Assembly: GCF_003095375.1 (NCBI RefSeq)
Contig: NZ_QEHR01000003.1
Location: 248,001 to 312,000 of the forward strand
Length of the DNA: 64,000 nucleotides
Direction of reading: 5' to 3'
DNA from: Marixanthomonas spongiae
Lineage (GTDB): Bacteria > Bacteroidota > Bacteroidia > Flavobacteriales > Flavobacteriaceae
Shown here: positions 1 through 64,000 of the stretch, one piece after another
Layout: every line of letters starts with the position of its first letter
Numbering within the stretch: the stretch's first letter is position 1
Notes under the pieces: model-generated
What the model was told of the DNA's origin: nothing
The model's database searches: none
What the model saw: only the letters and a program-made list of their open reading frames with translations
Position numbers and translations under genes: made by a program

Positions 1-597
1 TATGAAAAATTGAGCCGGATTGGCCCTTGTGTGTCCATTTTTGGTTCGGCTCGTACCAAACCCGACCATAAATATTATAAACTGGCAGAGCGCATTGCCG
101 AAAAAATAACCAACAACGGCTATGGCGTGATTACCGGTGGTGGGCCCGGTATTATGGAAGCCGGTAACAAAGGCGCACATTTGGCTGGCGGAACTTCAGT
201 TGGGCTTAACATCACACTGCCTTTTGAGCAGCATGACAATCCTTATATTGACAGCGATAAAAGTATTGATTTCGACTATTTTTTTGTGCGAAAGGTCATG
301 TTTGTCAAATATTCGCAAGGATTTGTGGTCATGCCCGGTGGCTTTGGGACTTTAGATGAGTTTTTTGAAGCCCTTACCTTAATACAAACCCATAAAATAG
401 ATAAATTCCCATTGATCTTGGTAGGCACCGAATTTTGGGGCGGTTTGTGGAAATGGGTTAAAGAAACCTTGCTCGATGCAAACAACAATGTAAGTGCTGA
501 AGATTTGGACCTCGTTCACATTGTGGATCACGAAGACGAAGTGCTCGACATTTTGAACCAGTTTTACGACGAATACAACCTTAGTCCTAACTTTTAA
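1..597 (+). CDS. LOG family Rossmann-fold protein (5' end outside window)
   Basis: The reading frame is open to the first base of the window, so the true start lies upstream; the first in-frame start codon inside is a TTG at 10. Known family chemistry: LOG/TIGR00730 proteins are nucleotide-binding Rossmann-fold enzymes, some of which are cytokinin-type nucleoside 5'-monophosphate phosphoribohydrolases. Two hallmarks are visible: GGGPGIMEAG (about residues 43-52 counted from the TTG) and PGGFGTLDE (about 109-117), the PGGxGTxxE signature. About 198 residues are visible against a usual 220-240 for flavobacterial members, so perhaps 30 N-terminal residues are missing. It is followed after 18 bases by the exported nuclease gene. 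The substrate in this organism is unknown. Cytosolic. Confidence 0.9.
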   Translation, partial: YEKLSRIGPCVSIFGSARTKPDHKYYKLAERIAEKITNNGYGVITGGGPGIMEAGNKGAHLAGGTSVGLNITLPFEQHDNPYIDSDKSIDFDYFFVRKVMFVKYSQGFVVMPGGFGTLDEFFEALTLIQTHKIDKFPLILVGTEFWGGLWKWVKETLLDANNNVSAEDLDLVHIVDHEDEVLDILNQFYDEYNLSPNF

Positions 598-615
598 TCG
601 ATACGCCTCCCCTAT

Positions 616-1863
616 ATGCTGAAAAAGTTAATCGTATTCAGTTGTTTTTTGGTCAGTTTTGCTGCTTTATCGCAAAGCACGATCAAAATCATGTTCTATA
701 ATCTTCTGGAATTTCCCGAGGCCTTACCGCCAAACAGGTCTTTAATCCTACAAAACATTATAGACCAATACGAGCCCGATATCTTTATGGTGTGCGAACT
801 GCAAAGTGAAGCGGGAGCCGATGAAATTTTGAACACTTCCTTGAACGACGAAGGCAACAATTACGAAAGGGCCGCGTATTTTGAAAACCAATCAGGTTAC
901 GCCGATCTACAACAGCTTATTTTTTTCAGGAAATCAAAGTTTACACTTCTCGGCAATGAAATAATCACAACAAACGTACGCGACATCAACCATTACACCT
1001 TACAAGCGAATACCGCAAACAAAAGAAGCGATCCTTTGTTGGTCGAGCTTTTTGTAACCCATTTAAAAGCAAGTTCAGGTGGGGAAAACGAACAAAAACG
1101 GTTGCAGATGGTACAACGGTTTACCAATGAACTGGAAGAATTGAACCCCAATTCGTTTGTTGTGTTTTCGGGCGACCTGAACCTGTACAGCTCTACCGAA
1201 CCGGCCTATCAAGAATTATTGGACCCCACCAATGTCATTACCATGGTCGATCCTGCGGATACCCCGGGATTGTGGCACAACAACAGTAACTTTAAGCAAG
1301 TGCACACCCAAAGCACCCGATTAAGTTCAGGGCCTTTTGGGGCCGGTGCCGGTGGCGGGATGGACGATCGGTTCGATTTTATTTTGATTTCTGAAAACAT
1401 GCAAACCAATCCTAAACTGAAGTATGTGGAAGGCAGCTACCAAGCCTTTGGAAATAACGGAAATTGTTTCAATAACAGTGTTAACAGCCCCGATTGCACT
1501 GGCGATTTTTCAGAAACATTACGGAACGATCTCTACAATATGAGCGATCACCTTCCGGTGGTAATGGAGCTGCAAACCAACAAAGATATCATCTTGAGCG
1601 GAACGGATTTTGAGGGGAATGCATTAACTATCTCAATTGAGAACACCTTGGCAAAAACATTGTTAAAAGTACTTGTAAAAACACAAATTCTTGAAAACAG
1701 CATGTTTTCCATCTATAACGTTTTAGGGCAGAAAGTTCTGGAACACCCTATAAACACTTCAGAAAAAACCATTTTCATTCCTGTTTCCCATTTGGCAGAT
1801 GGTATTTACTACCTACAAACCGGGCTGCAAGACAAACCCTTAAAATTTGTGAAGACTTCTTGA
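616..1863 (+). CDS. Secreted endonuclease/exonuclease/phosphatase-family protein with T9SS C-terminal domain
   Basis: 415 residues. An N-terminal signal peptide (MLKKLIVFSCFLVSFAALSQ) is followed by an EEP (DNase I-like) fold: an N-terminal IMFYNLLEFP strand in the position of the usual metal-site Asn strand, an SGDLNLYSS motif near residue 190 and MSDHLPVVME near 310, the catalytic Asp-His end of the family. Residues from about 345 to the end form a Por-secretion/T9SS type A sorting domain (SIYNVLGQKVLE then LADGIYYLQ). The protein is therefore expected to cross the outer membrane through the gliding-associated type IX system and act on extracellular DNA or phosphoesters. Its stop overlaps the TTG start of the next gene (TTGA), which suggests translational coupling. 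The exact substrate cannot be read from sequence. Confidence 0.88.
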   Translation: MLKKLIVFSCFLVSFAALSQSTIKIMFYNLLEFPEALPPNRSLILQNIIDQYEPDIFMVCELQSEAGADEILNTSLNDEGNNYERAAYFENQSGYADLQQLIFFRKSKFTLLGNEIITTNVRDINHYTLQANTANKRSDPLLVELFVTHLKASSGGENEQKRLQMVQRFTNELEELNPNSFVVFSGDLNLYSSTEPAYQELLDPTNVITMVDPADTPGLWHNNSNFKQVHTQSTRLSSGPFGAGAGGGMDDRFDFILISENMQTNPKLKYVEGSYQAFGNNGNCFNNSVNSPDCTGDFSETLRNDLYNMSDHLPVVMELQTNKDIILSGTDFEGNALTISIENTLAKTLLKVLVKTQILENSMFSIYNVLGQKVLEHPINTSEKTIFIPVSHLADGIYYLQTGLQDKPLKFVKTS

Positions 1864-4673
1864 AGACACGCTTTTTCATAACGGTACTTGGGTTGTTGAT
1901 TGCAGTTTCCGCAGGGGCGCAGTTTGATATTACCATAAACGCGACCTTAAAACCGGAAGCGAAAAGCATCAATATCACCCAACAGATAGTTTTTAAAAAC
2001 AATTCCACCATTGCGTGGCACGAAGTGTATTTGAACGATTGGGGCAATAGTTTTTCGAGCAAAACCACACCCTTGGCCAAACGCTTTGCCGAAAATTACA
2101 ACAGCTCTTTTCATTTTGAAAAAAAAGAAGACCGCGGTAAAACAACAGTTTACAGCATTACTGATACCACAAATACCCCTTTGGATTGGGAACGGGGAGA
2201 GGCTGTGGATATTATAAAAGTGAGTCCCAAAAAACCAATTATGCCCGGCGCGACTTTTACCATCAACCTGATGTACACCGTGAAGTTACCGAGCAGCAAG
2301 TTCACGCGTTTTGGGATAACTGGCAACGGTGATTATAAATTACGCTATTGGTATATTGCGCCCGCCGTTTTCGATAATGGCTGGCAAGCTTACAGCAATA
2401 AAAACACCAACGATCTTTTTTTAACGCCCTCTTCTTTTTCTATTGCGTTTGAGGTGCCGAAAGCATATAGGCTTGTTTCAGATTTCAATGTACTTTCTGA
2501 AACGGTTTCAGAAGGTAAAAAAACCATCCGCTTACAGGGCGATAATCGCAACCAGGCAACAATCTATCTTGAAAAAAAATCCTCGTTTCAAACGATTGAA
2601 ACCGATAAATTCACCGTTATCACCAACTTGCGGGACGAGAAAATATCACCGCAGATAAGTGCTTTGGCGGTGGACCGGATCGTTCATTTTTTAGATCGGA
2701 AACTTGGGGAATATCCTTTCAAAAAAATGGTGATCAGCGAAGCAGACTATCGCAACAGCCCTGTTTACGGCCTTAATCAACTCCCAGATTTCATAAGCCC
2801 CTTCCCTGCCGGCTTTGAGTACGATATGGAGCAGCTTAAAACCATAACAAGAAAATACCTTGAAACCACTTTGCCGCTCAACCCCAGGAAGGATAGTTGG
2901 TTAACCGGCGCGCTGCAAATCCATTTAATGATGGACTATGTGGACACGTATTACCCTAAAATGAAGATACTGGGCAGTTTGAGCGATTTTTGGGTCATCC
3001 GTTGGGCCCACGCAGCCGATTTGGAATTTAACGATCAATACCCCTTGCTGTACCAAAACATGGCCCGAAACAATTTACAGCAAGCTTTGACGACTTCCCG
3101 TGACTCGTTGCTGAAATTCAATAAAAATATCGCAAACGACTACTACGGAGGGGCTGGGCTTAAATATCTTTCAGATTATTTGGGAAAAGAAACCGTTTCA
3201 AAAAGCATTTCAGAATTTTATAGCGAATACAAACTGAAACCCGTTAAACCGAAGGCTTTTCAGGAAACACTTCAGAAAAACACCCGCTTGCCCGTCAATT
3301 GGTTCTTCACAGATTACATTGACACCCGCACCACTATTGATTTCAGAATAAAAAACGTGGAGAAGGAAGGTGATTCGCTAAGCGTAACCGTTAAGAACAC
3401 CCGTAAAAACAAGATGCCCGTTTCGCTTTACGGAATCAACAATGACAGTATTGTTTTTAAAAAGTGGTTGTTGCCCGTGGATAGTATCGCTACGGTAACC
3501 GTACCCAAAAAAGACGTAAGGAAGTTGGTGCTCAATTACGAAAAAACCATCCCTGAGTATAACCAGCGCAACAATTACAAGGCGGTGAAAGGGTTGTTAA
3601 ACCGTCCGTTACAATTTAGGTTGTTTCAAGATGTGGGCGATTCGCGGTACAACCAAGTGTTTTTTATGCCAGAGTTTCAATACAACCTCTACGATGGTTT
3701 TGTATTAGGGCCGAAAGTCTATAATAAAACGGTGCTAGCCAAAGGGTTTCATTATAAGTTTACACCACAAATTGGGCTTAGGTCAAAAACAATTATCGGG
3801 AGCGGCTCACTTGTCTATACCCAAAACCTGGACAAAGAATCGTTGTACTCTATGCGGTACGGGTTTTCCGGGAGCTATTTTTCGTACGACCGCGACTTGT
3901 TTTACCGAAGGTTCACCCCGTTTATGACCTTTGCTTTCCGAAATAAGGATTTACGCGACAACGAAAAGCAGTTTATCAACTTAAGGAGCGTAAACGTTAT
4001 TAGGGACGAAAACCCAAACGATCCAAATCAAGACCCCAATTACAGTGTGTTCAATCTTCAGTACGTGTATTCAAACCCTAATTTGATCAATTATTTTAAA
4101 GGGGTTATGGATTATGAAATTTCAGCGAAATTCAGTAAGATTTCCACCACCTTGGAATACCGAAAACTCTTTTTAAACAACCGCCAGTTGAACCTCCGTT
4201 TTTTTGCGGGAGCCTTTCTGTTCAATGATACACGGGAAGACGAAGATTTCTTCAGTTTTGCATTGGACAGACCCACAGATTACCTTTTTGATTATAATTA
4301 CTACGGAAGAAGCGAACAAAGCGGCCTGTTCAGCCAGCAATTGATTGTTGCCGAAGGTGGCTTTAAATCGCAATTGACACCAAAATATGCCAACAGTTGG
4401 ATAACCACCGTGAATGCCAGCACCAATATTTGGAAATGGATTTATGCCTATGGCGATGCAGGGCTTATCCACAATACGGACAAAGGCACGCAAGGGGTTT
4501 TTGATACGGGAATCCGTTTAAGTTTGGTGGCCGATTATTTTGAACTCTACTTCCCGTTATATTCAAACCTCGGCTGGGAGCCCGGACTTGAAAATTACGA
4601 CCAGCGCATCCGTTTTATCGTTACCTTGGATTTACGTACCTTGTTAGGGTTGTTTACGAGAAAATGGTATTGA
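1860..4673 (+). CDS. M1-peptidase-like outer-membrane beta-barrel protein, zinc site apparently lost
   Basis: 937 residues with a TTG start overlapping the previous stop; that start gives a good signal peptide (MKTRFFITVLGLLIAVSAGAQ). Residues of about 22-480 follow the layout of M1 aminopeptidases: a beta-rich N-domain with YRLVSDF and a helical domain. No HExxH motif occurs anywhere. The helix that should carry the third zinc ligand reads WLTGALQIHLMMDY (about 345-358), with Gln where Glu is expected. The last third, from about 590, alternates aromatic and polar residues, has repeated short strands, and ends in a terminal aromatic (FTRKWY), typical of an outer-membrane barrel. I infer a surface protein with a catalytically dead peptidase domain facing the periplasm. 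Coupling to the T9SS nuclease suggests a shared surface role. Confidence 0.75.
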   Translation: MKTRFFITVLGLLIAVSAGAQFDITINATLKPEAKSINITQQIVFKNNSTIAWHEVYLNDWGNSFSSKTTPLAKRFAENYNSSFHFEKKEDRGKTTVYSITDTTNTPLDWERGEAVDIIKVSPKKPIMPGATFTINLMYTVKLPSSKFTRFGITGNGDYKLRYWYIAPAVFDNGWQAYSNKNTNDLFLTPSSFSIAFEVPKAYRLVSDFNVLSETVSEGKKTIRLQGDNRNQATIYLEKKSSFQTIETDKFTVITNLRDEKISPQISALAVDRIVHFLDRKLGEYPFKKMVISEADYRNSPVYGLNQLPDFISPFPAGFEYDMEQLKTITRKYLETTLPLNPRKDSWLTGALQIHLMMDYVDTYYPKMKILGSLSDFWVIRWAHAADLEFNDQYPLLYQNMARNNLQQALTTSRDSLLKFNKNIANDYYGGAGLKYLSDYLGKETVSKSISEFYSEYKLKPVKPKAFQETLQKNTRLPVNWFFTDYIDTRTTIDFRIKNVEKEGDSLSVTVKNTRKNKMPVSLYGINNDSIVFKKWLLPVDSIATVTVPKKDVRKLVLNYEKTIPEYNQRNNYKAVKGLLNRPLQFRLFQDVGDSRYNQVFFMPEFQYNLYDGFVLGPKVYNKTVLAKGFHYKFTPQIGLRSKTIIGSGSLVYTQNLDKESLYSMRYGFSGSYFSYDRDLFYRRFTPFMTFAFRNKDLRDNEKQFINLRSVNVIRDENPNDPNQDPNYSVFNLQYVYSNPNLINYFKGVMDYEISAKFSKISTTLEYRKLFLNNRQLNLRFFAGAFLFNDTREDEDFFSFALDRPTDYLFDYNYYGRSEQSGLFSQQLIVAEGGFKSQLTPKYANSWITTVNASTNIWKWIYAYGDAGLIHNTDKGTQGVFDTGIRLSLVADYFELYFPLYSNLGWEPGLENYDQRIRFIVTLDLRTLLGLFTRKWY

Positions 4674-4783
4674 TCGACTCCGTTTGACTTAGGGTTTTTC
4701 ACCAACTTTGTTAAAACGAAGCTTTATTTTATGTAATCAACATCATTTAAAGCGATTTGTTAACAATTCAATACGAATCTTAG

Positions 4784-4815
4784 ATTGCAAAATCCCTTGA
4801 TTTTCGCTACTTTTG
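4784..4815 (+). promoter_or_regulatory. Bacteroidota-type promoter for the E1 gene
   Basis: A -33-type TTG at 4784-4786 is followed after 21 bases by TACTTTTG (4808-4815), a perfect match to the Bacteroidota -7 consensus TAnnTTTG. The predicted transcript starts a few bases further on. This favours the ATG at 4834 over an in-frame TTG at 4813 that lies inside the -7 box. Confidence 0.7.
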
Positions 4816-4833
4816 CAACTCAAAACCCAGACT

Positions 4834-7248
4834 ATGCAAACAGACCCAAAAACCAACAAAGACCTTTCTTTCGAAGATTTTAAAGCCGAAGTGCTTTCCG
4901 ATTATAAAATTGCGGTCACCAGCCGCGAATGCAGCCTTTTGGGGCGCCGCGAAGTATTGACGGGAAAGGCAAAATTCGGGATTTTTGGCGATGGTAAAGA
5001 AGTACCGCAATTGGCATGGGCTAAAGCTTTTAAAAATGGCGATTGGCGAAGTGGGTACTACCGCGACCAAACCTTTATGATGGCCATTGGCCAGTTGACA
5101 ATACAACAGTTTTTTGCAGGGCTTTACGGGCATTCAGACATTGAGGCAGACCCTATGAGCGCTGGTCGCCAAATGGGCGGGCATTTTGCTACGCATAGTT
5201 TGAACAAGGATGGAAGCTGGAAAAACCTTACCGCACAAAAAAACAGCAGTGCCGATATTTCACCCACTGCCGGGCAAATGCCACGTTTATTGGGATTGGC
5301 ACAGGCTTCCAAGATTTTCAGAAATGTTAAGGGAATTAAGGACAAGACCAATTTTTCCATCAACGGAAATGAAGTCGCTTGGGGCACCATTGGCAACGCC
5401 AGCACCAGTGAAGGGCTGTTTTGGGAAACCATCAATGCGGCCGGGGTGTTGCAAGTGCCGATGGTCATCAATATCTGGGACGATGAATACGGTATTTCGG
5501 TCCATGCCAAGTACCAAACCACCAAAGAGAATATTTCTGAAATATTAAAGGGCTTTCAACGTACCGAAGACGAAAAAGGCTACGAAATTATAAGGGTTAA
5601 AGGATGGAACTACCCCGAACTCGTTGAAGCTTACCAAAAGGCCGGGAACATTGCCCGGGAAGAGCACGTACCGGTGTTGATCCACGTTCAGGAACTTACC
5701 CAACCGCAAGGCCACAGTACCAGCGGGAGCCACGAACGCTACAAAAGCAAAGAGCGGTTGGAATGGGAAGCCGAGCACGACTGTAACGCAAAAATGCGCC
5801 AGTGGATGATCGAAAACGACATCGCAACCGATGAGGAGCTTTCAGAAATTGAAAAAAACATCAAAAAAGAGGTTCGGGATGGCAAAAAAGCAGCCTTAAA
5901 AGCCTTTTTGGCACCGCAAAAGAAAGAACAGCAAGAGGCGGTAACCTTATTGGGCAATCTCGCCGAAAGCAGCCAGAACAAAAATTTCATTGAAAAGATA
6001 AAGAACGATTTGGCATCCGATACGGAGCCCCTTCGAAAAACGATATTGGGAGCCGCCAGAAAAGCATTGCGCTATGTAACTTCAGAAGATAGCGCAGAAA
6101 AAAGGCAATTGATCGATTGGATTGAAAATTATTACGAAACCATTCAGCCGAAATACAGTGCCCACCTTTATTCCGAAGCTGAAGAAAACGCCAAGACCAT
6201 CGCCGAAATAAAACCAGAATACGACAATGAGGCCGAAGAAGTTGACGGTCGTGTGGTGCTTCGGGATAATTTTGATGCTATTTTCAGCAACCACCCTAAT
6301 TCCCTCATATTTGGGGAAGACAGCGGCGAGATTGGCGATGTAAACCAAGGCTTGGAAGGCCTGCAGGACAAACATGGAAAATTGCGCGTTGCCGATGCCG
6401 GGATTCGCGAAGCCACTATTTTAGGCCAAGGCATCGGGATGGCGATGCGAGGCCTTCGTCCCATTGCCGAGATACAGTATTTGGACTATATCTTGTATTG
6501 CCTACAAATAATGAGCGACGATCTAGCCACCTTGCGTTACCGCACCAACGGTACGCAAAAAGCACCGTTGATCGTGCGTACCCGTGGCCACCGCTTGGAA
6601 GGCATCTGGCACAGTGGCTCACAAATGGGCGGTTTAATTCACTTATTGCGCGGCATGTACGTGTTGGTTCCCAGAAATATGACCAAAGCCGCAGGTTTCT
6701 ACAATACGTTGCTTGAAACCGATGAACCCGCTTTAATTGTTGAGTGTTTAAACGGATATCGTTTAAAGGAAAAAATGCCGAGCAATCTGGGAGATTTCCG
6801 GACGCCAATCGGGTTTGTGGAAACGGTTAAAGAAGGGGAAGATATTACCTTGGTTTCCTACGGAAGTACCTTGCGCGTGGTTGAGGAAGCAGCCAAAGAA
6901 TTACAGCAAGTTGGTATCGATGCTGAAATTATCGATATTCAGTCCCTGCTACCGCTCGACCTTCATGAAGATATGGTAAAAAGCGTGGCCAAGACCAACC
7001 GGTTGTTGGTGATAGATGAAGATGTTCCGGGAGGAGCCGCGGCTTATATTTTGAATACTATTGTTGAAAAACAGAATGGATATCGTTATTTAGACAGCAA
7101 ACCACAAACTTTGACCGCCAAAGCCCACCGCCCGGCGTATGGAACCGATGGGGATTACTTTACCAAACCATCGGTAGAAGATGTGTTTGAAAAGGTCTAT
7201 GCCATTATTCATGAAGCGAAACCAGAAGATTTTCCAAAGTTAAGATAG
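4834..7248 (+). CDS. 2-oxoacid (branched-chain type) dehydrogenase E1, fused alpha and beta subunits
   Basis: 804 residues from the ATG at 4834. The N-terminal half matches the E1-alpha fold: RxxxLLGRREVLTGKAKFGI, then GRQMGGHFAT, then a ThDP/Mg region near residues 187-219. The C-terminal half matches E1-beta: VVLRDNFDAI, FGEDSGEIGDVNQG, GIREATILGQGIGMAMRGLRPIAEIQ and IIDIQSLLPLD. Such fusions occur in Flavobacteriia and act as the thiamine-diphosphate decarboxylase of a branched-chain or related 2-oxoacid dehydrogenase complex, passing the acyl group to lipoyl-E2. An oddity: the motif usually written GDG..NNxY reads GNA (N188) and DDEY (D217), so the two metal-ligand side chains look exchanged. 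No E2 or E3 gene is nearby. Start chosen from the promoter position. Confidence 0.9.
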   Translation: MQTDPKTNKDLSFEDFKAEVLSDYKIAVTSRECSLLGRREVLTGKAKFGIFGDGKEVPQLAWAKAFKNGDWRSGYYRDQTFMMAIGQLTIQQFFAGLYGHSDIEADPMSAGRQMGGHFATHSLNKDGSWKNLTAQKNSSADISPTAGQMPRLLGLAQASKIFRNVKGIKDKTNFSINGNEVAWGTIGNASTSEGLFWETINAAGVLQVPMVINIWDDEYGISVHAKYQTTKENISEILKGFQRTEDEKGYEIIRVKGWNYPELVEAYQKAGNIAREEHVPVLIHVQELTQPQGHSTSGSHERYKSKERLEWEAEHDCNAKMRQWMIENDIATDEELSEIEKNIKKEVRDGKKAALKAFLAPQKKEQQEAVTLLGNLAESSQNKNFIEKIKNDLASDTEPLRKTILGAARKALRYVTSEDSAEKRQLIDWIENYYETIQPKYSAHLYSEAEENAKTIAEIKPEYDNEAEEVDGRVVLRDNFDAIFSNHPNSLIFGEDSGEIGDVNQGLEGLQDKHGKLRVADAGIREATILGQGIGMAMRGLRPIAEIQYLDYILYCLQIMSDDLATLRYRTNGTQKAPLIVRTRGHRLEGIWHSGSQMGGLIHLLRGMYVLVPRNMTKAAGFYNTLLETDEPALIVECLNGYRLKEKMPSNLGDFRTPIGFVETVKEGEDITLVSYGSTLRVVEEAAKELQQVGIDAEIIDIQSLLPLDLHEDMVKSVAKTNRLLVIDEDVPGGAAAYILNTIVEKQNGYRYLDSKPQTLTAKAHRPAYGTDGDYFTKPSVEDVFEKVYAIIHEAKPEDFPKLR

Positions 7249-7309
7249 TCATAAAGTACTGTTTTTCTACCTGTTGTCTTTGTATATTATATTGAATTTA
7301 TAAAAAACA

Positions 7310-7840
7310 ATGACCATGAAAAACACTACACTACTGATTATCCTGTTGGTTTGCTTTCCTTTGTTCGCAAAGGCTCAGGATGTAAATCGGAATCAACCGA
7401 CCATTGCAGAATCTGATGTTCCGCAAGCTGTTTTGTCCAATCAAGATACTTTATTCCCCGGTGGATTTATTTCAGAATGGCAGCTTCAAAAAGGGTTTGA
7501 TGCCACCGATGACAAGGTCGTACGCTATATTTCAATATTTGAAGAAGACGGAAGACCTGGGTCTTCGGCTTCCTATCTTCCCAATGGCACATTAATATTC
7601 CATTCAGAATTTATGTTAGCCGAAACCATTCCTGAAACCGTCCGGCTGAAACTTCAGTTTGACTATAAAGACTATGACGTGGAACGTGCCGATTTTATTA
7701 CGCTCTATGCACCAAAAAGAGAAATATACCGCATCCATTTACGGAAAAATACAGCCGTATTACATACCTATTACGATATAAACGGAAATCAAATTCCTAA
7801 AGAAACGCTTCCTGTAGAACTTATTTTATTTGACCGTTAA
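7310..7840 (+). CDS. Exported protein of unknown function
   Basis: 176 residues; a second ATG at 7316 gives the same reading. A clear signal peptide (MKNTTLLIILLVCFPLFAKAQ) suggests periplasmic or surface location. The mature part is charged, with beta-type strands (YISIFEEDGRPGSSASYLPNG; VRLKLQFDYKDYDVE), and ends without a sorting domain or lipobox. I do not recognise the family. It lies alone between the E1 gene and the asnB leader, with 61 bases upstream. Confidence 0.7.
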   Translation: MTMKNTTLLIILLVCFPLFAKAQDVNRNQPTIAESDVPQAVLSNQDTLFPGGFISEWQLQKGFDATDDKVVRYISIFEEDGRPGSSASYLPNGTLIFHSEFMLAETIPETVRLKLQFDYKDYDVERADFITLYAPKREIYRIHLRKNTAVLHTYYDINGNQIPKETLPVELILFDR

Positions 7841-7902
7841 GGTCTTGTTTTAATTGCGTTTATCGTTCATTTTGACCAATTAATTCAAAAAAAACAGGCC
7901 AC

Positions 7903-7910
7903 TAAATTTG
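7903..7910 (+). promoter_or_regulatory. -7 promoter element for the asnB leader
   Basis: TAAATTTG matches TAnnTTTG exactly. No good -33 TTG lies at 19-21 bases. Transcription would start near 7915, placing the short Asn-rich leader ORF (7970-8017) about 55 bases into the transcript. Confidence 0.5.
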
Positions 7911-7969
7911 GATTTTACATTTTTTTTAATGAATATTTACAAACAACCAAAATAGAAAAATACAAGTTT

Positions 7970-8017
7970 ATGATACTTTTCAACGTAAATAACAACAATA
8001 ATAACCCGTTGCCGTAG
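7970..8017 (+). CDS. Asn-rich leader peptide of the asnB attenuator
   Basis: A 15-codon ORF, ATG at 7970 to TAG at 8015-8017, encoding MILFNVNNNNNNPLP. Seven of the 15 residues are Asn, six of them consecutive (7988-8005). It lies 213 bases upstream of asparagine synthetase and just before a terminator hairpin. The arrangement is that of the his, trp and leu leader peptides: scarce charged tRNA-Asn would stall the ribosome on the Asn run. The stop codon lies one base before the antiterminator strand (8019-8027), so a ribosome that reaches the stop would cover it. Too short for normal ORF calling. Confidence 0.75.
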   Translation: MILFNVNNNNNNPLP

Positions 8018-8018
8018 C

Positions 8019-8054
8019 AAAAACTTGTCGCGATATTCCGCCCGTCAGGTTTTT
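8019..8054 (+). promoter_or_regulatory. Predicted antiterminator of the asnB leader
   Basis: AAAAACTTG (8019-8027) can pair over nine bases, with one G-U, with CAGGTTTTT (8046-8054). The second strand is also the 5' arm of the terminator at 8041-8067. The 3' arm of the terminator repeats the same AAACTTG word (8056-8062). The two structures are therefore mutually exclusive, as attenuation requires. Confidence 0.65.
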
Positions 8055-8079
8055 GAAACTTGACGGGTTTTTCTTTTTA
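8041..8079 (+). terminator. Intrinsic terminator/attenuator ahead of asnB
   Basis: A 12-bp stem, 8041-8052 with 8056-8067 (CCCGTCAGGTTT / AAACTTGACGGG, one G-U), has a 3-base loop and is followed by TTTTTCTTTTT. It stands 152 bases before the asnB ATG with no large ORF in front of it, so it serves the leader transcript. The sequence resembles GC-rich hairpins often found after flavobacterial genes. Confidence 0.8.
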
Positions 8080-8230
8080 TGGCTGTCTGTAAAAAGTCCT
8101 CTGAACCTCTAGCGAAAGAGGAAAATAATACCAACAATATGAAATCAACTAAATCAAATACTAACTAAATCAAGGAGACCGCTAAAGGGGTTGGGCATCT
8201 TAAAAGGTTCCGGCCTTTGCGGGAATTATT

Positions 8231-9925
8231 ATGTGTGGAATTGTATGTGCTTTTAAACTAAAAGAACCAGCTGAAGCCTTGCGCTTACAGCTATTGTCAA
8301 TGAGTAAATGTATTCGTCACCGCGGGCCGGACTGGAGCGGGATTTTCGACAATGACAAAGCCATTATGGCGCATGAGCGCTTGGCCATTGTGGACCCAAC
8401 TTCGGGAAAACAGCCGCTTTTCAGCAAAGACAACAAATTGGTATTGGCCGCCAATGGCGAAATTTACAATCATCTGGAACTGCGCGAACAGCTTACTGAA
8501 AACTACGAGTTTCAAACAAAATCGGATTGTGAAGTCATCTTACCGCTTTTCAAGGAAAAAGGAAGTGGTTTTTTAGATGATTTAAACGGTATTTTCGGTT
8601 TTGCCATCTACGATGTAGAAGCAGATGAATATTTAATTGCCCGCGACCACATGGGCATTATTCCATTGTATATGGGCTGGGACCAAAACGGGACCTTTTA
8701 CGTGGCTTCCGAATTAAAAGCCTTAGAAGGCATCTGTACCAAAATCGAACTTTTCCCTCCAGGACATTATCTGTACAGTAAGGAAGGCGAACTGACACGA
8801 TGGTACACCCGCGACTGGATGGAATACGATGCTGTAAAAGACAATGAAACCAACATTCAAGAACTACGAGAGGCCTTGGACGCTGCCGTTCACCGCCAAT
8901 TGATGAGCGATGTGCCTTATGGCGTGTTGCTTTCGGGCGGTTTGGACTCTTCCATCACTTCTGCTCTGGCAAAAAAATATGCCGATAAACGCATTGAAAC
9001 CGGCGATACCGAACATGCTTGGTACCCTAGGCTACATTCGTTTGCCATTGGGCTGGAAGGCAGCCCAGATTTGGCTGCTGCCAAAAAAGTAGCCGAGCAT
9101 TTAGATACCGTGCACCATGAAATCAAGTTTACCATCCAAGAAGGGATCGATGCCATTCGGGACGTCATTTACCATTTGGAAACATACGATATTACAACCA
9201 TTAGAGCATCAACGCCTATGTTTTTAATGGCAAGGGCCATAAAATCGTTGGGGATTAAAATGGTGTTGAGCGGTGAGGGCAGCGACGAGATATTTGGGGG
9301 CTACCTTTATTTTCACAAAGCGCCCAATGCTGAAGAATTTCATAAAGAAACCGTTAGAAAGCTCGATAAACTGCACCAATACGACTGTTTGCGGGCCAAC
9401 AAGAGCTTGGCTGCTTGGGGCATTGAAGGCAGGGTGCCCTTTTTGGACAAAGAATTTATGGATGTGGCGATGCGCTTAAACCCAAAAGATAAAATGATAA
9501 ATGGTGATTCTCTCGATGAGCGTTCGAAACGGGCTATGGAAAAATGGGTGCTGCGAAAAGCATTTGAAGACATGTTGCCCGAAAGCGTGGCGTGGCGCCA
9601 GAAAGAACAGTTCAGTGATGGTGTGGGCTACAGTTGGATCGACACCTTAAAGGAAATGGTTAACGAGCAAGTAAGCGACGATCAAATGGAGAACGCCCAT
9701 TATAAATTCCCCATCCAAACGCCCACCAGCAAAGAGGAATTTTATTACCGAACCATTTTTGCCGAGCATTTTCCCAGTGATACGGCGGCGTTGAGCGTGC
9801 CATCGGTCCCATCAGTGGCGTGCAGCAGTCCCGCGGCGTTAGAATGGGACGAGAGTTTTAAAAACATGAACGACCCCAGCGGACGGGCCGTTGCCAATGT
9901 GCATAGTGATGCGTATAGCAATTAA
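8231..9925 (+). CDS. asnB: Asparagine synthase (glutamine-hydrolysing)
   Basis: 564 residues. The protein begins MCGIVCAF, so Cys2 becomes the N-terminal nucleophile of a class-II glutaminase domain (about 2-190; RHRGPDWSG and NGEIYNH visible). The synthetase domain follows, with the ATP PP-loop SGGLDSS at about 234-240 and SGEGSDEIFGGY near 350. It makes asparagine from aspartate, glutamine and ATP in the cytosol. Length fits the AsnB family (about 550). The upstream region 7841-8230 contains the Asn-codon attenuator, so expression is probably induced when charged tRNA-Asn is low. A terminator follows at 9996, so the gene is a single transcription unit. Confidence 0.97.
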   Translation: MCGIVCAFKLKEPAEALRLQLLSMSKCIRHRGPDWSGIFDNDKAIMAHERLAIVDPTSGKQPLFSKDNKLVLAANGEIYNHLELREQLTENYEFQTKSDCEVILPLFKEKGSGFLDDLNGIFGFAIYDVEADEYLIARDHMGIIPLYMGWDQNGTFYVASELKALEGICTKIELFPPGHYLYSKEGELTRWYTRDWMEYDAVKDNETNIQELREALDAAVHRQLMSDVPYGVLLSGGLDSSITSALAKKYADKRIETGDTEHAWYPRLHSFAIGLEGSPDLAAAKKVAEHLDTVHHEIKFTIQEGIDAIRDVIYHLETYDITTIRASTPMFLMARAIKSLGIKMVLSGEGSDEIFGGYLYFHKAPNAEEFHKETVRKLDKLHQYDCLRANKSLAAWGIEGRVPFLDKEFMDVAMRLNPKDKMINGDSLDERSKRAMEKWVLRKAFEDMLPESVAWRQKEQFSDGVGYSWIDTLKEMVNEQVSDDQMENAHYKFPIQTPTSKEEFYYRTIFAEHFPSDTAALSVPSVPSVACSSPAALEWDESFKNMNDPSGRAVANVHSDAYSN

Positions 9926-9995
9926 CTCATCACTAATGCCTTATAATTTTAACAAATACCGTTTTGCTTGCTAATTTACAGTTAAACATTTTTTA

Positions 9996-10027
9996 AACAC
10001 CCCGATTGCACCGGGGTGTTTTTTTAT
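9996..10027 (+). terminator. Terminator after asnB
   Basis: AACACCCCG (9996-10004) pairs perfectly with CGGGGTGTT (10012-10020) around a 7-base loop and is followed by a run of T. It separates asnB from the DUF1704 gene. Confidence 0.85.
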
Positions 10028-10035
10028 CTTGAGGT

Positions 10036-11922
10036 ATGGAAGCATTTACTACCATTAAATTTCCATACAAAATGACAACCACAACCGAAACAACTAAAAC
10101 TACCTCTAAAATAAACAAGATTTTAAACGATCTTACTCCCGGCGAACGCACTGTTTGCCCATTACCGCATGACGGTTATTTATTTTTGGAGCACGATGTG
10201 CCTTCTTTGCTTATCTACAGAAAAAAACCAAATGACAAGGCCACATTGCGTTTGGCCCGGAGCGGAGCCTCTTATTTGATTATTGGGGAAGAGCATTTCG
10301 ACTTTTTCCAGGAATTTATTTCGGTGTTGACCGAAAAAATGGCGGCTAAATTCGGTTCTTTCATTTTATTGGAAATTTTCAGTGGGGAAACCAACAGCCA
10401 CGAATTTGTCATCCGTGGGCCTTCACACAAACTGCCGGTTTCCTTGGACGTTCTAAAAGATGAACTTTGCAAGATCCCCAGCCGAAAATACAATGTTCAG
10501 CTTACCGCACGTATCGAGCAGACCAAACAACGCCAACTGGAAGCCGTAACGCCGCTTTTCAGTATTAAAGACATCAAGGCCAAAGGTGGAACTTTGATTG
10601 GCCTTGAAGTGCCACCTGTTTACCGCGACGCGGACGATAATGTTTATCCGGTCTATTTCAGAAAATTTAGGGACAGTTTAATTGAAGCCATCCAAAAAGC
10701 CATTTTTGAATTTATACGGGTACAGACCACTTCAAAACTCACCAATTTTCATGCGCTGGGAAAACGTGATATTCATTCCGAAGTATTTAAAATAGATAAA
10801 CAGCTTACTGAAATTCAATTGAGCTATCAATTTTTATTGTTGATTGCCCCCGTGAACATCCAAGCACTTCGCAAACGTTTTTTTGAAACCAATTTTGAAG
10901 AAATAGGCGCCTACCATTACCGTTTGCTTCCGGTAGATCCGGATATTTTGAAACGCAAACTCTATAATTTAAGGATAGACGAAATAGACGACCCCGCCCT
11001 CTCCTACCTTTTTGACGAAAAACGAGAAGAAATAGACCAACAGCTTACCATGCTAAAAGAACGGGGTTCAAAAAACTTCTTTTACAGCAGCGTCCGTTTG
11101 TATAAAGGAATTGATCCAAATGTATTGACCGAGGCCAAACTGATACTTCAGAATATCGATGAAGACCATTCACAAGAAGAACGGCAAGACATCGATGCCA
11201 AGGCATTTGCAAAAATGGCCGAAAGGGAATTTGAATATTTTAAAAAGCAAAGCCCTGATTACAATGGAAACATCCACATTCGAGACGATGTGAACATTAT
11301 GATGGTCTCGCAAGGCGAACTGTACCTGCCCTCCGATTACACCATGACAAAAAATGGGGCAGCCGCTTTATTACAGCACGAAATAGGTACCCACGCCTTA
11401 ACATACTACAACGGCAGTCAACAATCGTTAAGCCAGATGGCAGCAGGTTTTGCCGATTATGATGCCCTGCAAGAAGGGATTGCCGTACTCTCAGAGTATT
11501 TAATTGGCGGACTTTCGGGAAACCGGCTTAGAATCTTGGCCGGGCGCGTGGTCGCAGGCGATGCGCTTTTGGATGGAGCCGATTTTAAGCAGGTGTTTAG
11601 CTTATTGCATACGCAATATGGATTTTCAAAAGAAAATGCTTTTAATATTACCTCTAGGATGTTTCAAGGTGGCGGCTTTTTAAAAGATATTATTTATCTC
11701 AAGGGGCTGGTAGAGCTGCGTGATTATTTAATAGATGATGGCGAACTGGAGCCGTTACTGGCGGGAAAATTCGCTTTAAAGCACGTAGAAGTCATCGAAG
11801 ATTTGACCGATAGGGGATTGTTGACCCCTCCAAAACTAAAACCAAGGTATCTCACATCTCCAGGTTTCAACAAAAAAATAGACCATATAAAACAAGGGTT
11901 GGCCCTTTCTAAAATGATATAA
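10036..11922 (+). CDS. DUF1704 / QEGLA-motif metallocarboxypeptidase-like protein
   Basis: 628 residues from ATG 10036; an ATG at 10072 (MTTTTETTKT) is an alternative start and may be the real one, because 10036 lies only a few bases after a TATCTTG promoter-like word. The catalytic core is clear: HEIGTH near residues 448-453 (HExxxH-type zinc ligands) and QEGIAVLSEYL near 477, the QEGLA motif. The family is annotated in bacteria as flavohemoglobin-expression-modulating QEGLA protein; its eukaryotic relatives (MATCAP) are tyrosine carboxypeptidases acting on tubulin. Here it is followed after 2 bases by an ATP-grasp ligase and then by an AstE/AspA-like deacylase. I infer removal of a C-terminal amino acid added by the ligase; the substrate is unknown. 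Confidence 0.88.
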   Translation: MEAFTTIKFPYKMTTTTETTKTTSKINKILNDLTPGERTVCPLPHDGYLFLEHDVPSLLIYRKKPNDKATLRLARSGASYLIIGEEHFDFFQEFISVLTEKMAAKFGSFILLEIFSGETNSHEFVIRGPSHKLPVSLDVLKDELCKIPSRKYNVQLTARIEQTKQRQLEAVTPLFSIKDIKAKGGTLIGLEVPPVYRDADDNVYPVYFRKFRDSLIEAIQKAIFEFIRVQTTSKLTNFHALGKRDIHSEVFKIDKQLTEIQLSYQFLLLIAPVNIQALRKRFFETNFEEIGAYHYRLLPVDPDILKRKLYNLRIDEIDDPALSYLFDEKREEIDQQLTMLKERGSKNFFYSSVRLYKGIDPNVLTEAKLILQNIDEDHSQEERQDIDAKAFAKMAEREFEYFKKQSPDYNGNIHIRDDVNIMMVSQGELYLPSDYTMTKNGAAALLQHEIGTHALTYYNGSQQSLSQMAAGFADYDALQEGIAVLSEYLIGGLSGNRLRILAGRVVAGDALLDGADFKQVFSLLHTQYGFSKENAFNITSRMFQGGGFLKDIIYLKGLVELRDYLIDDGELEPLLAGKFALKHVEVIEDLTDRGLLTPPKLKPRYLTSPGFNKKIDHIKQGLALSKMI

Positions 11923-11924
11923 AA

Positions 11925-12977
11925 ATGAAGATATGTTTTGTAATTAGCGATATAGAAACCGAAGCCATAGGCACCTCGGTAGTATTAATGAAACAAGCGC
12001 AGCAACGGGATCACGATCTTTATGTGATGAGCGTGGGCGATTTTATATTCCATCACGACAAACCCATTAGCCTGCGGTGCAAAAAAGTGCCCAAAACCCC
12101 AAAATCCCGAACGGTAACAAAGTTTTGGGAGCGCGTTCAAGATGAAGCCTTACCGTATGAAGTGATAAGCAGCTCGGATCTGGATGTACTCTTTCTTCGC
12201 AACAACCCCACAGAAGAAACCGATGATAGGCATTGGGCGGAACACAGCGGAATAGCCTTTGCCAGGATGATTCAACAGAGTGGCGTCTTGGTGTTAAACG
12301 ATGCTTTCGCCATGTCGCATGCCTTTATCGACAAACTCTATTTTGAAGAACTGCCTTCCACCATAAAGCCCAACAGTTTAATTACCCGTAGCAAAGAAGA
12401 TTTGTTGCAATTTTGGAAAGACAATGGAAAAAAAATGGTGTTGAAACCCTTGGAAGGTTCTGGTGGCCAAGATGTTTATTTAATTGACAAAGACAAAAAA
12501 AACCTCAACCAAATTATTGAAACCATTAGCGAAAAGGGCTACGTAATTGCCCAAGAGTTTCTGCCAGAAGTTTCAAAAGGCGATGTGCGGGTCATTTTAA
12601 TGAACGGGAAAATTTTGGAAGAAGATGGTGAAAAAGCCGTCATACGTAGGGTAAATAAGGATGATACCGAATTTAGGAGCAACCTTGCCTTGGGCGCCAA
12701 AGCCGAAAAAGCAAAATTGACCGACGCCATGCAGCGCATCGTTGACATTGCCGCCCCAAAATTGATACGCGACGGCCTGTTTTTCGTAGGGTTGGACATC
12801 GTGGAGGATAAGTTGATTGAGATAAACGTTTTAAGCCCCGGTGGACTGGATTATTGTGAAGATATTGGCCTGCCCAACTTTACCGAAACCACCATAAAAG
12901 CCATTGAACGCAAAATTGAATACCGCAAACTTTATAAAAACAGCCTTTCCAACAGGGTGTTGGCGACGATGGATTAA
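11925..12977 (+). CDS. ATP-grasp carboxylate-amine ligase, glutathione-synthetase-like
   Basis: 350 residues. The protein has the prokaryotic glutathione synthetase layout: an N-terminal MKICFVISDI strand with an FLRNNP loop, and an ATP-grasp core with KMVLKPLEGSGGQDVYLI (about 170-187), AQEFLPEVSKGDVRVILMNGKI (about 208-229) and the Mg-binding end FVGLDIVEDKLIEINVLSPGG (near 290-310). The chemistry is formation of an amide from a carboxyl-phosphate and an amine. No gamma-glutamylcysteine synthetase is in the window, so glutathione is not established as product. It starts 2 bases after the DUF1704 stop, which points to translational coupling and a joint pathway. The name gshB is possible but not assured. 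Confidence 0.85.
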   Translation: MKICFVISDIETEAIGTSVVLMKQAQQRDHDLYVMSVGDFIFHHDKPISLRCKKVPKTPKSRTVTKFWERVQDEALPYEVISSSDLDVLFLRNNPTEETDDRHWAEHSGIAFARMIQQSGVLVLNDAFAMSHAFIDKLYFEELPSTIKPNSLITRSKEDLLQFWKDNGKKMVLKPLEGSGGQDVYLIDKDKKNLNQIIETISEKGYVIAQEFLPEVSKGDVRVILMNGKILEEDGEKAVIRRVNKDDTEFRSNLALGAKAEKAKLTDAMQRIVDIAAPKLIRDGLFFVGLDIVEDKLIEINVLSPGGLDYCEDIGLPNFTETTIKAIERKIEYRKLYKNSLSNRVLATMD

Positions 12978-12995
12978 TTAGATGTGAGATATGAG

Positions 12996-13017
12996 ACCTG
13001 CCTGATGGCAAGCAGGT
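12996..13017. repeat. Short imperfect palindrome between genes
   Basis: ACCTGC (12996-13001) and GCAGGT (13012-13017) form an inverted repeat flanked on both sides by GTGAGA-like words (near 12984 and 13018). Similar palindromic inserts are common in flavobacterial intergenic DNA. It lies between the ATP-grasp and deacylase genes and may fold in the message; no function is evident. Confidence 0.4.
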
Positions 13018-13065
13018 GTGAGACAAAATTTATTAAATGCATTATAAACTGAAAAATTATTTATT

Positions 13066-13962
13066 TTGAAAAAAGACATCCCAAGGATAATAGGAACATA
13101 CAGCAGTGGCAAGAAAGAGGCTTTGCTATTTGTAACTGCAGGAATACATGGCAACGAGCCCAGTGGTATTATAGCACTGCAGAATGTGTTTGATGAACTT
13201 TCAAAATCCAAACCTGAGATGAAGGGAACCCTCGTTGGCGTTTCTGGCAATAAGAAAGCCCTCAATAAAGGAGTACGGTTTATCGATGAAGATTTAAACC
13301 GAACGTGGACCCAAAAAAACATAAAAGAACAGGTAACCGATACCCATGAAAAAAAGGAAATGTTCGAGATTATCAAGGTTTTAAAAGAATACCCAGCTTC
13401 GGAATTTAATAAACGCTATTTTTTGGACTGCCACACCACTTCATCAGATAGTTTGCCCTACGCTTCGGTACAGGATGTTCACGATAATGACCGTTGGGCG
13501 CACCGTTTCCCAACGTATATCATCCGTGGGTTCTCAGATATAGTCGATGGCACCACCGATGGCTATATGAGCCGACAGGGCTTAACCGGATTTGTACTGG
13601 AAGCCGGGCAGCACGACGATCCCAACTCTGTCATCTATCACGAAGGCACCATCTGGATTGCTTTACAAGAAGCGTGTGGTTTGGATCTAGAAACACTTTC
13701 TACATTTCCAAAATCAGTTACTTTTCTTCAGAAACAAAAGGCATACCAAAAAACCTTTGAAATTGAATACCGACACGGTCTGGACGATGACGACACCTTT
13801 AAAATGGAACCCGGCTATAAAAATTTCCAACCCATAGAAAAAGGGGAATTATTGGCACATCAAAATGGCAATCCCGTTAAAAGTGATTGGGATGCATATA
13901 TTTTTATGCCGCTGTACCAAAAGCAGGGAAATGATGGTTTTTTTGTAGTAAAAGAGGTTTAA
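13066..13962 (+). CDS. Succinylglutamate desuccinylase/aspartoacylase-family zinc hydrolase
   Basis: 298 residues. The only usable start in frame is TTG 13066, since a TAA lies seven codons upstream. Zinc and substrate motifs of the AstE/AspA (M14-like) family are visible: AGIHGNEPSG (His and Glu ligands, about residues 26-35), DEDLNRTW (about 74-81), and a third-ligand region DCHTTSSD (about 124-131); FVLEAGQHD near 180 holds the catalytic Glu region. The family cleaves N-acyl amino acids such as N-acetyl-aspartate. It is 88 bases downstream of the ATP-grasp gene and on the same strand, so it may belong to the same operon and hydrolyse the amide product. Cytosolic; substrate unknown. Confidence 0.85.
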   Translation: MKKDIPRIIGTYSSGKKEALLFVTAGIHGNEPSGIIALQNVFDELSKSKPEMKGTLVGVSGNKKALNKGVRFIDEDLNRTWTQKNIKEQVTDTHEKKEMFEIIKVLKEYPASEFNKRYFLDCHTTSSDSLPYASVQDVHDNDRWAHRFPTYIIRGFSDIVDGTTDGYMSRQGLTGFVLEAGQHDDPNSVIYHEGTIWIALQEACGLDLETLSTFPKSVTFLQKQKAYQKTFEIEYRHGLDDDDTFKMEPGYKNFQPIEKGELLAHQNGNPVKSDWDAYIFMPLYQKQGNDGFFVVKEV

Positions 13963-14069
13963 AACGCTCTTTGCTTGAGAAATTATAGATAATCCTTTGT
14001 AATGAGCACATAACCTTTATATTGCACTCTTCAGCTTTTTTCTGAATACTAACTTCAACACATTACAAA

Positions 14070-15041
14070 ATGGATTTTACAAACCCGTTGGTTTATGGAG
14101 TGCCGTGCTTTTTAGGCTTTATCGCCTTAGAACTATCGTACAGTAAGGTTTTTGACGATAAAGACCTCTACAACTGGAGGGATTTTATTTCAAGCTTGTC
14201 CCTTGGCGTTGGTTCAGCTATTTTGGGAGCATTGATCAAAACGGTTTCCATAATCCTTGTTTTTAACTTTGCGTACGATTTATTCAACCCAGTGGTCGAT
14301 GGCGTCCGCACCAACATCATGGGCTGGGAATCGTTTAGTTATGCTTGGTACGTTTGGATTATCTGCATGCTGTTGGACGATTTCACCTACTATTGGTTTC
14401 ATAGGCAAAACCACATGGTTCGCTTTTTATGGGCCGCGCATATTGTGCACCACTCTTCCGATAATTTTAATTTGGGGACCGCAGTTAGAAACGGTTGGTT
14501 TACTATATTGTACAAACCGTTTTTCTATGTTTGGATCGTCATCATCGGCTTTCCTCCGGAAATGTTAGTGGTTTGTTTGGGAATCGAGGCATTATGGCAA
14601 TTTCAGCTGCATACCAAGTACATTAAAAAATTGGGAGTTTTTGAAAAATTCGTCAATACCCATACTATGCACCAAGTACATCACGCTTGCAACATAGAAT
14701 ATATGGATAAAAACCACGGGGGCATTTTAAATGTTTTTGACAGGATTTTCGGCACTTGGAAAGAATTGGACGATGATGTTGATATTCAGTACGGTGTTTC
14801 TACTCCTCCAAATTCCTATAATCTTTACGTGATTTTAATGCACGAATACCAAAACATTTGGCAGGATATGAAAAAGTCCAGCAATTGGTATCACAAATTC
14901 ATGTACACTTTTGGCCCTCCCGGTTGGAGCCATGACGGAAGTACCTTGACCGTAAAGCAAATTCGTAAAGAAATGGCTGAGGAAAAGCTGGAAGCGGAAA
15001 TTAAAGAAGCGGAAAAGGAAAAAGAGTTACGGGTTGCCTAA
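14070..15041 (+). CDS. Sterol desaturase / fatty-acid hydroxylase-superfamily membrane protein
   Basis: 323 residues with four or five hydrophobic segments. The di-iron histidine clusters of the superfamily are present: HRQNH (about 113-117), HIVHH (about 126-130), and HTMHQVHH (about 197-204). These enzymes oxidise lipids (hydroxylation, desaturation or ether cleavage) at the inner membrane. A Lys/Glu-rich coil (about 300-323) ends the protein. The gene stops four bases before a leftover of the menB 3' end. The lipid substrate cannot be inferred; flavobacteria also have carotenoid hydroxylases in this superfamily, but those are shorter. Confidence 0.88.
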   Translation: MDFTNPLVYGVPCFLGFIALELSYSKVFDDKDLYNWRDFISSLSLGVGSAILGALIKTVSIILVFNFAYDLFNPVVDGVRTNIMGWESFSYAWYVWIICMLLDDFTYYWFHRQNHMVRFLWAAHIVHHSSDNFNLGTAVRNGWFTILYKPFFYVWIVIIGFPPEMLVVCLGIEALWQFQLHTKYIKKLGVFEKFVNTHTMHQVHHACNIEYMDKNHGGILNVFDRIFGTWKELDDDVDIQYGVSTPPNSYNLYVILMHEYQNIWQDMKKSSNWYHKFMYTFGPPGWSHDGSTLTVKQIRKEMAEEKLEAEIKEAEKEKELRVA

Positions 15042-15044
15042 CTT

Positions 15045-15167
15045 TTAAGGCAACCATTTTTTATCAAAATTAGGCTTGCGTTTTTCTAAAAAAGCATCAC
15101 GGCCTTCTTTTGCTTCTTCTGTCATATACGCTAAACGTGTGGCTTCTCCAGCAAAAACCTGTAAGCC
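15045..15167 (-). pseudogene. menB 3'-end remnant (last about 40 codons)
   Basis: Read on the - strand, 41 codons including the stop encode [18 protein letters not shown] and the rest of the MenB C-terminus, matching the intact menB (18560-18682) at all positions but the first two. The DNA differs at 17 of 123 positions by hand count, almost all silent, so it is not a recent copy. The 29 bases at 15049-15077 and 18564-18592 are identical. There is no start or upstream half. It looks like the displaced end of menB left by the event that brought in the block at 15.1-18.5 kb. Confidence 0.85.
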
Positions 15168-15230
15168 AAAGAATACACCCTTTAAGATTTCATTTTTTTT
15201 TCAATTTAAGTAAGATCAATCCATACATAA

Positions 15231-15250
15231 AATACCTAGCACTAGGTATT
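15231..15250 (+). promoter_or_regulatory. 20-bp perfect dyad, candidate LuxR-type operator
   Basis: AATACCTAGCACTAGGTATT has 9-bp perfect arms around a 2-base centre. Its centre (15240.5) is 38.5 bases before the end of the -7 box at 15272-15279, about -43 from the expected transcription start, the usual place for a LuxR-family activator site. A PAS-LuxR regulator is encoded at 17768-18502 in the same block. Confidence 0.55.
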
Positions 15251-15271
15251 GTTTTGATTTTCAATTTGCTA

Positions 15272-15279
15272 TAGATTTG
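15272..15279 (+). promoter_or_regulatory. -7 promoter element for the lipoprotein gene
   Basis: TAGATTTG matches TAnnTTTG exactly, 17 bases before the ATG at 15297. No well-spaced -33 TTG is seen, in keeping with an activator-dependent promoter served by the dyad at 15231-15250. Confidence 0.55.
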
Positions 15280-15296
15280 ATTTCAAACTAATCATT

Positions 15297-16970
15297 ATGA
15301 GAAAGTTATTTTTGCTTCTAGCCTTCTTTTCAATAATTGGATGCTCTGAAGATGATACAATTCAAGATGAAACCAATGAAGAAGTATCAATCGATACAAA
15401 AATGGTAACAATAAATATCATTCTTCCGCAAAACTCTACCTTGAACACAGACAATCTAATTTTATCCTCTCTTTTTACTGAAAGTGAATCCATAACAGAC
15501 GGAAAAGGTGAAGTAGAAGTTTTCGTCAATGATGGCATGGAAATAGTTCTGGTGACTGATAATGAAGATAACTTGATCATGATGCGCTATATAAATCCTG
15601 CAGAAGGTGATGAATTTACAATAGATTCTAAAACAACTGCGCAGACAGTAGCTATGTTTCATCCCTGGTCCATGCATTTATCGGCTCAAGCAAAACAGGA
15701 GGCTTTTGAAGAAATCGCTATGATGCCAGGTTTTGAAGCTTATCATAATATAATTATAAGCTATATAAACAACTACCAAGAAACAAATATTCTAGAAAAT
15801 AATGAAGTATTAAGTGCAATCGACGATTTTCAAGGTACTATTCTGAATAGGGATTTAGAAATCAACAAACTTCCGCTTATATTTTCTGCGAACAGCGACA
15901 ATATTACGATTACAAACAAAAAAAGTAGTTTAGCATACAATTTAATAATCACGGATGAAAATATAGAGAATGTTGGTGACGCATATGTCTTGAACGGAAT
16001 TAACAAGGAACTAATATCTTGGAATACAACTCTTAGCCTTTTACAAGGTAATTTCGATATTTTCCAACCGACAGAGATTTCATTTCCTACACCCACCGCT
16101 ACACAGCAATATTCATTACGTGCTGACCCTTGGCAGGGAGATGCAGCTTGGATAAATGGAAATAATATTACGTCAAAGCTTATAGGTATTTTTTCAACAT
16201 CCTTAGCAGGGGTTTATAATTCCCTAGCTTGTGGGGCTGAAATTGGCAATTTATTCGTTGGATATGCTTCATTTATAATACAACAACTCAATAATGGGGA
16301 TATAACCATAGGTGAAGCGCTCACCCAAATATTTACTTTGATGTTCGATAATAGCCAAAATTTATATAAGATCGTTACAGAATGTTCTAATCTAAACACA
16401 ACCTCTGCTGCTTTCAAAAAAATGGTCAAGAAACTCTCGATTATTGGCAATCTTGAAAATGGAGCAGTACTTTTTTTCTATATGTTTGATTTGACTTTAT
16501 ATGATACCGAAATTGATTTTTGTTTTGAAAAAACCAATGAAGGCGTAGAAGAATGTACTATCGATCTTACTGGTATATGGAAAATGACCTATACGACCTC
16601 AAATTGCACACTTGCAAGCCCTGGGGAATATATATTATTCGAGTTTAGTAATGGAAATAAATTTACAGTTTTAGACGATACTGTTGAATTTAATATTCCG
16701 AAGGCAACATACAGTATTGAATTTAATGGTTTGGAGCTTTCTATTGATATGCAAGCCAGTGAGACCAATACTTGGTTCTGTAGTGATCCAATGGAAAAAG
16801 TTTCCACTCTTTTAAATGAAACCCTATCCCTATCTCTTAACTTTGATGAAGCAAAAAATCGCTTCGAAGGTAGTTATAATTTTAATTTCATAGAAACCTC
16901 AAATCCTAATTGTGAGGAAATAAACCAAGCCATTTACTGTAGTGGTTCAGCTGTTATGGTCAGAGAATAA
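15297..16970 (+). CDS. Large lipoprotein of unknown function
   Basis: 557 residues. The N-terminus has a lipoprotein signal with Cys16 in the lipobox (FSIIGC), followed by an acidic linker (SEDDTIQDETNEE). No known catalytic motif is seen. Residues of about 55-110 look like a beta-sandwich; the middle holds hydrophobic helices (GNLFVGYASFIIQQL; LFFYMFDLTLY); the C-terminal 120 residues begin CTIDLTGIWKMTYTTSNC and have paired cysteines and beta strands like lipocalin-like domains of Bacteroidota lipoproteins. The base composition is visibly more AT-rich than menB and the genes to the left. The 3' end overlaps the convergent hydrolase gene by 24 bases. Likely attached to the outer membrane or cell surface. 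Confidence 0.75.
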   Translation: MRKLFLLLAFFSIIGCSEDDTIQDETNEEVSIDTKMVTINIILPQNSTLNTDNLILSSLFTESESITDGKGEVEVFVNDGMEIVLVTDNEDNLIMMRYINPAEGDEFTIDSKTTAQTVAMFHPWSMHLSAQAKQEAFEEIAMMPGFEAYHNIIISYINNYQETNILENNEVLSAIDDFQGTILNRDLEINKLPLIFSANSDNITITNKKSSLAYNLIITDENIENVGDAYVLNGINKELISWNTTLSLLQGNFDIFQPTEISFPTPTATQQYSLRADPWQGDAAWINGNNITSKLIGIFSTSLAGVYNSLACGAEIGNLFVGYASFIIQQLNNGDITIGEALTQIFTLMFDNSQNLYKIVTECSNLNTTSAAFKKMVKKLSIIGNLENGAVLFFYMFDLTLYDTEIDFCFEKTNEGVEECTIDLTGIWKMTYTTSNCTLASPGEYILFEFSNGNKFTVLDDTVEFNIPKATYSIEFNGLELSIDMQASETNTWFCSDPMEKVSTLLNETLSLSLNFDEAKNRFEGSYNFNFIETSNPNCEEINQAIYCSGSAVMVRE

Positions 16971-17750
16971 TGGGTTGAAAGTAATGACAGAAAATTTGAT
17001 ATTTTCTATATGAGTAAGATGCATCGCACCCTCTACTTTCTGAAAAGTAAAATTCATTAAATCATTTTTTTCGAGCTTTTTAAGATACTCAAAATTGACC
17101 AACACATCATCCTCCCCAAAAACTAACTTGACGGATATGCCACTCTCACTCAAAATTTTCACTTCATCTAGCATTTGTCCCAGTTTTATGGATTTCAACA
17201 GGCTTTGTCTAAAATGTGGGTCGGTATTCTTAAGATTTTCTTTTACAAATTCTTGATGCTCTTTATGCGTTAAGGATGTAGCAAAAATGTCCAAATCTTC
17301 TTCTGTCAACTCTTTTTTAAAAAGTAACGGAATTGCGGTATGTGGCATAAAGGCTTCTTCAATATTTAAGGGTAATTGTAAAGGAGGCGTACCTATTAAA
17401 AAAATACTTGAACAGTTTTTCAGTTTAGGGAGCGCTTGAATGGCCATGTGCCCACCGAAAGAATGACCAACAACTGTATAGTTTTTTAGTTTTAATTGAT
17501 TGCAAAAAGTTGCAAGATCATCTACAATCTGATGTACCGAGTATGTTTCCAACCACTGCGAATCACCGTGTCCGGGCAAGTCCAACGCCAACATTCTAAA
17601 TGCCTTTAGCTGCTGGCTTTCCAGTTGTTTTGTAAAAATGGCTTTAGAAAGAGAATTTCCGTGGATAAAAAGAATTATTTTTTCACTAGATGGATTAACC
17701 TCTAGATAGCTTATGCGATGATTGTTTACAATACAATTTTTAATCTCCAT
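16947..17750 (-). CDS. Alpha/beta hydrolase
   Basis: 267 residues. Canonical fold marks: oxyanion strand ILFIHGNSLS (about 26-35), LDLPGHGDS (about 57-65), nucleophile elbow GHSFGGH with Ser97, acid in VFGEDDVLV (about 215), and His in EGAMHLTHIE (about 247). The substrate is not defined by sequence; the family includes esterases, lactonases and MenH. Being near menB does not make it MenH, because it lies in the block that appears inserted. It sits 17 bases downstream of the PAS-LuxR gene on the same strand, so the two are probably co-transcribed, and it converges on the lipoprotein gene with a 24-base overlap. Confidence 0.88.
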   Translation of the reverse strand: MEIKNCIVNNHRISYLEVNPSSEKIILFIHGNSLSKAIFTKQLESQQLKAFRMLALDLPGHGDSQWLETYSVHQIVDDLATFCNQLKLKNYTVVGHSFGGHMAIQALPKLKNCSSIFLIGTPPLQLPLNIEEAFMPHTAIPLLFKKELTEEDLDIFATSLTHKEHQEFVKENLKNTDPHFRQSLLKSIKLGQMLDEVKILSESGISVKLVFGEDDVLVNFEYLKKLEKNDLMNFTFQKVEGAMHLTHIENIKFSVITFNPLFSDHNS

Positions 17751-17767
17751 TTTTTATTAAAAAATTT

Positions 17768-18502
17768 TTACAATACCCCTATTTTATGGCAAAATGTAAG
17801 CAGGTCTGCTGTATTGCAGCACTGTGCTTTTTGCAACATATTCTTTCGGTGTGTGATTACGGTATGTGGACTTATAAATAATTTTTCTGCTATTTGATTT
17901 GAAGTAAGATTTATTGCCAGCAATTTAATTATCTCAAGCTCTCTTACCGTAAATAAGGATGAGAATTCTTCATATACACGCTTCTTCAGTTCGTCCTGAT
18001 CAACTTTAGGCGTGATAAAATCCCATTGAACGATTTCAGAATCATCAAAAAATGATATGTCTGTTAGCAATGAGATATTTGACCTGAATTTTCCTTCGGG
18101 GGTCCTAGAATAAAACGAAGATTGTCGCAACAGTTTTATATACGTACCATCTTTCTTTCGAAATCTGTAGGTAATGTTCAGGGAAGTATCCCGCATGGAC
18201 ATTTTTTTATTTTCAACCAAATGGTTTACGATTGCTTGCGTTGCCCTACGTACAATTTGAATATCATTGGGGTGTGCAATTTCCAAGATTTTCTCCATAG
18301 TGAATTCTTCTTCCGAATAGCCAAGAATTTTATCCACGTTTCGTTGGTACACTACACTACTCGATTGCCAATCAATTACATACAAACATTGCGTTACATT
18401 TAAAGGAAAATTTTTGACCTTTGTAAAATCGAGAGCTTCCATTTTGGAATAGCCGAAGGTTTTCTGAATGTCTTCAACAAATTCTTTACTGGATTTGAAC
18501 AT
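17768..18502 (-). CDS. PAS-domain LuxR-family transcriptional regulator
   Basis: 244 residues from ATG 18502; a TTG at 18532 would add ten residues but gives a poorer start. The N-terminal half is a PAS fold (VIDWQSSSVVYQRNVDKILGYSEEEF; then FRKKDGTYIKLLRQ, the PAC part). The C-terminal 65 residues are a LuxR/GerE helix-turn-helix (LTVRELEIIKLLAINLTSNQ, then IAEKLFISPHTVITHRKNM). No phospho-receiver or autoinducer domain is present, so it probably senses a small ligand or a protein partner through PAS. It is co-oriented with the hydrolase. The perfect 20-bp dyad upstream of the lipoprotein gene (15231-15250) is its best candidate target. Confidence 0.88.
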   Translation of the reverse strand: MFKSSKEFVEDIQKTFGYSKMEALDFTKVKNFPLNVTQCLYVIDWQSSSVVYQRNVDKILGYSEEEFTMEKILEIAHPNDIQIVRRATQAIVNHLVENKKMSMRDTSLNITYRFRKKDGTYIKLLRQSSFYSRTPEGKFRSNISLLTDISFFDDSEIVQWDFITPKVDQDELKKRVYEEFSSLFTVRELEIIKLLAINLTSNQIAEKLFISPHTVITHRKNMLQKAQCCNTADLLTFCHKIGVL

Positions 18503-18559
18503 AAATTTTGAGTTTAGCGCGTATACAGCCAAAAAACAAATACGTAGGTTTAAAATATT

Positions 18560-19399
18560 TTAGGGCAACCATTTTTTATCAAAATTAGGCTTTCTTTTTT
18601 CTAAAAATGCATCACGGCCTTCTTTCGCTTCCTCAGTCATATACGCTAACCTAGTCGCTTCGCCAGCAAATACTTGTTGACCAACCATGCCGTCGTCGGT
18701 AAGGTTCATCGCAAACTTAAGCATTTTTATGGAAGTTGGTGATTTTGCCAATACTTCTTGTGCCCATTCGTAAGCAGTTTGTTCCAATTCATCGTGAGGA
18801 ATAACAGCGTTTACCATTCCCATGTCAAACGCTTCCTGTGCGCTGTAATTTCTTCCAAGGAAAAAGATTTCGCGCGCTTTTTTCTGTCCTACCATTTTGG
18901 CGAGATAGGCACTTCCGTAACCACCGTCGAAACTGGTTACATCAGCATCGGTTTGTTTAAATATGGCGTGTTCTTTACTGGCCAGCGTCATATCGCAAAC
19001 CACGTGCAAGCTATGGCCACCGCCCACGGCCCAGCCGGGAACCACACAGATAACCGCTTTGGGCATAAACCGGATGAGTCGCTGAACTTCCAGGATATTT
19101 AGCCGGTGATAGCCGTCCTCGCCCACGTAACCTTGATGTCCGCGGGCTTTTTGGTCACCGCCACTGCAAAAGCTATACACCCCGTCTTTAGACGAAGGTC
19201 CTTCGGCAGACAACAACACTGCGCCAATGCTGGTATCTTCCTGTGCATCGTGGAAGGCGTCCAGCAATTCGGAAGTGGTTTTGGGTCGAAATGCATTGCG
19301 CACATCGGGGCGGTTAAAAGCGATCCGTGCCACGCCATTGCACTTTTTATAGGTGATATCGGTATATTCTTTGGCTGTTTTCCAGTTGGGTGTGTCCAT
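18560..19399 (-). CDS. menB: 1,4-dihydroxy-2-naphthoyl-CoA synthase
   Basis: 279 residues, the usual MenB length. Crotonase-fold features are present: RPDVRNAFRPKT near 30, the oxyanion-hole segment GGDQKARGHQGYV (about 81-93), VPGWAVGGGHSLHVVCD (about 121-137), TSFDGGYGSAYLAK (about 155-168), and the conserved C-terminus [11 protein letters not shown]. It closes the second ring of the menaquinone head group from o-succinylbenzoyl-CoA in the cytosol. Its own 3' end is the part also found at 15045-15167, so the last 40 codons may be an imported allele. menD and isochorismate synthase are about 4-6 kb away. Confidence 0.97.
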   Translation of the reverse strand: MDTPNWKTAKEYTDITYKKCNGVARIAFNRPDVRNAFRPKTTSELLDAFHDAQEDTSIGAVLLSAEGPSSKDGVYSFCSGGDQKARGHQGYVGEDGYHRLNILEVQRLIRFMPKAVICVVPGWAVGGGHSLHVVCDMTLASKEHAIFKQTDADVTSFDGGYGSAYLAKMVGQKKAREIFFLGRNYSAQEAFDMGMVNAVIPHDELEQTAYEWAQEVLAKSPTSIKMLKFAMNLTDDGMVGQQVFAGEATRLAYMTEEAKEGRDAFLEKRKPNFDKKWLP

Positions 19400-19417
19400 A
19401 TTTTATATTTTTACGGT

Positions 19418-19425
19418 AAAGATAC
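19418..19425 (-). promoter_or_regulatory. Probable -7 element for menB
   Basis: On the - strand the sequence is TATCTTTA, one base from TAnnTTTG, 19 bases before the menB ATG. Confidence 0.4.
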
Positions 19426-19582
19426 TAATTTAGTCGTGTCCCACTAAGCTATGAGCTATTAGACATTAGACTTGAGATTAAATTGATAATCCATTCGATA
19501 TATATTTTTTAATAGCTAAAAATAGATCAAACTATTGCTTTTAAAATAACGAGTAAAAAAATAGCACGGTCTTAAAAAATGC

Positions 19583-19628
19583 ACAATTAGTTTCGAAATT
19601 TCGTGAGACGAAGTATTTAACTAATTGT
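19583..19628. repeat. Nested inverted repeat upstream of the C1 peptidase gene
   Basis: ACAATTAGTT (19583-19592) and AACTAATTGT (19619-19628) are perfect 10-bp arms; inside them TTCGT (19600-19604) and ACGAA (19608-19612) form a second small stem with a GAG loop. It ends 46 bases before the peptidase ATG and lacks a T-run, so it is not a standard terminator. It could be an operator or a structured 5' leader. The rest of 19400-19573 is AT-rich and shows nothing else. Confidence 0.5.
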
Positions 19629-19673
19629 ATCGAACAATGAATAACATGACAAAACCAAACATTTTTTAACCTT

Positions 19674-20795
19674 ATGAAAAAGCTACTTTTTTTCTTCGGA
19701 ATTTTCTTAACAACATTAACTACAACTGCTCAAGAGGCCTATAAGTTTACTACGGAAATTGATCTGGAAACTACACCTGTGATAAGCCAAGGCCGTACCG
19801 GTACCTGCTGGAGCTTTTCCACCTCCTCTTTTTTAGAGTCTGAAATAATAAGGCTCACCGGAAAAAAAATCGATCTTTCTGAAATGTACACGGTACGAAA
19901 TACCTATCCCAAAAAGGCTGAAAATTTCGTGATGCGCCAAGGCAAAGCGCAGTTTAGCGAAGGTGGGCTGGCACACGACGTAATCAACTCGGTTCGTGCG
20001 TATGGGTTGGTACCGCAAGAAGCGTACAGCGGTTTGATTGCTTCGGAAGAAAAACACAACCACGCCGAATTGGTCACCGTATTGCAATCCATGCTCGAAA
20101 CCTATATCGACAATCCCGCCCAGCAGTTGAGTCCAAAATGGAAAAAAGCGGTTTCCAGCGTTTTGGATGTGTATTTAGGGAGCAATCCTTCCACCTTTCA
20201 GTATGAGGGTAAAAGCTATACGCCACAATCATTTTTGAAAATGACGAAATTGATTCCTGATGATTATGCGAGCATTACCTCATTTACACACGCACCGTTT
20301 TATTCCAAATTCATCCTAAACATCCCAGATAATTGGAGCAACGGCAGTTTTTACAATGTTCCATTAGATGAAATGATGGCAACCATTGTCCATGCTCTTG
20401 AAAACGGTTTTACGGTTGAGCTGGATTGCGATGTGAGCGAACGCAGTTTTTCGTCAAAAGACGGAGTAGCGGTGATTCCTGAAGATTCAAAAAATACCAT
20501 TAAGGCATTGCAAGGTGTGTATCCAGAAAGAAGCATTACCCAAGCCTACCGCCAAGCCGAATTTGAAAATTACAACACCACCGATGACCACTTAATGCAC
20601 ATCACCGGAATCGTGCGCGACCAAAACGGCACCAAATACTACAAAGTGAAAAACAGTTGGGGGACTGATGAAAAACGAAACGCCAATGGCGGATATGTTT
20701 ACTTTAGCGAAGCCTATATGAAATTGAAGGCCATAAGCATTATGGTACACAAAGATGCCGTGCCGAAAAACACTTCAAAAAAATTAGCATTATAA
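19674..20795 (+). CDS. Secreted C1-family (bleomycin-hydrolase-like) cysteine aminopeptidase
   Basis: 373 residues. A signal peptide (MKKLLFFFGIFLTTLTTTAQ) precedes a papain-fold domain. The triad is visible: Cys45 in QGRTGTCWSFS, His about 309 in DDHLMHITGI, and Asn about 327 in KNSWGT. A DLSEMYTVRNTYPKKAENFV segment and the length fit the PepC/bleomycin hydrolase branch (cytosolic elsewhere), which in Bacteroidota is often exported. It cleaves N-terminal residues from peptides, presumably in the periplasm. Expressed from its own promoter region behind a nested inverted repeat; the following small exported protein has its own -7 box. Confidence 0.92.
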   Translation: MKKLLFFFGIFLTTLTTTAQEAYKFTTEIDLETTPVISQGRTGTCWSFSTSSFLESEIIRLTGKKIDLSEMYTVRNTYPKKAENFVMRQGKAQFSEGGLAHDVINSVRAYGLVPQEAYSGLIASEEKHNHAELVTVLQSMLETYIDNPAQQLSPKWKKAVSSVLDVYLGSNPSTFQYEGKSYTPQSFLKMTKLIPDDYASITSFTHAPFYSKFILNIPDNWSNGSFYNVPLDEMMATIVHALENGFTVELDCDVSERSFSSKDGVAVIPEDSKNTIKALQGVYPERSITQAYRQAEFENYNTTDDHLMHITGIVRDQNGTKYYKVKNSWGTDEKRNANGGYVYFSEAYMKLKAISIMVHKDAVPKNTSKKLAL

Positions 20796-20812
20796 TTTGG
20801 CTTAAAATTTGC

Positions 20813-20820
20813 TAATTTTG
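20813..20820 (+). promoter_or_regulatory. -7 promoter element for the 187-residue exported protein
   Basis: TAATTTTG matches TAnnTTTG and ends 5 bases before the ATG at 20826, predicting an extremely short or absent 5' leader. Confidence 0.55.
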
Positions 20821-20825
20821 TACCG

Positions 20826-21389
20826 ATGAAAAAACTTGTTTTCATACTATTGTTATTTCCAGTATTCGGAATAGGTCAACGTGATTTTGACACGCGGTAT
20901 ATTTCCATTGAAGCAACCCCTTCGGTAGAAATAAAAGGGCTGGAATTGATGCCTTATAAAGTATTTGGTGAACGGCACCAATTTGGGGCCCTCCCAGCCT
21001 ATCTTCCTAACTTGGCTCCTGTTGCTGTTTCCGGGAAGGATTATTGGCAACCTGTCGATATGTTTTCGGCGGCCACTAAAAACAACAATTTTATTGATGC
21101 CAAAGCTACTGGCGACAATCCTTTTGCAGCACGGCTTAACAATCAGTTTGCTCAACCTGGCTTAAACGGCAACAACCGGTTTAAGGTCTATGCCGATGAT
21201 GAATATTCACGGGTAAACAATTCGGTTTATGAAAACCAGACCATGCCTTACTTTGGGAATCCTTATTACAGAGGCTCACAATATGGGAACCCTTACTACT
21301 ATACACCGTATTACAGGCAATCGGGCATCAATCTTTATAAAAACAAGGAGAACAAAAGTTCGATACAGATTCAAGTACGGGAATATTAA
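20826..21389 (+). CDS. Exported protein of unknown function, Tyr/Asn-rich C-terminus
   Basis: 187 residues with a signal peptide (MKKLVFILLLFPVFGIGQ). The mature part has a conserved-looking N-terminal strand set (FDTRYISIEATPSVEIKGLE) and a C-terminal tail (about 135-170) rich in Tyr, Asn, Gly and Pro with near-repeats of GNPYY. No catalytic motif. Such tails are typical of surface or envelope proteins of low complexity. I do not recognise the family. Confidence 0.72.
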   Translation: MKKLVFILLLFPVFGIGQRDFDTRYISIEATPSVEIKGLELMPYKVFGERHQFGALPAYLPNLAPVAVSGKDYWQPVDMFSAATKNNNFIDAKATGDNPFAARLNNQFAQPGLNGNNRFKVYADDEYSRVNNSVYENQTMPYFGNPYYRGSQYGNPYYYTPYYRQSGINLYKNKENKSSIQIQVREY

Positions 21390-21511
21390 TAAGAACTCTT
21401 TCGTCAAGCCAGTGAGGTATGAAAAATTCAAATTCGTGATTCCTGCCGGTCTATCGAACTCACTCAAACATCCCTAAGCTACTATTGTCACTTTTGTCTA
21501 GTACCCAACTA

Positions 21512-22348
21512 TCAAACCAATTCTATCCCATCACTTTTAATGACAATCTGTTTGTCTTTGTACAGGCTGCCAATGGCTTTTTTAAAGCTTTTTTTGCTGA
21601 GGCCCAATTCGTTTTTAATGGTTTCGGGATCGCTTTTATCGTGTAGGGGCAAAAAACCTCCGGCCGCTTTTAGCTCGTCCAAAATGTAGTTGGCATTGGG
21701 TTCAATGCTTCGGTAGCCTGGTGCTTGCAAAACAATATCTATTTTATTGTCTTCGCGCACTTTTTTAACATAGGCTTTTAAACGATCACCGGTACGGATG
21801 TCTTCAAAAATATCATCAATATAAATAAGGCCGTGGTGTTTGCCATTGACAATTACATTGGCGCCTTTTTCGGTAAGGTGCGTTACTAAAATATCGACCT
21901 TTTCATATTTTTCAACGGTCACGGTACTGTTGTCAACAAAACAGTTGGTTTTACTAGAACCCACCAAGCGGTCGGTCTTTTCATCCAGATACAAATAAAT
22001 GATGTACCAATTTCCTGCGGTCATGGGTCTTGCTTGCTCCTTAAAAGGCACAAACAACTGTTTTTCGAGTCCCCAATCCATAAAAGCGCCGTATTTGGTT
22101 ACATCGCTGCATTGCAGGTAGGCAAATTCGTTTAATGTAACGTAGGGTTCGAGAGTGGTTGCAATGGGACGTTCTTCATTGTCCAGATAGACAAATACTT
22201 CAATTTTATCCCCTATTTCGTACGTTTCGGGCTTGTACTTGTGCGGCAATAAAATTTCATTTTGTTCTTTTTCACCATCTCCTAAAAATAAACCGGGGTC
22301 GGTTTCCCTTAAAATGGTGAGTGTTTGGTATTGTCCTATATTGATCAT
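21512..22348 (-). CDS. cvfB: CvfB-type S1-like RNA-binding protein
   Basis: 278 residues from the ATG at 22348 (MINIGQYQTLTILRE). The frame is open further, to 22438, but the promoter (22354-22361) lies just upstream of 22348 and the family starts at this Met. The layout is three S1-type OB folds followed by a winged helix: FLGDGEKEQNEILLPHKYKP; YGAFMDWGLEKQLFVPF; VNGKHHGLIYIDDIF; and the C-terminal LGLSKKSFKKAIGSLYKD. CvfB-family proteins bind RNA and modulate gene expression in Gram-positives; the role in Bacteroidota is not known. It is divergent from the 137-residue gene. Confidence 0.9.
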   Translation of the reverse strand: MINIGQYQTLTILRETDPGLFLGDGEKEQNEILLPHKYKPETYEIGDKIEVFVYLDNEERPIATTLEPYVTLNEFAYLQCSDVTKYGAFMDWGLEKQLFVPFKEQARPMTAGNWYIIYLYLDEKTDRLVGSSKTNCFVDNSTVTVEKYEKVDILVTHLTEKGANVIVNGKHHGLIYIDDIFEDIRTGDRLKAYVKKVREDNKIDIVLQAPGYRSIEPNANYILDELKAAGGFLPLHDKSDPETIKNELGLSKKSFKKAIGSLYKDKQIVIKSDGIELV

Positions 22349-22353
22349 AGTTG

Positions 22354-22361
22354 CAAAGGTA
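22354..22361 (-). promoter_or_regulatory. -7 promoter element for cvfB
   Basis: On the - strand TACCTTTG (TAnnTTTG) is followed by CAACT and the ATG, predicting a near-leaderless message. menD has the same module. Confidence 0.65.
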
Positions 22362-22436
22362 CTACAATAAGCATTCATTGAAATATCAGAAAAAAAATTT
22401 TTACCCTTTTTAATTAATTCAGTATCTTCACGTGGC

Positions 22437-22850
22437 ATGAAACCAACCCCTCCTCACCACCAATTGCCAGAAAGTGCCGTGTTGAAAGACGTGCTAAAAA
22501 GCAAGATTGCCACGGTGTATTTTTATGACGATGTTGCTGTAGTTGAAGCAAAAGAAGGTGTAACCCTTTCATACAAAACGGCTTTTTCGCTTCTTATAAG
22601 CGGTTTAAATTATTTGCGCGCCTCTTCTTGGGTGTATATTTCGAACCGGTTGAATTCGTATTCCCTAAACCCCCAAGATTACCGATATTTAGAAAAAATA
22701 CCTACCCTCAAAGGGTTGGCCGTTGTTTACGAGTCCGAAATAGGAAAAAAAAACGCCGAAATGGAAGCCAAATTCTTCAACAAGCCTTTCGCCTCCTTTT
22801 CAAACCTTACCGAAGCATACAACTGGGCTAGGGAACTGTTAGATGCTTGA
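22437..22850 (+). CDS. STAS/SpoIIAA-like small protein of unknown function
   Basis: 137 residues, no signal peptide. The pattern of strands and helices (IATVYFYDDVAVVEAKEGV; LKGLAVVYESEIGKKNAE; FNKPFASFSNLTEAYNWARELL) resembles flavobacterial STAS/SpoIIAA-like proteins, with the final helix AYNWARELL typical of that group. No enzyme motif. Divergent from cvfB, with about 90 bases between the likely starts; TATCTTCA just upstream could be a weak -7 element. It converges on menD with a 5-base gap. Confidence 0.7.
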   Translation: MKPTPPHHQLPESAVLKDVLKSKIATVYFYDDVAVVEAKEGVTLSYKTAFSLLISGLNYLRASSWVYISNRLNSYSLNPQDYRYLEKIPTLKGLAVVYESEIGKKNAEMEAKFFNKPFASFSNLTEAYNWARELLDA

Positions 22851-22855
22851 AAATA

Positions 22856-24520
22856 TCACGCAATAAACTTAAAATAATCCAGTAAGACCCGGTCATTTAC
22901 TTCAGCAGGAGTGAACACTTCCAAGATTTTGGGTTTTTCAGAAGAAGAAAGAAACACATTCAATTGTTCTTTCAACGCAACTTCATCAGTAACCGGAGTA
23001 TAATCAAACTGATACATCATGGCCAATTGTTTTGCTGAAAGTTGGTGCTGTGTTTCAAAAAAGCGTTCAAAATGCTGGGTATTCTTTGCATTCGGCAAAA
23101 TCCTAAAAATGCCACCGCCACTATTATTGATCAAGATAATTTTGAAATCCTTTGGAATATAATCGTTCCACAACCCATTGCTGTCGTAAAAGAAACTCAA
23201 ATCGCCCGTTATCAACACCGTAGACAGTTTTGAAGCATACGCTGCCCCTACGGCCGTGCTCACGCTTCCGTCAATACCACTGGTGCCACGATTGCAAAAC
23301 ACGTGTACGGACGTTGGGATATCGAACAATTGTGCATACCGTATCGCTGCACTGTTGGCCACTTGCAATTGAAGAGGATTGGGCAAGGCTTTTAAAATTT
23401 CGGAATACACCTTGAAATCTGAATACGGTGCTGTGGCAACATACTCTTTGTGCAAGGCCGTGCGTTTGTTTTTAACAGCAAGCCAATCGCGTTGATAGGT
23501 GCTCGCCACCGTGTGGGTTTTGGGCATGAACGATTGTAAAAATGTATTGGGGGTTGTTTTTATGTGCGCACTCAAAGAAAAATAGGTATCGTATGCCTTT
23601 TTAACATCCACGTGCCAATGTGCTTTTGGTTTATAGCTTCGTAAAAACTTTTTAATGCGCTTGGAAACCACCATCCCGCCAAACGTAAGTAAAATATCTG
23701 GTCGCAAGGCTTTAAAACCGTCTTCGTCCAAAGCGGTAATGAGCTGGTCGATAGCCGGAATGAAATTTTCGTGATGCAGGTTGGACGTTGTTTCGGTCAA
23801 CACCAAAACACTTTCGTCTTTTGCCAAAGCTTTGATGTACTGTTCTTCAATGCTGTTTGGCGGCAAGACGCCCACCAAAACCATTTTTTTAGTGTTGTTG
23901 TTCCACGTTTTGGCAAATTCATTTAAATTTTCGGGACTTTCTTCAGCAATAACTCTCGCTGGAACGTGCTGCGGATGAACTTCCAATGTATCTAAGGTGT
24001 TATACAACGGTTCAGAAAAAGGTAAGTTTACGTGCACCGGGCCTTGCAGCTCGAATGCTGTGTTCAACGCAATGTTTATTTCGGTTTCATTAAAAGTTTG
24101 GTGTTCGGTCCCTTCTTTGCAATTCGCGTTATAAAGAATATGCTTTCCATACACTTCTTCTTGTTGTATGGTTTGCCCGTCCCCTATTTCGAGCAATTCT
24201 GGTGGACGATCGGCCGAAAGGACAACCAAGGGGATATCGCTGTAAAACGCTTCGGCCACTGCCGGGAAATAATTCAGCAATGCCGAACCGGAAGAGCATA
24301 CCAAAGCCACGGGTTTTTTGGTTTGCTGTGCCATTCCCATAGCAAAAAAAGCAGCACAGCGCTCATCGACAATGCTAAAGCAGTTGAAACTGGGATTTTC
24401 GGTAAAGCCAATGGTCAACGGCGCGTTTCGTGAACCTGGGGAGATCACAATGTGGTCTATCCCTTTTAAAAGGCACAATTGGGTAAGGGTTTGCGAGAGG
24501 TGTTTTGCAGAATAGTTCAT
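22856..24520 (-). CDS. menD: 2-succinyl-5-enolpyruvyl-6-hydroxy-3-cyclohexene-1-carboxylate synthase
   Basis: 554 residues, the usual MenD length. ThDP-dependent decarboxylase fold: SPGSRNAPLTIGF (about 28-40), CSSGSALLNYFPAVAEA (about 75-91), LSADRPPELLEIGDGQTIQQ (about 101-120), GTSGIDGSVSTAVGAA (about 400-415), LITGDLSFFYDSNGLWN (about 423-439) and NNSGGGIFRILP. It adds 2-oxoglutarate-derived succinic semialdehyde to isochorismate, the first committed step of menaquinone synthesis. It follows isochorismate synthase by 31 bases; its own -7 box lies in that gap, so it is probably read both from the operon and from its own promoter. Confidence 0.97.
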   Translation of the reverse strand: MNYSAKHLSQTLTQLCLLKGIDHIVISPGSRNAPLTIGFTENPSFNCFSIVDERCAAFFAMGMAQQTKKPVALVCSSGSALLNYFPAVAEAFYSDIPLVVLSADRPPELLEIGDGQTIQQEEVYGKHILYNANCKEGTEHQTFNETEINIALNTAFELQGPVHVNLPFSEPLYNTLDTLEVHPQHVPARVIAEESPENLNEFAKTWNNNTKKMVLVGVLPPNSIEEQYIKALAKDESVLVLTETTSNLHHENFIPAIDQLITALDEDGFKALRPDILLTFGGMVVSKRIKKFLRSYKPKAHWHVDVKKAYDTYFSLSAHIKTTPNTFLQSFMPKTHTVASTYQRDWLAVKNKRTALHKEYVATAPYSDFKVYSEILKALPNPLQLQVANSAAIRYAQLFDIPTSVHVFCNRGTSGIDGSVSTAVGAAYASKLSTVLITGDLSFFYDSNGLWNDYIPKDFKIILINNSGGGIFRILPNAKNTQHFERFFETQHQLSAKQLAMMYQFDYTPVTDEVALKEQLNVFLSSSEKPKILEVFTPAEVNDRVLLDYFKFIA

Positions 24521-24525
24521 TGTTG

Positions 24526-24533
24526 CAAAGGTA
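24526..24533 (-). promoter_or_regulatory. -7 promoter element for menD
   Basis: TACCTTTG on the - strand, followed by CAACA and the ATG; a perfect TAnnTTTG with only 5 bases to the start codon. Nearly identical to the cvfB module. Confidence 0.65.
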
Positions 24534-24551
24534 CAAACTGCCGTGTCAATT

Positions 24552-25634
24552 TTAAAGCATTGGTTGCAGTACCTGCAACATAGTTTGCAATTTGTTTTGG
24601 GTTTCTTCCCATTCGTCTTCCGGCTGTGAATCGAAGGTAATCCCGCCTCCTACATATAGATACGCTTTGTCGTCTTCAAGTTTCATACAACGAAGGTTGA
24701 CATACAGGCACGACCTGGAATCCTTATCGTTTATGGAGCCTATAAACCCCGTGTAATATTCCCGATCATAGCCTTCGTTATCGACAATAAAGTCGGTGGC
24801 CTCTTTTAAAGGCGTGCCACAAACCGCTGGGGTTGGGTGCAAAGCGGCAGTAATGGTGGTCAAGGTGGTTTTTTTGTTTTTCAACATTCCGGTAATGTCG
24901 GTTCGCAAGTGCGCAAGCGATCCTGCTTCGTGGGTATAAGGTTTTGAGACCCGCAATACCGACGTCACTTTTTGCAGGCAATTGCTCATCACATCGGTCA
25001 CTACCTGTTGTTCGTTCAGTTCCTTGGGTGTCCAGTCTGGTTCGGCTTGGTCTGCTATGTTCTTGGTTCCTGCCAAGGCCATGGTAGTAAAAGAACCGCC
25101 TTGGGTAACCAAAAGCACTTCGGGCGTGGCGCCGCACCACAAACCGGTTTCAGGATGATACCAAACATAGCGAAAAGCCGTTGGGTACAACCGCAATAAC
25201 CGGGGCACAAGACTTGAGAAATCGATATGTTCTATAGGCACTTCCTTTTTCCGTGAAACAACAACCTTGTGGATGTGCTTTCGGTTAATGGCCTTAAGTG
25301 CTTTTGAAACGAGCCGCATGTGCTCTTCCTTTTCTATTGTTTTGGAGTCGAGTTCTACGGTCTTGGGCTTTATTTTCCCTTGGTTTTGAAAAGCTTCTGA
25401 AAGATCACAGGATAGTTGTTGAGACGCTTTAAAAGGAATACATATTGTTTGGCCTTCATATTTAAATGGCGCCATGACAATACCTTGTTCATCAAATTTT
25501 TCCGAAGTGTATTTTACCGTGTTTTCTTGAAGCAATACCTCAACCGTATCGCCTTCAGGGTGCGCGTAAAGCACAAAGGGTTTTTTCTGTTTGTAATGTT
25601 CGGTTAGTTGTTGAAGTATTATTTTTAAGTTCAT
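24552..25634 (-). CDS. menF: Isochorismate synthase
   Basis: 360 residues; shorter than E. coli MenF but normal for Bacteroidota. The chorismate-binding fold is clear: KVVVSRKKEV near 130, FRYVWYHPETGLWCGATPEVLL (about 153-174), TMALAGTK (about 180), THEAGSLAHLRTDITG (about 233-248), LHPTPAVCGTPLKEA (about 265-279) and the Mg-site end REYYTGFIGSIN (about 290) with VGGGITFDSQPEDEWEET. It converts chorismate to isochorismate for menaquinone; siderophore use cannot be excluded, but the operon with menD argues for Men. It lies 6 bases downstream of the thioesterase gene. Confidence 0.93.
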   Translation of the reverse strand: MNLKIILQQLTEHYKQKKPFVLYAHPEGDTVEVLLQENTVKYTSEKFDEQGIVMAPFKYEGQTICIPFKASQQLSCDLSEAFQNQGKIKPKTVELDSKTIEKEEHMRLVSKALKAINRKHIHKVVVSRKKEVPIEHIDFSSLVPRLLRLYPTAFRYVWYHPETGLWCGATPEVLLVTQGGSFTTMALAGTKNIADQAEPDWTPKELNEQQVVTDVMSNCLQKVTSVLRVSKPYTHEAGSLAHLRTDITGMLKNKKTTLTTITAALHPTPAVCGTPLKEATDFIVDNEGYDREYYTGFIGSINDKDSRSCLYVNLRCMKLEDDKAYLYVGGGITFDSQPEDEWEETQNKLQTMLQVLQPML

Positions 25635-25640
25635 TTTTGG

Positions 25641-26060
25641 TTAGTTTTCAAGGCTTAAGGTAGTCAATTTTACCAAGGAAACCAATTGCCCTTCCTCATT
25701 GACGATCTTAATCTGCCAAAGCTGTGTGGTACGGCCTTGGTGCAACACTTTCGCGTGGGCATACACAAAGCCTTCGCGTACGCTTTTAACGTGGTTTGCG
25801 GCAATCTCAATTCCGCGTATCGTTACTTTTTCGGCATCCATAAAGATAAATGCTGCGGCACTGCCTACGCTTTCGGCCAATGCCACCGATGCCCCGCCAT
25901 GCAATACGCCGTCTGGCTGGTGCACTTTTGGCGTTACGGGCATTTTGGCTATTAATGTATCTTCGGTAACATCGATAAACTCGATTTCCAAGGTTTGCAT
26001 AAGGGTGTTTTGGCACATTTTTTTGCAACCTGCCAAAACTTCTTCTTTGGTGTACTTCAT
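25641..26060 (-). CDS. Hotdog-fold thioesterase, probable DHNA-CoA thioesterase
   Basis: 139 residues. The PaaI/YdiI-type core reads HQPDGVLHGGASVALAESVG (about 47-66), in which HGGASVALAES holds the catalytic Glu and oxyanion glycine of DHNA-CoA-type thioesterases; IAANHVKSVREGFVYAHAKV and LWQIKIVNEEGQLV complete the fold. Being first in an operon with isochorismate synthase and menD, its likely job is to release 1,4-dihydroxy-2-naphthoate from the product of MenB (the MenI step). The family is broad, so the substrate is inferred from context. Divergent from the esterase at 26097. Confidence 0.85.
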   Translation of the reverse strand: MKYTKEEVLAGCKKMCQNTLMQTLEIEFIDVTEDTLIAKMPVTPKVHQPDGVLHGGASVALAESVGSAAAFIFMDAEKVTIRGIEIAANHVKSVREGFVYAHAKVLHQGRTTQLWQIKIVNEEGQLVSLVKLTTLSLEN

Positions 26061-26070
26061 CTGTTTCTTT

Positions 26071-26078
26071 TAACTTTG
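26071..26078 (+). promoter_or_regulatory. -7 promoter element for the esterase gene
   Basis: TAACTTTG, a perfect TAnnTTTG, 18 bases before the ATG at 26097 in the 36-base space between divergent genes. Confidence 0.6.
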
Positions 26079-26096
26079 TAAAAATACAAAATACAA

Positions 26097-26741
26097 ATGG
26101 CCAACGAAAAAACGGTTTCCTATACTTCAACAAACACCTACACCACTGTAAACACCCTTACTCCTAAAACAAAAAACATTTGGATAGCATTTCATGGATT
26201 AGGATATTTAAGTCGCTATTTTGCCAGGTATTTTAGACACTTAAATCCCGAAGAAAATTACATTATCGTACCCCAAGCTCCTTCTAAATACTACCAAGGA
26301 AACGACTTTAAACACGTGGGTGCGTCCTGGCTCACCAAGGAAAATACCAAGCAAGAAACCAAAAACGTATTAGCCTATATCGATGCGGTTTGGGAAGCTG
26401 AAAAACCAACAGTGATGACCAACTTTATCGTATTGGGCTATTCACAAGGGGTTTCCATTGCCACACGGTGGTTGGCCAGCCGCAACATAATTTGTGACCA
26501 TTTGGTGCTTCATTCTGGAGGCATCCCAAAAGAATTGAAACCAAAGGATTTTTCTTTTCTGAAACCTGAAACCAAGGTCACCTATCTCTACGGAAACAAA
26601 GACCCGTATATTACCGAAGCACGCAAAACCGAAGAACAGCTAAAAGGAGATGCTCTGTTCGGGAACCGGTTGCAGGTTACGGTTTTTGAAGGCATTCACG
26701 AAATGAACACGGCTTTTCTCCAACAACTGGCTATATCGTGA
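26097..26741 (+). CDS. Phospholipase/carboxylesterase-type alpha/beta hydrolase
   Basis: 214 residues, cytosolic. The fold marks are IWIAFHGLGYLSRYF (oxyanion, about 28-42), the elbow GYSQGVS (Ser about 121), GNKDPYIT (acid, about 165) and FEGIHEMN (His, about 201). This is the short AB-hydrolase group that includes YpfH and acyl-protein thioesterases. Divergent from the menaquinone thioesterase, but there is no direct evidence of a role in that pathway; it could equally be a housekeeping esterase. Confidence 0.85.
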   Translation: MANEKTVSYTSTNTYTTVNTLTPKTKNIWIAFHGLGYLSRYFARYFRHLNPEENYIIVPQAPSKYYQGNDFKHVGASWLTKENTKQETKNVLAYIDAVWEAEKPTVMTNFIVLGYSQGVSIATRWLASRNIICDHLVLHSGGIPKELKPKDFSFLKPETKVTYLYGNKDPYITEARKTEEQLKGDALFGNRLQVTVFEGIHEMNTAFLQQLAIS

Positions 26742-26838
26742 ATTCAAAAAAATAGTGCATTTCATCGATTTTTTTTGTACTTAAGCAAAAAATGTGGTTT
26801 ATTTATACTGTTTTGTAAGAATTTCAATGCCCCGAATT

Positions 26839-27549
26839 ATGAAAAAACCATTACTTACCCTATTTTTTGCGGTCTTTTGTACTGCACTTTTTGCGCAAGT
26901 GAGCACCCAAGAAAAACAAGCCCTTATCGACTTTTACCATGCCACCAATGGCGAAAAATGGCACCATACGTGGCAATTGGACCAACCGGTTTCAGCTTGG
27001 AAAGGCGTAACAGTAGAAGACAAAAAGGTAACCGGCATTACGTTGCTCTTTAACAATGTTGAAGGAACGATCCCGGCTTCCATAGGAGACCTTGCCAATC
27101 TTAAAACCTTAGAACTTTCGTTCAATAACATATCCGGTGAACTGCCTGCTACTATCGGAAATCTTAAAAACCTGAACATACTGGCCTTTAACGGCAACAA
27201 TTTAAGAGGCTCGATACCAAGCAGCATTGGCGAACTCAACAAATTACAGCAGTTGCACCTCAGTAGCAATAAATTGTCAGGAACGGTACCAACAACGGTA
27301 AAGAAATTAAAAAATTTAGAAATCTTTAATGTATTTGACAATAACCTGACCGGAGAATTACCAACCGATTTGGCCCAAAACGACAACATAAAAGAGTTTA
27401 TGGTTGCGGAGAATAATTTTTCGAACCCTGAACTTTTTTCCATAGTGTTGTTGTCTAATTCTGGGGCTGGACTGGACCTTAACCAAAAAACTGCTTTAAC
27501 GTCGCCAGCCAACAGTATCATTGCCATTGAAAAAAATGAAGATGAATAA
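26839..27549 (+). CDS. Secreted leucine-rich-repeat protein
   Basis: 236 residues from ATG 26839, which gives a good signal peptide (MKKPLLTLFFAVFCTALFAQ); in-frame ATGs at 26794 and 26827 are less likely. An N-terminal cap (LIDFYHATNGEKWHHTW; then a W..V....V) is followed by about six plant-type LRRs of 24 residues with the LxxLxLxxNxLxGxIPxxIGxLxxL pattern (for example LQQLHLSSNKLSGTVP). This class of repeat is common in Bacteroidota surface proteins and binds proteins or glycans. No sorting domain or lipobox is present, so it may be periplasmic. Confidence 0.88.
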   Translation: MKKPLLTLFFAVFCTALFAQVSTQEKQALIDFYHATNGEKWHHTWQLDQPVSAWKGVTVEDKKVTGITLLFNNVEGTIPASIGDLANLKTLELSFNNISGELPATIGNLKNLNILAFNGNNLRGSIPSSIGELNKLQQLHLSSNKLSGTVPTTVKKLKNLEIFNVFDNNLTGELPTDLAQNDNIKEFMVAENNFSNPELFSIVLLSNSGAGLDLNQKTALTSPANSIIAIEKNEDE

Positions 27550-27705
27550 ACACAGTTGTTTTTTTAACACGAATTTTCGGAATAATGTGCAAAAAGCATA
27601 TCGGTAAAAATCAGAAAATATCGTTAAAGCACTTTGTTAAAGAATATTTAATGAGTACTATTGCAAAGATTAATTAGTTTAGTTGCTAATTGATTTATTT
27701 GGTTT

Positions 27706-27738
27706 GAACGGCTCTCTACTAAGGGCCGTTCTTTTTTT
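27706..27738 (+). terminator. Intrinsic terminator
   Basis: GAACGGC (27706-27712) pairs with GCCGTTC (27725-27731), followed by seven T. It ends the LRR transcript and separates it from the three-gene set at 27833. The rest of 27550-27832 is AT-rich, without other features I can support. Confidence 0.8.
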
Positions 27739-27832
27739 GCTCAGTTAACACATTACCTGTAAGGGTTTTATGACACTACCTACTATCTAAAACCCAATAA
27801 AAAGCACTATATTTAAAGGTTAAACGCTTGGT

Positions 27833-28522
27833 ATGAAGTTAGGTGCTTTTTTCTGTATTTTGATTTTTTGTGCTTCTACAACTATAAAAGCACAATCTTT
27901 TACTGGAAGTTTTGACCTGATTATTTCGCTACATTATAAAAATGAAAACCAACGCAGTGATACGCTTTCCTATACGTTCGGAAAAACCAAAACGGCGCTT
28001 GTAATCCACACTAAAAGAAACCAGCCCGATTTGCGGCTTGTTTTCAATTCAAAAGATTCCACTATTACCGGTTTGTTTGACCATAAGGGTAAAAAAGGCG
28101 GCTACATCTTGCCGATGAACTCAACATATTGGCCAGCAATGGACGTGGCAATGCGCGATTATGGTACGGGACCCCGCACTACATTGAACTATACCGGAAA
28201 GACCAAGGAAATAGAAGGCCATCAAACCCGTGAAGTCTTGGCAGAAAATGAAGCATATTCCGCAAGTTTGTGGCTTCCAGAAGCTATAGAACTCCATATG
28301 GGAAGCGTACTGGCCTATCAATCGGTCGGGGCGGGAAAAGACACTGAAGCAGTTGAATTATTTGATCAATTTGGAGTAGAAGGCTTGCCTTTGCTCATGC
28401 ATTTGACCAGCAAAACTGGCCGCGCCGATGTAGTGCTGCGCGTCGAAAACCTTTCTGAAACCGTTGATCCAGCGATATTCAGCAGCGAAGGGCATTCCCT
28501 AAGCCGGGTGGAACAACCTTAA
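27833..28522 (+). CDS. Exported DUF4412-like protein
   Basis: 229 residues with a signal peptide (MKLGAFFCILIFCASTTIKAQ). The mature part is beta-rich with repeated short strands (FTGSFDLIISLHYKNENQ; TALVIHTKR; YTGKTKEIEGHQTREVLAENE), and EIEGHQTR is a phrase seen in DUF4412-type flavobacterial proteins of unknown function. First of three closely spaced genes (14-base gap to the lipoprotein). Periplasmic by prediction. Confidence 0.7.
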   Translation: MKLGAFFCILIFCASTTIKAQSFTGSFDLIISLHYKNENQRSDTLSYTFGKTKTALVIHTKRNQPDLRLVFNSKDSTITGLFDHKGKKGGYILPMNSTYWPAMDVAMRDYGTGPRTTLNYTGKTKEIEGHQTREVLAENEAYSASLWLPEAIELHMGSVLAYQSVGAGKDTEAVELFDQFGVEGLPLLMHLTSKTGRADVVLRVENLSETVDPAIFSSEGHSLSRVEQP

Positions 28523-28536
28523 AAACCATAGACCAC

Positions 28537-29004
28537 ATGAAATTGTTTTCTTCTAAAGCTACGTTTGTATCAATGCTGTTGCTTACAGCCGTCTTTTTTT
28601 TCAATAGCTGTATCACGGTAAAGCTTATCTCAGATTACGACGAGCTAACCGACCAAGCGCTGCACGACCTGCAACAGCGCACCGCCACCTATTTTGTTAC
28701 CCTGAAAAGAGACCTAAACGATGAAGACGGTACTGCAAACTACGACGATTACACTGGTTTTTTTGATAAGGCACAAATAGCACTAAACACCCTAAAAATA
28801 AGAACCGGTGCTATAGAAAAGAACAGCATCGTGCAACAACAGGTTAATGAACTGGCGTCTATCTTCGACAACCTTGAAAAAGCGCATAAAATAGGGTTTC
28901 AGTCGGCCGAAGCGATCACCCCGCCCTTAAGCTCATTCAACACGGCATTTACAGCGATTGCCAAACTGCAACTCGCCCTAAAAAGAGGAAACGAGAACCC
29001 TTAA
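28537..29004 (+). CDS. Small alpha-helical lipoprotein of unknown function
   Basis: 155 residues. The signal peptide ends in a lipobox with Cys25 (FFNSC). The rest is almost wholly helical and charged (YDELTDQALHDLQQRTATYFVTL; VQQQVNELASIFDNLEKAHKIG), suggesting a helical bundle facing the periplasm. No family recognised. 14 bases after the DUF4412-like gene and 13 bases before the 110-residue gene, so likely co-transcribed and functionally linked. Confidence 0.75.
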   Translation: MKLFSSKATFVSMLLLTAVFFFNSCITVKLISDYDELTDQALHDLQQRTATYFVTLKRDLNDEDGTANYDDYTGFFDKAQIALNTLKIRTGAIEKNSIVQQQVNELASIFDNLEKAHKIGFQSAEAITPPLSSFNTAFTAIAKLQLALKRGNENP

Positions 29005-29017
29005 AAATCAAAAACCC

Positions 29018-29350
29018 ATGGCAACAATAGATGTTCAGGAAGTCTTTAAAAATATGCTCGCCGCTGCAAAAGGCGTGATGGAAGCTAATTGGGAAGATGT
29101 AAAACCCTATGCCGAGCAAGAATTTAAAAACCTATCGGAAAACCTACAGCTTATCATCAGGTTGCGGGCCGAGAACAAAATAACCGAGGAGCAAGCCAAA
29201 CTGTATCTGGACATCCACAAAAGCAGTGTAAAAATCGTGCTGCTTACCATTGAAGGTTTGGGCATCCTTGCTGTAGAGCAAGCTATAAACGCAGCTCTGG
29301 ATGTTGTGAAAGATACTGTTAACACCGCTATTGGTTTTGTATTGATTTAA
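29018..29350 (+). CDS. Small helical protein with hydrophobic C-terminus, unknown function
   Basis: 110 residues. The N-terminal 70 residues are amphipathic helix (VFKNMLAAAKGVMEANWEDV; FKNLSENLQLIIRLRAENKI); the last 40 contain two moderately hydrophobic helices (SVKIVLLTIEGLGILAVEQA; VVKDTVNTAIGFVLI). No signal peptide. Likely peripheral to or inserted in the membrane. Last gene of the three-gene set with the DUF4412-like protein and the helical lipoprotein; I do not recognise it. Confidence 0.65.
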   Translation: MATIDVQEVFKNMLAAAKGVMEANWEDVKPYAEQEFKNLSENLQLIIRLRAENKITEEQAKLYLDIHKSSVKIVLLTIEGLGILAVEQAINAALDVVKDTVNTAIGFVLI

Positions 29351-29790
29351 ATACGACCGCCAAAAAAAGCGATATCTTTTCAAATTGCGGGTTTTATCTT
29401 TTTTAAATTTCCGTATTACAGGTAGTACAAAATAATTTCAAATTCATTTCGTGCGTTCAATTGGTTTTCTTCTCCAAAACGCGCTTGACCTGGACAATTA
29501 ACCATAGGTTCTTGTTCTCCATAAACCAATATTTATTCTGGGAATTACCCGTCCCGGTGCTGAACCTAATATGTTTAGTAAAAGAAAGTCTATTTTGTTA
29601 TTTGCTAAGTATATTTAATGTTAAAATATTAAATAAACAACAACTAATTATGGTAAATTATAGTAATTAAATATTATTTTTTTGATAAGTTGAATTGATT
29701 TGTCGTTATTTATTCGATATTTATAAATAAAAAGTTTTAGCCCTTACATGATTAACAGATTCAAGACAAGACATAAAATTTAAATAGAGT
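29351..29790. other. AT-rich intergenic stretch without supported gene
   Basis: About 440 bases, strongly AT-rich from 29590 on. A 69-codon + strand frame at 29461-29670 has no recognisable product and is probably chance. ATTTAAT and ATTAAAT near 29609-29630 form a 7-bp inverted repeat. It marks the left side of the AT-rich SDR/epimerase block. Confidence 0.5.
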
Positions 29791-30564
29791 ATGAAACAAT
29801 ATGCAGTTGTAACTGGATCAAGTCGGGGTTTAGGAAAGTCATTTGCCGGTGAATTAGCTCAGCGACAGATAAACTTGATATTGATAAGTTTGCCTAATGA
29901 AAGCCTTGTAAGTTTTGGCAAAAAAATGGCTTCTGAATATGGTATTGATGTTCATTGCTTAGAAACAGATCTTTCGAATACCCAAAATGTAATCTCTGTC
30001 GCCGAAAAAATCAACAAACAATTCAATGTATTTATTTTAATAAACAATGTAGGAATTGGGGGGTCAAGAAAGTTTACGGATGTAGATTCAACATATATCA
30101 TAAAAATGGTTCAAATCAATATTTTGGCAACAACTGTTTTAACGAGACAACTATTACCAAACCTTTTTAAGCAACCAGAAGGATATGTTTTAAACGTATC
30201 AAGCTTGGCGGCCTATAGTCCAATAGGTTACAAGACAATATACCCTGCAACAAAGTCTTTTATTTATTCTTTTTCTATAGGATTGTGTCAGGAATTAAAA
30301 GACACAAATGTTTTTGTAAGTGTCGTAAACCCTGGCCCCATGGTTACAAACGAAGATGTATTTGTGAGAAATAAAAAACAAAGCTTATTTGGCAGGTTAG
30401 CTTATTCAGATTCTGCGAAAGTTGCCAAAAAATCCATTGACAACATCTTTAAAAGAAAAAAAGTCATATTGGTAAACCCGTTAAGCTGGTTATTGTTACA
30501 AATAGTACCCACAAGGATAACATGCTCTATACTAACAAGTACTATGAAACGTGAAATCCAATAA
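29791..30564 (+). CDS. SDR-family NAD(P)-dependent oxidoreductase
   Basis: 257 residues. Classical SDR features: cofactor loop TGSSRGLGKS (about 8-17), LINNVGIGG (about 87-95, with Val for the usual Ala), catalytic Ser in LNVSSLAAYSP (about 136-146) and YPATK (about 151-155). The C-terminal 40 residues are hydrophobic and may touch the membrane. The gene is markedly AT-rich compared with the men genes and shares an ATGA overlap with the following epimerase gene, so the two are translationally coupled. A substrate cannot be named; flavobacterial pairs like this act on lipid- or polyketide-type ketones. Confidence 0.88.
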   Translation: MKQYAVVTGSSRGLGKSFAGELAQRQINLILISLPNESLVSFGKKMASEYGIDVHCLETDLSNTQNVISVAEKINKQFNVFILINNVGIGGSRKFTDVDSTYIIKMVQINILATTVLTRQLLPNLFKQPEGYVLNVSSLAAYSPIGYKTIYPATKSFIYSFSIGLCQELKDTNVFVSVVNPGPMVTNEDVFVRNKKQSLFGRLAYSDSAKVAKKSIDNIFKRKKVILVNPLSWLLLQIVPTRITCSILTSTMKREIQ

Positions 30565-31535
30565 TGAAAAACATATTTATTACAGGTATAACAGGATTAC
30601 TTGGAGGTAATTTGGCAATCGATCTATTGCAGAAAGGATATCGGGTAAAAGCAATACTTCGGAACAAAAATGCGTATAAAGGGATTACGCACCCCAATCT
30701 TGAACTGATACAAGGAAACCTGAACGATGACCTTACCCCTCATTTATTGGGAATTGATGTTTTTGTTCATACAGCAGCTGAAACCAGCCAAAATCTAATG
30801 AAATACACAGCTTATCGAACAATCAACTTTGAGGCTACCAAACATTTATTTTTAAACAGTGTAGAATGTGGTGTTAAAAAATTCATCTTTGTAAGCACGG
30901 CCAATACAGTGGGCTTTGGTTCCCTTAAAAATCCCGGAGATGAAAATTCACCTATTCGTGAACCTTTCACAAAATCATTGTATGCCAAAAGTAAATTAGA
31001 AGCAGAGAATTATCTTTTATCTCAACAAGACAAAATGAATATAATTGTTATACACCCAACTTTTATGTTAGGAGCTTATGACAACAAACCAAGTTCAGGT
31101 AAAATAATTTTATTTGGTTTGAGGAAAAAGCTGCTGTTTTTTCCGCCCGGCGGGAAAAATTTTGTTCATGTAAAAGATGTATCCCAAGGGATAATAAATA
31201 GTATAGAATTAAGGGTTAAAGACAATAACTATTTAATTGCAAATGAAAACCTTACTTATAAAGCATTTTTCACAAAATTGAATTCAATAGCAGGCCAAAA
31301 ACCGGTACTTATTAAAATACCAAAAACAATTTTAATTTCATTGGGGTATTTAGGGGATTTTTTAAGGTATTGCAATATAAAAACCAGTATTAGTTCCACA
31401 AACATGAAGACACTCTGTATCAACAATTATTACTCCAATGAGAAGTCAAAAAAGAAGTTAAACCTTCATTACGCCAAAATCGATACTGCTATACTCGATG
31501 CCGTCACTTTTTTTAAAAAACAATCCAATGGTTAA
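30564..31535 (+). CDS. NAD-dependent epimerase/dehydratase-family protein
   Basis: 323 residues, extended SDR. Cofactor motif GITGLLGGN (about 7-15), HTAAETSQ (about 71-78), catalytic VSTANT then YAKSKLEAE (YxxxK, about 144-152), and HPTFMLGAYDNKPSSGK as the substrate-binding part. It resembles dihydroflavonol-4-reductase-like or 3-beta-HSD-like reductases rather than sugar-nucleotide epimerases. Its ATG overlaps the stop of the SDR gene by 4 bases (ATGA). AT-rich like its partner, and it ends 100 bases before the broken end of the exonuclease gene, so the pair may have arrived together. Confidence 0.85.
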   Translation: MKNIFITGITGLLGGNLAIDLLQKGYRVKAILRNKNAYKGITHPNLELIQGNLNDDLTPHLLGIDVFVHTAAETSQNLMKYTAYRTINFEATKHLFLNSVECGVKKFIFVSTANTVGFGSLKNPGDENSPIREPFTKSLYAKSKLEAENYLLSQQDKMNIIVIHPTFMLGAYDNKPSSGKIILFGLRKKLLFFPPGGKNFVHVKDVSQGIINSIELRVKDNNYLIANENLTYKAFFTKLNSIAGQKPVLIKIPKTILISLGYLGDFLRYCNIKTSISSTNMKTLCINNYYSNEKSKKKLNLHYAKIDTAILDAVTFFKKQSNG

Positions 31536-31635
31536 AGCGGTCTCATTGGGATTGGGAATTGAACACAAGAAAAAAAACCGGTATTAGTGCTTAAACCTTT
31601 CAAAGTTGATGCGTTAAAAAACACCGTTGGTAATC

Positions 31636-32841
31636 TCAATGGATTCTTTCAGTATCATTTCTTCCATTGCCATAAACAATAAAGGTGGGTTTATTATCAT
31701 TTAAATGGGCTATTGCCGCAAGAACCTTTTTATTATAATCGTCTATTTCTTCCGTCCCCTCACAAATACCTTCACAATTATTTATTTTATAATGTGAACA
31801 GATCTCCACATTGCTTTGCAGGCTGCAATAACGTGGGCATAAATAGAATGTTTCACATATATATTCCAATCGTTCGCGTGCCAGTGTTCTGTTATAGAAT
31901 GTCATTAAAGAATCATTCGCAGTCTTAGTTTTGGTAATGGCTAATTGGATGATGTTCCGTTGGTTTTTATATGAAATGATTTCATAAGAGCTTTGCGGCC
32001 TTTTTTGCGCTCTGTTAAACTTAGGATAGTATTTCTTGATTAATTCCGATTCCAATAAGAGCGCGGTAAGTTCACTCCCAGTTTCCTCGTGCTCAATAAA
32101 GAATGTTTCTTGGCACATTAAATATCCTTTATTCTTTTTATTATAGATATGAGACAATACCCTTTTCTTAATGTTTTTTGCTTTTCCCACATAAATAACC
32201 TTCTGATCTTTATTCTTAAAAAGATAGATTCCTGCGGAATTGGGCAAATCTATTATCTGTTTTGAATTTAAGTGCGGTGGCAAAGAGGCTTCCTTTGACC
32301 TAGGGTTTAAAAATTGATCGAAAACTTCATGGTTATCATCCAAACGCATCAGTCTTTGGAATAAAATTACCGTGGCATCGGTATCGCCTTCGGCCCTATG
32401 CCTGTTTTCAATAGGTATATTGATGGAACTGCAAATGCGACCCAAACTATAACTTAAAAGATGGGGTATTAATTTTCTTGATAACCGAACCGTACAAAGC
32501 TTCTTTCGGTCAAATTCCATTCCCAATCGTCGAAATTCGTTTCGCAACACATTATAATCGAAATGGACATTGTGGGCAACGAAAATGGTATTTTCGGTAA
32601 TTGCTTGAATTTTTACAGCAACTTCATAAAATAGTGGCGCATCTTCAACCGTTTCATTGGATATACCTGTTAGCGCTGTTATGTGGTGAGGAATTATCTT
32701 TTCGGGGTTAATAAGTGTGGTGTATTTATCTAAAATTTCACCATTCTGAAGGGTTATAATACAAATTTCAGTTATCCTATTACCTCGCATCCCACCACCC
32801 GTAGTCTCTACATCGACAATGGAGAAAATTTTGTCTTCCAT
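31636..32841 (-). CDS. DnaQ-like exonuclease fused to GIY-YIG (UvrC N-terminal-like) nuclease, 3' end broken
   Basis: 401 residues as it stands. Residues 1-170 are a DEDDh 3'-5' exonuclease (SIVDVETTGGG; VAHNVHFDYNVLRNEFRRLG; HRAEGDTDAT). Residues of about 195-280 are a GIY-YIG domain (GIYLFKNKDQKVIYVGKAKN). Such fusions act in DNA repair or processing. The reading ends NGRNDTERIH; a shift of one base near 31655 would read on as KESIEITNGVF, which fits the family's continuation, before another stop. I judge that the gene has a frameshift and has lost roughly the last 50 residues; the enzyme domains are intact, so it may still work. Confidence 0.85.
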   Translation of the reverse strand: MEDKIFSIVDVETTGGGMRGNRITEICIITLQNGEILDKYTTLINPEKIIPHHITALTGISNETVEDAPLFYEVAVKIQAITENTIFVAHNVHFDYNVLRNEFRRLGMEFDRKKLCTVRLSRKLIPHLLSYSLGRICSSINIPIENRHRAEGDTDATVILFQRLMRLDDNHEVFDQFLNPRSKEASLPPHLNSKQIIDLPNSAGIYLFKNKDQKVIYVGKAKNIKKRVLSHIYNKKNKGYLMCQETFFIEHEETGSELTALLLESELIKKYYPKFNRAQKRPQSSYEIISYKNQRNIIQLAITKTKTANDSLMTFYNRTLARERLEYICETFYLCPRYCSLQSNVEICSHYKINNCEGICEGTEEIDDYNKKVLAAIAHLNDNKPTFIVYGNGRNDTERIH

Positions 32842-32844
32842 TAG

Positions 32845-32860
32845 TTTATTTATTTATTTA
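32845..32860. repeat. (TTTA)x4 microsatellite in the exonuclease 5' leader
   Basis: Four perfect tandem TTTA units between the -7 box and the ATG of the exonuclease/GIY-YIG gene (TAAA on the coding strand). Confidence 0.7.
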
Positions 32861-32863
32861 CTA

Positions 32864-32871
32864 CAAAAGTA
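32864..32871 (-). promoter_or_regulatory. -7 promoter element for the exonuclease gene
   Basis: TACTTTTG on the - strand, perfect TAnnTTTG, 22 bases before the ATG at 32841. The remaining bases to 33060 show no other signal. Confidence 0.6.
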
Positions 32872-33060
32872 AAAAATAAAATTACTTATAGGGAATATTC
32901 CATTATACGGATTTATTCCAAAAAACATGAAATAGTATTGAAAACTACCTGTTGGCCATTCAACAAATTTTGAATCATTGGACGTTTAAAAGGTTTAAAT
33001 GATTCAACATTCATTTTATAAAAAACGATAAAATAATTGTATGATCACCAACCGAAAAAA

Positions 33061-33900
33061 CTAAATCCGCAACGTAAGCACAGGGATTATCGAGTGGTTT
33101 GCCACATCTTCGCTTATACTTTCATGAAATGTATTCGAGATATCGTTACTTCCGTGAGTGGGGATGGCAATGATATCAGTTGCAGTTAAATTGGAAAAAT
33201 TGTAAATCCCCTCTTTTATGGAGTAATCTGCAATTCTGTTAACTTGTTTTATAGCTCCCACAGGATCTGGATGCTCGGCTTTAGAAAAAAAGTGGAACAA
33301 TACTTCATCCATTTTCGTAGTGCTTTTAAAAGCTTCTCCTGGAAGGTTAATGTATAAAAAGTTCATTTTAGATTGTAACATTTCGGCAATACCACATACC
33401 CGTTTGTAGGCATCGATGCTTTCTTCATTAAAGTCGCTAACAAACAATATTCGGTCCGATGAAAAATTAAGTTCATTCCCTTTAACCACCAATACCGGCA
33501 CTTTCGAGCTGCGCACTACCTTTTCGGTATTGCTCCCTGTCACTCCTTCTGCAAGCTCTTTTTTGCCTTTTGAGCCCATAATGATCAAATCTGCTGAAAT
33601 ATCTTCTGCGAGCGAACTTATGCTGTTGAAATCGATATGGTGTTGCATAAGCGGCTCCACCAAAACGCCTGTTAAAAAATCCTTTTGTAAAAAATCATCG
33701 AAACGTTTGGCGACCAATTTTGAATATGAAGATTTTTTGGAAATAACATCGGTTGCTCCTTCACGTTCCTGATTGTTATTTAAATCAGTCATATGCGTCA
33801 GCACCAATTTGGCAGCTATACGGTTTGCTATAATAGCGCCTACCGAAAGTGCTTTTTCAGATTCTTTTGAAAAATCTACCGGAATGAGTATTGTTTTCAT
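33061..33900 (-). CDS. Tandem universal stress protein (UspA family)
   Basis: 279 residues, two Usp folds. The first (1-145) begins KTILIPVDFSKESEKAL and has the ATP-type motif IMGSKGKKELAEGVTGSNTEKVVRSSKVPVLVV (GxxGx9GS layout). The second (about 150-279) begins RILFVSDFNEESIDAY, is less conserved and has AIPTHGSNDISN in place of the motif. Cytosolic stress or energy-starvation protein. Its promoter carries an FNR-like box 36.5 bases upstream of the end of the -7 element, the same arrangement as hemN and ccoI, so anaerobic or microaerobic induction is likely. Confidence 0.92.
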   Translation of the reverse strand: MKTILIPVDFSKESEKALSVGAIIANRIAAKLVLTHMTDLNNNQEREGATDVISKKSSYSKLVAKRFDDFLQKDFLTGVLVEPLMQHHIDFNSISSLAEDISADLIIMGSKGKKELAEGVTGSNTEKVVRSSKVPVLVVKGNELNFSSDRILFVSDFNEESIDAYKRVCGIAEMLQSKMNFLYINLPGEAFKSTTKMDEVLFHFFSKAEHPDPVGAIKQVNRIADYSIKEGIYNFSNLTATDIIAIPTHGSNDISNTFHESISEDVANHSIIPVLTLRI

Positions 33901-33923
33901 TATTAAGAAAAATTAACAGCTAT

Positions 33924-33966
33924 CAAAACTAACCCAAAATTCTGACTTAAAAGCTGATATAAATCA
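33924..33966 (-). promoter_or_regulatory. Usp promoter with FNR-like box
   Basis: The dyad TGATATAAATCA (33955-33966) has the core TGATnnnnATCA of the Crp/Fnr consensus. TAGTTTTG on the - strand (33924-33931) is a perfect -7 box. The dyad centre (33960.5) is 36.5 bases from the last base of the -7 box, about -42 from the predicted start: a class-II activator position. No -33 TTG is needed or seen. Confidence 0.65.
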
Positions 33967-34112
33967 TACCACACCAAATTGTATGCTGTGAGTAAAAGCC
34001 CGTTTATGATAGGATAATAAAGGTGTTTAATTTAAGGTTCGAAGAAAAAATAATGCTTCATTATATCTTTCATCAATAAGAAATGATAACTTCGTAACAA
34101 TTCTATAAAATT

Positions 34113-34766
34113 ATGATTGTTCACGACTTCAGCAACGAAAATTCCATTCTCAACCAATTTATTATGGAAATGCGCAATGTTTCCATCCAAAAAGATGCCA
34201 TGCGCTTTCGCAAAAACATAGAACGTATTGGCGAAATACTCAGTTATGAAATGAGTAAGACATTGCACTTTAAAACCGAAGTTGTGAAAACCCCATTGGG
34301 GAAGAAAGAAATGAAAATACCCCAAAACGACGTAGTGGTATGTTCCATTTTACGGGCGGCAATACCTTTGCATACAGGCGTTATCAACTTTTTTGACAAA
34401 GCAGAAAACGCTTATATTTCGGCCTATCGGCACCACCCTGATGGCGGTGACGATTTTGAAGTGATCGTTAATTATTTGGCATCGCCATCTATTGAAGGTA
34501 AAACGTTACTGCTAACCGACCCAATGTTAGCAACAGGAAAAACCTTGGAAAATGTTTTAAAGGCATTTAAAAGTCACGGTACCCCAAAGCAAATCCATAT
34601 TCTTTCCATCATAGGCGCAAAACCAGGAATTGAATATATCAAGGATAAATTTCCCGAAAACACCCATCTTTGGATAGCCGCTGTAGATGAAAAATTAGAC
34701 AGCCGTGGTTATATCCTGCCAGGATTGGGCGATGCCGGCGATTTGGCCTTTGGTGAAAAACTGTGA
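34113..34766 (+). CDS. upp: Uracil phosphoribosyltransferase
   Basis: 217 residues. The PRPP-binding motif LLTDPMLATGKTLENVL (about 130-146) and the C-terminal GYILPGLGDAGDLAFG uracil-binding flap are clear. It salvages uracil to UMP in the cytosol. The sequence begins MIVHDFSNENSILNQFI, as in other flavobacterial Upp. It is divergent from the universal stress gene. An open 48-codon frame follows directly after its stop (34767-34913). Confidence 0.95.
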   Translation: MIVHDFSNENSILNQFIMEMRNVSIQKDAMRFRKNIERIGEILSYEMSKTLHFKTEVVKTPLGKKEMKIPQNDVVVCSILRAAIPLHTGVINFFDKAENAYISAYRHHPDGGDDFEVIVNYLASPSIEGKTLLLTDPMLATGKTLENVLKAFKSHGTPKQIHILSIIGAKPGIEYIKDKFPENTHLWIAAVDEKLDSRGYILPGLGDAGDLAFGEKL

Positions 34767-34913
34767 CTGTTTAGACCCTTGCATCGTATCGCTAAGGTCA
34801 AAGACATTTTCAATCTTCAACTATTTTTTAAGAAATACTCCCGCCTACGACGACACCTGTTTGCGCATTGGATTGTGTTGGGTTTAGTTCAGCAGGCTTT
34901 TTTGCACAATTGA
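34767..34913 (+). other. Short open frame directly after upp, unresolved
   Basis: 48 sense codons in the upp frame follow the upp TGA and end at TGA 34911-34913. They read RIAKVKDIFNLQLFFKKYSR and on to HLFAHWIVLGLVQQAFLHN, basic and then hydrophobic, unlike most chance translations. There is no ATG; the first usable start would be TTG at 34779. It could be a small membrane-active protein or a gene remnant. The rest to 35052 shows nothing I can support. Confidence 0.3.
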
Positions 34914-35052
34914 AACAATGAAGTGCTAAAGTTGTAAATTTCTTAATATTTCCGAAGAAACCACAACCGCAATCCACGTATCTGTCAATAGTTTCAGTTT
35001 ACGACAAGTTTGGGCGATCTTTCCATGATTGCATTTTGAATACCAGCTATTC

Positions 35053-37173
35053 TCAATCTGCTCCTGTTTCAGCCTTAGCTTCCCTAAACTTCGGGTTAAT
35101 GTACAACTGGGAGTTTTTGAGCATTTCCCAATAGGCTATCATATCGGCCCGTATTTCTGGCGACATAATATAGAGGCCTATAATATTGGGGAAGGACATG
35201 GCCAAGATCATCATATCTGAAAAACTGAGCACAGCTCCCAAGCTTACCGAAGCCCCAAGAACAACGAATGCCAAAAACAGGACTTTATAAACCATTTCAG
35301 ATTGCTTGCTCCTGCCGAATAAATAGGTCCAAGAGCGCATACCGTAATACGACCAAGAAACCATGGTAGAAAAAGCAAACAGCAAGACAGCAAAAGCGAG
35401 CACGGCCGGAAACCATGAAATCACACTCCCGAAAGCATCGGAGGTAAGCTCGACCCCTCCTAAACCGCCTACTTCGTGCATACCCGTGAAAATCAATACC
35501 AGTGCGGTCATGGTACACACCAACATGGTATCTATCAAAGGTTCTACCAAAGAGGTAAAGCCATCGGCTATGGGGTTATTGGTTTTGGAAGCACTGTGGG
35601 CAATAGCCGCAGAACCCACGCCTGCTTCACTGGAAAAGGCAGCACGTTGCAGCCCTATGATCAATACGCCAATAAAACCGCCTTTTAGCGCATCGGCAGA
35701 GAAAGCACCGTTAAAAATAGCGGCAAAGGCCCCACCAATATTCTCGATATTTGTTCCAATAACGACCAAACAGCCCAAAACATATACAACGGCCATAAAA
35801 GGCACTACTTTTCCGGTAACCCGTGCAATACTGTTGATACCGCCTATAATTACAGCTCCAATCAATATGGCAAAAATAATCCCAAACCAAAATCCTTGTC
35901 CTTCCAGCAACGGCAATTGCTCGGCCACTATTTTAAACGCCTGATTGGATTGCAGCATATTTCCGCCGCCCAGAGAAGCACCTACGCCCAAAACAGCAAA
36001 AAGCGCCGCCAAAAACTTACCCAATCCTTTCATGTTCCGTTTTTCCAAGCCGTAGCGTAGATAGTTCATCGGTCCGCCAAAAATGCGGCCTTCTTTGTTG
36101 ATAAAGCGATATTTAACCCCTAAGGTACATTCAGCGAATTTTAGCGACATAGCGAAAAATCCCGCCATAAACATCCAGAAAGTCGCCCCGGCGCCACCTA
36201 ACGAGATGGCCACTGCAACCCCGGCGATGTTCCCTAAGCCCACGGTGGCCGAAACAGCCGTGGCCATCGCCTGAAAATGCGTTATGGTCCCCGGCGCATT
36301 GGGATCGTCAAACTTCCCCCTTGCCAAGTCTATGGAATGGCGAATACCGCGAATGTTAACAAAACCCAACCTAAAGGTGAAAAAGATACTGCCCAGTATT
36401 AACCAAATTACAATAAACGGAATGGTATTGGTCTTTATATCGCCATTAGGGTACAGCAACGGCTGCGGACTGTCAAAATCTATTTGAGCGAGAAAATGGG
36501 CGCCTTGTTCTATGACATCGGTGGTGTTTTCAGGATTGAAAATAACACCACCTTCAGCAACTAAGTGTTTTAGGGTTCCGTTAGCCGAAGCAAATACAGC
36601 TTTAGGTTTTCCATTGGTGCTTTTTACAATGGCGATTTTCTGCCCTTCTTCCACACGCTCATGTTCGGGCACCACCCATTCTTTTAAAACATACTTTTCG
36701 TTAGTAGTGGCATCCCAATTGGGAATGGGAACCTGTTTATTGTCGGTATAGACCACGGGGTCATAAATTCCGAAAGTTGAAAAAGGATCCCAGAACAGGA
36801 CGTTGCCCAAAAAATCCACGGCCGGTTGCACATTGCTGTTGAAAATTTCAGGAATGGATTCCGAAGGGATGATAAATGTTTTTGAAGCTGTGGTTCCATT
36901 GGCATCGGTAACGGTAATCGAATGTTCCATCCCTTCAATCAAGTTCACCGATTTTTTTGCATCCAAAGCAGTGGCTTGGTTGCTCCATTTATATATAAAA
37001 GGTGCTTTACCTCCTTTAACACGAACCTTAGCTACACCGTTATTTATTTCTTTTGAAGGGTTACTGACCTCCACAAGCAGTTTCAGATTAGGATCCGGTT
37101 CTATCAAATCCTGCCCATTGCAAACGGAAGTCAACAAAAAAGGGATAAAAATAAAAAGCCATAAAGTTCTCAT
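35053..37173 (-). CDS. Alanine/glycine:cation symporter (AGCS) with long periplasmic N-terminus
   Basis: 706 residues from ATG 37173 (an ATG at 37185 adds four). Signal peptide (MRTLWLFIFIPFLLTSVCNG), then an Ig/SprB-like repeat (VKGGKAPFIYKWSNQATAL, about 45-65), then at about 150-240 a biotinyl/lipoyl-like fold (RVEEGQKIAIVKSTNGK; ANGTLKHLVAEGG; IEQGAHFLAQI) without the modified Lys-Met context. From about 255 the AGCS transporter follows: GFVNIRGIRHSIDLARG; ATAVSATVGLGNIAGVAVA; FSSEAGVGSAAIAHSA; and about ten membrane spans. It takes up alanine or glycine with Na+. The transporter core is normal; the N-terminal addition is unusual and may gate or tether it in the periplasm. Confidence 0.88.
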   Translation of the reverse strand: MRTLWLFIFIPFLLTSVCNGQDLIEPDPNLKLLVEVSNPSKEINNGVAKVRVKGGKAPFIYKWSNQATALDAKKSVNLIEGMEHSITVTDANGTTASKTFIIPSESIPEIFNSNVQPAVDFLGNVLFWDPFSTFGIYDPVVYTDNKQVPIPNWDATTNEKYVLKEWVVPEHERVEEGQKIAIVKSTNGKPKAVFASANGTLKHLVAEGGVIFNPENTTDVIEQGAHFLAQIDFDSPQPLLYPNGDIKTNTIPFIVIWLILGSIFFTFRLGFVNIRGIRHSIDLARGKFDDPNAPGTITHFQAMATAVSATVGLGNIAGVAVAISLGGAGATFWMFMAGFFAMSLKFAECTLGVKYRFINKEGRIFGGPMNYLRYGLEKRNMKGLGKFLAALFAVLGVGASLGGGNMLQSNQAFKIVAEQLPLLEGQGFWFGIIFAILIGAVIIGGINSIARVTGKVVPFMAVVYVLGCLVVIGTNIENIGGAFAAIFNGAFSADALKGGFIGVLIIGLQRAAFSSEAGVGSAAIAHSASKTNNPIADGFTSLVEPLIDTMLVCTMTALVLIFTGMHEVGGLGGVELTSDAFGSVISWFPAVLAFAVLLFAFSTMVSWSYYGMRSWTYLFGRSKQSEMVYKVLFLAFVVLGASVSLGAVLSFSDMMILAMSFPNIIGLYIMSPEIRADMIAYWEMLKNSQLYINPKFREAKAETGAD

Positions 37174-37329
37174 AAAAAAGGTCAACTATTTTAATAGTAT
37201 TTAACACTGGTTTTTAAACAGCTGCAAAACTAACAATAAGGATAGGGATGCCAAAACCCAGACCCTTTTTATTGAAATAGGCTTAAAATCAGTTTTTTAA
37301 CAATAACAGACCTTTTAGTCTTTTATAAC

Positions 37330-37372
37330 TGATAATTGTCATTTTATACAAAACGCTTGCTTGTTATTTTTG
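37330..37372 (+). promoter_or_regulatory. hemN promoter with FNR-like box
   Basis: TGATAATTGTCA (37330-37341) matches TGATnnnnATCA at seven of eight fixed positions. TATTTTTG (37365-37372) is a perfect -7 box. The centre-to-box-end distance is 36.5 bases, the same as at the universal stress promoter. hemN is a classic FNR target. Confidence 0.6.
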
Positions 37373-37390
37373 CGAAGTAAATTTCTTTGT

Positions 37391-38752
37391 ATGTCAAACC
37401 TAATACAAAAATATAATGTCGCGGGACCGCGGTACACGAGCTACCCCACCGTTCCTTATTGGAAAAACGAATCGTTTACCAGTGACGCTTGGACCCAAAC
37501 CCTTCAGCAAAGTTTTAAAGAAACCAATGCCACCGAAGGAATCAGCCTCTACATCCACTTACCGTTTTGCGAAAGTTTGTGCACCTTTTGCGGTTGCAAC
37601 AAACGCATAACCAAAAACCATGGCGTAGAAATTCCTTATCTGCAATCTGTTTTAAAAGAATGGCAGCTCTACCGCGCCCTTTTTAACGAAAAGCCGATAA
37701 TAAAAGAACTGCATTTGGGTGGCGGTACCCCCACTTTTTTTTCTGCGGAAAATTTAAAATCCTTGCTCGACGGTATTTTTGAACATTCCATTAAAGCCGA
37801 TGGCGCCGAACTGAGCTTTGAAGGCCATCCCAACAATACCACCGAGGCCCATTTGCATATGCTCGCTTCGTTAGGGTTTAACCGGGTAAGTTTTGGGGTT
37901 CAAGATTATAATGAAACGGTACAAAAGGCCATTCACCGTATTCAACCGTTCGAAAATGTTAAAAAAGCAACCGAAAATTCAAGAAAGGCCGGTTATACTT
38001 CGGTAGGGCACGATATCATTTTTGGGCTTCCGTTTCAGAAAAAAGAGCATATTATCCACACCATTGAGCGCACCAAAGTACTCATGCCAGACCGTATCGC
38101 CTTTTACAGCTACGCTCACGTGCCATGGATAAAAGGCAACGGCCAACGCGGGTTTAAAGAGGCCGACCTGCCTACTGCTTCAGAAAAAAGGGAACAATAT
38201 GAAATTGGCAAACAAATGCTGCTCGAAGCGGGGTATGTGGAAATTGGGATGGACCATTTTGCATTAAAGACCGACAGCCTTTACAAAGCCGTTGAAAACA
38301 AGACCATACACCGTAATTTTATGGGCTACACCGCTTCAAAAACCCAAGCCATGATCGGTCTGGGCGTTTCGGCCATTAGCGATAGCTGGTACAGTTTTGC
38401 ACAAAACGTAAAAACGGTGGAAGCATACCAAAAACAGGTGGAAGAAGGCAAAATCCCAGTATTCAAAGGTCACATATTAACCCAAGAAGACCTAACAATC
38501 CGCAAACACATTTTAAATTTGATGTGCAAACTAACTACCACTTGGAGCAAAGAACAAGGCTGGTTTGCCGAACTAGCGGATGTATTGATCAACTTAAAAG
38601 AAATGGAAGCCGACGGGCTATTGCACATAGAACGCAATGCACTGCACATTACCGAGAAAGGAAGGCCTTTTGTTCGCAATGCTTGTATGGCATTCGATCT
38701 GTTGTTGCAGCGTAAGCAACCGGACACCCAACTATTTTCCATGACCGTATAA
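37391..38752 (+). CDS. hemN: Oxygen-independent coproporphyrinogen III oxidase
   Basis: 453 residues from ATG 37391 (MSNLIQKYNVAGPRYTSYPT); the frame is open to a TTG at 37361, but that lies upstream of the -7 box end. Radical-SAM cluster motif CESLCTFCGC (about 62-71), LHLGGGTPTFFS (about 107-118), and the HemN phrases GPRYTSYP and FGVQDYNETVQ. It oxidatively decarboxylates coproporphyrinogen III to protoporphyrinogen IX without oxygen, giving heme for the cbb3 oxidase and cytochromes during low oxygen. It is followed after 17 bases by ric. The promoter carries an FNR-like box. Confidence 0.96.
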   Translation: MSNLIQKYNVAGPRYTSYPTVPYWKNESFTSDAWTQTLQQSFKETNATEGISLYIHLPFCESLCTFCGCNKRITKNHGVEIPYLQSVLKEWQLYRALFNEKPIIKELHLGGGTPTFFSAENLKSLLDGIFEHSIKADGAELSFEGHPNNTTEAHLHMLASLGFNRVSFGVQDYNETVQKAIHRIQPFENVKKATENSRKAGYTSVGHDIIFGLPFQKKEHIIHTIERTKVLMPDRIAFYSYAHVPWIKGNGQRGFKEADLPTASEKREQYEIGKQMLLEAGYVEIGMDHFALKTDSLYKAVENKTIHRNFMGYTASKTQAMIGLGVSAISDSWYSFAQNVKTVEAYQKQVEEGKIPVFKGHILTQEDLTIRKHILNLMCKLTTTWSKEQGWFAELADVLINLKEMEADGLLHIERNALHITEKGRPFVRNACMAFDLLLQRKQPDTQLFSMTV

Positions 38753-38769
38753 CATTTAAAACTATAATT

Positions 38770-39492
38770 ATGAGCATATCCGAAGAAAAAACGATTGCCG
38801 ATATCGTTGCTGAAAACATAAAAACCTCCCATATATTCAAAAAACACGGAATCGACTTCTGTTGTGGGGGTGGGATAACCGTGCAAAAGGCCTGTGAGAA
38901 AAAAGGCATTGATTACAATATCTTGGCCGAAGAACTCCACCGTTTTGACATGAATGTGGAAGAAGATTACGATTACCTTAATTGGCCGCTCGATGTATTG
39001 ATAGACCACATTGTGGCCGTACACCATATATATGTAGCAGAAAGCATCCCACTATTGTTGCAATATGTAAAAAAAGTGGCAAAAGTGCACGGGCACCACT
39101 ATACCGAACTGCTGAAGATACGGGACCTCTTTATAGAAGTTTCCGAAGAACTTTCGGCCCATATGAAAAAAGAAGAAATGGTGCTTTTCCCGTTCATAAA
39201 AAACATGGTACAGACCGAAAAAGAAGGCGGTAAACTGGACACACCACATTTCAGGACTGTGGAAAACCCCATCGCCATGATGGAAAGCGAACATGAAGAC
39301 GCAGGCGATATATTCAAGGAAATCGCACGATTGACCAACAATTACACTCCACCCGAGGGAGCTTGCAACACCTTTAGGGCATTGTACGATAAACTGGAAG
39401 AATTTGAGCAAGACCTGCATACCCACATCCATTTAGAGAATAACATTTTGCACCCTAAAGCATTAAAGCTGGAAAAGGCATTAAGGAATTAA
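38770..39492 (+). CDS. ric: Iron-sulfur cluster repair di-iron protein (Ric/ScdA), copy 1
   Basis: 240 residues. N-terminal ScdA_N domain with HIFKKHGIDFCCGGGITVQKA (Cys pair), then a hemerythrin-like di-iron domain: VDHIVAVHHIYV, HGHHYTELL, LSAHMKKEEMVLFPF, MESEHEDAGDIF and LEEFEQDLHTHIHLENNILHP supply the His and Glu ligands. The family restores iron-sulfur clusters damaged by nitric oxide or oxidants. In an operon with hemN and just ahead of nirK, so it protects against NO made by NirK. A second copy is at 60259-60984. A terminator follows. Confidence 0.94.
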   Translation: MSISEEKTIADIVAENIKTSHIFKKHGIDFCCGGGITVQKACEKKGIDYNILAEELHRFDMNVEEDYDYLNWPLDVLIDHIVAVHHIYVAESIPLLLQYVKKVAKVHGHHYTELLKIRDLFIEVSEELSAHMKKEEMVLFPFIKNMVQTEKEGGKLDTPHFRTVENPIAMMESEHEDAGDIFKEIARLTNNYTPPEGACNTFRALYDKLEEFEQDLHTHIHLENNILHPKALKLEKALRN

Positions 39493-39540
39493 GTACCGCC
39501 CTTTATGGGTTAACACTTAAAGTTTGGTTTAATTAGAAAG

Positions 39541-39573
39541 GGAAGTTGAAGTAATATTCAGCTTCCTTTTTTT
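39541..39573 (+). terminator. Terminator after hemN-ric
   Basis: GGAAGTTGAA (39541-39550) pairs with TTCAGCTTCC (39557-39566), ten pairs with one G-U, around a 6-base loop, then seven T. Confidence 0.85.
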
Positions 39574-39634
39574 AATCAATTTAAATAGTGAGGTTGAGGC
39601 TGGACTTTGTTTAAAGTTTTTTGCAATCGATGAG

Positions 39635-39650
39635 TATTTTTGTAGCTTTG
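39635..39650 (+). promoter_or_regulatory. Tandem -7 elements upstream of nirK
   Basis: TATTTTTG (39635-39642) and TAGCTTTG (39643-39650) abut each other; both match TAnnTTTG. They give a leader of about 105 bases before the nirK ATG. A 7-bp dyad ATTTTTA-TTG-TAAAAAT lies at 39711-39727 in that leader, in very AT-rich DNA. No FNR-like box stands at the activator distance. Confidence 0.45.
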
Positions 39651-39759
39651 ATTTTTAGGTTGTTTTTATGTTTTTAATACAAAACGAGGAAATTTTTGTG
39701 TTAAAAAGATATTTTTATTGTAAAAATTGATGAAAATTAATTATTTAAAAAAATAAATA

Positions 39760-41232
39760 ATGAAACTAAAGTTAAACAAAAATATTGCCATTAAAGTAAT
39801 GTGTGGTATCGGTGTCATCCTCGGTACTTCAGGATGCATAAATGACAAATCCCCAAAAGTATATGAAGATGCGGTTGATATTCCCGTGAACCAAACCATG
39901 CGTGCCGAGCTCACCGCTCCGCCCAATGTCCCTACCCCAGTAGGCAGGCGTAAAGCGAAGAATTTGATCGTGGATATGGAAATCTTGGAATTGGAAGGCG
40001 AACTGGCCGATGGCGTACGGTATATGTACTGGACCTTCGATGGCTATGTTCCTGGTAGCTTTATCCGCACCGTAGTTGGGGACGAAATTGAGTTCCACCT
40101 TAAAAACCATCCACAAAACAAACTGCCACACAATATAGACTTGCACGCAGTCAATGGACCTGGCGGAGGCGCTGTATCGTCACTGACCGCTCCGGGGCAC
40201 GAAACCGTATTTTCCTTTAAGGTGTTAAACCCAGGTCTTTATGTGTATCACTGTGCAACTGCTCCTGTGGGCATGCACATTGCCAACGGTATGTATGGCC
40301 TTATTTTGGTCGAACCCAATGGCGGTTTAGAGCCTGTGGACAAAGAGTTTTACATTATGCAAGGTGATTTTTATACTGAAGGCGATTTTGGCGAGCCGGG
40401 GTTACAGCCATTCGATATGAAAAAAGCCATAGAAGAAGACGCAGACTATGTAGTTTTTAACGGTCATGTTGGTGCTATGGTTGGCGACAAAGCCTTGGAA
40501 GTTAATGTTGGTGAAACTGTACGTTTGTTCGTTGGAAATGCAGGACCAAACTTGATCTCTTCTTTTCACGTCATTGGTGAAATATTCGATAAAGTAAATG
40601 TGGAAGGTGGAACTTTGGTAAACGAAAACGTACAAACAACAGTTATCCCAGCAGGTGGAGCGGCTATAATCGAGTTTAAAGTTGATGCCCCCGGTGAATA
40701 CCTTCTGGTAGATCACAGTGTTTTCCGTGCCTTCAACAAAGGAGCTTTGGCACAAATAGAAGCCAAAGGAGAGAAAAACAAAAAAGTGTATAAAGGTAAA
40801 ATAGAAGAAGGAATTTACGAACCTGAAGGTGGAGCCATTCAAAAAATGCCTATCGATGAAGCCGAAGTAGCCGCATCGAAACCACCAGAAAACCTTTCAA
40901 AAGAACAACAAATGGAAATGGGTAAAAACGTGTATGGACGTACGTGTGTTGCTTGTCACCAAAGCAGCGGACAAGGAGTGCCCAATGCGTTTCCTCCTCT
41001 GGCCAATTCAGATTACCTAAATGCCGATGTTGATCGGGCCATAGATATTGTACTGCACGGTAAGTCGGGCGAAATTACCGTTAATGGAAAAAAATACAAC
41101 TCCGTGATGACCGCCCAAGTACTTAGCGATAGGGAGGTTGCAAACGTACTTACGTATGTTTATAACAGCTGGGACAATAACGGTACGGTGGTAACCGAAG
41201 AAATGGTAAAAAAACAACGCAGTAAGAGATAA
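39760..41232 (+). CDS. nirK: Copper nitrite reductase, lipoprotein form with C-terminal cytochrome c domain
   Basis: 490 residues. Signal with lipobox Cys26 (GTSGC), so it is membrane-anchored in the periplasm. Two cupredoxin domains: HNIDLHAVNGPGG (type-2 and type-1 His), YVYHCATAPVGMHIANGMYG (type-1 Cys, His, Met) and SSFHVIGEIFDKV (type-2 His). From about 385 a cytochrome c domain carries CVACH (about 396-400) with a downstream Met. It reduces nitrite to nitric oxide; the fused heme can receive electrons directly from the respiratory chain. First gene of an operon with the SUMF1-like and SCO genes (gaps of 3 and -4 bases). Confidence 0.97.
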   Translation: MKLKLNKNIAIKVMCGIGVILGTSGCINDKSPKVYEDAVDIPVNQTMRAELTAPPNVPTPVGRRKAKNLIVDMEILELEGELADGVRYMYWTFDGYVPGSFIRTVVGDEIEFHLKNHPQNKLPHNIDLHAVNGPGGGAVSSLTAPGHETVFSFKVLNPGLYVYHCATAPVGMHIANGMYGLILVEPNGGLEPVDKEFYIMQGDFYTEGDFGEPGLQPFDMKKAIEEDADYVVFNGHVGAMVGDKALEVNVGETVRLFVGNAGPNLISSFHVIGEIFDKVNVEGGTLVNENVQTTVIPAGGAAIIEFKVDAPGEYLLVDHSVFRAFNKGALAQIEAKGEKNKKVYKGKIEEGIYEPEGGAIQKMPIDEAEVAASKPPENLSKEQQMEMGKNVYGRTCVACHQSSGQGVPNAFPPLANSDYLNADVDRAIDIVLHGKSGEITVNGKKYNSVMTAQVLSDREVANVLTYVYNSWDNNGTVVTEEMVKKQRSKR

Positions 41233-41235
41233 GGT

Positions 41236-42018
41236 TTGAAGTTTAAACATTGCATTCTAAGTATCATGCTTTTCTCCATGGGCATCCCAGTTTGGTCTCA
41301 AAACCCCGAGATGGCAACCATAGAGCGAGGAAGCTATACTCCTTTATACGGTAGGGACTCCTCACAAGTAGCGGTCGATGCTTTTTTATTGGACACGGTT
41401 CCCGTAACCAAGGCAGAGTATCTTGCATTTGTCAAGGATAACCCAAAGTGGCGTAAATCCAATGTGAAAGGCCTTTTTGCCGATGATAACTACCTGAACG
41501 CTTGGCAAGGCGACCTCCAATTAAACCCAAACGATAAGGAAGATGAGCCTGTAACCAATGTATCGTGGTTTGCCGCCAAAGCGTATTGCAAATGCCAAGG
41601 TAAACGGCTTCCTACCTTAGATGAATGGGAGTACGTTGCCATGGCAGATGACAATAGCCCCGATGCGCGGAAAAAAGATAGCTACAACCAATATATTTTA
41701 AGTTGGTACGAACGTCCCAAAGATGAACACCAGCAAATAGGCAGCACACGCAAAAACTATTGGGGCGTTTACGATATGCACGGCTTGGTATGGGAATGGA
41801 CCCAAGATTTCAACTCGGTGCTCATCTCTTCAGAATCAAGGAACGGAGGCAAAAACAAAAACCTTTTTTGCAGTGCCGCTGCCGTTGGGGCTACAGATTT
41901 AATGAATTATGCAGCCTTCATGCGCTACGCCTTCAGAAGCAGTGTAAAAGGGAATTACACCATCAACAACCTTGGTTTTCGTTGCGCAAAGGATATTGAA
42001 AAGAAAGATTCTTTATGA
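41236..42018 (+). CDS. SUMF1/formylglycine-generating-enzyme-like periplasmic protein in the nirK operon
   Basis: 260 residues from a TTG start 3 bases after nirK; the TTG gives a proper signal peptide (MKFKHCILSIMLFSMGIPVWS). Domain of the FGE-sulfatase family: DTVPVTKAEYLAFVKDNP, EPVTNVSWFAAKAYCKCQGKR, RLPTLDEWEYVA, GLVWEWTQDFNSV and the end NNLGFRCAKD. The two active cysteines of true formylglycine enzymes are not obvious, so it is probably a binding or maturation protein rather than a sulfatase activator. SUMF1-like proteins occur beside nirK and nosZ in Bacteroidota. Its stop overlaps the SCO start (ATGA). Confidence 0.85.
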   Translation: MKFKHCILSIMLFSMGIPVWSQNPEMATIERGSYTPLYGRDSSQVAVDAFLLDTVPVTKAEYLAFVKDNPKWRKSNVKGLFADDNYLNAWQGDLQLNPNDKEDEPVTNVSWFAAKAYCKCQGKRLPTLDEWEYVAMADDNSPDARKKDSYNQYILSWYERPKDEHQQIGSTRKNYWGVYDMHGLVWEWTQDFNSVLISSESRNGGKNKNLFCSAAAVGATDLMNYAAFMRYAFRSSVKGNYTINNLGFRCAKDIEKKDSL

Positions 42019-42653
42019 AAAACTATTTAAAGTATATTGTTTTGGGAATTTCATTACTCGCAGTTTCCTGCAAAAACAATTCTGAAAAAGAAAAGACCGC
42101 TACGACAGATGCCCCCCAAAACATCGGGACTGAAAAAGTAGCAAAAAAGGAAGACTTTTCCGATATGTCCATCTACAATCTACCCTCCGTATGGACCACA
42201 CAAGACGGGAGCGAGATAAAAATGGAAGATTTACAGGGCAAGGTATTGGCCATGGTTATGATCTATACGTCGTGCCAGGCCGCCTGTCCGCGCTTAGTGG
42301 CCGATATGCGCAACATCGAGAAACAAATACCCGATGATAAACAAGACAATGTGCAATATGTATTTGTGAGCATTGACCCAAAAACCGATACGCCAAAACG
42401 GTTAAGGGAATTTGCAAAGGAAAACCAAATGGAAGATGACAAGTGGCTGTTTTTGCGTGGTACCGAAGAAGATACTCGTGAATTTGCCGCTGTGTTGGCC
42501 GTAAACTACAAAGCGATTTCGCCTATAGACTTTTCGCACTCGAATATTATAAGCGTGTTCAATAAAAAAGGCGAATTGGTACACCAACAAGAAGGCCTGG
42601 GAGTTGACAACAAAGAAACCATTAAAGCCATTAAAGATTTTGCCACCAATTGA
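42015..42653 (+). CDS. SCO1/SenC-family copper chaperone lipoprotein
   Basis: 212 residues. Lipobox Cys19 (LLAVSC). Thioredoxin fold with the copper motif TSCQAACPRLV (CxxxC, about 91-101) and the distant His in DFSHSNIIS (near 175). SCO proteins deliver copper to the CuA centre of oxidases; in a nirK operon the likely client is the type-1 or type-2 copper of NirK, or a downstream copper enzyme. Starts inside the end of the SUMF1-like gene by 4 bases. Confidence 0.92.
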   Translation: MKNYLKYIVLGISLLAVSCKNNSEKEKTATTDAPQNIGTEKVAKKEDFSDMSIYNLPSVWTTQDGSEIKMEDLQGKVLAMVMIYTSCQAACPRLVADMRNIEKQIPDDKQDNVQYVFVSIDPKTDTPKRLREFAKENQMEDDKWLFLRGTEEDTREFAAVLAVNYKAISPIDFSHSNIISVFNKKGELVHQQEGLGVDNKETIKAIKDFATN

Positions 42654-42702
42654 TGGACGGCTTTCCAAAAGCCCAAATCAATCGGTTATGGTTATTGCCT
42701 GA

Positions 42703-42900
42703 CTAATTCTTTCGTTTGCGATTTCTTTCAGGGTCGTCGTTCTTTTTGGGTTTGTTGTGCACCATGCCATCTTTATTCTTCCCTTTTTTGGTGATGAGCT
42801 TAATAACGGTAAAAAGCACCGCAAGAAGCACCAATCCTCCCAAGATAGTTAAAATTAAACCACTGTCGTTCCAAGCGTTTATAAAAGTTGCTGTTTTCAT
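42703..42900 (-). CDS. Single-span small membrane protein
   Basis: 65 residues: one transmembrane helix (LILTILGGLVLLAVLFTVIKL, about 14-34) followed by a strongly basic cytosolic tail (KKGKNKDGM, DPERNRKRKN). No family recognised. It forms a tandem with the 42-residue membrane protein upstream (16-base gap) and precedes the nirK-operon end in convergent orientation. By position it may be an accessory of the cbb3 assembly group. Confidence 0.65.
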   Translation of the reverse strand: MKTATFINAWNDSGLILTILGGLVLLAVLFTVIKLITKKGKNKDGMVHNKPKKNDDPERNRKRKN

Positions 42901-42915
42901 AGTTTGTTCTTTTAA

Positions 42916-43044
42916 TTACTTTTTCTTTCCGCTGTTTACCATGCTATAAACAACAATGGTGAGCACAACGCAAACCACGGCGAACACCCCGATAATGGCA
43001 GTGCCCATTCCCCAATCTACTAACGGTATGATGGTATTGAACAT
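42916..43044 (-). CDS. 42-residue membrane micro-protein
   Basis: ATG 43044 to TAA 42916: MFNTIIPLVDWGMGTAIIGV then FAVVCVVLTIVVYSMVNSGK and two Lys. One membrane helix with a short positively charged end. It is in tandem with the 65-residue membrane protein and 31 bases downstream of the SafE-like gene, so it is probably the second-last gene of the leftward cco accessory operon. Too short for usual ORF calling, but the clean helix and spacing support it. Confidence 0.6.
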   Translation of the reverse strand: MFNTIIPLVDWGMGTAIIGVFAVVCVVLTIVVYSMVNSGKKK

Positions 43045-43075
43045 AATTGATATATTTTTATTGGTTTATATTAAT

Positions 43076-43801
43076 TTAAAATTGGGTACTTTCTGAAACA
43101 GAATGGCATTCATAATTGGCATTTACCATTTCAACGGCGGGTTTTGGCGAAATGTATGGTATCCCCAGCCCCATCCCGCGCACGATGAACAAACACCCAA
43201 TGAGCACCACAAAAACGGGTATCGCCTTACGGATGCGTTGCCGTACCTGCACATTTAAAAAATTGCCCAAATAAATGGCGGTGGTCATCAACGGGACAGT
43301 GCCCAGCCCAAACAATGCCATATACAAGCTGCCCTGTAAAGCATTACCAGAAGCTATGGCGCCAAAAACGGCCATATAGACCAAGCCACAAGGCAAGAAT
43401 CCGTTCAAGAAACCGATGGTCAAAAACGTGTCGGGCGACTTTTTTTTCAATGCGGTGCCCAGTTCGCTTTTTACTTTTGAAATGATCCTGAACAGCGGTT
43501 TTGAAAAGTTATATTTCTGAAATGTCCTGTACGGAAGCAAAACGACCACGATCATCAACACCCCTATCGCCATGGTCAATTGTTGCTGCATCCCAAAAAG
43601 GTACAGGCTTTTTCCCAACAACCCGAACAACAGCCCGATAATGGAGTAGGCCAAAATTCTTCCGAAGTGGTACAAGAAAATTTGGCCGGCCTTTTTTAAC
43701 GGTTTTTTATGCTCCACCGGCAGCAAAAAGGCAATGGGACCGCACATTCCCACACAGTGGAAACTTCCCAACAAACCGAATATGAGCGCTGATACTAACA
43801 T
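43076..43801 (-). CDS. Sulfite exporter TauE/SafE-like (CcoH-CcoI-associated) membrane protein
   Basis: 241 residues, about six membrane spans. The N-terminal FGLLGSFHCVGMCGPIAFLLP (about 8-28), with the HCxGMCGP motif, and a second half containing GFLNGFLPCGLVYMA mark the DsbD/SafE-like group found with cbb3 genes, thought to handle copper or electrons for oxidase maturation. It follows the FixH gene by 57 bases and precedes two tiny membrane proteins. Ion or substrate not known. Confidence 0.88.
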   Translation of the reverse strand: MLVSALIFGLLGSFHCVGMCGPIAFLLPVEHKKPLKKAGQIFLYHFGRILAYSIIGLLFGLLGKSLYLFGMQQQLTMAIGVLMIVVVLLPYRTFQKYNFSKPLFRIISKVKSELGTALKKKSPDTFLTIGFLNGFLPCGLVYMAVFGAIASGNALQGSLYMALFGLGTVPLMTTAIYLGNFLNVQVRQRIRKAIPVFVVLIGCLFIVRGMGLGIPYISPKPAVEMVNANYECHSVSESTQF

Positions 43802-43858
43802 AATGTTACTGTAAATGATCTATTTTTGTTCCGTTGTTCAATAAACAAACAAAGCGGT

Positions 43859-44305
43859 TTAATACACAATCTCTTCTTTATACATATATTTTTTCCCCTC
43901 ATAGTCCAGATGCACGGTAATGTTCCAACGACCGCCCACCAAGTGCTTGTTAGGTATGAGCAAATTTAAACCGGACAGTTTCAAGGGTAGCTGAAAATCC
44001 AGTTGCTTGTTGGACGGTCTGTATAGGAACACCGTACCCGAAACCTGTTCAGGCTTTAGTTCATTGGGAAAGGAAAGCAACCAACCTTCAGGTGTTCGTT
44101 TCCCTTTTATTTTTTCAGAAAACAATTTCATATTTTCTTCGGCATCAATCTCTTGTTGAAAAGCCAGTTCTTTTTTGTAATACTCCTCCACGACCAGGTC
44201 GTAGCTGTATTTATCGTTGGTGCTCATCTTTATCACAAAAAACATGATAAAACAAATGAAAGCTGCGATACCGATCACGATTCCTGTTCCCCAATTTATT
44301 TTCAT
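43859..44305 (-). CDS. ccoH: FixH/CcoH-family cbb3 assembly protein
   Basis: 148 residues. A membrane anchor at the N-terminus (GTGIVIGIAAFICFIMFFVI) precedes a periplasmic Ig-like domain starting YDLVVEEYYKKELAFQQEID, the FixH signature, and ending GGRWNITVHLDYEGKKYMYKEE. It is needed for cbb3 maturation, working with the copper ATPase CcoI. Lies between ccoG and the SafE-like gene; the 159-base gap upstream holds only a small GC hairpin near 44309-44330. Confidence 0.9.
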   Translation of the reverse strand: MKINWGTGIVIGIAAFICFIMFFVIKMSTNDKYSYDLVVEEYYKKELAFQQEIDAEENMKLFSEKIKGKRTPEGWLLSFPNELKPEQVSGTVFLYRPSNKQLDFQLPLKLSGLNLLIPNKHLVGGRWNITVHLDYEGKKYMYKEEIVY

Positions 44306-44464
44306 AATAGTTGCCCGATTGAACGGGTATTTTTTAATTAACCTTAAACTTTATTTACCTACCACGTGGCCAATAGTGGGACTTAGAGCCACACTCAGCA
44401 CGTTATTTATATGGTAAATCTTCATCGGAAACGTTCAGGTCTCAAATATAGACTCACCACAACG

Positions 44465-45886
44465 CTACTTATAGCTCCTCGGCCCTAGAAAGGAAGCCGT
44501 GGTGGTTTCTATCAATTCGTCGCCGCTGTACACGCCTATTTTCACTTTGTCTTTGTCACCGCTCAATGCACTGGCGTTTATTTCTATAAACAAGGTTCCT
44601 TCGGCCAAGCCTTGTTTTGGAACTTGAAACTCATCGTGCGTCACCAACTTAATGGTCCCTTTGTGCGACATCAATTCAAAATGAACATTGTTGACATCCT
44701 CGGTGGTTTTATTAATGAGTTTAAAGGTAAACACATTGCTTATCATGTTATCCTCCTTATGTTCGTACAATTGTCCGGGAAGCCTTAATACCCTTGCTTC
44801 TACATCATTCCGAAGGAAAAGCATGCCCACTAATACACCTACCAGTATCAACAAAACGGCACTGTAGCCTTTTAATCTTGGCGTGAACTTAAATTTTGCT
44901 TTCTTTTCAATATTTTCTTCACTGGCATAGCGAATCAACCCCTTTGGCAGGTTCACTGCTTCCATAATGCTATCGCAAGCATCGATACAGGCGGTACAGT
45001 TGACACATTCCAACTGGGTACCGTTACGGATGTCAATACCGGTGGGACATACGTGAACACATTGAAAACAATCTATGCAGTCCCCTTTTCCAGAAGCTTC
45101 ACGGTCTTCTTTTTTATTGAACTTGGCCCTGCCCTTTTCTTTTTCGCCCCGTTTATGGTCATACGCCACAACAATGCTCTTATTGTCCAACAGCACGCCT
45201 TGCAAGCGTCCATAAGGACAGGCGATAATACACACCTGCTCCCGGAACCAGGCAAACACAAAGTAGAACACGCTGGTAAAAATAATCAAGGAGACAAAAG
45301 TGTTCAGGTTTTCAATAGGACCTTCAACAATGTATTCCAACAATTTGTCGCTGCCAATGATATAGGCGAGAAAAATGTTTGCGATTAAGAATGAAATGAC
45401 AAAAAATATAAACCACTTTAAGCCCTTTTTCTTTATCTTATCGGCATTCCAAGGTTGTTTGTCCAACCTAATCTGTTTTCCTCGGTCTCCTTCAATAGCA
45501 TATTCAATTCTTCTGAAAACCATTTCCAGGAAAATAGTTTGCGGACAGATCCATCCACAGAAAATCCTTCCAAAAGCCACTGTAAACAGTATGATAAAGA
45601 CCACCCCTATGAGCATGGAAAGCACAAACAAATGAAAGTCCTGTGGCCAAAACGGAAACCCAAATATATTGAACCGCCTTTCCAGTACGTTGAACAGCAA
45701 AAATTGATTGCCGTTTATCTTAATAAAGGGAGCGGCAAACAGAAACGCCAACAAAAAATAGCTGACATATTTACGGTATTCATAGAACTTTCCCGAAGGT
45801 TTTTTGGGGTACACCCAAGAGCGTTTCCCTTCTTCGTCTATGGTACCAATACTGTCCCTAAATGATTCGTTTTCTGGAGTTTCCAC
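44465..45886 (-). CDS. ccoG: Cytochrome c oxidase accessory protein CcoG (FixG/RdxA)
   Basis: 473 residues. About five membrane spans hold the CxxxCP motif FCGWICPQTIFLE (about 108-120) and CIIACPYGRLQG. A double 4Fe-4S ferredoxin region follows: CIDCFQCVHVCPTGIDI and CVNCTACIDACDS (about 270-310). The C-terminus is an Ig-like periplasmic domain (VFTFKLINKTTEDVNNVHFE). The family reduces copper(II) for insertion into the cbb3 active site. Downstream of ccoP by 100 bases. Confidence 0.95.
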   Translation of the reverse strand: METPENESFRDSIGTIDEEGKRSWVYPKKPSGKFYEYRKYVSYFLLAFLFAAPFIKINGNQFLLFNVLERRFNIFGFPFWPQDFHLFVLSMLIGVVFIILFTVAFGRIFCGWICPQTIFLEMVFRRIEYAIEGDRGKQIRLDKQPWNADKIKKKGLKWFIFFVISFLIANIFLAYIIGSDKLLEYIVEGPIENLNTFVSLIIFTSVFYFVFAWFREQVCIIACPYGRLQGVLLDNKSIVVAYDHKRGEKEKGRAKFNKKEDREASGKGDCIDCFQCVHVCPTGIDIRNGTQLECVNCTACIDACDSIMEAVNLPKGLIRYASEENIEKKAKFKFTPRLKGYSAVLLILVGVLVGMLFLRNDVEARVLRLPGQLYEHKEDNMISNVFTFKLINKTTEDVNNVHFELMSHKGTIKLVTHDEFQVPKQGLAEGTLFIEINASALSGDKDKVKIGVYSGDELIETTTASFLGPRSYK

Positions 45887-45986
45887 GTTAATCTTATTTT
45901 AAATACACCTACAAGCCTATCTGCCTAATGGACAAGGGTTTTAATAAACATTGCAGGGTATTTCGGATTAGTTTAACTTACATCTA

Positions 45987-46958
45987 CTATTCTTCCACCA
46001 CATCGCCCGTTACGGGTTGGTCTTCAATTTTCACTTGTATTTTAGTCGAGTCGATTTGTTCTACTTCAACTTCTTCCACTGGAGCGTTGGGGTCTACCCA
46101 AAGGTCGCCTTCCGGATCTTTCGGGTCTGCTGGGGTGGTGCCGTGCAAACTAAGCACATAACTGGCAACCTGTGCCATTTCACTGGGTTTTAGGTCAGTT
46201 TTCCAAGCGACCATCCCTTTCCCAGCACGGCCTCCTTCTGAAATGGTATTGAACACATTTTTGATACCGCCGCCCAATATCCAGTAATCATCGACCAAGT
46301 TAGGGCCAATGCCTCCACCACCATCAACTTTATGACAGGCAACGCAATTGGCTTCAAACACGGTTTTTCCGGCAGCAATATCTTGCTCGCCAGTCAATAG
46401 TTCCACCGTATTGACGTCAATGAGGTCTTTTGCAGTTTTTTTGTACTCTTCAATTTGTGCTCGGGCTTCAGCAACTGCTATCTCGTATTCCTCTTCTTGG
46501 TCAATGCCGTCAAAAACGTGATAGCGCACCAAATAAACCACTGCAAAGATAATGGTTGCATAGAACATATAGACCCACCACGGTGGCAATACGTTGTCCA
46601 GTTCACGGATTCCGTCGTAATTATGGTCCAATACAATATCCTCTTCCTTCTCTATAGGTTTTTTGGCCAACAGTTTTTCGTAGGTCTTTTTAAACCAATT
46701 GTTTTCCTTTTTATGAGCTTCGGCAGCAAGGTAGCGTTCTTGTGCTTCTTCGTTCATGCCCCTAAAGAGAATGCTGTTCAATGTTTCTGAAATAACTTCT
46801 ACGGCGATGGCGAAGAGAAATACCAAACCTAAAACCGCCCAAATGACCGGATATTTTATGATGGCCCAATCATCGCCGGACGCGACGATGAATTCCATTA
46901 GGAAAAATGCTAGGACCATTATACCTATTAGCCTTAAATAAGATGCTGTTGTTTTCAT
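45987..46958 (-). CDS. ccoP: cbb3 oxidase subunit III with a single heme c
   Basis: 323 residues. Two N-terminal membrane helices, the CcoP-type segment DGIRELDNVLPPWWVYMFYATIIFAVVYLV split around 115-145, and one cytochrome c domain with CVACH (about 207-211) and a downstream GKGMVAWK Met ligand. Proteobacterial CcoP carries two CxxCH motifs; here only one is present, as in other Bacteroidota. The acidic C-terminal tail (EEVEVEQIDSTKIQVKIEDQ) is extra. It passes electrons to CcoO. Its ATG overlaps the ccoQ stop by 4 bases. Confidence 0.95.
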   Translation of the reverse strand: MKTTASYLRLIGIMVLAFFLMEFIVASGDDWAIIKYPVIWAVLGLVFLFAIAVEVISETLNSILFRGMNEEAQERYLAAEAHKKENNWFKKTYEKLLAKKPIEKEEDIVLDHNYDGIRELDNVLPPWWVYMFYATIIFAVVYLVRYHVFDGIDQEEEYEIAVAEARAQIEEYKKTAKDLIDVNTVELLTGEQDIAAGKTVFEANCVACHKVDGGGGIGPNLVDDYWILGGGIKNVFNTISEGGRAGKGMVAWKTDLKPSEMAQVASYVLSLHGTTPADPKDPEGDLWVDPNAPVEEVEVEQIDSTKIQVKIEDQPVTGDVVEE

Positions 46959-47161
46959 AATGGAAGGTCGTTTTTATCGTTAGTTTCGTTTTCAGAAAGT
47001 TCCAACGGAATGTTGCTGACTTCTTTTATATGGTCTTTTTTTGCGGTGAACACCCACCAAAACAGAGCTGCAAAAAATATAAAAAAGATAAGCAGTGAGA
47101 TGATGGGATAGACTGCTACCCCATCGATGCTTTCCAAGTTTCCTTTAATGAATTTTAACAT
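46955..47161 (-). CDS. ccoQ: CcoQ/FixQ-like small subunit
   Basis: 68 residues with one membrane helix (VYPIISLLIFFIFFAALFWW, about 16-35) and a charged tail. Size and position, two bases after ccoNO and overlapping ccoP by four, identify it as CcoQ, which stabilises the cbb3 complex. Sequence similarity alone would be weak. Confidence 0.88.
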   Translation of the reverse strand: MLKFIKGNLESIDGVAVYPIISLLIFFIFFAALFWWVFTAKKDHIKEVSNIPLELSENETNDKNDLPL

Positions 47162-47163
47162 AG

Positions 47164-49365
47164 TTAGTTATTTTGGGCTGAAGCGTCTTCAGCGGTTTTT
47201 ACTTTAATATCGGTTCCTAAACGTTGCAGGTAGGCAATGACAGCCACAATTTCCCTGTTGCGCATTTCAACAAATTCTTCTCCGTTTTCTTCAGCATATT
47301 TTTTATCGGCTTCATAGGTATCGGCAAAATCGGGATCGCTGTACAGGTTTTGTTCTATTTGGGTTCCTTGTTCCAGCATCCACTGTTGGGCATTGGCTAT
47401 TTCTTCTTCGGTATAAGGCACACCCAAGGTGACCATTGCCTCCATTTTTGCTTCAGTATCACTTTTGTCCAATTCTGTGTTGATAAGCCATTTATACGAT
47501 GGCATGATGGAACCGGACGAGGTGCTCTGTGGATCGTACATGTGATTTAAGTGCCAGTTGTCGCTGTACTTGCCGCCTACCCGTAACAGGTCGGGACCGG
47601 TACGCTTACTTCCCCATAAAAAGGGATGGTCGTATACGTATTCCCCACTTTTGGAATATTCGCCATAACGTTCCACCTCACTTCGGAAAGGCCGCACCAT
47701 TTGGGAGTGGCAAGACACACATCCCTCACGGATGTAAATATCGCGACCCTCCAATTCTAACGGGGTGTAAGGTTTTACACTTGAAATAACCGGTACATAA
47801 TCATCAACCAACAACGATGGAATTATTTGCACCGCGCCACCTATAAGAATGGCAATGGTTGCAAAAATGGTCAATTTTACCGGACGTCTTTCCAACCAAG
47901 TATGGTAGCCTTCTTTTGCCGTACGGTGTTTGGTCACTTTTTGCAATGGGGCAGCTTCGGCCAATTCATCGGTTACTTTGCTTCCTTTGCGGGCGGTCAT
48001 TACAATATTGTAAAGCAAAATGAAAGCACCGAGAATAAACAAGCTCCCTCCTATGGCACGCATCCAATACATGGGCATGATTTCGGCTACGGTTTCCAAG
48101 AAGTTTCCGTAGGTAAGCGTTCCGTCTGGGTTAAATTGTTTCCACATAGAGGCTTGTACAAATCCAGCCACGTACATGGGCAGGGCATACATAATAATAC
48201 CCAATGTACCTACCCAAAAATGGGTATTTGCCAATTTAACGGAGTACAGTTTTGTTTTAAACAACCGGGGCACCAACCAATAAATCATCCCAAACGTCAA
48301 GAAGCCATTCCAGGCCAACGCTCCCACGTGCACGTGTGCAATAATCCAGTCGCTAAAATGCGCAATGGCATTTACGTTTTTAAGGGAAAGCATAGGCCCT
48401 TCAAAGGTTGCCATACCATAACCAGTAATGGCCACGACCATAAATTTAAGTACAGGATCGGTTCGTACTTTGTCCCAAGCCCCGCGCAAGGTCAACAATC
48501 CGTTTATCATCCCTCCCCAAGAAGGAGCAATCAACATAACAGAAAAGGCCACACCCAAGTTTTGAGCCCAAGCTGGCAAGGACGAATACAATAGGTGGTG
48601 CGGCCCGGCCCAGATATAGATGAATATCAAAGACCAAAAGTGGATGATGGACAGTTTATACGAATACACGGGACGGTTGGCCGCTTTGGGCACAAAATAA
48701 TACATCAATCCCAAGAACGGAGTGGTCAAGAAAAACGCAACGGCATTGTGGCCATACCACCACTGCACCAATGCATCTTGCACCCCGGCATAAAATGAAT
48801 AACTTTTCAACGCGCTAACAGGCAGTTCGATACTGTTAACAATGTGCAGTACAGCTACGGTTACAAAGGTTGCCAAGTAAAACCATATAGCCACGTATAA
48901 ATGCCTTTGTCTTCTTTTTAACATGGTCCCAATTAAGTTGGCACCAAAAGCTACCCAAATAACGGCAATGGCAATATCGAAAGGCCATTCCAGCTCGGCA
49001 TATTCTTTTGATGTGGTGTAGCCCAGTGGTAACGTGATGGCTGCCCCTACAATAATTGCCTGCCAGCCCCAAAAATTCAGGTTGCTCAACCAATCTTTCC
49101 ACATACGGGCTTTCAACAACCTTTGGGTAGAATAGTACACCCCGGCAAATATGGCATTTCCTACAAAAGCAAAGATCACCGCATTGGTGTGCAGGGGCCG
49201 TAACCGACCAAAACTCAACCACGAAATACCATCGGTAACGTTAGGAAATAAAAACATAAAGGCCAGTAAAAGACCTACACTCATACCAATGATCCCCCAA
49301 AAAATGGTGGCATTGACAAACTTTTTTACGATCTTGTTATCGTAATAAAACTGCTCTGTTTGCAT
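47164..49365 (-). CDS. ccoNO: cbb3-type cytochrome c oxidase subunits I and II, fused CcoN-CcoO
   Basis: 733 residues. The first 490 are the 12-span CcoN heme-copper subunit: RPLHTNAVIFAFVGN, VQWWYGHNAVAFFLTTPFLG (His-Tyr active-site region), HFWSLIFIYIWAGPHHLLYS and FSDWIIAHVHVGALAWNG supply the heme b, b3 and CuB histidines. From about 540 the CcoO cytochrome c domain follows with EGCVSCHSQMVRPF (about 558-571) and a Met ligand in GSIMPSYKWL. The fused form is typical of Bacteroidota. It is the high-affinity terminal oxidase core at the inner membrane. In the operon ccoI-S-NO-Q-P-G-H. Confidence 0.97.
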   Translation of the reverse strand: MQTEQFYYDNKIVKKFVNATIFWGIIGMSVGLLLAFMFLFPNVTDGISWLSFGRLRPLHTNAVIFAFVGNAIFAGVYYSTQRLLKARMWKDWLSNLNFWGWQAIIVGAAITLPLGYTTSKEYAELEWPFDIAIAVIWVAFGANLIGTMLKRRQRHLYVAIWFYLATFVTVAVLHIVNSIELPVSALKSYSFYAGVQDALVQWWYGHNAVAFFLTTPFLGLMYYFVPKAANRPVYSYKLSIIHFWSLIFIYIWAGPHHLLYSSLPAWAQNLGVAFSVMLIAPSWGGMINGLLTLRGAWDKVRTDPVLKFMVVAITGYGMATFEGPMLSLKNVNAIAHFSDWIIAHVHVGALAWNGFLTFGMIYWLVPRLFKTKLYSVKLANTHFWVGTLGIIMYALPMYVAGFVQASMWKQFNPDGTLTYGNFLETVAEIMPMYWMRAIGGSLFILGAFILLYNIVMTARKGSKVTDELAEAAPLQKVTKHRTAKEGYHTWLERRPVKLTIFATIAILIGGAVQIIPSLLVDDYVPVISSVKPYTPLELEGRDIYIREGCVSCHSQMVRPFRSEVERYGEYSKSGEYVYDHPFLWGSKRTGPDLLRVGGKYSDNWHLNHMYDPQSTSSGSIMPSYKWLINTELDKSDTEAKMEAMVTLGVPYTEEEIANAQQWMLEQGTQIEQNLYSDPDFADTYEADKKYAEENGEEFVEMRNREIVAVIAYLQRLGTDIKVKTAEDASAQNN

Positions 49366-49412
49366 AATATAATAGTTAGTGTTTCTTCCCGCAAAGGCAC
49401 GGGACTCTTTGA

Positions 49413-49610
49413 TTATTTTGAATTGACTTTGTTTTCTTCCTTATCTTGTTGCAACGGTTCTTCTTTTACCAATTCATCTTCAAACAACATTCGCACCGAC
49501 GGGGTATAGGTATCATCGTACTGCCCTCTTTTTACCGAAATGATAAAAGCCACAAAAAAGACAATGGCCACCAAAACACTAATGCTCAATAACACATAAA
49601 TAATACTCAT
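49413..49610 (-). CDS. ccoS: cbb3 oxidase assembly protein CcoS
   Basis: 65 residues: one membrane helix (IIYVLLSISVLVAIVFFVAF) followed by the conserved phrase KRGQYDDTYTPSVRMLFED, the CcoS signature. Needed for heme and copper insertion into CcoN. Lies between ccoI and ccoNO with gaps of 60 and 47 bases. Confidence 0.92.
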   Translation of the reverse strand: MSIIYVLLSISVLVAIVFFVAFIISVKRGQYDDTYTPSVRMLFEDELVKEEPLQQDKEENKVNSK

Positions 49611-49670
49611 ACCTAATTTTTATAATGGTGTAAAACTACTTTTGGGAACATAAAAAAAATATGACATTCG

Positions 49671-52097
49671 TCAATTTTGCTTATTTATATCCATTCTTAA
49701 TTCCCTGCTTGCATATTGGGTGGCCAATGTGGTAAAAACCACGATGCTAATACTGCTCAACGGCATTAAAATAGCGGCAACGACAGGTTTTAGGTGTCCG
49801 GTTACCGCAAACGTAAGCCCAATAAGGTTATACAGCAGCGAAAGCAAGAAAGCCCACTTTATGATCTTGATTCCCTTATGGGAAAAATCGATGTAAGGCA
49901 TCAGTTTTTTAAATACCGAAGCATCTAAAATCCCATCACAAGCAGGGGAAAACACATTGATGTTTTCTGAAATTACAATCCCCACATCACTCTGTTTCAA
50001 CGCCCCGGCATCGTTAAGGCCATCGCCGATCATCATAACGGTTTTCCCAGATTGTTGCAGTTTTTCTATGAAATCCAATTTATTTTCAGGCTTTTGGTCA
50101 AAAATAAGTTGGGTCCCTTTTGGCAACATGCTTTCCAAGCGTTCGCGTTCGCCGTCGTTATCTCCAGAAAGCACAATGACTTCTTTATTTTGCCGTAAGG
50201 CTTCAAATAGTTCTGAAACACCCTCGCGGTATTCATTTTCAAAAACATAACGGCCTTTGTACTCCTCGTTGCTGCTTATATGTACCGTGGTTTTCTTTTG
50301 TTTTTCTGAAATATCCTCAGTATTAAAATGTTTTGGATTTTCCTTAACAAAGGCCGAAGAGCCTACTTTAATGGTAGCATTTTTTGCCGAAGCCGACATC
50401 CCTTTGCCTACCTCTTCTTCAAATTCATCGAGGGTTTGGATGTTGTTTTTATCAAGTATGGCGTACAGCGAACGGCTCAACGGATGGTTGGAAGCGCGCA
50501 AGGTACTGGTCAACAATTGTTGTTCGGTTGGGGATAGCTCGATCCCCTCGTAAGTAATGGTGTTTTTCCGGTTGGTGGTGAGCGTTCCTGTTTTATCGAA
50601 AACCACGGTGTCCACTTTGGCCATTTGTTCAATGATGGAGGCTTCTTTTAAATAAAATTTATTATTCCCGAAAATGCGCAGCACATTTCCTAAGGTAAAC
50701 GGTGCTGCCAAGGCAATGGCACAAGGACAGGCCACGATCAATACCGCTGTGAACACGTTAAATGCTTTTGATGGATCTACCACCAACCAAATTATAGCCG
50801 AGATAAAAGCAATACTCAGTATGGCCACCGTAAACCGCTTGCTAATGCCATCGGTCAACGATTGGAAAATTCCCGTTTTATCTTTGCTAAACACCTCATT
50901 GCTCCACAGTTGGGTGAGGTAGCTTTGTTCTACGGGTTTCAATACTTCCACTTCCAGTACGCCATTTTGTTGTTTTCCGCCAGCGTACAGTTTATCGCCA
51001 GATTGTTTGGAAACCGGCTCGGCCTCGCCCGTTACAAAACTGTAATCGATAAGGGCTTTGCCTTTTATTAAAATGGCGTCCACGGGCAAAAGCTCGTTGT
51101 TGCGAATAAGCAACCGATCGCCTTTTTGTATTTTATATACTTCGGCCTGTTCTTCTTCAACTATGCCGTTCTTGTTTTTTAGCAATCGGGTTACGGCAAT
51201 GGGGAAATACGATTTGTAATCACGTTCGAATGATAGGTAAGAATAGGTTTTCTGCTGAAAAAACTTGCCCAACAACAAGAAGAACACCAAACCGGTAAGG
51301 CTGTCGAAAAAACCCGTGCCCCAATCCATGACGATTTCCAAGGTGCTTCTTAAAAATAACACGGCTATGCCAATAGCAATGGGCACGTCGATGTTCAGGA
51401 TACCCGATCGCAGCCCTTTGTAAGCCGAAGTGAAATATCCCCTGCCTGAGTAAAACACCACGGGCACCGAAAAGGCAAACATTAACCAGCGGAACATGTT
51501 TTTAAATTGGTCCAACCAGAATTCTTCTACTTCAAAATACTCCGGAAAAGAAAGGAACATCACATTCCCAAAGGCAAAACCGGCGACCCCGAGTTTGTAG
51601 ATCAACGTACGGTTGACGGTTTTTTCTTTTTTCTCTGAATTTTCAAGCGAAATGTAAGGCTCGTACCCAATACGGCTGAGCAACAGCACCAGTTTTTTTA
51701 AAGTGGTTTTTTCAGAAGAAAAAGTGATGCGCACCGTTTTCTCGGGAAAGTTTACTTGTGAAGACAGTACGTTTTTGTCGAGTTTGTTCAGGTTTTCCAA
51801 CACCCAGATACAACTGCTACAATGGATGGAGGGTATTAAAAAAGAAGCAATTTGGGTCGTGCCGTTGTCAAACTCCAATAGTTTTTCCACAATGCCCTCG
51901 TTGTCCAAAAAGTCGAATTTCCCTTCTATTTCTTGAGGTGAAATCCCTGGATTGCTGTCCAGGTCGTAGTAATAACCAAGGTCGCTGTCATGCAGGATAT
52001 CGAAAACCGTTTTACAGCCGTGGCAACAAAAGGATTTCTCTTTGTGTTCGATTAGGGTATCTGCACAAGGGTCCCCACAATGGAAACAGTTTACCAT
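49671..52097 (-). CDS. ccoI: Copper-transporting P1B-type ATPase for cbb3 assembly
   Basis: 808 residues. N-terminal Cys-rich zinc-ribbon-like part (CFHCGDPCAD, CCHGCKTVF, 4-29), a heavy-metal-associated-like domain with HCSSCIWVLE (about 92-101), eight membrane spans with CPCAIALAAP (about 450-459), the phosphorylation motif DKTGTLT and hinge MIGDGLNDAGALKQSDVGI. FixI/CcoI ATPases export copper towards the periplasm for CuB of the cbb3 oxidase. First gene of the cco operon; its promoter has an FNR-like box, consistent with low-oxygen induction. Confidence 0.95.
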   Translation of the reverse strand: MVNCFHCGDPCADTLIEHKEKSFCCHGCKTVFDILHDSDLGYYYDLDSNPGISPQEIEGKFDFLDNEGIVEKLLEFDNGTTQIASFLIPSIHCSSCIWVLENLNKLDKNVLSSQVNFPEKTVRITFSSEKTTLKKLVLLLSRIGYEPYISLENSEKKEKTVNRTLIYKLGVAGFAFGNVMFLSFPEYFEVEEFWLDQFKNMFRWLMFAFSVPVVFYSGRGYFTSAYKGLRSGILNIDVPIAIGIAVLFLRSTLEIVMDWGTGFFDSLTGLVFFLLLGKFFQQKTYSYLSFERDYKSYFPIAVTRLLKNKNGIVEEEQAEVYKIQKGDRLLIRNNELLPVDAILIKGKALIDYSFVTGEAEPVSKQSGDKLYAGGKQQNGVLEVEVLKPVEQSYLTQLWSNEVFSKDKTGIFQSLTDGISKRFTVAILSIAFISAIIWLVVDPSKAFNVFTAVLIVACPCAIALAAPFTLGNVLRIFGNNKFYLKEASIIEQMAKVDTVVFDKTGTLTTNRKNTITYEGIELSPTEQQLLTSTLRASNHPLSRSLYAILDKNNIQTLDEFEEEVGKGMSASAKNATIKVGSSAFVKENPKHFNTEDISEKQKKTTVHISSNEEYKGRYVFENEYREGVSELFEALRQNKEVIVLSGDNDGERERLESMLPKGTQLIFDQKPENKLDFIEKLQQSGKTVMMIGDGLNDAGALKQSDVGIVISENINVFSPACDGILDASVFKKLMPYIDFSHKGIKIIKWAFLLSLLYNLIGLTFAVTGHLKPVVAAILMPLSSISIVVFTTLATQYASRELRMDINKQN

Positions 52098-52127
52098 TCA
52101 ATTAAAATTTGCTCATTATACCTATTA

Positions 52128-52171
52128 CAAATGTACTATTGAACGGTTATTAAAAAAAATGATATTTATCA
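52128..52171 (-). promoter_or_regulatory. cco operon promoter with FNR-like box
   Basis: TACATTTG on the - strand (52128-52135) is a perfect -7 box, 31 bases before the ccoI ATG. The dyad TGATATTTATCA (52160-52171) has the full TGATnnnnATCA core; its centre is 37.5 bases from the last base of the -7 box, a class-II activator position. No -33 TTG is seen. Confidence 0.7.
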
Positions 52172-52182
52172 GTCGCCTATTG

Positions 52183-52656
52183 CTACTCCCAAAAAGGGTC
52201 GTGGTATTCGGCTTTGGAACTGTCTTCAATATGAATTTTTTCAATGGTTTCCAGCTCATCGGCCGTTGCCACTTTTTGAATTTCATTGAAAAGCACCCGT
52301 TCTTCAAACCGGATGTGGGCCTGCAGTTCTTCTTCCAAAAGGCTTAGGGATTTTTCAACGTCTTCCGTATCCTTAAACAATCTTTTAATACGACGGTGTT
52401 CTTTTAAGGCACGTTTTATCAATTCGTTTTCTTTGTCCAAAATGGGGAATATATGCTTTTCTTCGGCATCGAAATGGGGTTTTATTTCGGTTTTAAAAAA
52501 CCAATCGGAATATTTTTTCATCCGTTCCAAGGAAATATTTTTCGAAAAGCCTTTTCTAATTTTCCAAGAAAAAAGCAAGCCAAAATGATGTTGCCGGCTT
52601 AACGGTTTTAAGGCTTCATGACGTTTTATGGGTTTGTTCTTTTTAGTAGCAGACAT
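52183..52656 (-). CDS. Hemerythrin-domain protein
   Basis: 157 residues, soluble. The di-iron ligands of a hemerythrin-like four-helix bundle are visible: KPLSRQHHFGLLFSWK (His at the first helix), HFDAEEKHIFPIL, LKEHRRIKRLF and LLEEELQAHIRFEERVLFNEI. Likely binds oxygen or nitric oxide or stores iron. Ends just upstream of the cco promoter and begins 18 bases after the SDR stop, so it is the last gene of the leftward SDR transcript. Confidence 0.9.
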   Translation of the reverse strand: MSATKKNKPIKRHEALKPLSRQHHFGLLFSWKIRKGFSKNISLERMKKYSDWFFKTEIKPHFDAEEKHIFPILDKENELIKRALKEHRRIKRLFKDTEDVEKSLSLLEEELQAHIRFEERVLFNEIQKVATADELETIEKIHIEDSSKAEYHDPFWE

Positions 52657-52674
52657 AAACTTTATAGCTTTAGG

Positions 52675-53394
52675 TTAGTTGGTTTCTGGTTTTTTTGGGT
52701 TTAATGGGCGAATGGTAATATCGTTAATGAGCATGTTGTCGGGCGTTTGCAATATGTGCACAATGCTATTGGCCAAATCTGTGGGCTGTAACATATTGGT
52801 ATGAGGGGTTATGCCCGAACTTTCAAAGAAATGGGTATCGATGGAACCCGGGTTGAAACACGTAACCTTGATGTTAAAAAACCGAAGTTCCTTAAAAAGC
52901 GCTTCACTAAACCCCTGTACGCCGTATTTTGTGGTGCAGTAGGCAGCAGATTCGGCACGGCCCATATTGCCCAAAATAGAACCAATATTTACAATGTGGT
53001 TTCCTCCTTCATTTTTTTTCATCAAAGCTGCCACTTGCGAAGTGATATAGTACATGCCGTTTAGGTTGGTATTGATCATGTTGAGCCACGTTTCCGAAGC
53101 CATTTCATCGAGTTTACCAAACGAGCCCGCTCCGGCATTATTGATCAAAATATCGGGGATGTTATCTTCAGAAAAAGTACTGTTAATCCACTTTTTTACC
53201 GCTTCAGGTTCCGAAATGTCCAACTCGACAGGATTAAATGAGCCGCCCAGGTTTTCTTGCAGCGCCTTGAGTTTTTTGGTAGTTCGGGCAAGGCCATAAA
53301 CTTTTGTTCCGTTTTGGATCAGTTTTTCTGAAATCGCAGCCCCAAGCCCACTGCTGGCCCCGGTTACGATTGCTGTTTTATTGGTTAGGTTCAT
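52675..53394 (-). CDS. SDR-family oxidoreductase
   Basis: 239 residues. TGASSGLGAAI (about 11-21), NNAGAG (about 88-93), catalytic Ser in IVNIGSILGNMG and YCTTKYGVQG (about 151-160). Classical short-chain dehydrogenase using NAD(P). The sequence resembles YdfG/3-oxoacyl-type reductases of broad substrate range. It lies 15 bases downstream of the DUF488 pseudogene and 18 upstream of the hemerythrin gene; no specific role is indicated. Confidence 0.9.
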   Translation of the reverse strand: MNLTNKTAIVTGASSGLGAAISEKLIQNGTKVYGLARTTKKLKALQENLGGSFNPVELDISEPEAVKKWINSTFSEDNIPDILINNAGAGSFGKLDEMASETWLNMINTNLNGMYYITSQVAALMKKNEGGNHIVNIGSILGNMGRAESAAYCTTKYGVQGFSEALFKELRFFNIKVTCFNPGSIDTHFFESSGITPHTNMLQPTDLANSIVHILQTPDNMLINDITIRPLNPKKPETN

Positions 53395-53409
53395 TTTTAT
53401 GTCGTTTTA

Positions 53410-53939
53410 TTATTCTTGATAGCTCAGTTGCCCATCCACGATTTTTGCAGGTTGGGTGTAGGGGTGTTCCTGTTTCTTGTTTTCGCTCATAATATGAAGG
53501 ACTTCCCACCCTTGGGCTTTTAAGGCATCGGAAACCATAGACCGGTGACACCGCCACCACACTGCTTCGGCACACATAATCGCCACACGGTTTTGGGACG
53601 CCAGGGTTTTAAGTGTTTTTAAACCTCTTTAAATTCTGGGGTTTCCATATAATCTGCATAGCCTTGGAACGACGCATTGCGCCATACGGTATTTTTGGAA
53701 TCAGGTTTTGCTTTACGCCTGCCGCCCAGGTTTTTTATGTGGGTATATTGAATATGGTTTTCAGGCAGGGATTCTTTGAGGTTTTCTTTATTGAACTGCG
53801 GAAATTTCCGGGAACCGAGAAAACTGCGGACATCCACCAAATGCGCAATGTTGAACGATTGTAGCATAGCAATAAAGTCATCATAAGAATGGGTGGAATG
53901 CCCAATGGTCCAGATTTTTTTGTTTTGTTCCTTGGTCAT
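53410..53939 (-). pseudogene. DUF488-family gene with a one-base frameshift
   Basis: From ATG 53939 the reading is a normal DUF488 N-terminus (IWTIGHSTHSYDDF; VDVRSFLGSRKFPQFNKENL; NASFQGYADYMETPEFKE) and stops at 53619. In the frame one base back the rest of the family continues: LKTLKTLASQNRVAIMCAEA, then VWWRCHRSMVSDALKAQGWE (the conserved CAE...CHR motif), to a TAA at 53410. Adding one G at about 53627 would restore a single protein of about 176 residues. There is no slippery heptamer at the junction. Either a genuine pseudogene or a sequencing error. It overlaps no neighbour if the ATG at 53939 is used. Confidence 0.85.
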
Positions 53940-53973
53940 ACGGTTGTTTTCAATGAAAATGTAGGAAGGACGT

Positions 53974-54654
53974 TTAAAATTCTTCGGTAACAATTGCTTC
54001 CTCTTTCACGTTTAAATTACTTAACTGCTCTTGTACGGCATCCATCATAGGCGGTGGGCCACATACATAAAAAACACCGTTTAAGGAAGTGGCATGTTTT
54101 TTTATGAAACCTTCTGAAATATGCCCATGGGGATAATCTTCGGTTTCTTCTTCCGAAAGGATATTGATAAAGTTATCGCCCAACATGGTTTGAAACTCAT
54201 CTTGAAGGATAATGTCTTTTCTGGTTTTATTGGCAAAAATGAGTTTGTTGGCACCCAATTTACCTTGTTCCCTTAAATCCCTTAAAATGGAAATAAAGGG
54301 CGTAACCCCTGCCCCACCGGCAATGAAGGTACCTTCACCTTTATAAGCAATGGCACCGAACACGTCGTTTAAAATGAGCGAATCCCCAGCTTTAAGCTCA
54401 AGCAGTTCCTTGGTGACCCCGTCGCGGGAGGGATAGGTTTTTATATAGAACTCCAAGTAACGGTCTTTTGGCAAACAAGTAAATGTAAAGGGCCTGCCTT
54501 CGTTTTGCCAACCTTCTTTGTCGATAAAAACCTCGGTGGCTTGACCTGGGGTAAAATCGGCGTCATCTGGTTTTTCAGTTACTATGTGCAATACATCGTG
54601 GGTATTGTGTTCTATGGATTTTATTTTAACTGGTTGATTTTTCATGATTTTCAA
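53974..54654 (-). CDS. FAD-binding ferredoxin-reductase-type oxidoreductase
   Basis: 226 residues (ATG 54645 is an alternative start). Ferredoxin-NADP reductase fold without a ferredoxin domain: FAD motif RPFTFTCLP (RxxT type, about 54-62), FIAGGAGVTPFISILRDL (about 109-126, NAD-binding) and YVCGPPPMMDAVQEQL near 195. It probably shuttles electrons from NAD(P)H to a flavin- or heme-containing partner. In a row of redox genes between the sigma factor and the DUF488 pseudogene. The electron acceptor is not evident; no flavohemoglobin heme domain is attached. Confidence 0.88.
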   Translation of the reverse strand: MKIMKNQPVKIKSIEHNTHDVLHIVTEKPDDADFTPGQATEVFIDKEGWQNEGRPFTFTCLPKDRYLEFYIKTYPSRDGVTKELLELKAGDSLILNDVFGAIAYKGEGTFIAGGAGVTPFISILRDLREQGKLGANKLIFANKTRKDIILQDEFQTMLGDNFINILSEEETEDYPHGHISEGFIKKHATSLNGVFYVCGPPPMMDAVQEQLSNLNVKEEAIVTEEF

Positions 54655-54761
54655 ATTTTATGACTGTTGCTCTTACCTAAAAGATAAAAAAACGGCATTG
54701 ATATTACGCAATGGTTCACTATTAATTAACACAATGCCGTTTAATGTTTTCAAACAAGGGC

Positions 54762-55136
54762 TTATTTTACCGCTTGAATTTGAGATAGTTTGGCCAAGGA
54801 AAATGCGCCAATGGCCATAACGACATCCCGTACTGCAACATCTAAGTTACTACCACTAAACAATAGTGTTAAGGCTATCAATAAAAGCCAAGCCATCACC
54901 AGATATCCTCCTATAACTGGACGAAGGAAAACGATGATTCCGGCAATAATTTCAACAATACCTACAATGGCCATAAAAGTTCCTGCCGAAAAAGGCAACA
55001 TGCTTTCCATTCCCGGGGAAAGATACTGCGACCAATCTGTCAATAGGTTGGTAAATTTGTCCAATCCTGCCACAATGGGAACGAGGCCATAGGTAAATTT
55101 TAAAACGGTTTGTACTAAGTTTACATTCGAATTCAT
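54762..55136 (-). CDS. DoxX-like small membrane protein
   Basis: 124 residues with four membrane helices. The first helix LVQTVLKFTYGLVPIVAGLDKFTNLL split by a conserved G.DKF motif, followed by FSAGTFMAIVGIVEIIAGI and VIGGYLVMAWLLLIALTLL, matches the DoxX/DUF417-like families. Such proteins sit with redox stress genes. Function unknown; 107 bases upstream of the oxidoreductase gene. Confidence 0.8.
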   Translation of the reverse strand: MNSNVNLVQTVLKFTYGLVPIVAGLDKFTNLLTDWSQYLSPGMESMLPFSAGTFMAIVGIVEIIAGIIVFLRPVIGGYLVMAWLLLIALTLLFSGSNLDVAVRDVVMAIGAFSLAKLSQIQAVK

Positions 55137-55208
55137 ATTTATTAGTTTTTATGGTTATCTACGTATTCGATGCATGTAAAACCGTTAGGTTACAAAACCG
55201 TTTCAAAA

Positions 55209-55886
55209 TCAAATTTTCACAACCAACCCCATCACATTGTGGACCATACGGTCGCATTTTGAATTGCCAAATTCAAAGACAGTGCTGGTTTTGGTAGCTT
55301 TAAACAGATATTTCTTCATTTTTTTCTTTGCCCGGTGCAAGCGCACTTTTACATTGCTTTCGCTCAATTGCAAGCTCTCGGATATTTCAGAAATACTAAA
55401 TTGCTCTACTTCCCGAAGCATATAGACAATTTTGTACTTTTCGGGGAGTGCCTGTATCGCTTCTTCTATAAAAGCTTTGGACTGTGCGTGTATCATCTGG
55501 TTTTCTGGGTTCATGGCAGCGGTGTTTTCAAGTTGGTTTATGAATTGCGTCTGTTCTATGTTGATAGTCTGTTTTGTTTTTAACCTGCGTTTGCGCTGCA
55601 AGGCTTCATTGATACCGATACGCACCAACCACGTTGAAAATTTGGCATCGTGCCTAAATTGATGCAATTTCTGAAACGCCTTGATGTACGCTTCCTGCAT
55701 AACATCTTCAGCGTCTTTTTCCTTATCAACATAACTTCGTACCACCCGAAAAAGAAGTTGGTTATGGCGCCGTATCAATAGTTCGAACAGTTCTTTTTGT
55801 CCAGAGCGTACTTTATTGACTACTTCGCTATCGGTCAACGTTTTTGAGGTGTTCAACAGATTGTTTTTTGTGCCATTGCGTATCAT
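55209..55886 (-). CDS. RNA polymerase ECF-type sigma factor
   Basis: 225 residues. Region 2: FELLIRRHNQLLFRVVRSYV with DVMQEAYIKAFQKLHQFRHD (about 58-77) and FSTWLVRIGINEAL; region 4: ALPEKYKIVYMLREVEQFSI and LQLSESNVKVRLHRAKKKM (helix-turn-helix). A longer C-terminal tail (FKATKTSTVFEFGNSKCDRM...) with a Cys is unusual. No anti-sigma gene lies next to it; the neighbours are OsmC and the DoxX-like protein, so oxidative or envelope stress is a fair guess. Confidence 0.93.
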   Translation of the reverse strand: MIRNGTKNNLLNTSKTLTDSEVVNKVRSGQKELFELLIRRHNQLLFRVVRSYVDKEKDAEDVMQEAYIKAFQKLHQFRHDAKFSTWLVRIGINEALQRKRRLKTKQTINIEQTQFINQLENTAAMNPENQMIHAQSKAFIEEAIQALPEKYKIVYMLREVEQFSISEISESLQLSESNVKVRLHRAKKKMKKYLFKATKTSTVFEFGNSKCDRMVHNVMGLVVKI

Positions 55887-55960
55887 AATGTGTCCTGTTT
55901 ATTTATTGGATGCACAAGCAACTTTTGGGTTACATACTAGTACCTATTTAATACCTGAAC

Positions 55961-56377
55961 TTATTGAAGTTCGGCGTCCATAGTGATCTTAAAAGCCAAG
56001 GCCTTGCTCACCGGACAGTTATCCTTGGCGGCATTGGCACACTCCCTAAAGGTATCTTGGTCTATATTGGGTATTCTGGCTTTAAGCGTTAAATGTGACC
56101 CAGTAAGCTCTAAATTATCGGCATCCATGGTTACTTCCGAAGAGACATCAAGCGAGTCTGGAGTAAATCCTTCTTTTCCCAGAATAAGGCTCAGGGCCAT
56201 GGCAAAGCACCCGGCATGGGAAGCAGCCAACAATTCGTCTGGGTTGGTTGCTTTTCCGTCACCAAAACGGGAGTTAAAGCAATATGGAGAGTCGTTCAAA
56301 ACCTTACTTTGGGTAGTCAATTTTCCTTCCCCTTCTTTTAGGGAGCCGTTCCATACGGCTTGGGCTGTTCGTTTCAT
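55961..56377 (-). CDS. OsmC-family peroxiredoxin-like protein
   Basis: 138 residues. The OsmC fold is clear: NPDELLAASHAGCFAMALSL with the first active Cys (about 55) and AAKDNCPVSKAL with the second Cys (about 120). Reduces organic hydroperoxides. It is encoded just upstream of the sigma factor gene (74-base gap). A perfect 10-bp palindrome GAGCATGCTC lies at 56415-56424 in its upstream region. Confidence 0.93.
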   Translation of the reverse strand: MKRTAQAVWNGSLKEGEGKLTTQSKVLNDSPYCFNSRFGDGKATNPDELLAASHAGCFAMALSLILGKEGFTPDSLDVSSEVTMDADNLELTGSHLTLKARIPNIDQDTFRECANAAKDNCPVSKALAFKITMDAELQ

Positions 56378-56438
56378 AATTTTAAATTTTTATTTGTTTA
56401 TTTTATGTAAATAGGAGCATGCTCTTTTGTACGTATAA

Positions 56439-56841
56439 TTATTTTTCTGCGATGCTGGCAAAAGCCGTCATGAGGTTTTCATATTCTTTAAAAATGGAAC
56501 GCATTTCCATAATTCTTTTTTTGGCTTTGGGATGGGTCAATACCTTCAGTCTTTATAAAACCTGCATCGTTAATTATCTTTTAAGGTTTTAACGCTGCAA
56601 GGAAGCGGCAAAAATAGGTTTTAATTAAAACCCTTTTTTTTCAAAAGTTCGCATCTTTCATTCTTCATTTATGGCTTGTGTTCCTCCTTTTTGAATGATT
56701 CCCTTTGCTTCAGGATCGATTTTGAGTCGCATGAATCCCATCAATTAACTTCAGTAATAGATTCTTTCAAGACGCAACACCTTTTCTCATCTTGGCCAAT
56801 ATCCAATGGCCTTGTTCTGTATTGATGGTTATATTTTTCAT
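56439..56841 (-). pseudogene. Decayed SAM-dependent methyltransferase gene
   Basis: The ATG at 56841 overlaps the cupin stop (TAATG) and starts MKNITINTEQGHWILAKMRK, then has an in-frame stop followed by KNLLLKLIDGI. This is the N-terminal phrase of a flavobacterial class-I methyltransferase family (GHWILAKMGK.VLRPGGK.LTLKLIDG). The C-terminal end of the same family is readable in another frame, LTHPKAKKRIMEMRSIFKEY then ENLMTAFASIAEK, ending at TAA 56439. Most of the SAM-binding core between is deleted or scrambled. The former gene was probably translationally coupled to the cupin. It accounts for most of the gap 56378-56840. Confidence 0.72.
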
Positions 56842-57185
56842 TATGAATTTTTTGCTACGTCTTCAACGCGTTTGGCACTGTCCGCCTTGTTTAAACTTAA
56901 ACGTACAATACTATTTTCCATAGCGGTAAGATCGTGCGGCACGCCACCTTCAAGCGAAATTAAGTCGCCTTTTTTTAGGGAATGGACAGTTCCATTCAGC
57001 CCAAAATCGATCTTGCCTTCAAATATTTCGACCACAATGGGAAAGGGGGTTTTATGCTCTTTCATCACTTGATCTTTTTTAAATGCGATCCGTATTTCTT
57101 TTCCCGTCTCTGTTTCCAGCAATACTTGGATGGTAGGCCGCTTTTCGTGATACGTGATGTTGTTTGTTAATGATGCTGTTTTCAT
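56841..57185 (-). CDS. Cupin-domain protein
   Basis: 114 residues. Single cupin barrel: KTPFPIVVEIFEGKIDFGLNG then LKKGDLISLEGGVPHDLTAM, with His in the second motif; the first motif lacks the usual HxH pair, so a metal site is uncertain. Such small cupins in NO- and redox-related clusters may sense or bind small ligands. Its stop overlaps the start of the decayed methyltransferase gene. The 100 bases upstream hold a SbfI-like CCTGCAGG palindrome near 57270 and no clear promoter. Confidence 0.82.
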   Translation of the reverse strand: MKTASLTNNITYHEKRPTIQVLLETETGKEIRIAFKKDQVMKEHKTPFPIVVEIFEGKIDFGLNGTVHSLKKGDLISLEGGVPHDLTAMENSIVRLSLNKADSAKRVEDVAKNS

Positions 57186-57285
57186 AGTAATTTATTTTAT
57201 TATTTTATTTTTTAATACTTTCAGTCCCTCTTGCCCTTCGGCTATGCTCAGCAACTACCAAGACGGACCTGCAGGATAGGTTGTT

Positions 57286-60075
57286 TTACTTTTCGTTTTC
57301 CAAAAATTGGCGCAACACATATTGTAAAATACCCTCATTTTGGTAGTAGGCTATTTCAATATCTGAATCCAGCCGCGCAATTACATTAAATTCCGTTTTA
57401 TCTCCTTTTTCACTTTCGGCCACGACTTTTAATTCTTTTTGGGGCTGTAAGCCTTCGGAAATTCCTGTAACGCTAAAGGTTTCTTTTCCTGAAAGTCCTA
57501 ACGTTTCAGCAGTTTCCCCTTCTTTATACTGAAGCGGTAACACCCCCAAACCAACCAAGTTGCTGCGGTGGATGCGTTCGTAGCTTTCTGCCAGCACACA
57601 TTTAATACCGAGCAAAAAAGTACCTTTCGCCGCCCAATCGCGGGAGGATCCGCTGCCGTATTCTTTGCCGGCCAAAACAAGTAATGGCGTATCGTTTTCC
57701 TTGTATTTTTCAGAAGCTTCAAATACGGTCATTTCTTCCCCGCTGGGCAAATAACGGGTGTATCCACCTTCTTTTTCGGCCAATTTGTTATTAATGCGCA
57801 CATTGGCAAAGGTACCGCGTACCATTACTTCATCGTTCCCTCTCCTGGAACCGTACGAATTGAATGCCTCTTTCTCCACACCTTTCTCCAACAAATATTG
57901 ACCCGCCGCCGAATCTTCACTAAAAGCACCGGCCGGTGAAATATGGTCTGTGGTAATGCTATCGCCCAAAACCAATAAGGCCCTGGCATTTTCTATATTC
58001 TGAAATGGTTTCGGTTTTTCTGAAATATCCCTGAAAAAAGGGATTTCCTTAATATACGTAGAATTTTCGTCCCATTGATACACTTTATCTTTTGGAATGT
58101 CCAAATTGCGCCAAATTTCGTTTCCAGCGAATATTTCCCCGTAATTTTTATCGAAATCGCCAGGGGAAAGTACCTTGCTTAAAATGTCATTGATTTCGTC
58201 GTTGCTGGGCCAAATATCCTTTAGGTAAACGGGCTCTTGGTTTTTGTCATAGCTTATGGGGTCGTTGACCAGATCGATATCCACACGACCGGCTATGGCG
58301 TAAGCAACTACCAGCATAGGCGACATTAAAAAGTTCATTTTAACCTGTGGATGCACCCTGGCTTCAAAGTTTCGGTTACCCGATAGCACCGAGGCCACGA
58401 CCAAATCGTATTCATCCACAGCTTTAGCAATTTGTGGCGGCAACGGACCGGAATTACCAATACACGACGTGCACCCGTACCCTACCAAGTGGAACTGCAA
58501 CGCTTCGAGGTCTTTCATTAAATCGGCTTTTTCCAAATAATCGGTCACTACTTTAGAGCCGGGCGCCAAGGAGGTTTTTACCCAAGGTTTTACATCGATG
58601 CCGTGTTCGCGGGCTTTTCGCGCTACCAATCCGGCCCCAATCATCACAAACGGGTTGGACGTATTGGTACAAGAGGTAATGGCCGCAATGGCCACCGAAC
58701 CATCGGAAAGCATAAACTTGTCCGGCCCTCGGGTAATCCAAACAGTTCGCAACTTGTTTTTATCGGCCTCTATTTCAGTGTCGGGCCGTTGTGAATGGGC
58801 TTTTGGAACAGGTTGGTTTCCGCCTTCGGCTTTCCATCGGTCAAGGGATTGCTCCAGTTTCCGGTTTTCAGGGTCGATGTATTCCCTTCCGAAGGATTCA
58901 TCCAATAAATCGATGAATTTGGTTTTAAAATCTTTCAGTTCAATTTTGTCTTGGGGTCGTTTGGGGCCTGCCACGGTAGGTTGTATGCTGGAAACATCCA
59001 GTTCCAACACTGTTGAATACTCAATTTTAGCTTCGTCTTGCCGCCAAAGTTTATTGGTTTTGCAATAGGTTTCTACTAACGCTATTTGGTCTTCGTCACG
59101 GTTGGTTTCGCGCATATAGTCCAACGTTTTGTCGTCTATGGGAAAATAAGTTACCGTACACCCAAACTCTGGCGACATATTGCCAATGGTAGCGCGATCT
59201 GGCACCGAAAGATGGTCCAGGCCGGGACCAAAAACTTCTACAAACTTGCCTACCACACCGTGTTTGCGCAACAGGTGGGCGATGTTCAATACCAAATCGG
59301 TTGCGGTGGAACCCAAAGGCAGCTTTCCAGTAAGCTTAAGGCCTACCACTTGTGGCATGATAAAGTAAATAGGTTGTCCTAAAAGCGCTGCTTCGGCTTC
59401 AATCCCGCCAACGCCCCAGGCCACTACGCCAATACCGTTTACCATGGGGGTATGGCTGTCGGTCCCCACCAACGTGTCTGGGAACACTTGGCCATCGCGT
59501 GCCACGACACCTTTGGAGAAATATTCTAAGTTAACTTGATGGCAAATGCCCATGCCGGGAGGAACGACACTAAAATTATCGAAAGATTGCTGTGCCCATT
59601 TTAAAAACTGATAGCGTTCTTGGTTTCGCTTGTATTCTTCTTCCATATTCCGTTTGTAGGAATAGTTGGTTCCAAAAAAATCCACTTGCACCGAATGGTC
59701 CACCACCAGATCGACCGGGATCAACGGATTAATTTTATTTGGGTCTTTTCCTTTTCTGGAAACCTCAGCGCGCAACGCAGCAATATCGACTACGGCCGGA
59801 ACACCTGTAAAATCTTGCATCAATACCCTGGCAGGTTTATAGGGAATGTCTTTTTCTGAAGCTTCAGGCTTCCAATTCAACAGGGTTTCAATATGTTCTT
59901 TGGTTACTGAAAAACCATCAAAATTCCGCAGGACATTTTCCAAAAGAATACGGATGGAAAACGGAAGGGAGTCAATTTCATAGCCTTGGTTTTCCAGTTC
60001 GGCAAGGCTGTGGTAGGTTAACGTTTCTTCTTGAAATTGAAGCGTTTTTTCAGTATTAAAGGGATTGCCGGACAT
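57286..60075 (-). CDS. acnA: Aconitate hydratase A
   Basis: 929 residues, normal for AcnA. Motifs: LVGTDSHTPMVNGIGVVAWGVGG split near 205-228, SCTNTSNPFVM (cluster Cys, near 460) and GYGCTSCIGNSGPL (two more cluster Cys, near 526-539), with the swivel domain near the end (GKEYGSGSSRDWAAKG; YERIHRSNLVGLGVLPLQY). It interconverts citrate and isocitrate in the TCA cycle with a labile 4Fe-4S cluster. The cluster is NO- and oxidant-sensitive, which suits its position next to Ric, the cluster-repair protein. Confidence 0.97.
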   Translation of the reverse strand: MSGNPFNTEKTLQFQEETLTYHSLAELENQGYEIDSLPFSIRILLENVLRNFDGFSVTKEHIETLLNWKPEASEKDIPYKPARVLMQDFTGVPAVVDIAALRAEVSRKGKDPNKINPLIPVDLVVDHSVQVDFFGTNYSYKRNMEEEYKRNQERYQFLKWAQQSFDNFSVVPPGMGICHQVNLEYFSKGVVARDGQVFPDTLVGTDSHTPMVNGIGVVAWGVGGIEAEAALLGQPIYFIMPQVVGLKLTGKLPLGSTATDLVLNIAHLLRKHGVVGKFVEVFGPGLDHLSVPDRATIGNMSPEFGCTVTYFPIDDKTLDYMRETNRDEDQIALVETYCKTNKLWRQDEAKIEYSTVLELDVSSIQPTVAGPKRPQDKIELKDFKTKFIDLLDESFGREYIDPENRKLEQSLDRWKAEGGNQPVPKAHSQRPDTEIEADKNKLRTVWITRGPDKFMLSDGSVAIAAITSCTNTSNPFVMIGAGLVARKAREHGIDVKPWVKTSLAPGSKVVTDYLEKADLMKDLEALQFHLVGYGCTSCIGNSGPLPPQIAKAVDEYDLVVASVLSGNRNFEARVHPQVKMNFLMSPMLVVAYAIAGRVDIDLVNDPISYDKNQEPVYLKDIWPSNDEINDILSKVLSPGDFDKNYGEIFAGNEIWRNLDIPKDKVYQWDENSTYIKEIPFFRDISEKPKPFQNIENARALLVLGDSITTDHISPAGAFSEDSAAGQYLLEKGVEKEAFNSYGSRRGNDEVMVRGTFANVRINNKLAEKEGGYTRYLPSGEEMTVFEASEKYKENDTPLLVLAGKEYGSGSSRDWAAKGTFLLGIKCVLAESYERIHRSNLVGLGVLPLQYKEGETAETLGLSGKETFSVTGISEGLQPQKELKVVAESEKGDKTEFNVIARLDSDIEIAYYQNEGILQYVLRQFLENEK

Positions 60076-60217
60076 TTTGAAAAGTTTTTGGTGGTTTATT
60101 ATATTGATTTTAAACTACATAACGTACAATTATAAGATCCTTTATTTTCACGGTTTAAAGGCTTTCAGAAAGATTTTCATTGTTTCGGTTCTAATAAAAA
60201 TACTTGGGGTCGTTATA

Positions 60218-60246
60218 CCTGCAAGATCCAAAAAAGACCTTGCAGG
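60218..60246 (-). terminator. Hairpin after ric copy 2
   Basis: CCTGCAAG (60218-60225) and CTTGCAGG (60239-60246) are perfect 8-bp arms; on the - strand the loop contains TTTTTT. It stands 12 bases past the ric stop and upstream of acnA. The stem is good, but the U-tract is in the loop, so terminator strength is uncertain. Confidence 0.5.
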
Positions 60247-60258
60247 ATATTTGGATTT

Positions 60259-60984
60259 TTATGCGTTCAGTTCTTTTTCCAGTTCCACCGCTTTGGGGAA
60301 CAAGATATTGTTTTCCAGATGGATGTGCTCGTGCAGGTCGTTTTCGAACTCTTGCAGCAAGGCATACGTAACCCGGTAGGTGTTGCACGCATCGGCAGGG
60401 GGCGTATAACCGTTGGAAAGCTCGTCTATTTGACGGAACCGCTCGCCTTCTACTTCGTGCTCGTCCATCATTTTTTGAACAGGGTTCTGTACCGTACCAA
60501 AATGGGGCTTTTCCATGGAGCTGTTGGTTCGTTTTGCGTTGACCATTTTACGAACCGAAGGGAACAGGATCAATTCCTCCTTTTTCATATGGGCAGCCAA
60601 ATCGCCGGCAGATGCAATAAAGTGTTCATTGATTTCGAACAATTCCGGATGTTTGTCTCCGTGAACTTTACACAGCTTATTGAGGTATTGTTTCAGTATA
60701 GGGATTTTCTCCTCTACATATCTGTGGTGCTTTTTTTCTATATAATCGGCCAGAAGGTCCAGTGGCCACGAGCTGAAATCTGTGGTTCCTTCAGTTTTGG
60801 CTTGTTGCATGTCCATAATTTCATTTAAGAGTAGCTTTGCATCCAGTTTGCGCTTTTTTGCCGCTTCTTCAATGCTTCTATTGCCTTGACAACAGAAGTC
60901 GATTTTATGGTTTTTAAAAATTTGTGCAGTACGGTAATCTTCTACCACGATTTGTCCAATTGTCTTATTTGTCAGGTTTTCCAT
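60259..60984 (-). CDS. ric: Iron-sulfur cluster repair di-iron protein (Ric/ScdA), copy 2
   Basis: 241 residues. Same architecture as the copy at 38770: IFKNHKIDFCCQGNRSIEEA (ScdA_N Cys pair), YIEKKHHRYVEE, HGDKHPELFEINEHF, LAAHMKKEELILFP, MDEHEVEGERF and LQEFENDLHEHIHLENNILFP. The two copies share the motif order but differ through much of the sequence, so the duplication is old or one copy was acquired. Preceded by a cupin gene (56-base gap) that has a dyad-covered promoter, so the pair probably responds to NO or a related signal. Confidence 0.94.
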   Translation of the reverse strand: MENLTNKTIGQIVVEDYRTAQIFKNHKIDFCCQGNRSIEEAAKKRKLDAKLLLNEIMDMQQAKTEGTTDFSSWPLDLLADYIEKKHHRYVEEKIPILKQYLNKLCKVHGDKHPELFEINEHFIASAGDLAAHMKKEELILFPSVRKMVNAKRTNSSMEKPHFGTVQNPVQKMMDEHEVEGERFRQIDELSNGYTPPADACNTYRVTYALLQEFENDLHEHIHLENNILFPKAVELEKELNA

Positions 60985-61040
60985 AGGTTTTGAATTTCTA
61001 TATATGAAAGGTTTATTTTAATTTTATTTCTTTAATTCTT

Positions 61041-61337
61041 CTAAAACTGAATAGCAGCATCGAGCGCCATGATAACCACGGCCTTAAAATCTTTCTTAAT
61101 TTTCAGGCTGTGCTCTACTTTAGCGGAGATGGTAAATGTCATTCCTGCTTTTAAAAGGTGCTCGGTTGTGGGCATATTCAATAATGCCATTCCTTCCTGA
61201 ACCACCAGCACGGCTTCTTTTGTGGTATGGTGCGGGGGCATAATCATCCCTGCTTTGGCAATTACCTGAAGCGTTTTTAAAGTGCCGCCGGTGTGCAACA
61301 GCTTCATATCGGGTTTTTGTACTGCCTCCATAACCAT
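61041..61337 (-). CDS. Small cupin, first gene of the cupin-ric operon
   Basis: 98 residues (ATG 61331 is an alternative). Cupin fold: MIMPPHHTTKEAVLVVQEGMALL carries the His pair and Glu of the first motif across about 32-54, and AGMTFTISAKVEHSLKI the second. It probably binds a metal. It is translated just ahead of ric copy 2 and under the same promoter. Function not known; in this setting a sensor or NO-stress role is a guess. Confidence 0.82.
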   Translation of the reverse strand: MVMEAVQKPDMKLLHTGGTLKTLQVIAKAGMIMPPHHTTKEAVLVVQEGMALLNMPTTEHLLKAGMTFTISAKVEHSLKIKKDFKAVVIMALDAAIQF

Positions 61338-61441
61338 TCGGTTTTTTTTATTGATTATTCAACTTAGATTTTATTAGCTTGAAGATTCTTATTAAAAAAG
61401 CTTTCCTTCCCTAAAAAAACGCTAATGTAAAATTACGGATA

Positions 61442-61475
61442 TTTTTATTTCTGACAAAATTATCCGAAATAAAAA
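61442..61475 (-). promoter_or_regulatory. cupin-ric promoter inside a 10-bp inverted repeat
   Basis: TTTTTATTTC (61442-61451) and GAAATAAAAA (61466-61475) are perfect arms. The - strand -7 box TAATTTTG (61455-61462) lies exactly between them, both centred at 61458.5. A protein bound to the dyad would block the polymerase. No FNR-like box is at the activator distance. Confidence 0.6.
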
Positions 61476-61788
61476 TGCAACACAGGAAAATACCGTTATT
61501 TTGAAGTAAAGTGTTGATTTATAAAAGATTATTTAATGAGTAATAAACGGGTTTTGAGCGGTGAAGAATAGTTGTTGCACGTTCCCGATAGAGGTTGAAT
61601 GGTATAATATTTATGACAGATTACCTAATAAATGAATTAAAACGTATTATGAATTCAAACCTCATGTGCCTTTTAAGTTTAGTGGTTGCATGACAGAGTT
61701 TATTCAAAAGAGGCTGTTTTTTGATATATAAAGTCATATTTCAGATTTTGCCAGGTTGCTCAAAGATTTTCATAAACTGATTTTTATG
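61476..61788. other. Intergenic stretch between the truncated hemoglobin and cupin genes
   Basis: About 310 bases, AT-rich, without a supported gene on either strand. I see no terminator with a T-run directly after the hemoglobin gene. It separates the oxidase/hemoglobin transcript from the cupin-ric transcript. Confidence 0.5.
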
Positions 61789-62178
61789 CTACACCAAAGG
61801 CCTTGAGCCCCCTTGTTGATAGGCTTCGATTTTAAGTTGAAACATTTCGGCCATTTTTGAAGCACGCCATTTGGCTTCTTCTGCTTTTTCGCCTTCAAAG
61901 TTTTCGTGTACGGTTTCATAAAAAAGCTGCAACCAACGGTCAAAATGGGTTTTAGTAACCGGTAATTTTGCATGCGGCGGAAACGGGCTGCCATAATAGG
62001 TGTGTTCGCCCAATAGAACCGTTTGCCAAAACGTGTACATTTTTTCAAGGTGTTCTGGCCACCTATCTTGTATCACCTTATTGAAAACGGGCGCTAAAAG
62101 GCGGTCTTCGCGAACCTTTCCGTAGAAGGTGTCAACGAGGGTTTTTATGTCATTCAGGTTTAATATTTCAGTATCCAT
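61789..62178 (-). CDS. Group III truncated hemoglobin
   Basis: 129 residues. TrHb3 phrases are visible: IKTLVDTFYGKVREDRLLAPVF split near 9-31, HLEKMYTFWQTVLLG (about 43-57), PPHAKLPVTKTHFDRWLQLF (proximal His in the F-helix, about 67-87) and MAEMFQLKIEAYQQGG. Binds oxygen and nitric oxide. It is the last gene of the leftward operon with the CcoN/CcoO-like genes, 2 bases after the preceding ORF, so an NO-related role is likely. Confidence 0.93.
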   Translation of the reverse strand: MDTEILNLNDIKTLVDTFYGKVREDRLLAPVFNKVIQDRWPEHLEKMYTFWQTVLLGEHTYYGSPFPPHAKLPVTKTHFDRWLQLFYETVHENFEGEKAEEAKWRASKMAEMFQLKIEAYQQGGSRPLV

Positions 62179-62180
62179 AC

Positions 62181-62603
62181 TTAAAAAAATGATTTATAAA
62201 GCTCTGGGCTCCAATACATAATTAGGTAAAAAAGGCCATATGCGACAAAAATAATTACCAGGGCCCACACCCAAGCTGGAATCGCTTTTGGGGTTTCGGA
62301 GCCGCGAATAACAAAAAAGTCTTCTGTTTCGCTTCCGTAGGCATTGATGGTAATGGGAATTTGAGAATCTACCGTTTCGTTTTCCTTTAGGCCAACAACC
62401 GCGATTTCAGGGCCATTTCGCACCACGAAAGGGATTTTCCTTATCCCTTCCACATTGTTCGAGGATTTTGCAACGATGGTAAGGGTATGTTTTCCATCGG
62501 GTATTTTGGTGGTGTCCAGCACAATTTTAACCGGTGGCGCAAATGAGGCAAACGGTTTGGGGTCATCATCCAAAAAAACTTTTATGTTCCTATTGTCTTC
62601 CAT
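62181..62603 (-). CDS. Membrane protein with Ig-like domain, oxidase-associated, unknown
   Basis: 140 residues. Two-thirds is an Ig/FixH-like beta domain (VKIVLDTTKIPDGKHTLTIV; EIAVVGLKENETVDSQIPIT), followed by one membrane span (AWVWALVIIFVAYGLFYLIMY, about 108-128). It has 2-base gaps to both neighbours. The orientation N-out would place the domain in the periplasm. Probably an accessory subunit of the adjacent CcoN/CcoO-like complex; I do not recognise the family by name. Confidence 0.75.
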   Translation of the reverse strand: MEDNRNIKVFLDDDPKPFASFAPPVKIVLDTTKIPDGKHTLTIVAKSSNNVEGIRKIPFVVRNGPEIAVVGLKENETVDSQIPITINAYGSETEDFFVIRGSETPKAIPAWVWALVIIFVAYGLFYLIMYWSPELYKSFF

Positions 62604-62605
62604 AA

Positions 62606-62875
62606 CTAAAATCCTTCATTTTTAACAATGTTCTTTATATGGTCTGGATCGTTCTCCTTAGGCTTTATCAAATACTTCAAACTTAAAAAGAGGGTAATCC
62701 CCACAATAACCACAGCACCCCAGGTAATGAAATAATCCAACGTTCCGGAAGGCCCAGGCCCGTGGGTTACATCCTGCAATACTTCGGGCTGGTTTTTTTT
62801 ACAGACATCGCAAGCCTTTGCAATTTGCTGCCCCAAGAAAAATATACTAATAAAAATAAACGCTATTTTCTTCAT
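62606..62875 (-). CDS. Small exported membrane protein with CxxC, oxidase-associated, unknown
   Basis: 89 residues. Signal-type N-terminus (MKKIAFIFISIFFLGQQIAKA), then CDVCKKNQPE (a CxxC pair directly after the cleavage site, about 22-25), and one membrane span (YFITWGAVVIVGITLFLSLKYL). It could hold copper or a disulfide. Gaps of 2-3 bases on both sides, so it is translated with the CcoO-like protein. Probable accessory of the complex. Confidence 0.75.
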   Translation of the reverse strand: MKKIAFIFISIFFLGQQIAKACDVCKKNQPEVLQDVTHGPGPSGTLDYFITWGAVVIVGITLFLSLKYLIKPKENDPDHIKNIVKNEGF

Positions 62876-62878
62876 AAT

Positions 62879-63892
62879 CTATTGATTTAGTTCGCTTTCA
62901 ATAAGTTCTCTTATTTTTTTCACGTCCTCTTCGGTTACTTCGGGCGCATCGTTGCCCCAACTGCTGCGTTCGTGAGTGGTTATGGCTGCTATTTCGGCAT
63001 CGGTGAGCTGATTTCCAAAGGGAGGCATTACCCCGTAATCGCTACGGGCATCATACCCTTGTATCACGACCCTGATAAGCTGTTCGGGGTTTTCATCGGT
63101 TACGATATCGCTGCCTACCAATGAAGGAAAGGCTCCCGTTACGCCTTTTCCGGTTTCTTGGTGGCAGGCGGCACACGTTTGCGAAAACAACTTTGCACCA
63201 TCCAGACTACCAGCTTGCTTTTCGCCGTCCATTCCTTCCGTTTGTATTTTTCGTAACGCAGGGATAAAATCGTTAACATTTCCGCCGGGCAATTCGGTTT
63301 GCTGAAGCGATTTTAAATAATCCACCAACCGTAGGGCTTCTTCGGAAGCTATTATTTTTTTCCCCGGTTTGTTGAAAAACTCTTTGGGGACACTAACCAC
63401 TTTATCTTCTTCGCGGACTGAAACACTGTCCACCTCTTCAAACAACCACGGATAGGAAGGCATGACAGATTCTGAAACTACAGCCCTGGGATTGTACAAA
63501 TGCAGCAAGTGCCAATCTTCACTGGGTTGGCGTTTGCCAATATTGGTAAGATCGGGACCCGTACGTTCACTTCCCAAAACCGATGGGGACTGCCTCCAAA
63601 CATCCAAGCGTTTTTTGCTGTAAAAGTAATCGGATGGAATAGACGGCCTATCGCCCCAAATATTGTCCATTTCAATATTGCGCACTTGCTGGGTATGGCA
63701 GGCCATGCAGTTTTCCGAAACATATACGTTAAGCCCTTCACGTTGATTGTCGGTTAGGGGTTTGTCGTCGGGGATGGGTTCGGTTTCCTGCATCTGAAAT
63801 GCTGGGAGTATAGCAACAACGATACTTAGGGCAATAAAGACAACCCCTGCCGTAAGTACCAAGTTTTTATGTTCTTTATGAAAATTAAGCAT
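62879..63892 (-). CDS. CcoO-like cytochrome c subunit with an extra C-terminal cytochrome c domain
   Basis: 337 residues. One N-terminal membrane helix (LVLTAGVVFIALSIVVAILP), a CcoO-type heme domain with ENCMACHTQQVRNIEMD (about 59-75), RTGPDLTNIG and a Met ligand in SVMPSYPWLFEE, then a second cytochrome c domain with CAACHQETGKG (about 239-249) and MPPFG. The second half resembles the tail of the NirK protein at 39760. Its partner is the CcoN-like protein cut by the window end. The pair is either a second cbb3-like oxidase or a nitric-oxide reductase; the latter is suggested by context only. Confidence 0.87.
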   Translation of the reverse strand: MLNFHKEHKNLVLTAGVVFIALSIVVAILPAFQMQETEPIPDDKPLTDNQREGLNVYVSENCMACHTQQVRNIEMDNIWGDRPSIPSDYFYSKKRLDVWRQSPSVLGSERTGPDLTNIGKRQPSEDWHLLHLYNPRAVVSESVMPSYPWLFEEVDSVSVREEDKVVSVPKEFFNKPGKKIIASEEALRLVDYLKSLQQTELPGGNVNDFIPALRKIQTEGMDGEKQAGSLDGAKLFSQTCAACHQETGKGVTGAFPSLVGSDIVTDENPEQLIRVVIQGYDARSDYGVMPPFGNQLTDAEIAAITTHERSSWGNDAPEVTEEDVKKIRELIESELNQ

Positions 63893-63904
63893 GTTGAAAT
63901 TTTA

Positions 63905-64000
63905 TTAAACGGTTATTTCTTCTACTTTTTTTGTCTTTATGGATGGCGACGTATTTTTATAACCAGTTACCATATAATACAGGTTGTAGGCAAACACCAA
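63905..64000 (-). CDS. C-terminal fragment of a CcoN-like heme-copper oxidase subunit (5' end outside window)
   Basis: The last 31 codons of a gene running in from the right: LVFAYNLYYMVTGYKNTSPS, ending in a basic-acidic tail, with stop at 63905. The helix end VFAYNLYYMV resembles the last span of CcoN-type subunits and sits 12 bases before the CcoO-like gene, the usual order. Too short to tell an oxidase from a NO reductase; the decisive residues lie outside. Confidence 0.6.
   Translation of the reverse strand: MVFAYNLYYMVTGYKNTSPSIKTKKVEEITV

Follow-up and report, generated by a model that had tools for sequence, protein, structure and literature searches.

A predicted asparagine-codon transcription attenuator ahead of asnB in Marixanthomonas spongiae and related Flavobacteriaceae

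The asnB locus and its upstream region

The window analyzed here, a contiguous stretch of 64,000 nucleotides from the genome of Marixanthomonas spongiae, contains an asnB gene that is preceded by a short, asparagine-rich open reading frame (ORF) and by a set of mutually overlapping complementary strands. The features of the locus are as follows.

7908..7939, + strand: promoter-like site, a loose match with TTG at 7908-7910, a 21-nt spacer and AATATTTA at 7932-7939
7962..7969, + strand: segment 1, ACAAGTTT, which abuts the leader ATG on its 5' side and pairs with AAACTTGT at 8021-8028
7970..8017, + strand: leader ORF MILFNVNNNNNNPLP, 15 codons, stop codon TAG at 8015-8017, with 84 distinct homologous leaders
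7988..8005, + strand: Asn run, six Asn codons in tandem
8019..8028, + strand: segment 2, AAAAACTTGT, with segment 1 or segment 3 as alternative partners
8040..8054, + strand: segment 3, the 5' arm of the terminator, of which 8046-8054 is also the antiterminator partner of segment 2
8040..8078, + strand: predicted intrinsic terminator with stem arms 8040-8052 and 8056-8068 and a T-rich tail that extends to 8078
8231..9925, + strand: asnB, glutamine-hydrolysing asparagine synthetase, 564 aa
9995..10021, + strand: terminator-like hairpin 3' of asnB, from the consensus scan

In a profile search the asnB product matched NF006949 (PRK09431.1, asparagine synthase B) with 920.9 bits against a cut-off of 499. 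As a terminator-like hairpin follows the gene, asnB looks like a one-gene unit. The window (positions 1-64000) contains no tRNA genes, and no Rfam 15 family, T-box included, reached its gathering score anywhere in it. Elsewhere in the genome an asparaginyl-tRNA synthetase (AsnRS) is present (593 bits), asnA gave no match, and a second, distant asparagine-synthetase-like gene encodes 609 aa with 36% identity over part of its length; it adjoins an ORF that was named glycosyltransferase-like by eye. With this gene set, most asparagine is probably supplied through asnB, and direct charging is the probable source of Asn-tRNA.

The first-pass annotation of this DNA had proposed a leader ORF with six consecutive Asn codons, and its coordinates were confirmed on the sequence; codon 5 (7982-7984) is an additional Asn codon. 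The pairing that it had proposed between AAAAACTTG (8019-8027) and CAGGTTTTT (8046-8054) does exist and includes one G-U pair, and the strong terminator with T-run that was said to share 8046-8054 was likewise found, with a stem spanning 8040-8068 (13 pairs and a loop of 3 in the consensus scan). Its set of hairpins thus stood as far as terminator and antiterminator are concerned, and lacked the pairing of segments 1 and 2.

The fold of 8031-8078, which comprises the terminator (segments 3 and 4), has a free energy of -19.1 kcal/mol and a z-score of -4.5, and none of 200 shuffled sequences was as stable. The same holds for the longer region 7960-8080 (z = -4.15, 0 of 200), whose minimum-energy fold consists of the terminator and the helix 7962-7969/8021-8028. 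The antiterminator fold of segments 2 and 3 (8016-8054) reached -10.1 kcal/mol (z = -2.35; 5 of 200 shuffles as stable), and 7946-8040, which includes the pairing of segments 1 and 2, reached -11.9 kcal/mol (z = -1.65; 12 of 200). When 8016-8078 is folded at equilibrium the terminator wins over the antiterminator, so any switch would have to be kinetic and co-transcriptional. A consensus terminator scan of 7800-10100 returned four sites compared to 3.0 expected, so that the presence of the hairpin alone proves little; the recurrence of the same leader, spacing and hairpins in 84 distinct sequences is above chance.

Bacteroidota promoters are of the type TTG/TAnnTTTG. A loose form of this pattern (TTG, 15-25 nt, nAnnTTTR), sought within 100 nt 5' of the leader, occurred in 40 of the 84 homologous loci compared to 12.9 in dinucleotide shuffles (maximum 20), and 34 of these 40 sites lay 33-43 nt before the leader start. 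Stricter patterns showed no convincing enrichment: TAnnTTTG was present within 110 nt before the leader in 9/84 loci (5.5 in shuffles), and the strict two-box promoter upstream of the leader in 2/84 (0.4 in shuffles). From the loose pattern we infer a promoter 5' of the leader. No promoter-like site that would point to a transcription start at 8080-8230, and so to a bypass of the leader, stands out in the homologous loci: the interval between terminator and asnB contained the strict TAnnTTTG in 0/84 and the loose pattern in 1/84 (2.5 expected).

The distance from leader stop to asnB start ranges from 76 to 217 nt across the 84 loci. In the window, the part of this interval that follows the terminator (8079-8230) contains TTCCGGCCTTTGCGGGAA at 8208-8225, which occurs only once in the 64 kb. 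By eye, the gap between terminator and asnB appears palindromic or repeat-like where it is longer, also at L014, L016, L020, and L119.

Distribution of the leader among asnB genes

The family sample comprised 199 genomes, 174 of which had an asnB-like match. Upstream regions were read at 129 asnB loci, with one locus that had no start (L120), one at a contig end (G082) and lower-ranked matches left out. The system was present at 21 of the 129 loci (L001, L004-L020, L022, L023, and L119). The longest Asn run was at least four codons in 18 of these 21 loci; in short upstream ORFs of the 108 loci that lack the system it was zero to two codons in 104, three in three, and four in one.

A covariance model of the leader RNA (R1), run on 397 family genomes, matched 61 of them at E ≤ 0.01 and 40 at E ≤ 2e-7. 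Among 28 loci that matched R1 and were read without requiring asnB, 23 consisted of leader plus asnB, and a 24th case (L144) was judged as such by eye; two ended at a contig edge with the leader visible, and two weak ones had no leader. Fifteen of the weak matches (E 7e-5 to 1e-2; L176-L188, L194, and L195) included none with leader plus asnB, and no listed ORF at these loci had an asnB-like start. When the genome collection was scanned with a gapped pattern (an Asn run, then 9-15 nt, the stop and CARRARCTTGT), 99 stretches were returned. Among the 80 listed, 58 were leaders and 22 were chance matches; asnB was read downstream of 55 of the 58, and the other three were cut by a contig edge (L211, L233, and L234). 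Rejected chance matches include L218, where a chance start codon was not followed by an Asn ORF, and L260, which has a short Asn-containing ORF and neither terminator nor asnB. Genera with a true leader include Aequorivita, Altibacter, Ulvibacter, Gilvibacter, Mesonia, Marinirhabdus, Luteirhabdus, Aureisphaera, Patiriisocius, Aureitalea, Cochleicola, Pukyongia, and Halomarinibacterium.

In one scan a locus counted as a member if it had an Asn-rich ORF of at least 10 codons that was followed by the post-stop strand and, no more than 330 nt away, by the start of asnB. With asnB downstream being a condition of the scan, 84 leader loci with distinct sequences were obtained, which encode 71 different peptides; this bears out the earlier expectation that an Asn-rich short ORF is conserved upstream of asnB in relatives. 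By taxon, 44 members are assigned to the family of the window and a further 36 carry the name Flavobacteriaceae, whereas one is placed no lower than Flavobacteriales and three no lower than Bacteroidia or Bacteroidetes; hence 80 of the 84 are Flavobacteriaceae or of the window's own family, and the other four are assigned only to higher groups. A search of 148 genomes from the phylum yielded eight asnB orthologues outside the family (L312-L319; 62-73% identity); among the ORFs of 8-30 codons listed in their 300 nt upstream, none had three tandem Asn codons.

In a tree calculated from the first 150 residues of the 129 asnB proteins, 19 leader-bearing rows from 18 genera (L001 and L004 are congeneric) fell into one group that included no leader-less row, so that all 19 sampled rows of this clade carry the leader. 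The support of the clade (83/87) is not strong, and L022 and L023 are placed nearby but outside. Leader presence required three state changes on the tree compared to 19.8 with shuffled labels. As judged from these searches, the Asn leader system is confined to one part of the Flavobacteriaceae, and it may have had a single origin, with losses.

At some leader-less loci (L046, L067, L085, and others) a short ORF of the form 'MK..HIC' 5' of asnB was first taken for another leader class. We tentatively take it for a promoter -7 element, TAnnTTTG translated as codons; a strict TAnnTTTG was located within 110 nt before asnB in only 12 of the 108 loci without the system.

Conservation of codons, spacing and base pairing

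The leaders contain a median of seven Asn codons, and the longest run has a median of six (range 1-10); L022 and L023 contain just three each. In the six codons up to the end of the run, AAY accounts for 456 of 504 codons in the 84 leaders and AAR for 3 of 504. As AAT and AAC are exchanged freely and AAA and AAG are nearly absent, it is the peptide code that has been kept and not AT-richness.

The spacing downstream of the run is fixed to a high degree. The end of the Asn run is separated from the stop codon by three codons in 74/84 leaders (five in seven, two in three), and the distance from the first base of the stop to the C of CTTG is 9 nt in 80/84. The first Asn codon is codon 7 in 38/84 leaders, codon 5 in 22, and codon 4 in 15. 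A ribosome footprint reaches about 15 nt beyond the first base of the P site. With this value, a ribosome at the stop codon would cover the RNA to about position 8027 and thus almost the whole of segment 2. With the last Asn codon in the A site, the footprint would end at about 8015, short of segment 2. With this footprint, the leader has the spacing that an attenuator needs: segment 2 is masked by a ribosome that has reached the stop but not by one that is still on the Asn codons. The combination of a fixed spacing with a variable N-terminal part of the peptide fits such a masking requirement well, and the order of Asn run, three codons, stop, 9 nt and CTTG can serve as a search key for such switches.

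Covariation of terminator and antiterminator was assessed in an alignment of the 21 loci from the family sample. In the terminator, 98.6% of 208 cells were paired. Both sides had changed in 6 of 10 pairs (2.7 in shuffles), which 2 of 500 shuffles matched, and in 19 individual cells (5.0 in shuffles), which none of the 500 matched; pair types showed no clear excess, as 62 of 500 shuffles reached their number. Judged by this alignment, the terminator structure is strongly supported. In the antiterminator, 98.8% of 168 cells were paired vs. 96.3% in shuffles, and eight cells had changed on both sides compared to 3.2 (0 of 500 as high), all of them in a single pair. One both-sided pair was also reached by 373 of 500 shuffles, and the count of pair types by all 500. 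The expectation that both hairpins would display compensatory changes therefore holds for the terminator, and for one pair only in the antiterminator. The antiterminator is supported by retained complementarity and by the one covarying pair; it shares an arm with the terminator, as the two helices of an attenuator do. Antiterminator energies across the 84 members were set aside, as the automatic cut included the terminator in some of them (L164 and L023).

The CTTGT of segment 2 is invariant in the 21-member alignment, and CAAG, the complement of CTTG, was found within the 20 nt before the leader start in 62 of the 84 loci, compared to 1/84 in the next window upstream. The duplex of segments 1 and 2 had a mean energy of -6.72 in the 84 members, and of -3.91 with letter shuffles (0 of 200 as low). 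Control duplexes of segment 2 had means of -2.77 with the upstream window and -2.85 with a window inside the leader. When segment 1 was swapped among members the mean was -6.41, and 1 of 200 swaps was as low as the members' own pairing. Reduction of redundancy to 43 clusters below 85% similarity gave a consistent picture (CAAG in 31/43 vs. 1/43; 0 of 200 shuffles as low; 13 of 500 swaps pairing as well).

Several members have paired variants of the two segments, namely ACAAGCT with AGCTTGT (L154, L238, and L280), AAGCAC with GTGCTT (L164-L166 and L168), GCACAAGTT with AACTTGTGC (L163), ACAGGTTC with GAACTTGT (L146), and AGACAA with TTGTCT (L252), which is suggestive of co-variation. When nine variants were tested against each other's partners in a swap table, a variant paired best with its own partner in L154, L164, L252, and L146, equally well in L191, and less well than with another in L151, L163, L189, and L144; some members (e.g., L015, L023, and L192) have no good segment 1. 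We regard the complementarity of segments 1 and 2 as real and beyond chance, and the indication of covariation between them as moderate. With segment 1 included, the predicted attenuator comprises four segments.

Between segments 2 and 3, the loop at 8029-8039 (alignment columns 84-98) has two main conserved forms, one TCGCGATAT-like and one ACCCTATAC-like. None of the three helices accounts for this conservation, and a polymerase pause site is one possibility.

Proposed mechanism, alternative explanations and known systems

What is observed directly is the leader with its Asn run, its spacing, its place before asnB, and a complementarity that is conserved for each of the three pairings; from this we infer ribosome stalling, termination, and a response to asparagine. 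We consider it very probable that asnB is under the control of a ribosome-mediated transcription attenuator which reads the charging of tRNA-Asn. The stalling mechanism that the first-pass annotation had suggested is thus supported by the conserved leader, spacing and pairings. In the proposed model, which assumes that ribosome and polymerase are closely coupled in this phylum, RNA polymerase would start about 20-30 nt upstream of the leader and a ribosome would follow on its 15 codons. With ample Asn-tRNA the ribosome would proceed to the stop codon and its footprint would lie over segment 2, so that the terminator of segments 3 and 4 could form and the transcript would end near 8078. If Asn-tRNA is scarce, the ribosome would wait on the Asn run and leave segment 2 free; its pairing with segment 3 would then precede the synthesis of segment 4, and transcription would continue into asnB. 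Without a loaded ribosome, segment 1 would pair with segment 2, segment 3 would be freed, and termination would be the default. As segment 1 precedes the start codon and the first Asn codon is mostly among codons 4-7, a stalled ribosome would overlap it only in part, and only when it stalls at the earliest Asn codons.

Among the alternatives, an action of the leader on translation, by translational attenuation or reinitiation, with a stalled ribosome opening the asnB start region, seems very unlikely. In Bacteroidetes, leader-to-gene distances are reported to peak at 11-14 bp, for which reinitiation has been proposed (PMC4833913); this would favor the possibility. The asnB leaders stop 76 nt or more before the gene, however, beyond that range, and their conserved structure ends in a terminator with T-run. 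A leader that senses another signal, for instance the queuosine state of tRNA-Asn or a general slowdown of translation, can hardly be credited: AAY codons are decoded by a queuosine-type tRNA-Asn and any defect in decoding would be magnified along a run of one codon, but the gene downstream makes asparagine, which is the usual logic of such leaders. It is equally hard to believe that the hairpin serves only as a 3' terminator for the upstream gene (7310-7840), which lies on the same strand and ends about 200 nt before it, and that the Asn ORF is functionless low-complexity DNA of an AT-rich region with AAT repeats, since the hairpin accompanies the leader at fixed spacing in 84 sequences, AAC and AAT are mixed freely with almost no AAA or AAG, an Asn run of four is the longest and occurs once in the 108 upstream regions without the system, and a promoter-like site separates the upstream gene from the leader.

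Attenuation of transcription by leader peptides is a known mechanism, which the asnB leader would extend to asparagine. Neither an asparagine leader nor an asnB attenuator was found in the open full-text literature, as covered by titles and abstract openings and with subscription papers mostly outside this scope. The attenuation surveys by Vitreschak and others (2004) and Lopatovskaya and others (2010) may cover Bacteroidota, so the claim to a first description of asparagine specificity is provisional. In Firmicutes, asn genes have Asn T-box leaders that sense uncharged tRNA-Asn and control transcription termination. The proposed asnB leader resembles them in linking uncharged tRNA-Asn to the control of termination; in contrast, the T-box binds the tRNA directly and involves neither leader peptide nor ribosome, and no T-box match was obtained in the window. 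Another comparable case, uORFC-8-2, is a computationally found leader with Cys codons before cysS in Rhodobacterales, for which attenuation is the suggested reading. It is similar to the asnB leader in containing codons of the cognate amino acid and in this reading, but differs in its amino acid, its gene, its occurrence in Alphaproteobacteria and its two tandem codons instead of a long run (PMC8632094).

Leaders for other amino acids with the same layout as that of asnB, i.e., an amino-acid-rich leader, a T-tailed terminator and the gene, occur in the M. spongiae genome itself. Upstream of hisG (L328, G000:C7 near 100972, minus strand) the His-rich leader MKQIALHHHHINIHALAR occurs together with a T-tailed terminator. 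A trpE-like gene (L330, G000:C2 near 51741, minus strand) was identified by the anthranilate synthase component I domain PF04715; ahead of it lie a terminator-like hairpin and the ORF MITQNTHTWWPTLHT, which contains Trp codons in tandem. For leuA, no match above the cut-off was obtained in this genome. The hisG survey covered the 30 best-scoring loci (L332-L361) of 49 genomes with a match, plus the own genome, and considered ORFs of 8-35 codons in the 350 nt upstream. An ORF with at least three His codons was present at 30 of these 31 loci (at least four at 22) and a terminator-like hairpin at 29, and many of the His leaders end in QAR, QAS, QAN, or QAK. The His leader is thus found at nearly all of these best-scoring loci, whereas the Asn leader occurs at 21 of 129 asnB loci. 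Ribosome-mediated attenuation is thus likely a general habit of the family, and this raises the prior for the Asn case. Translation initiation in Bacteroidota is unusual, with few Shine-Dalgarno sites; together with the His and Trp leaders, the asnB leader suggests that ribosomes of this phylum stay near enough to RNA polymerase for attenuation, and it offers a natural reporter for tests of transcription-translation coupling in Flavobacteriaceae.

The trp and his attenuators of Escherichia coli consist of a run of end-product codons, a terminator, a mutually exclusive antiterminator, and a third pairing that blocks the antiterminator. The asnB leader has the same elements, with a short codon-run leader, but it contains Asn instead of Trp or His codons, apparently serves one gene, and belongs to Flavobacteriaceae. 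Its segment at the ribosome landing site would pair with the strand after the stop codon, so that the RNA would enclose the whole leader. If this bracketing design is true, a second round of leader translation would be prevented after the first. That this is the first Asn-specific ribosome-mediated attenuator with such a design, sensing ribosome loading and the charging of tRNA-Asn at once, is a tentative proposal to which we give slightly less than even credence. The most distinctive trait of the asnB attenuator is the position of segment 1, which is placed before the leader start codon and not, as in the E. coli trp and his leaders, among the regulatory codons.
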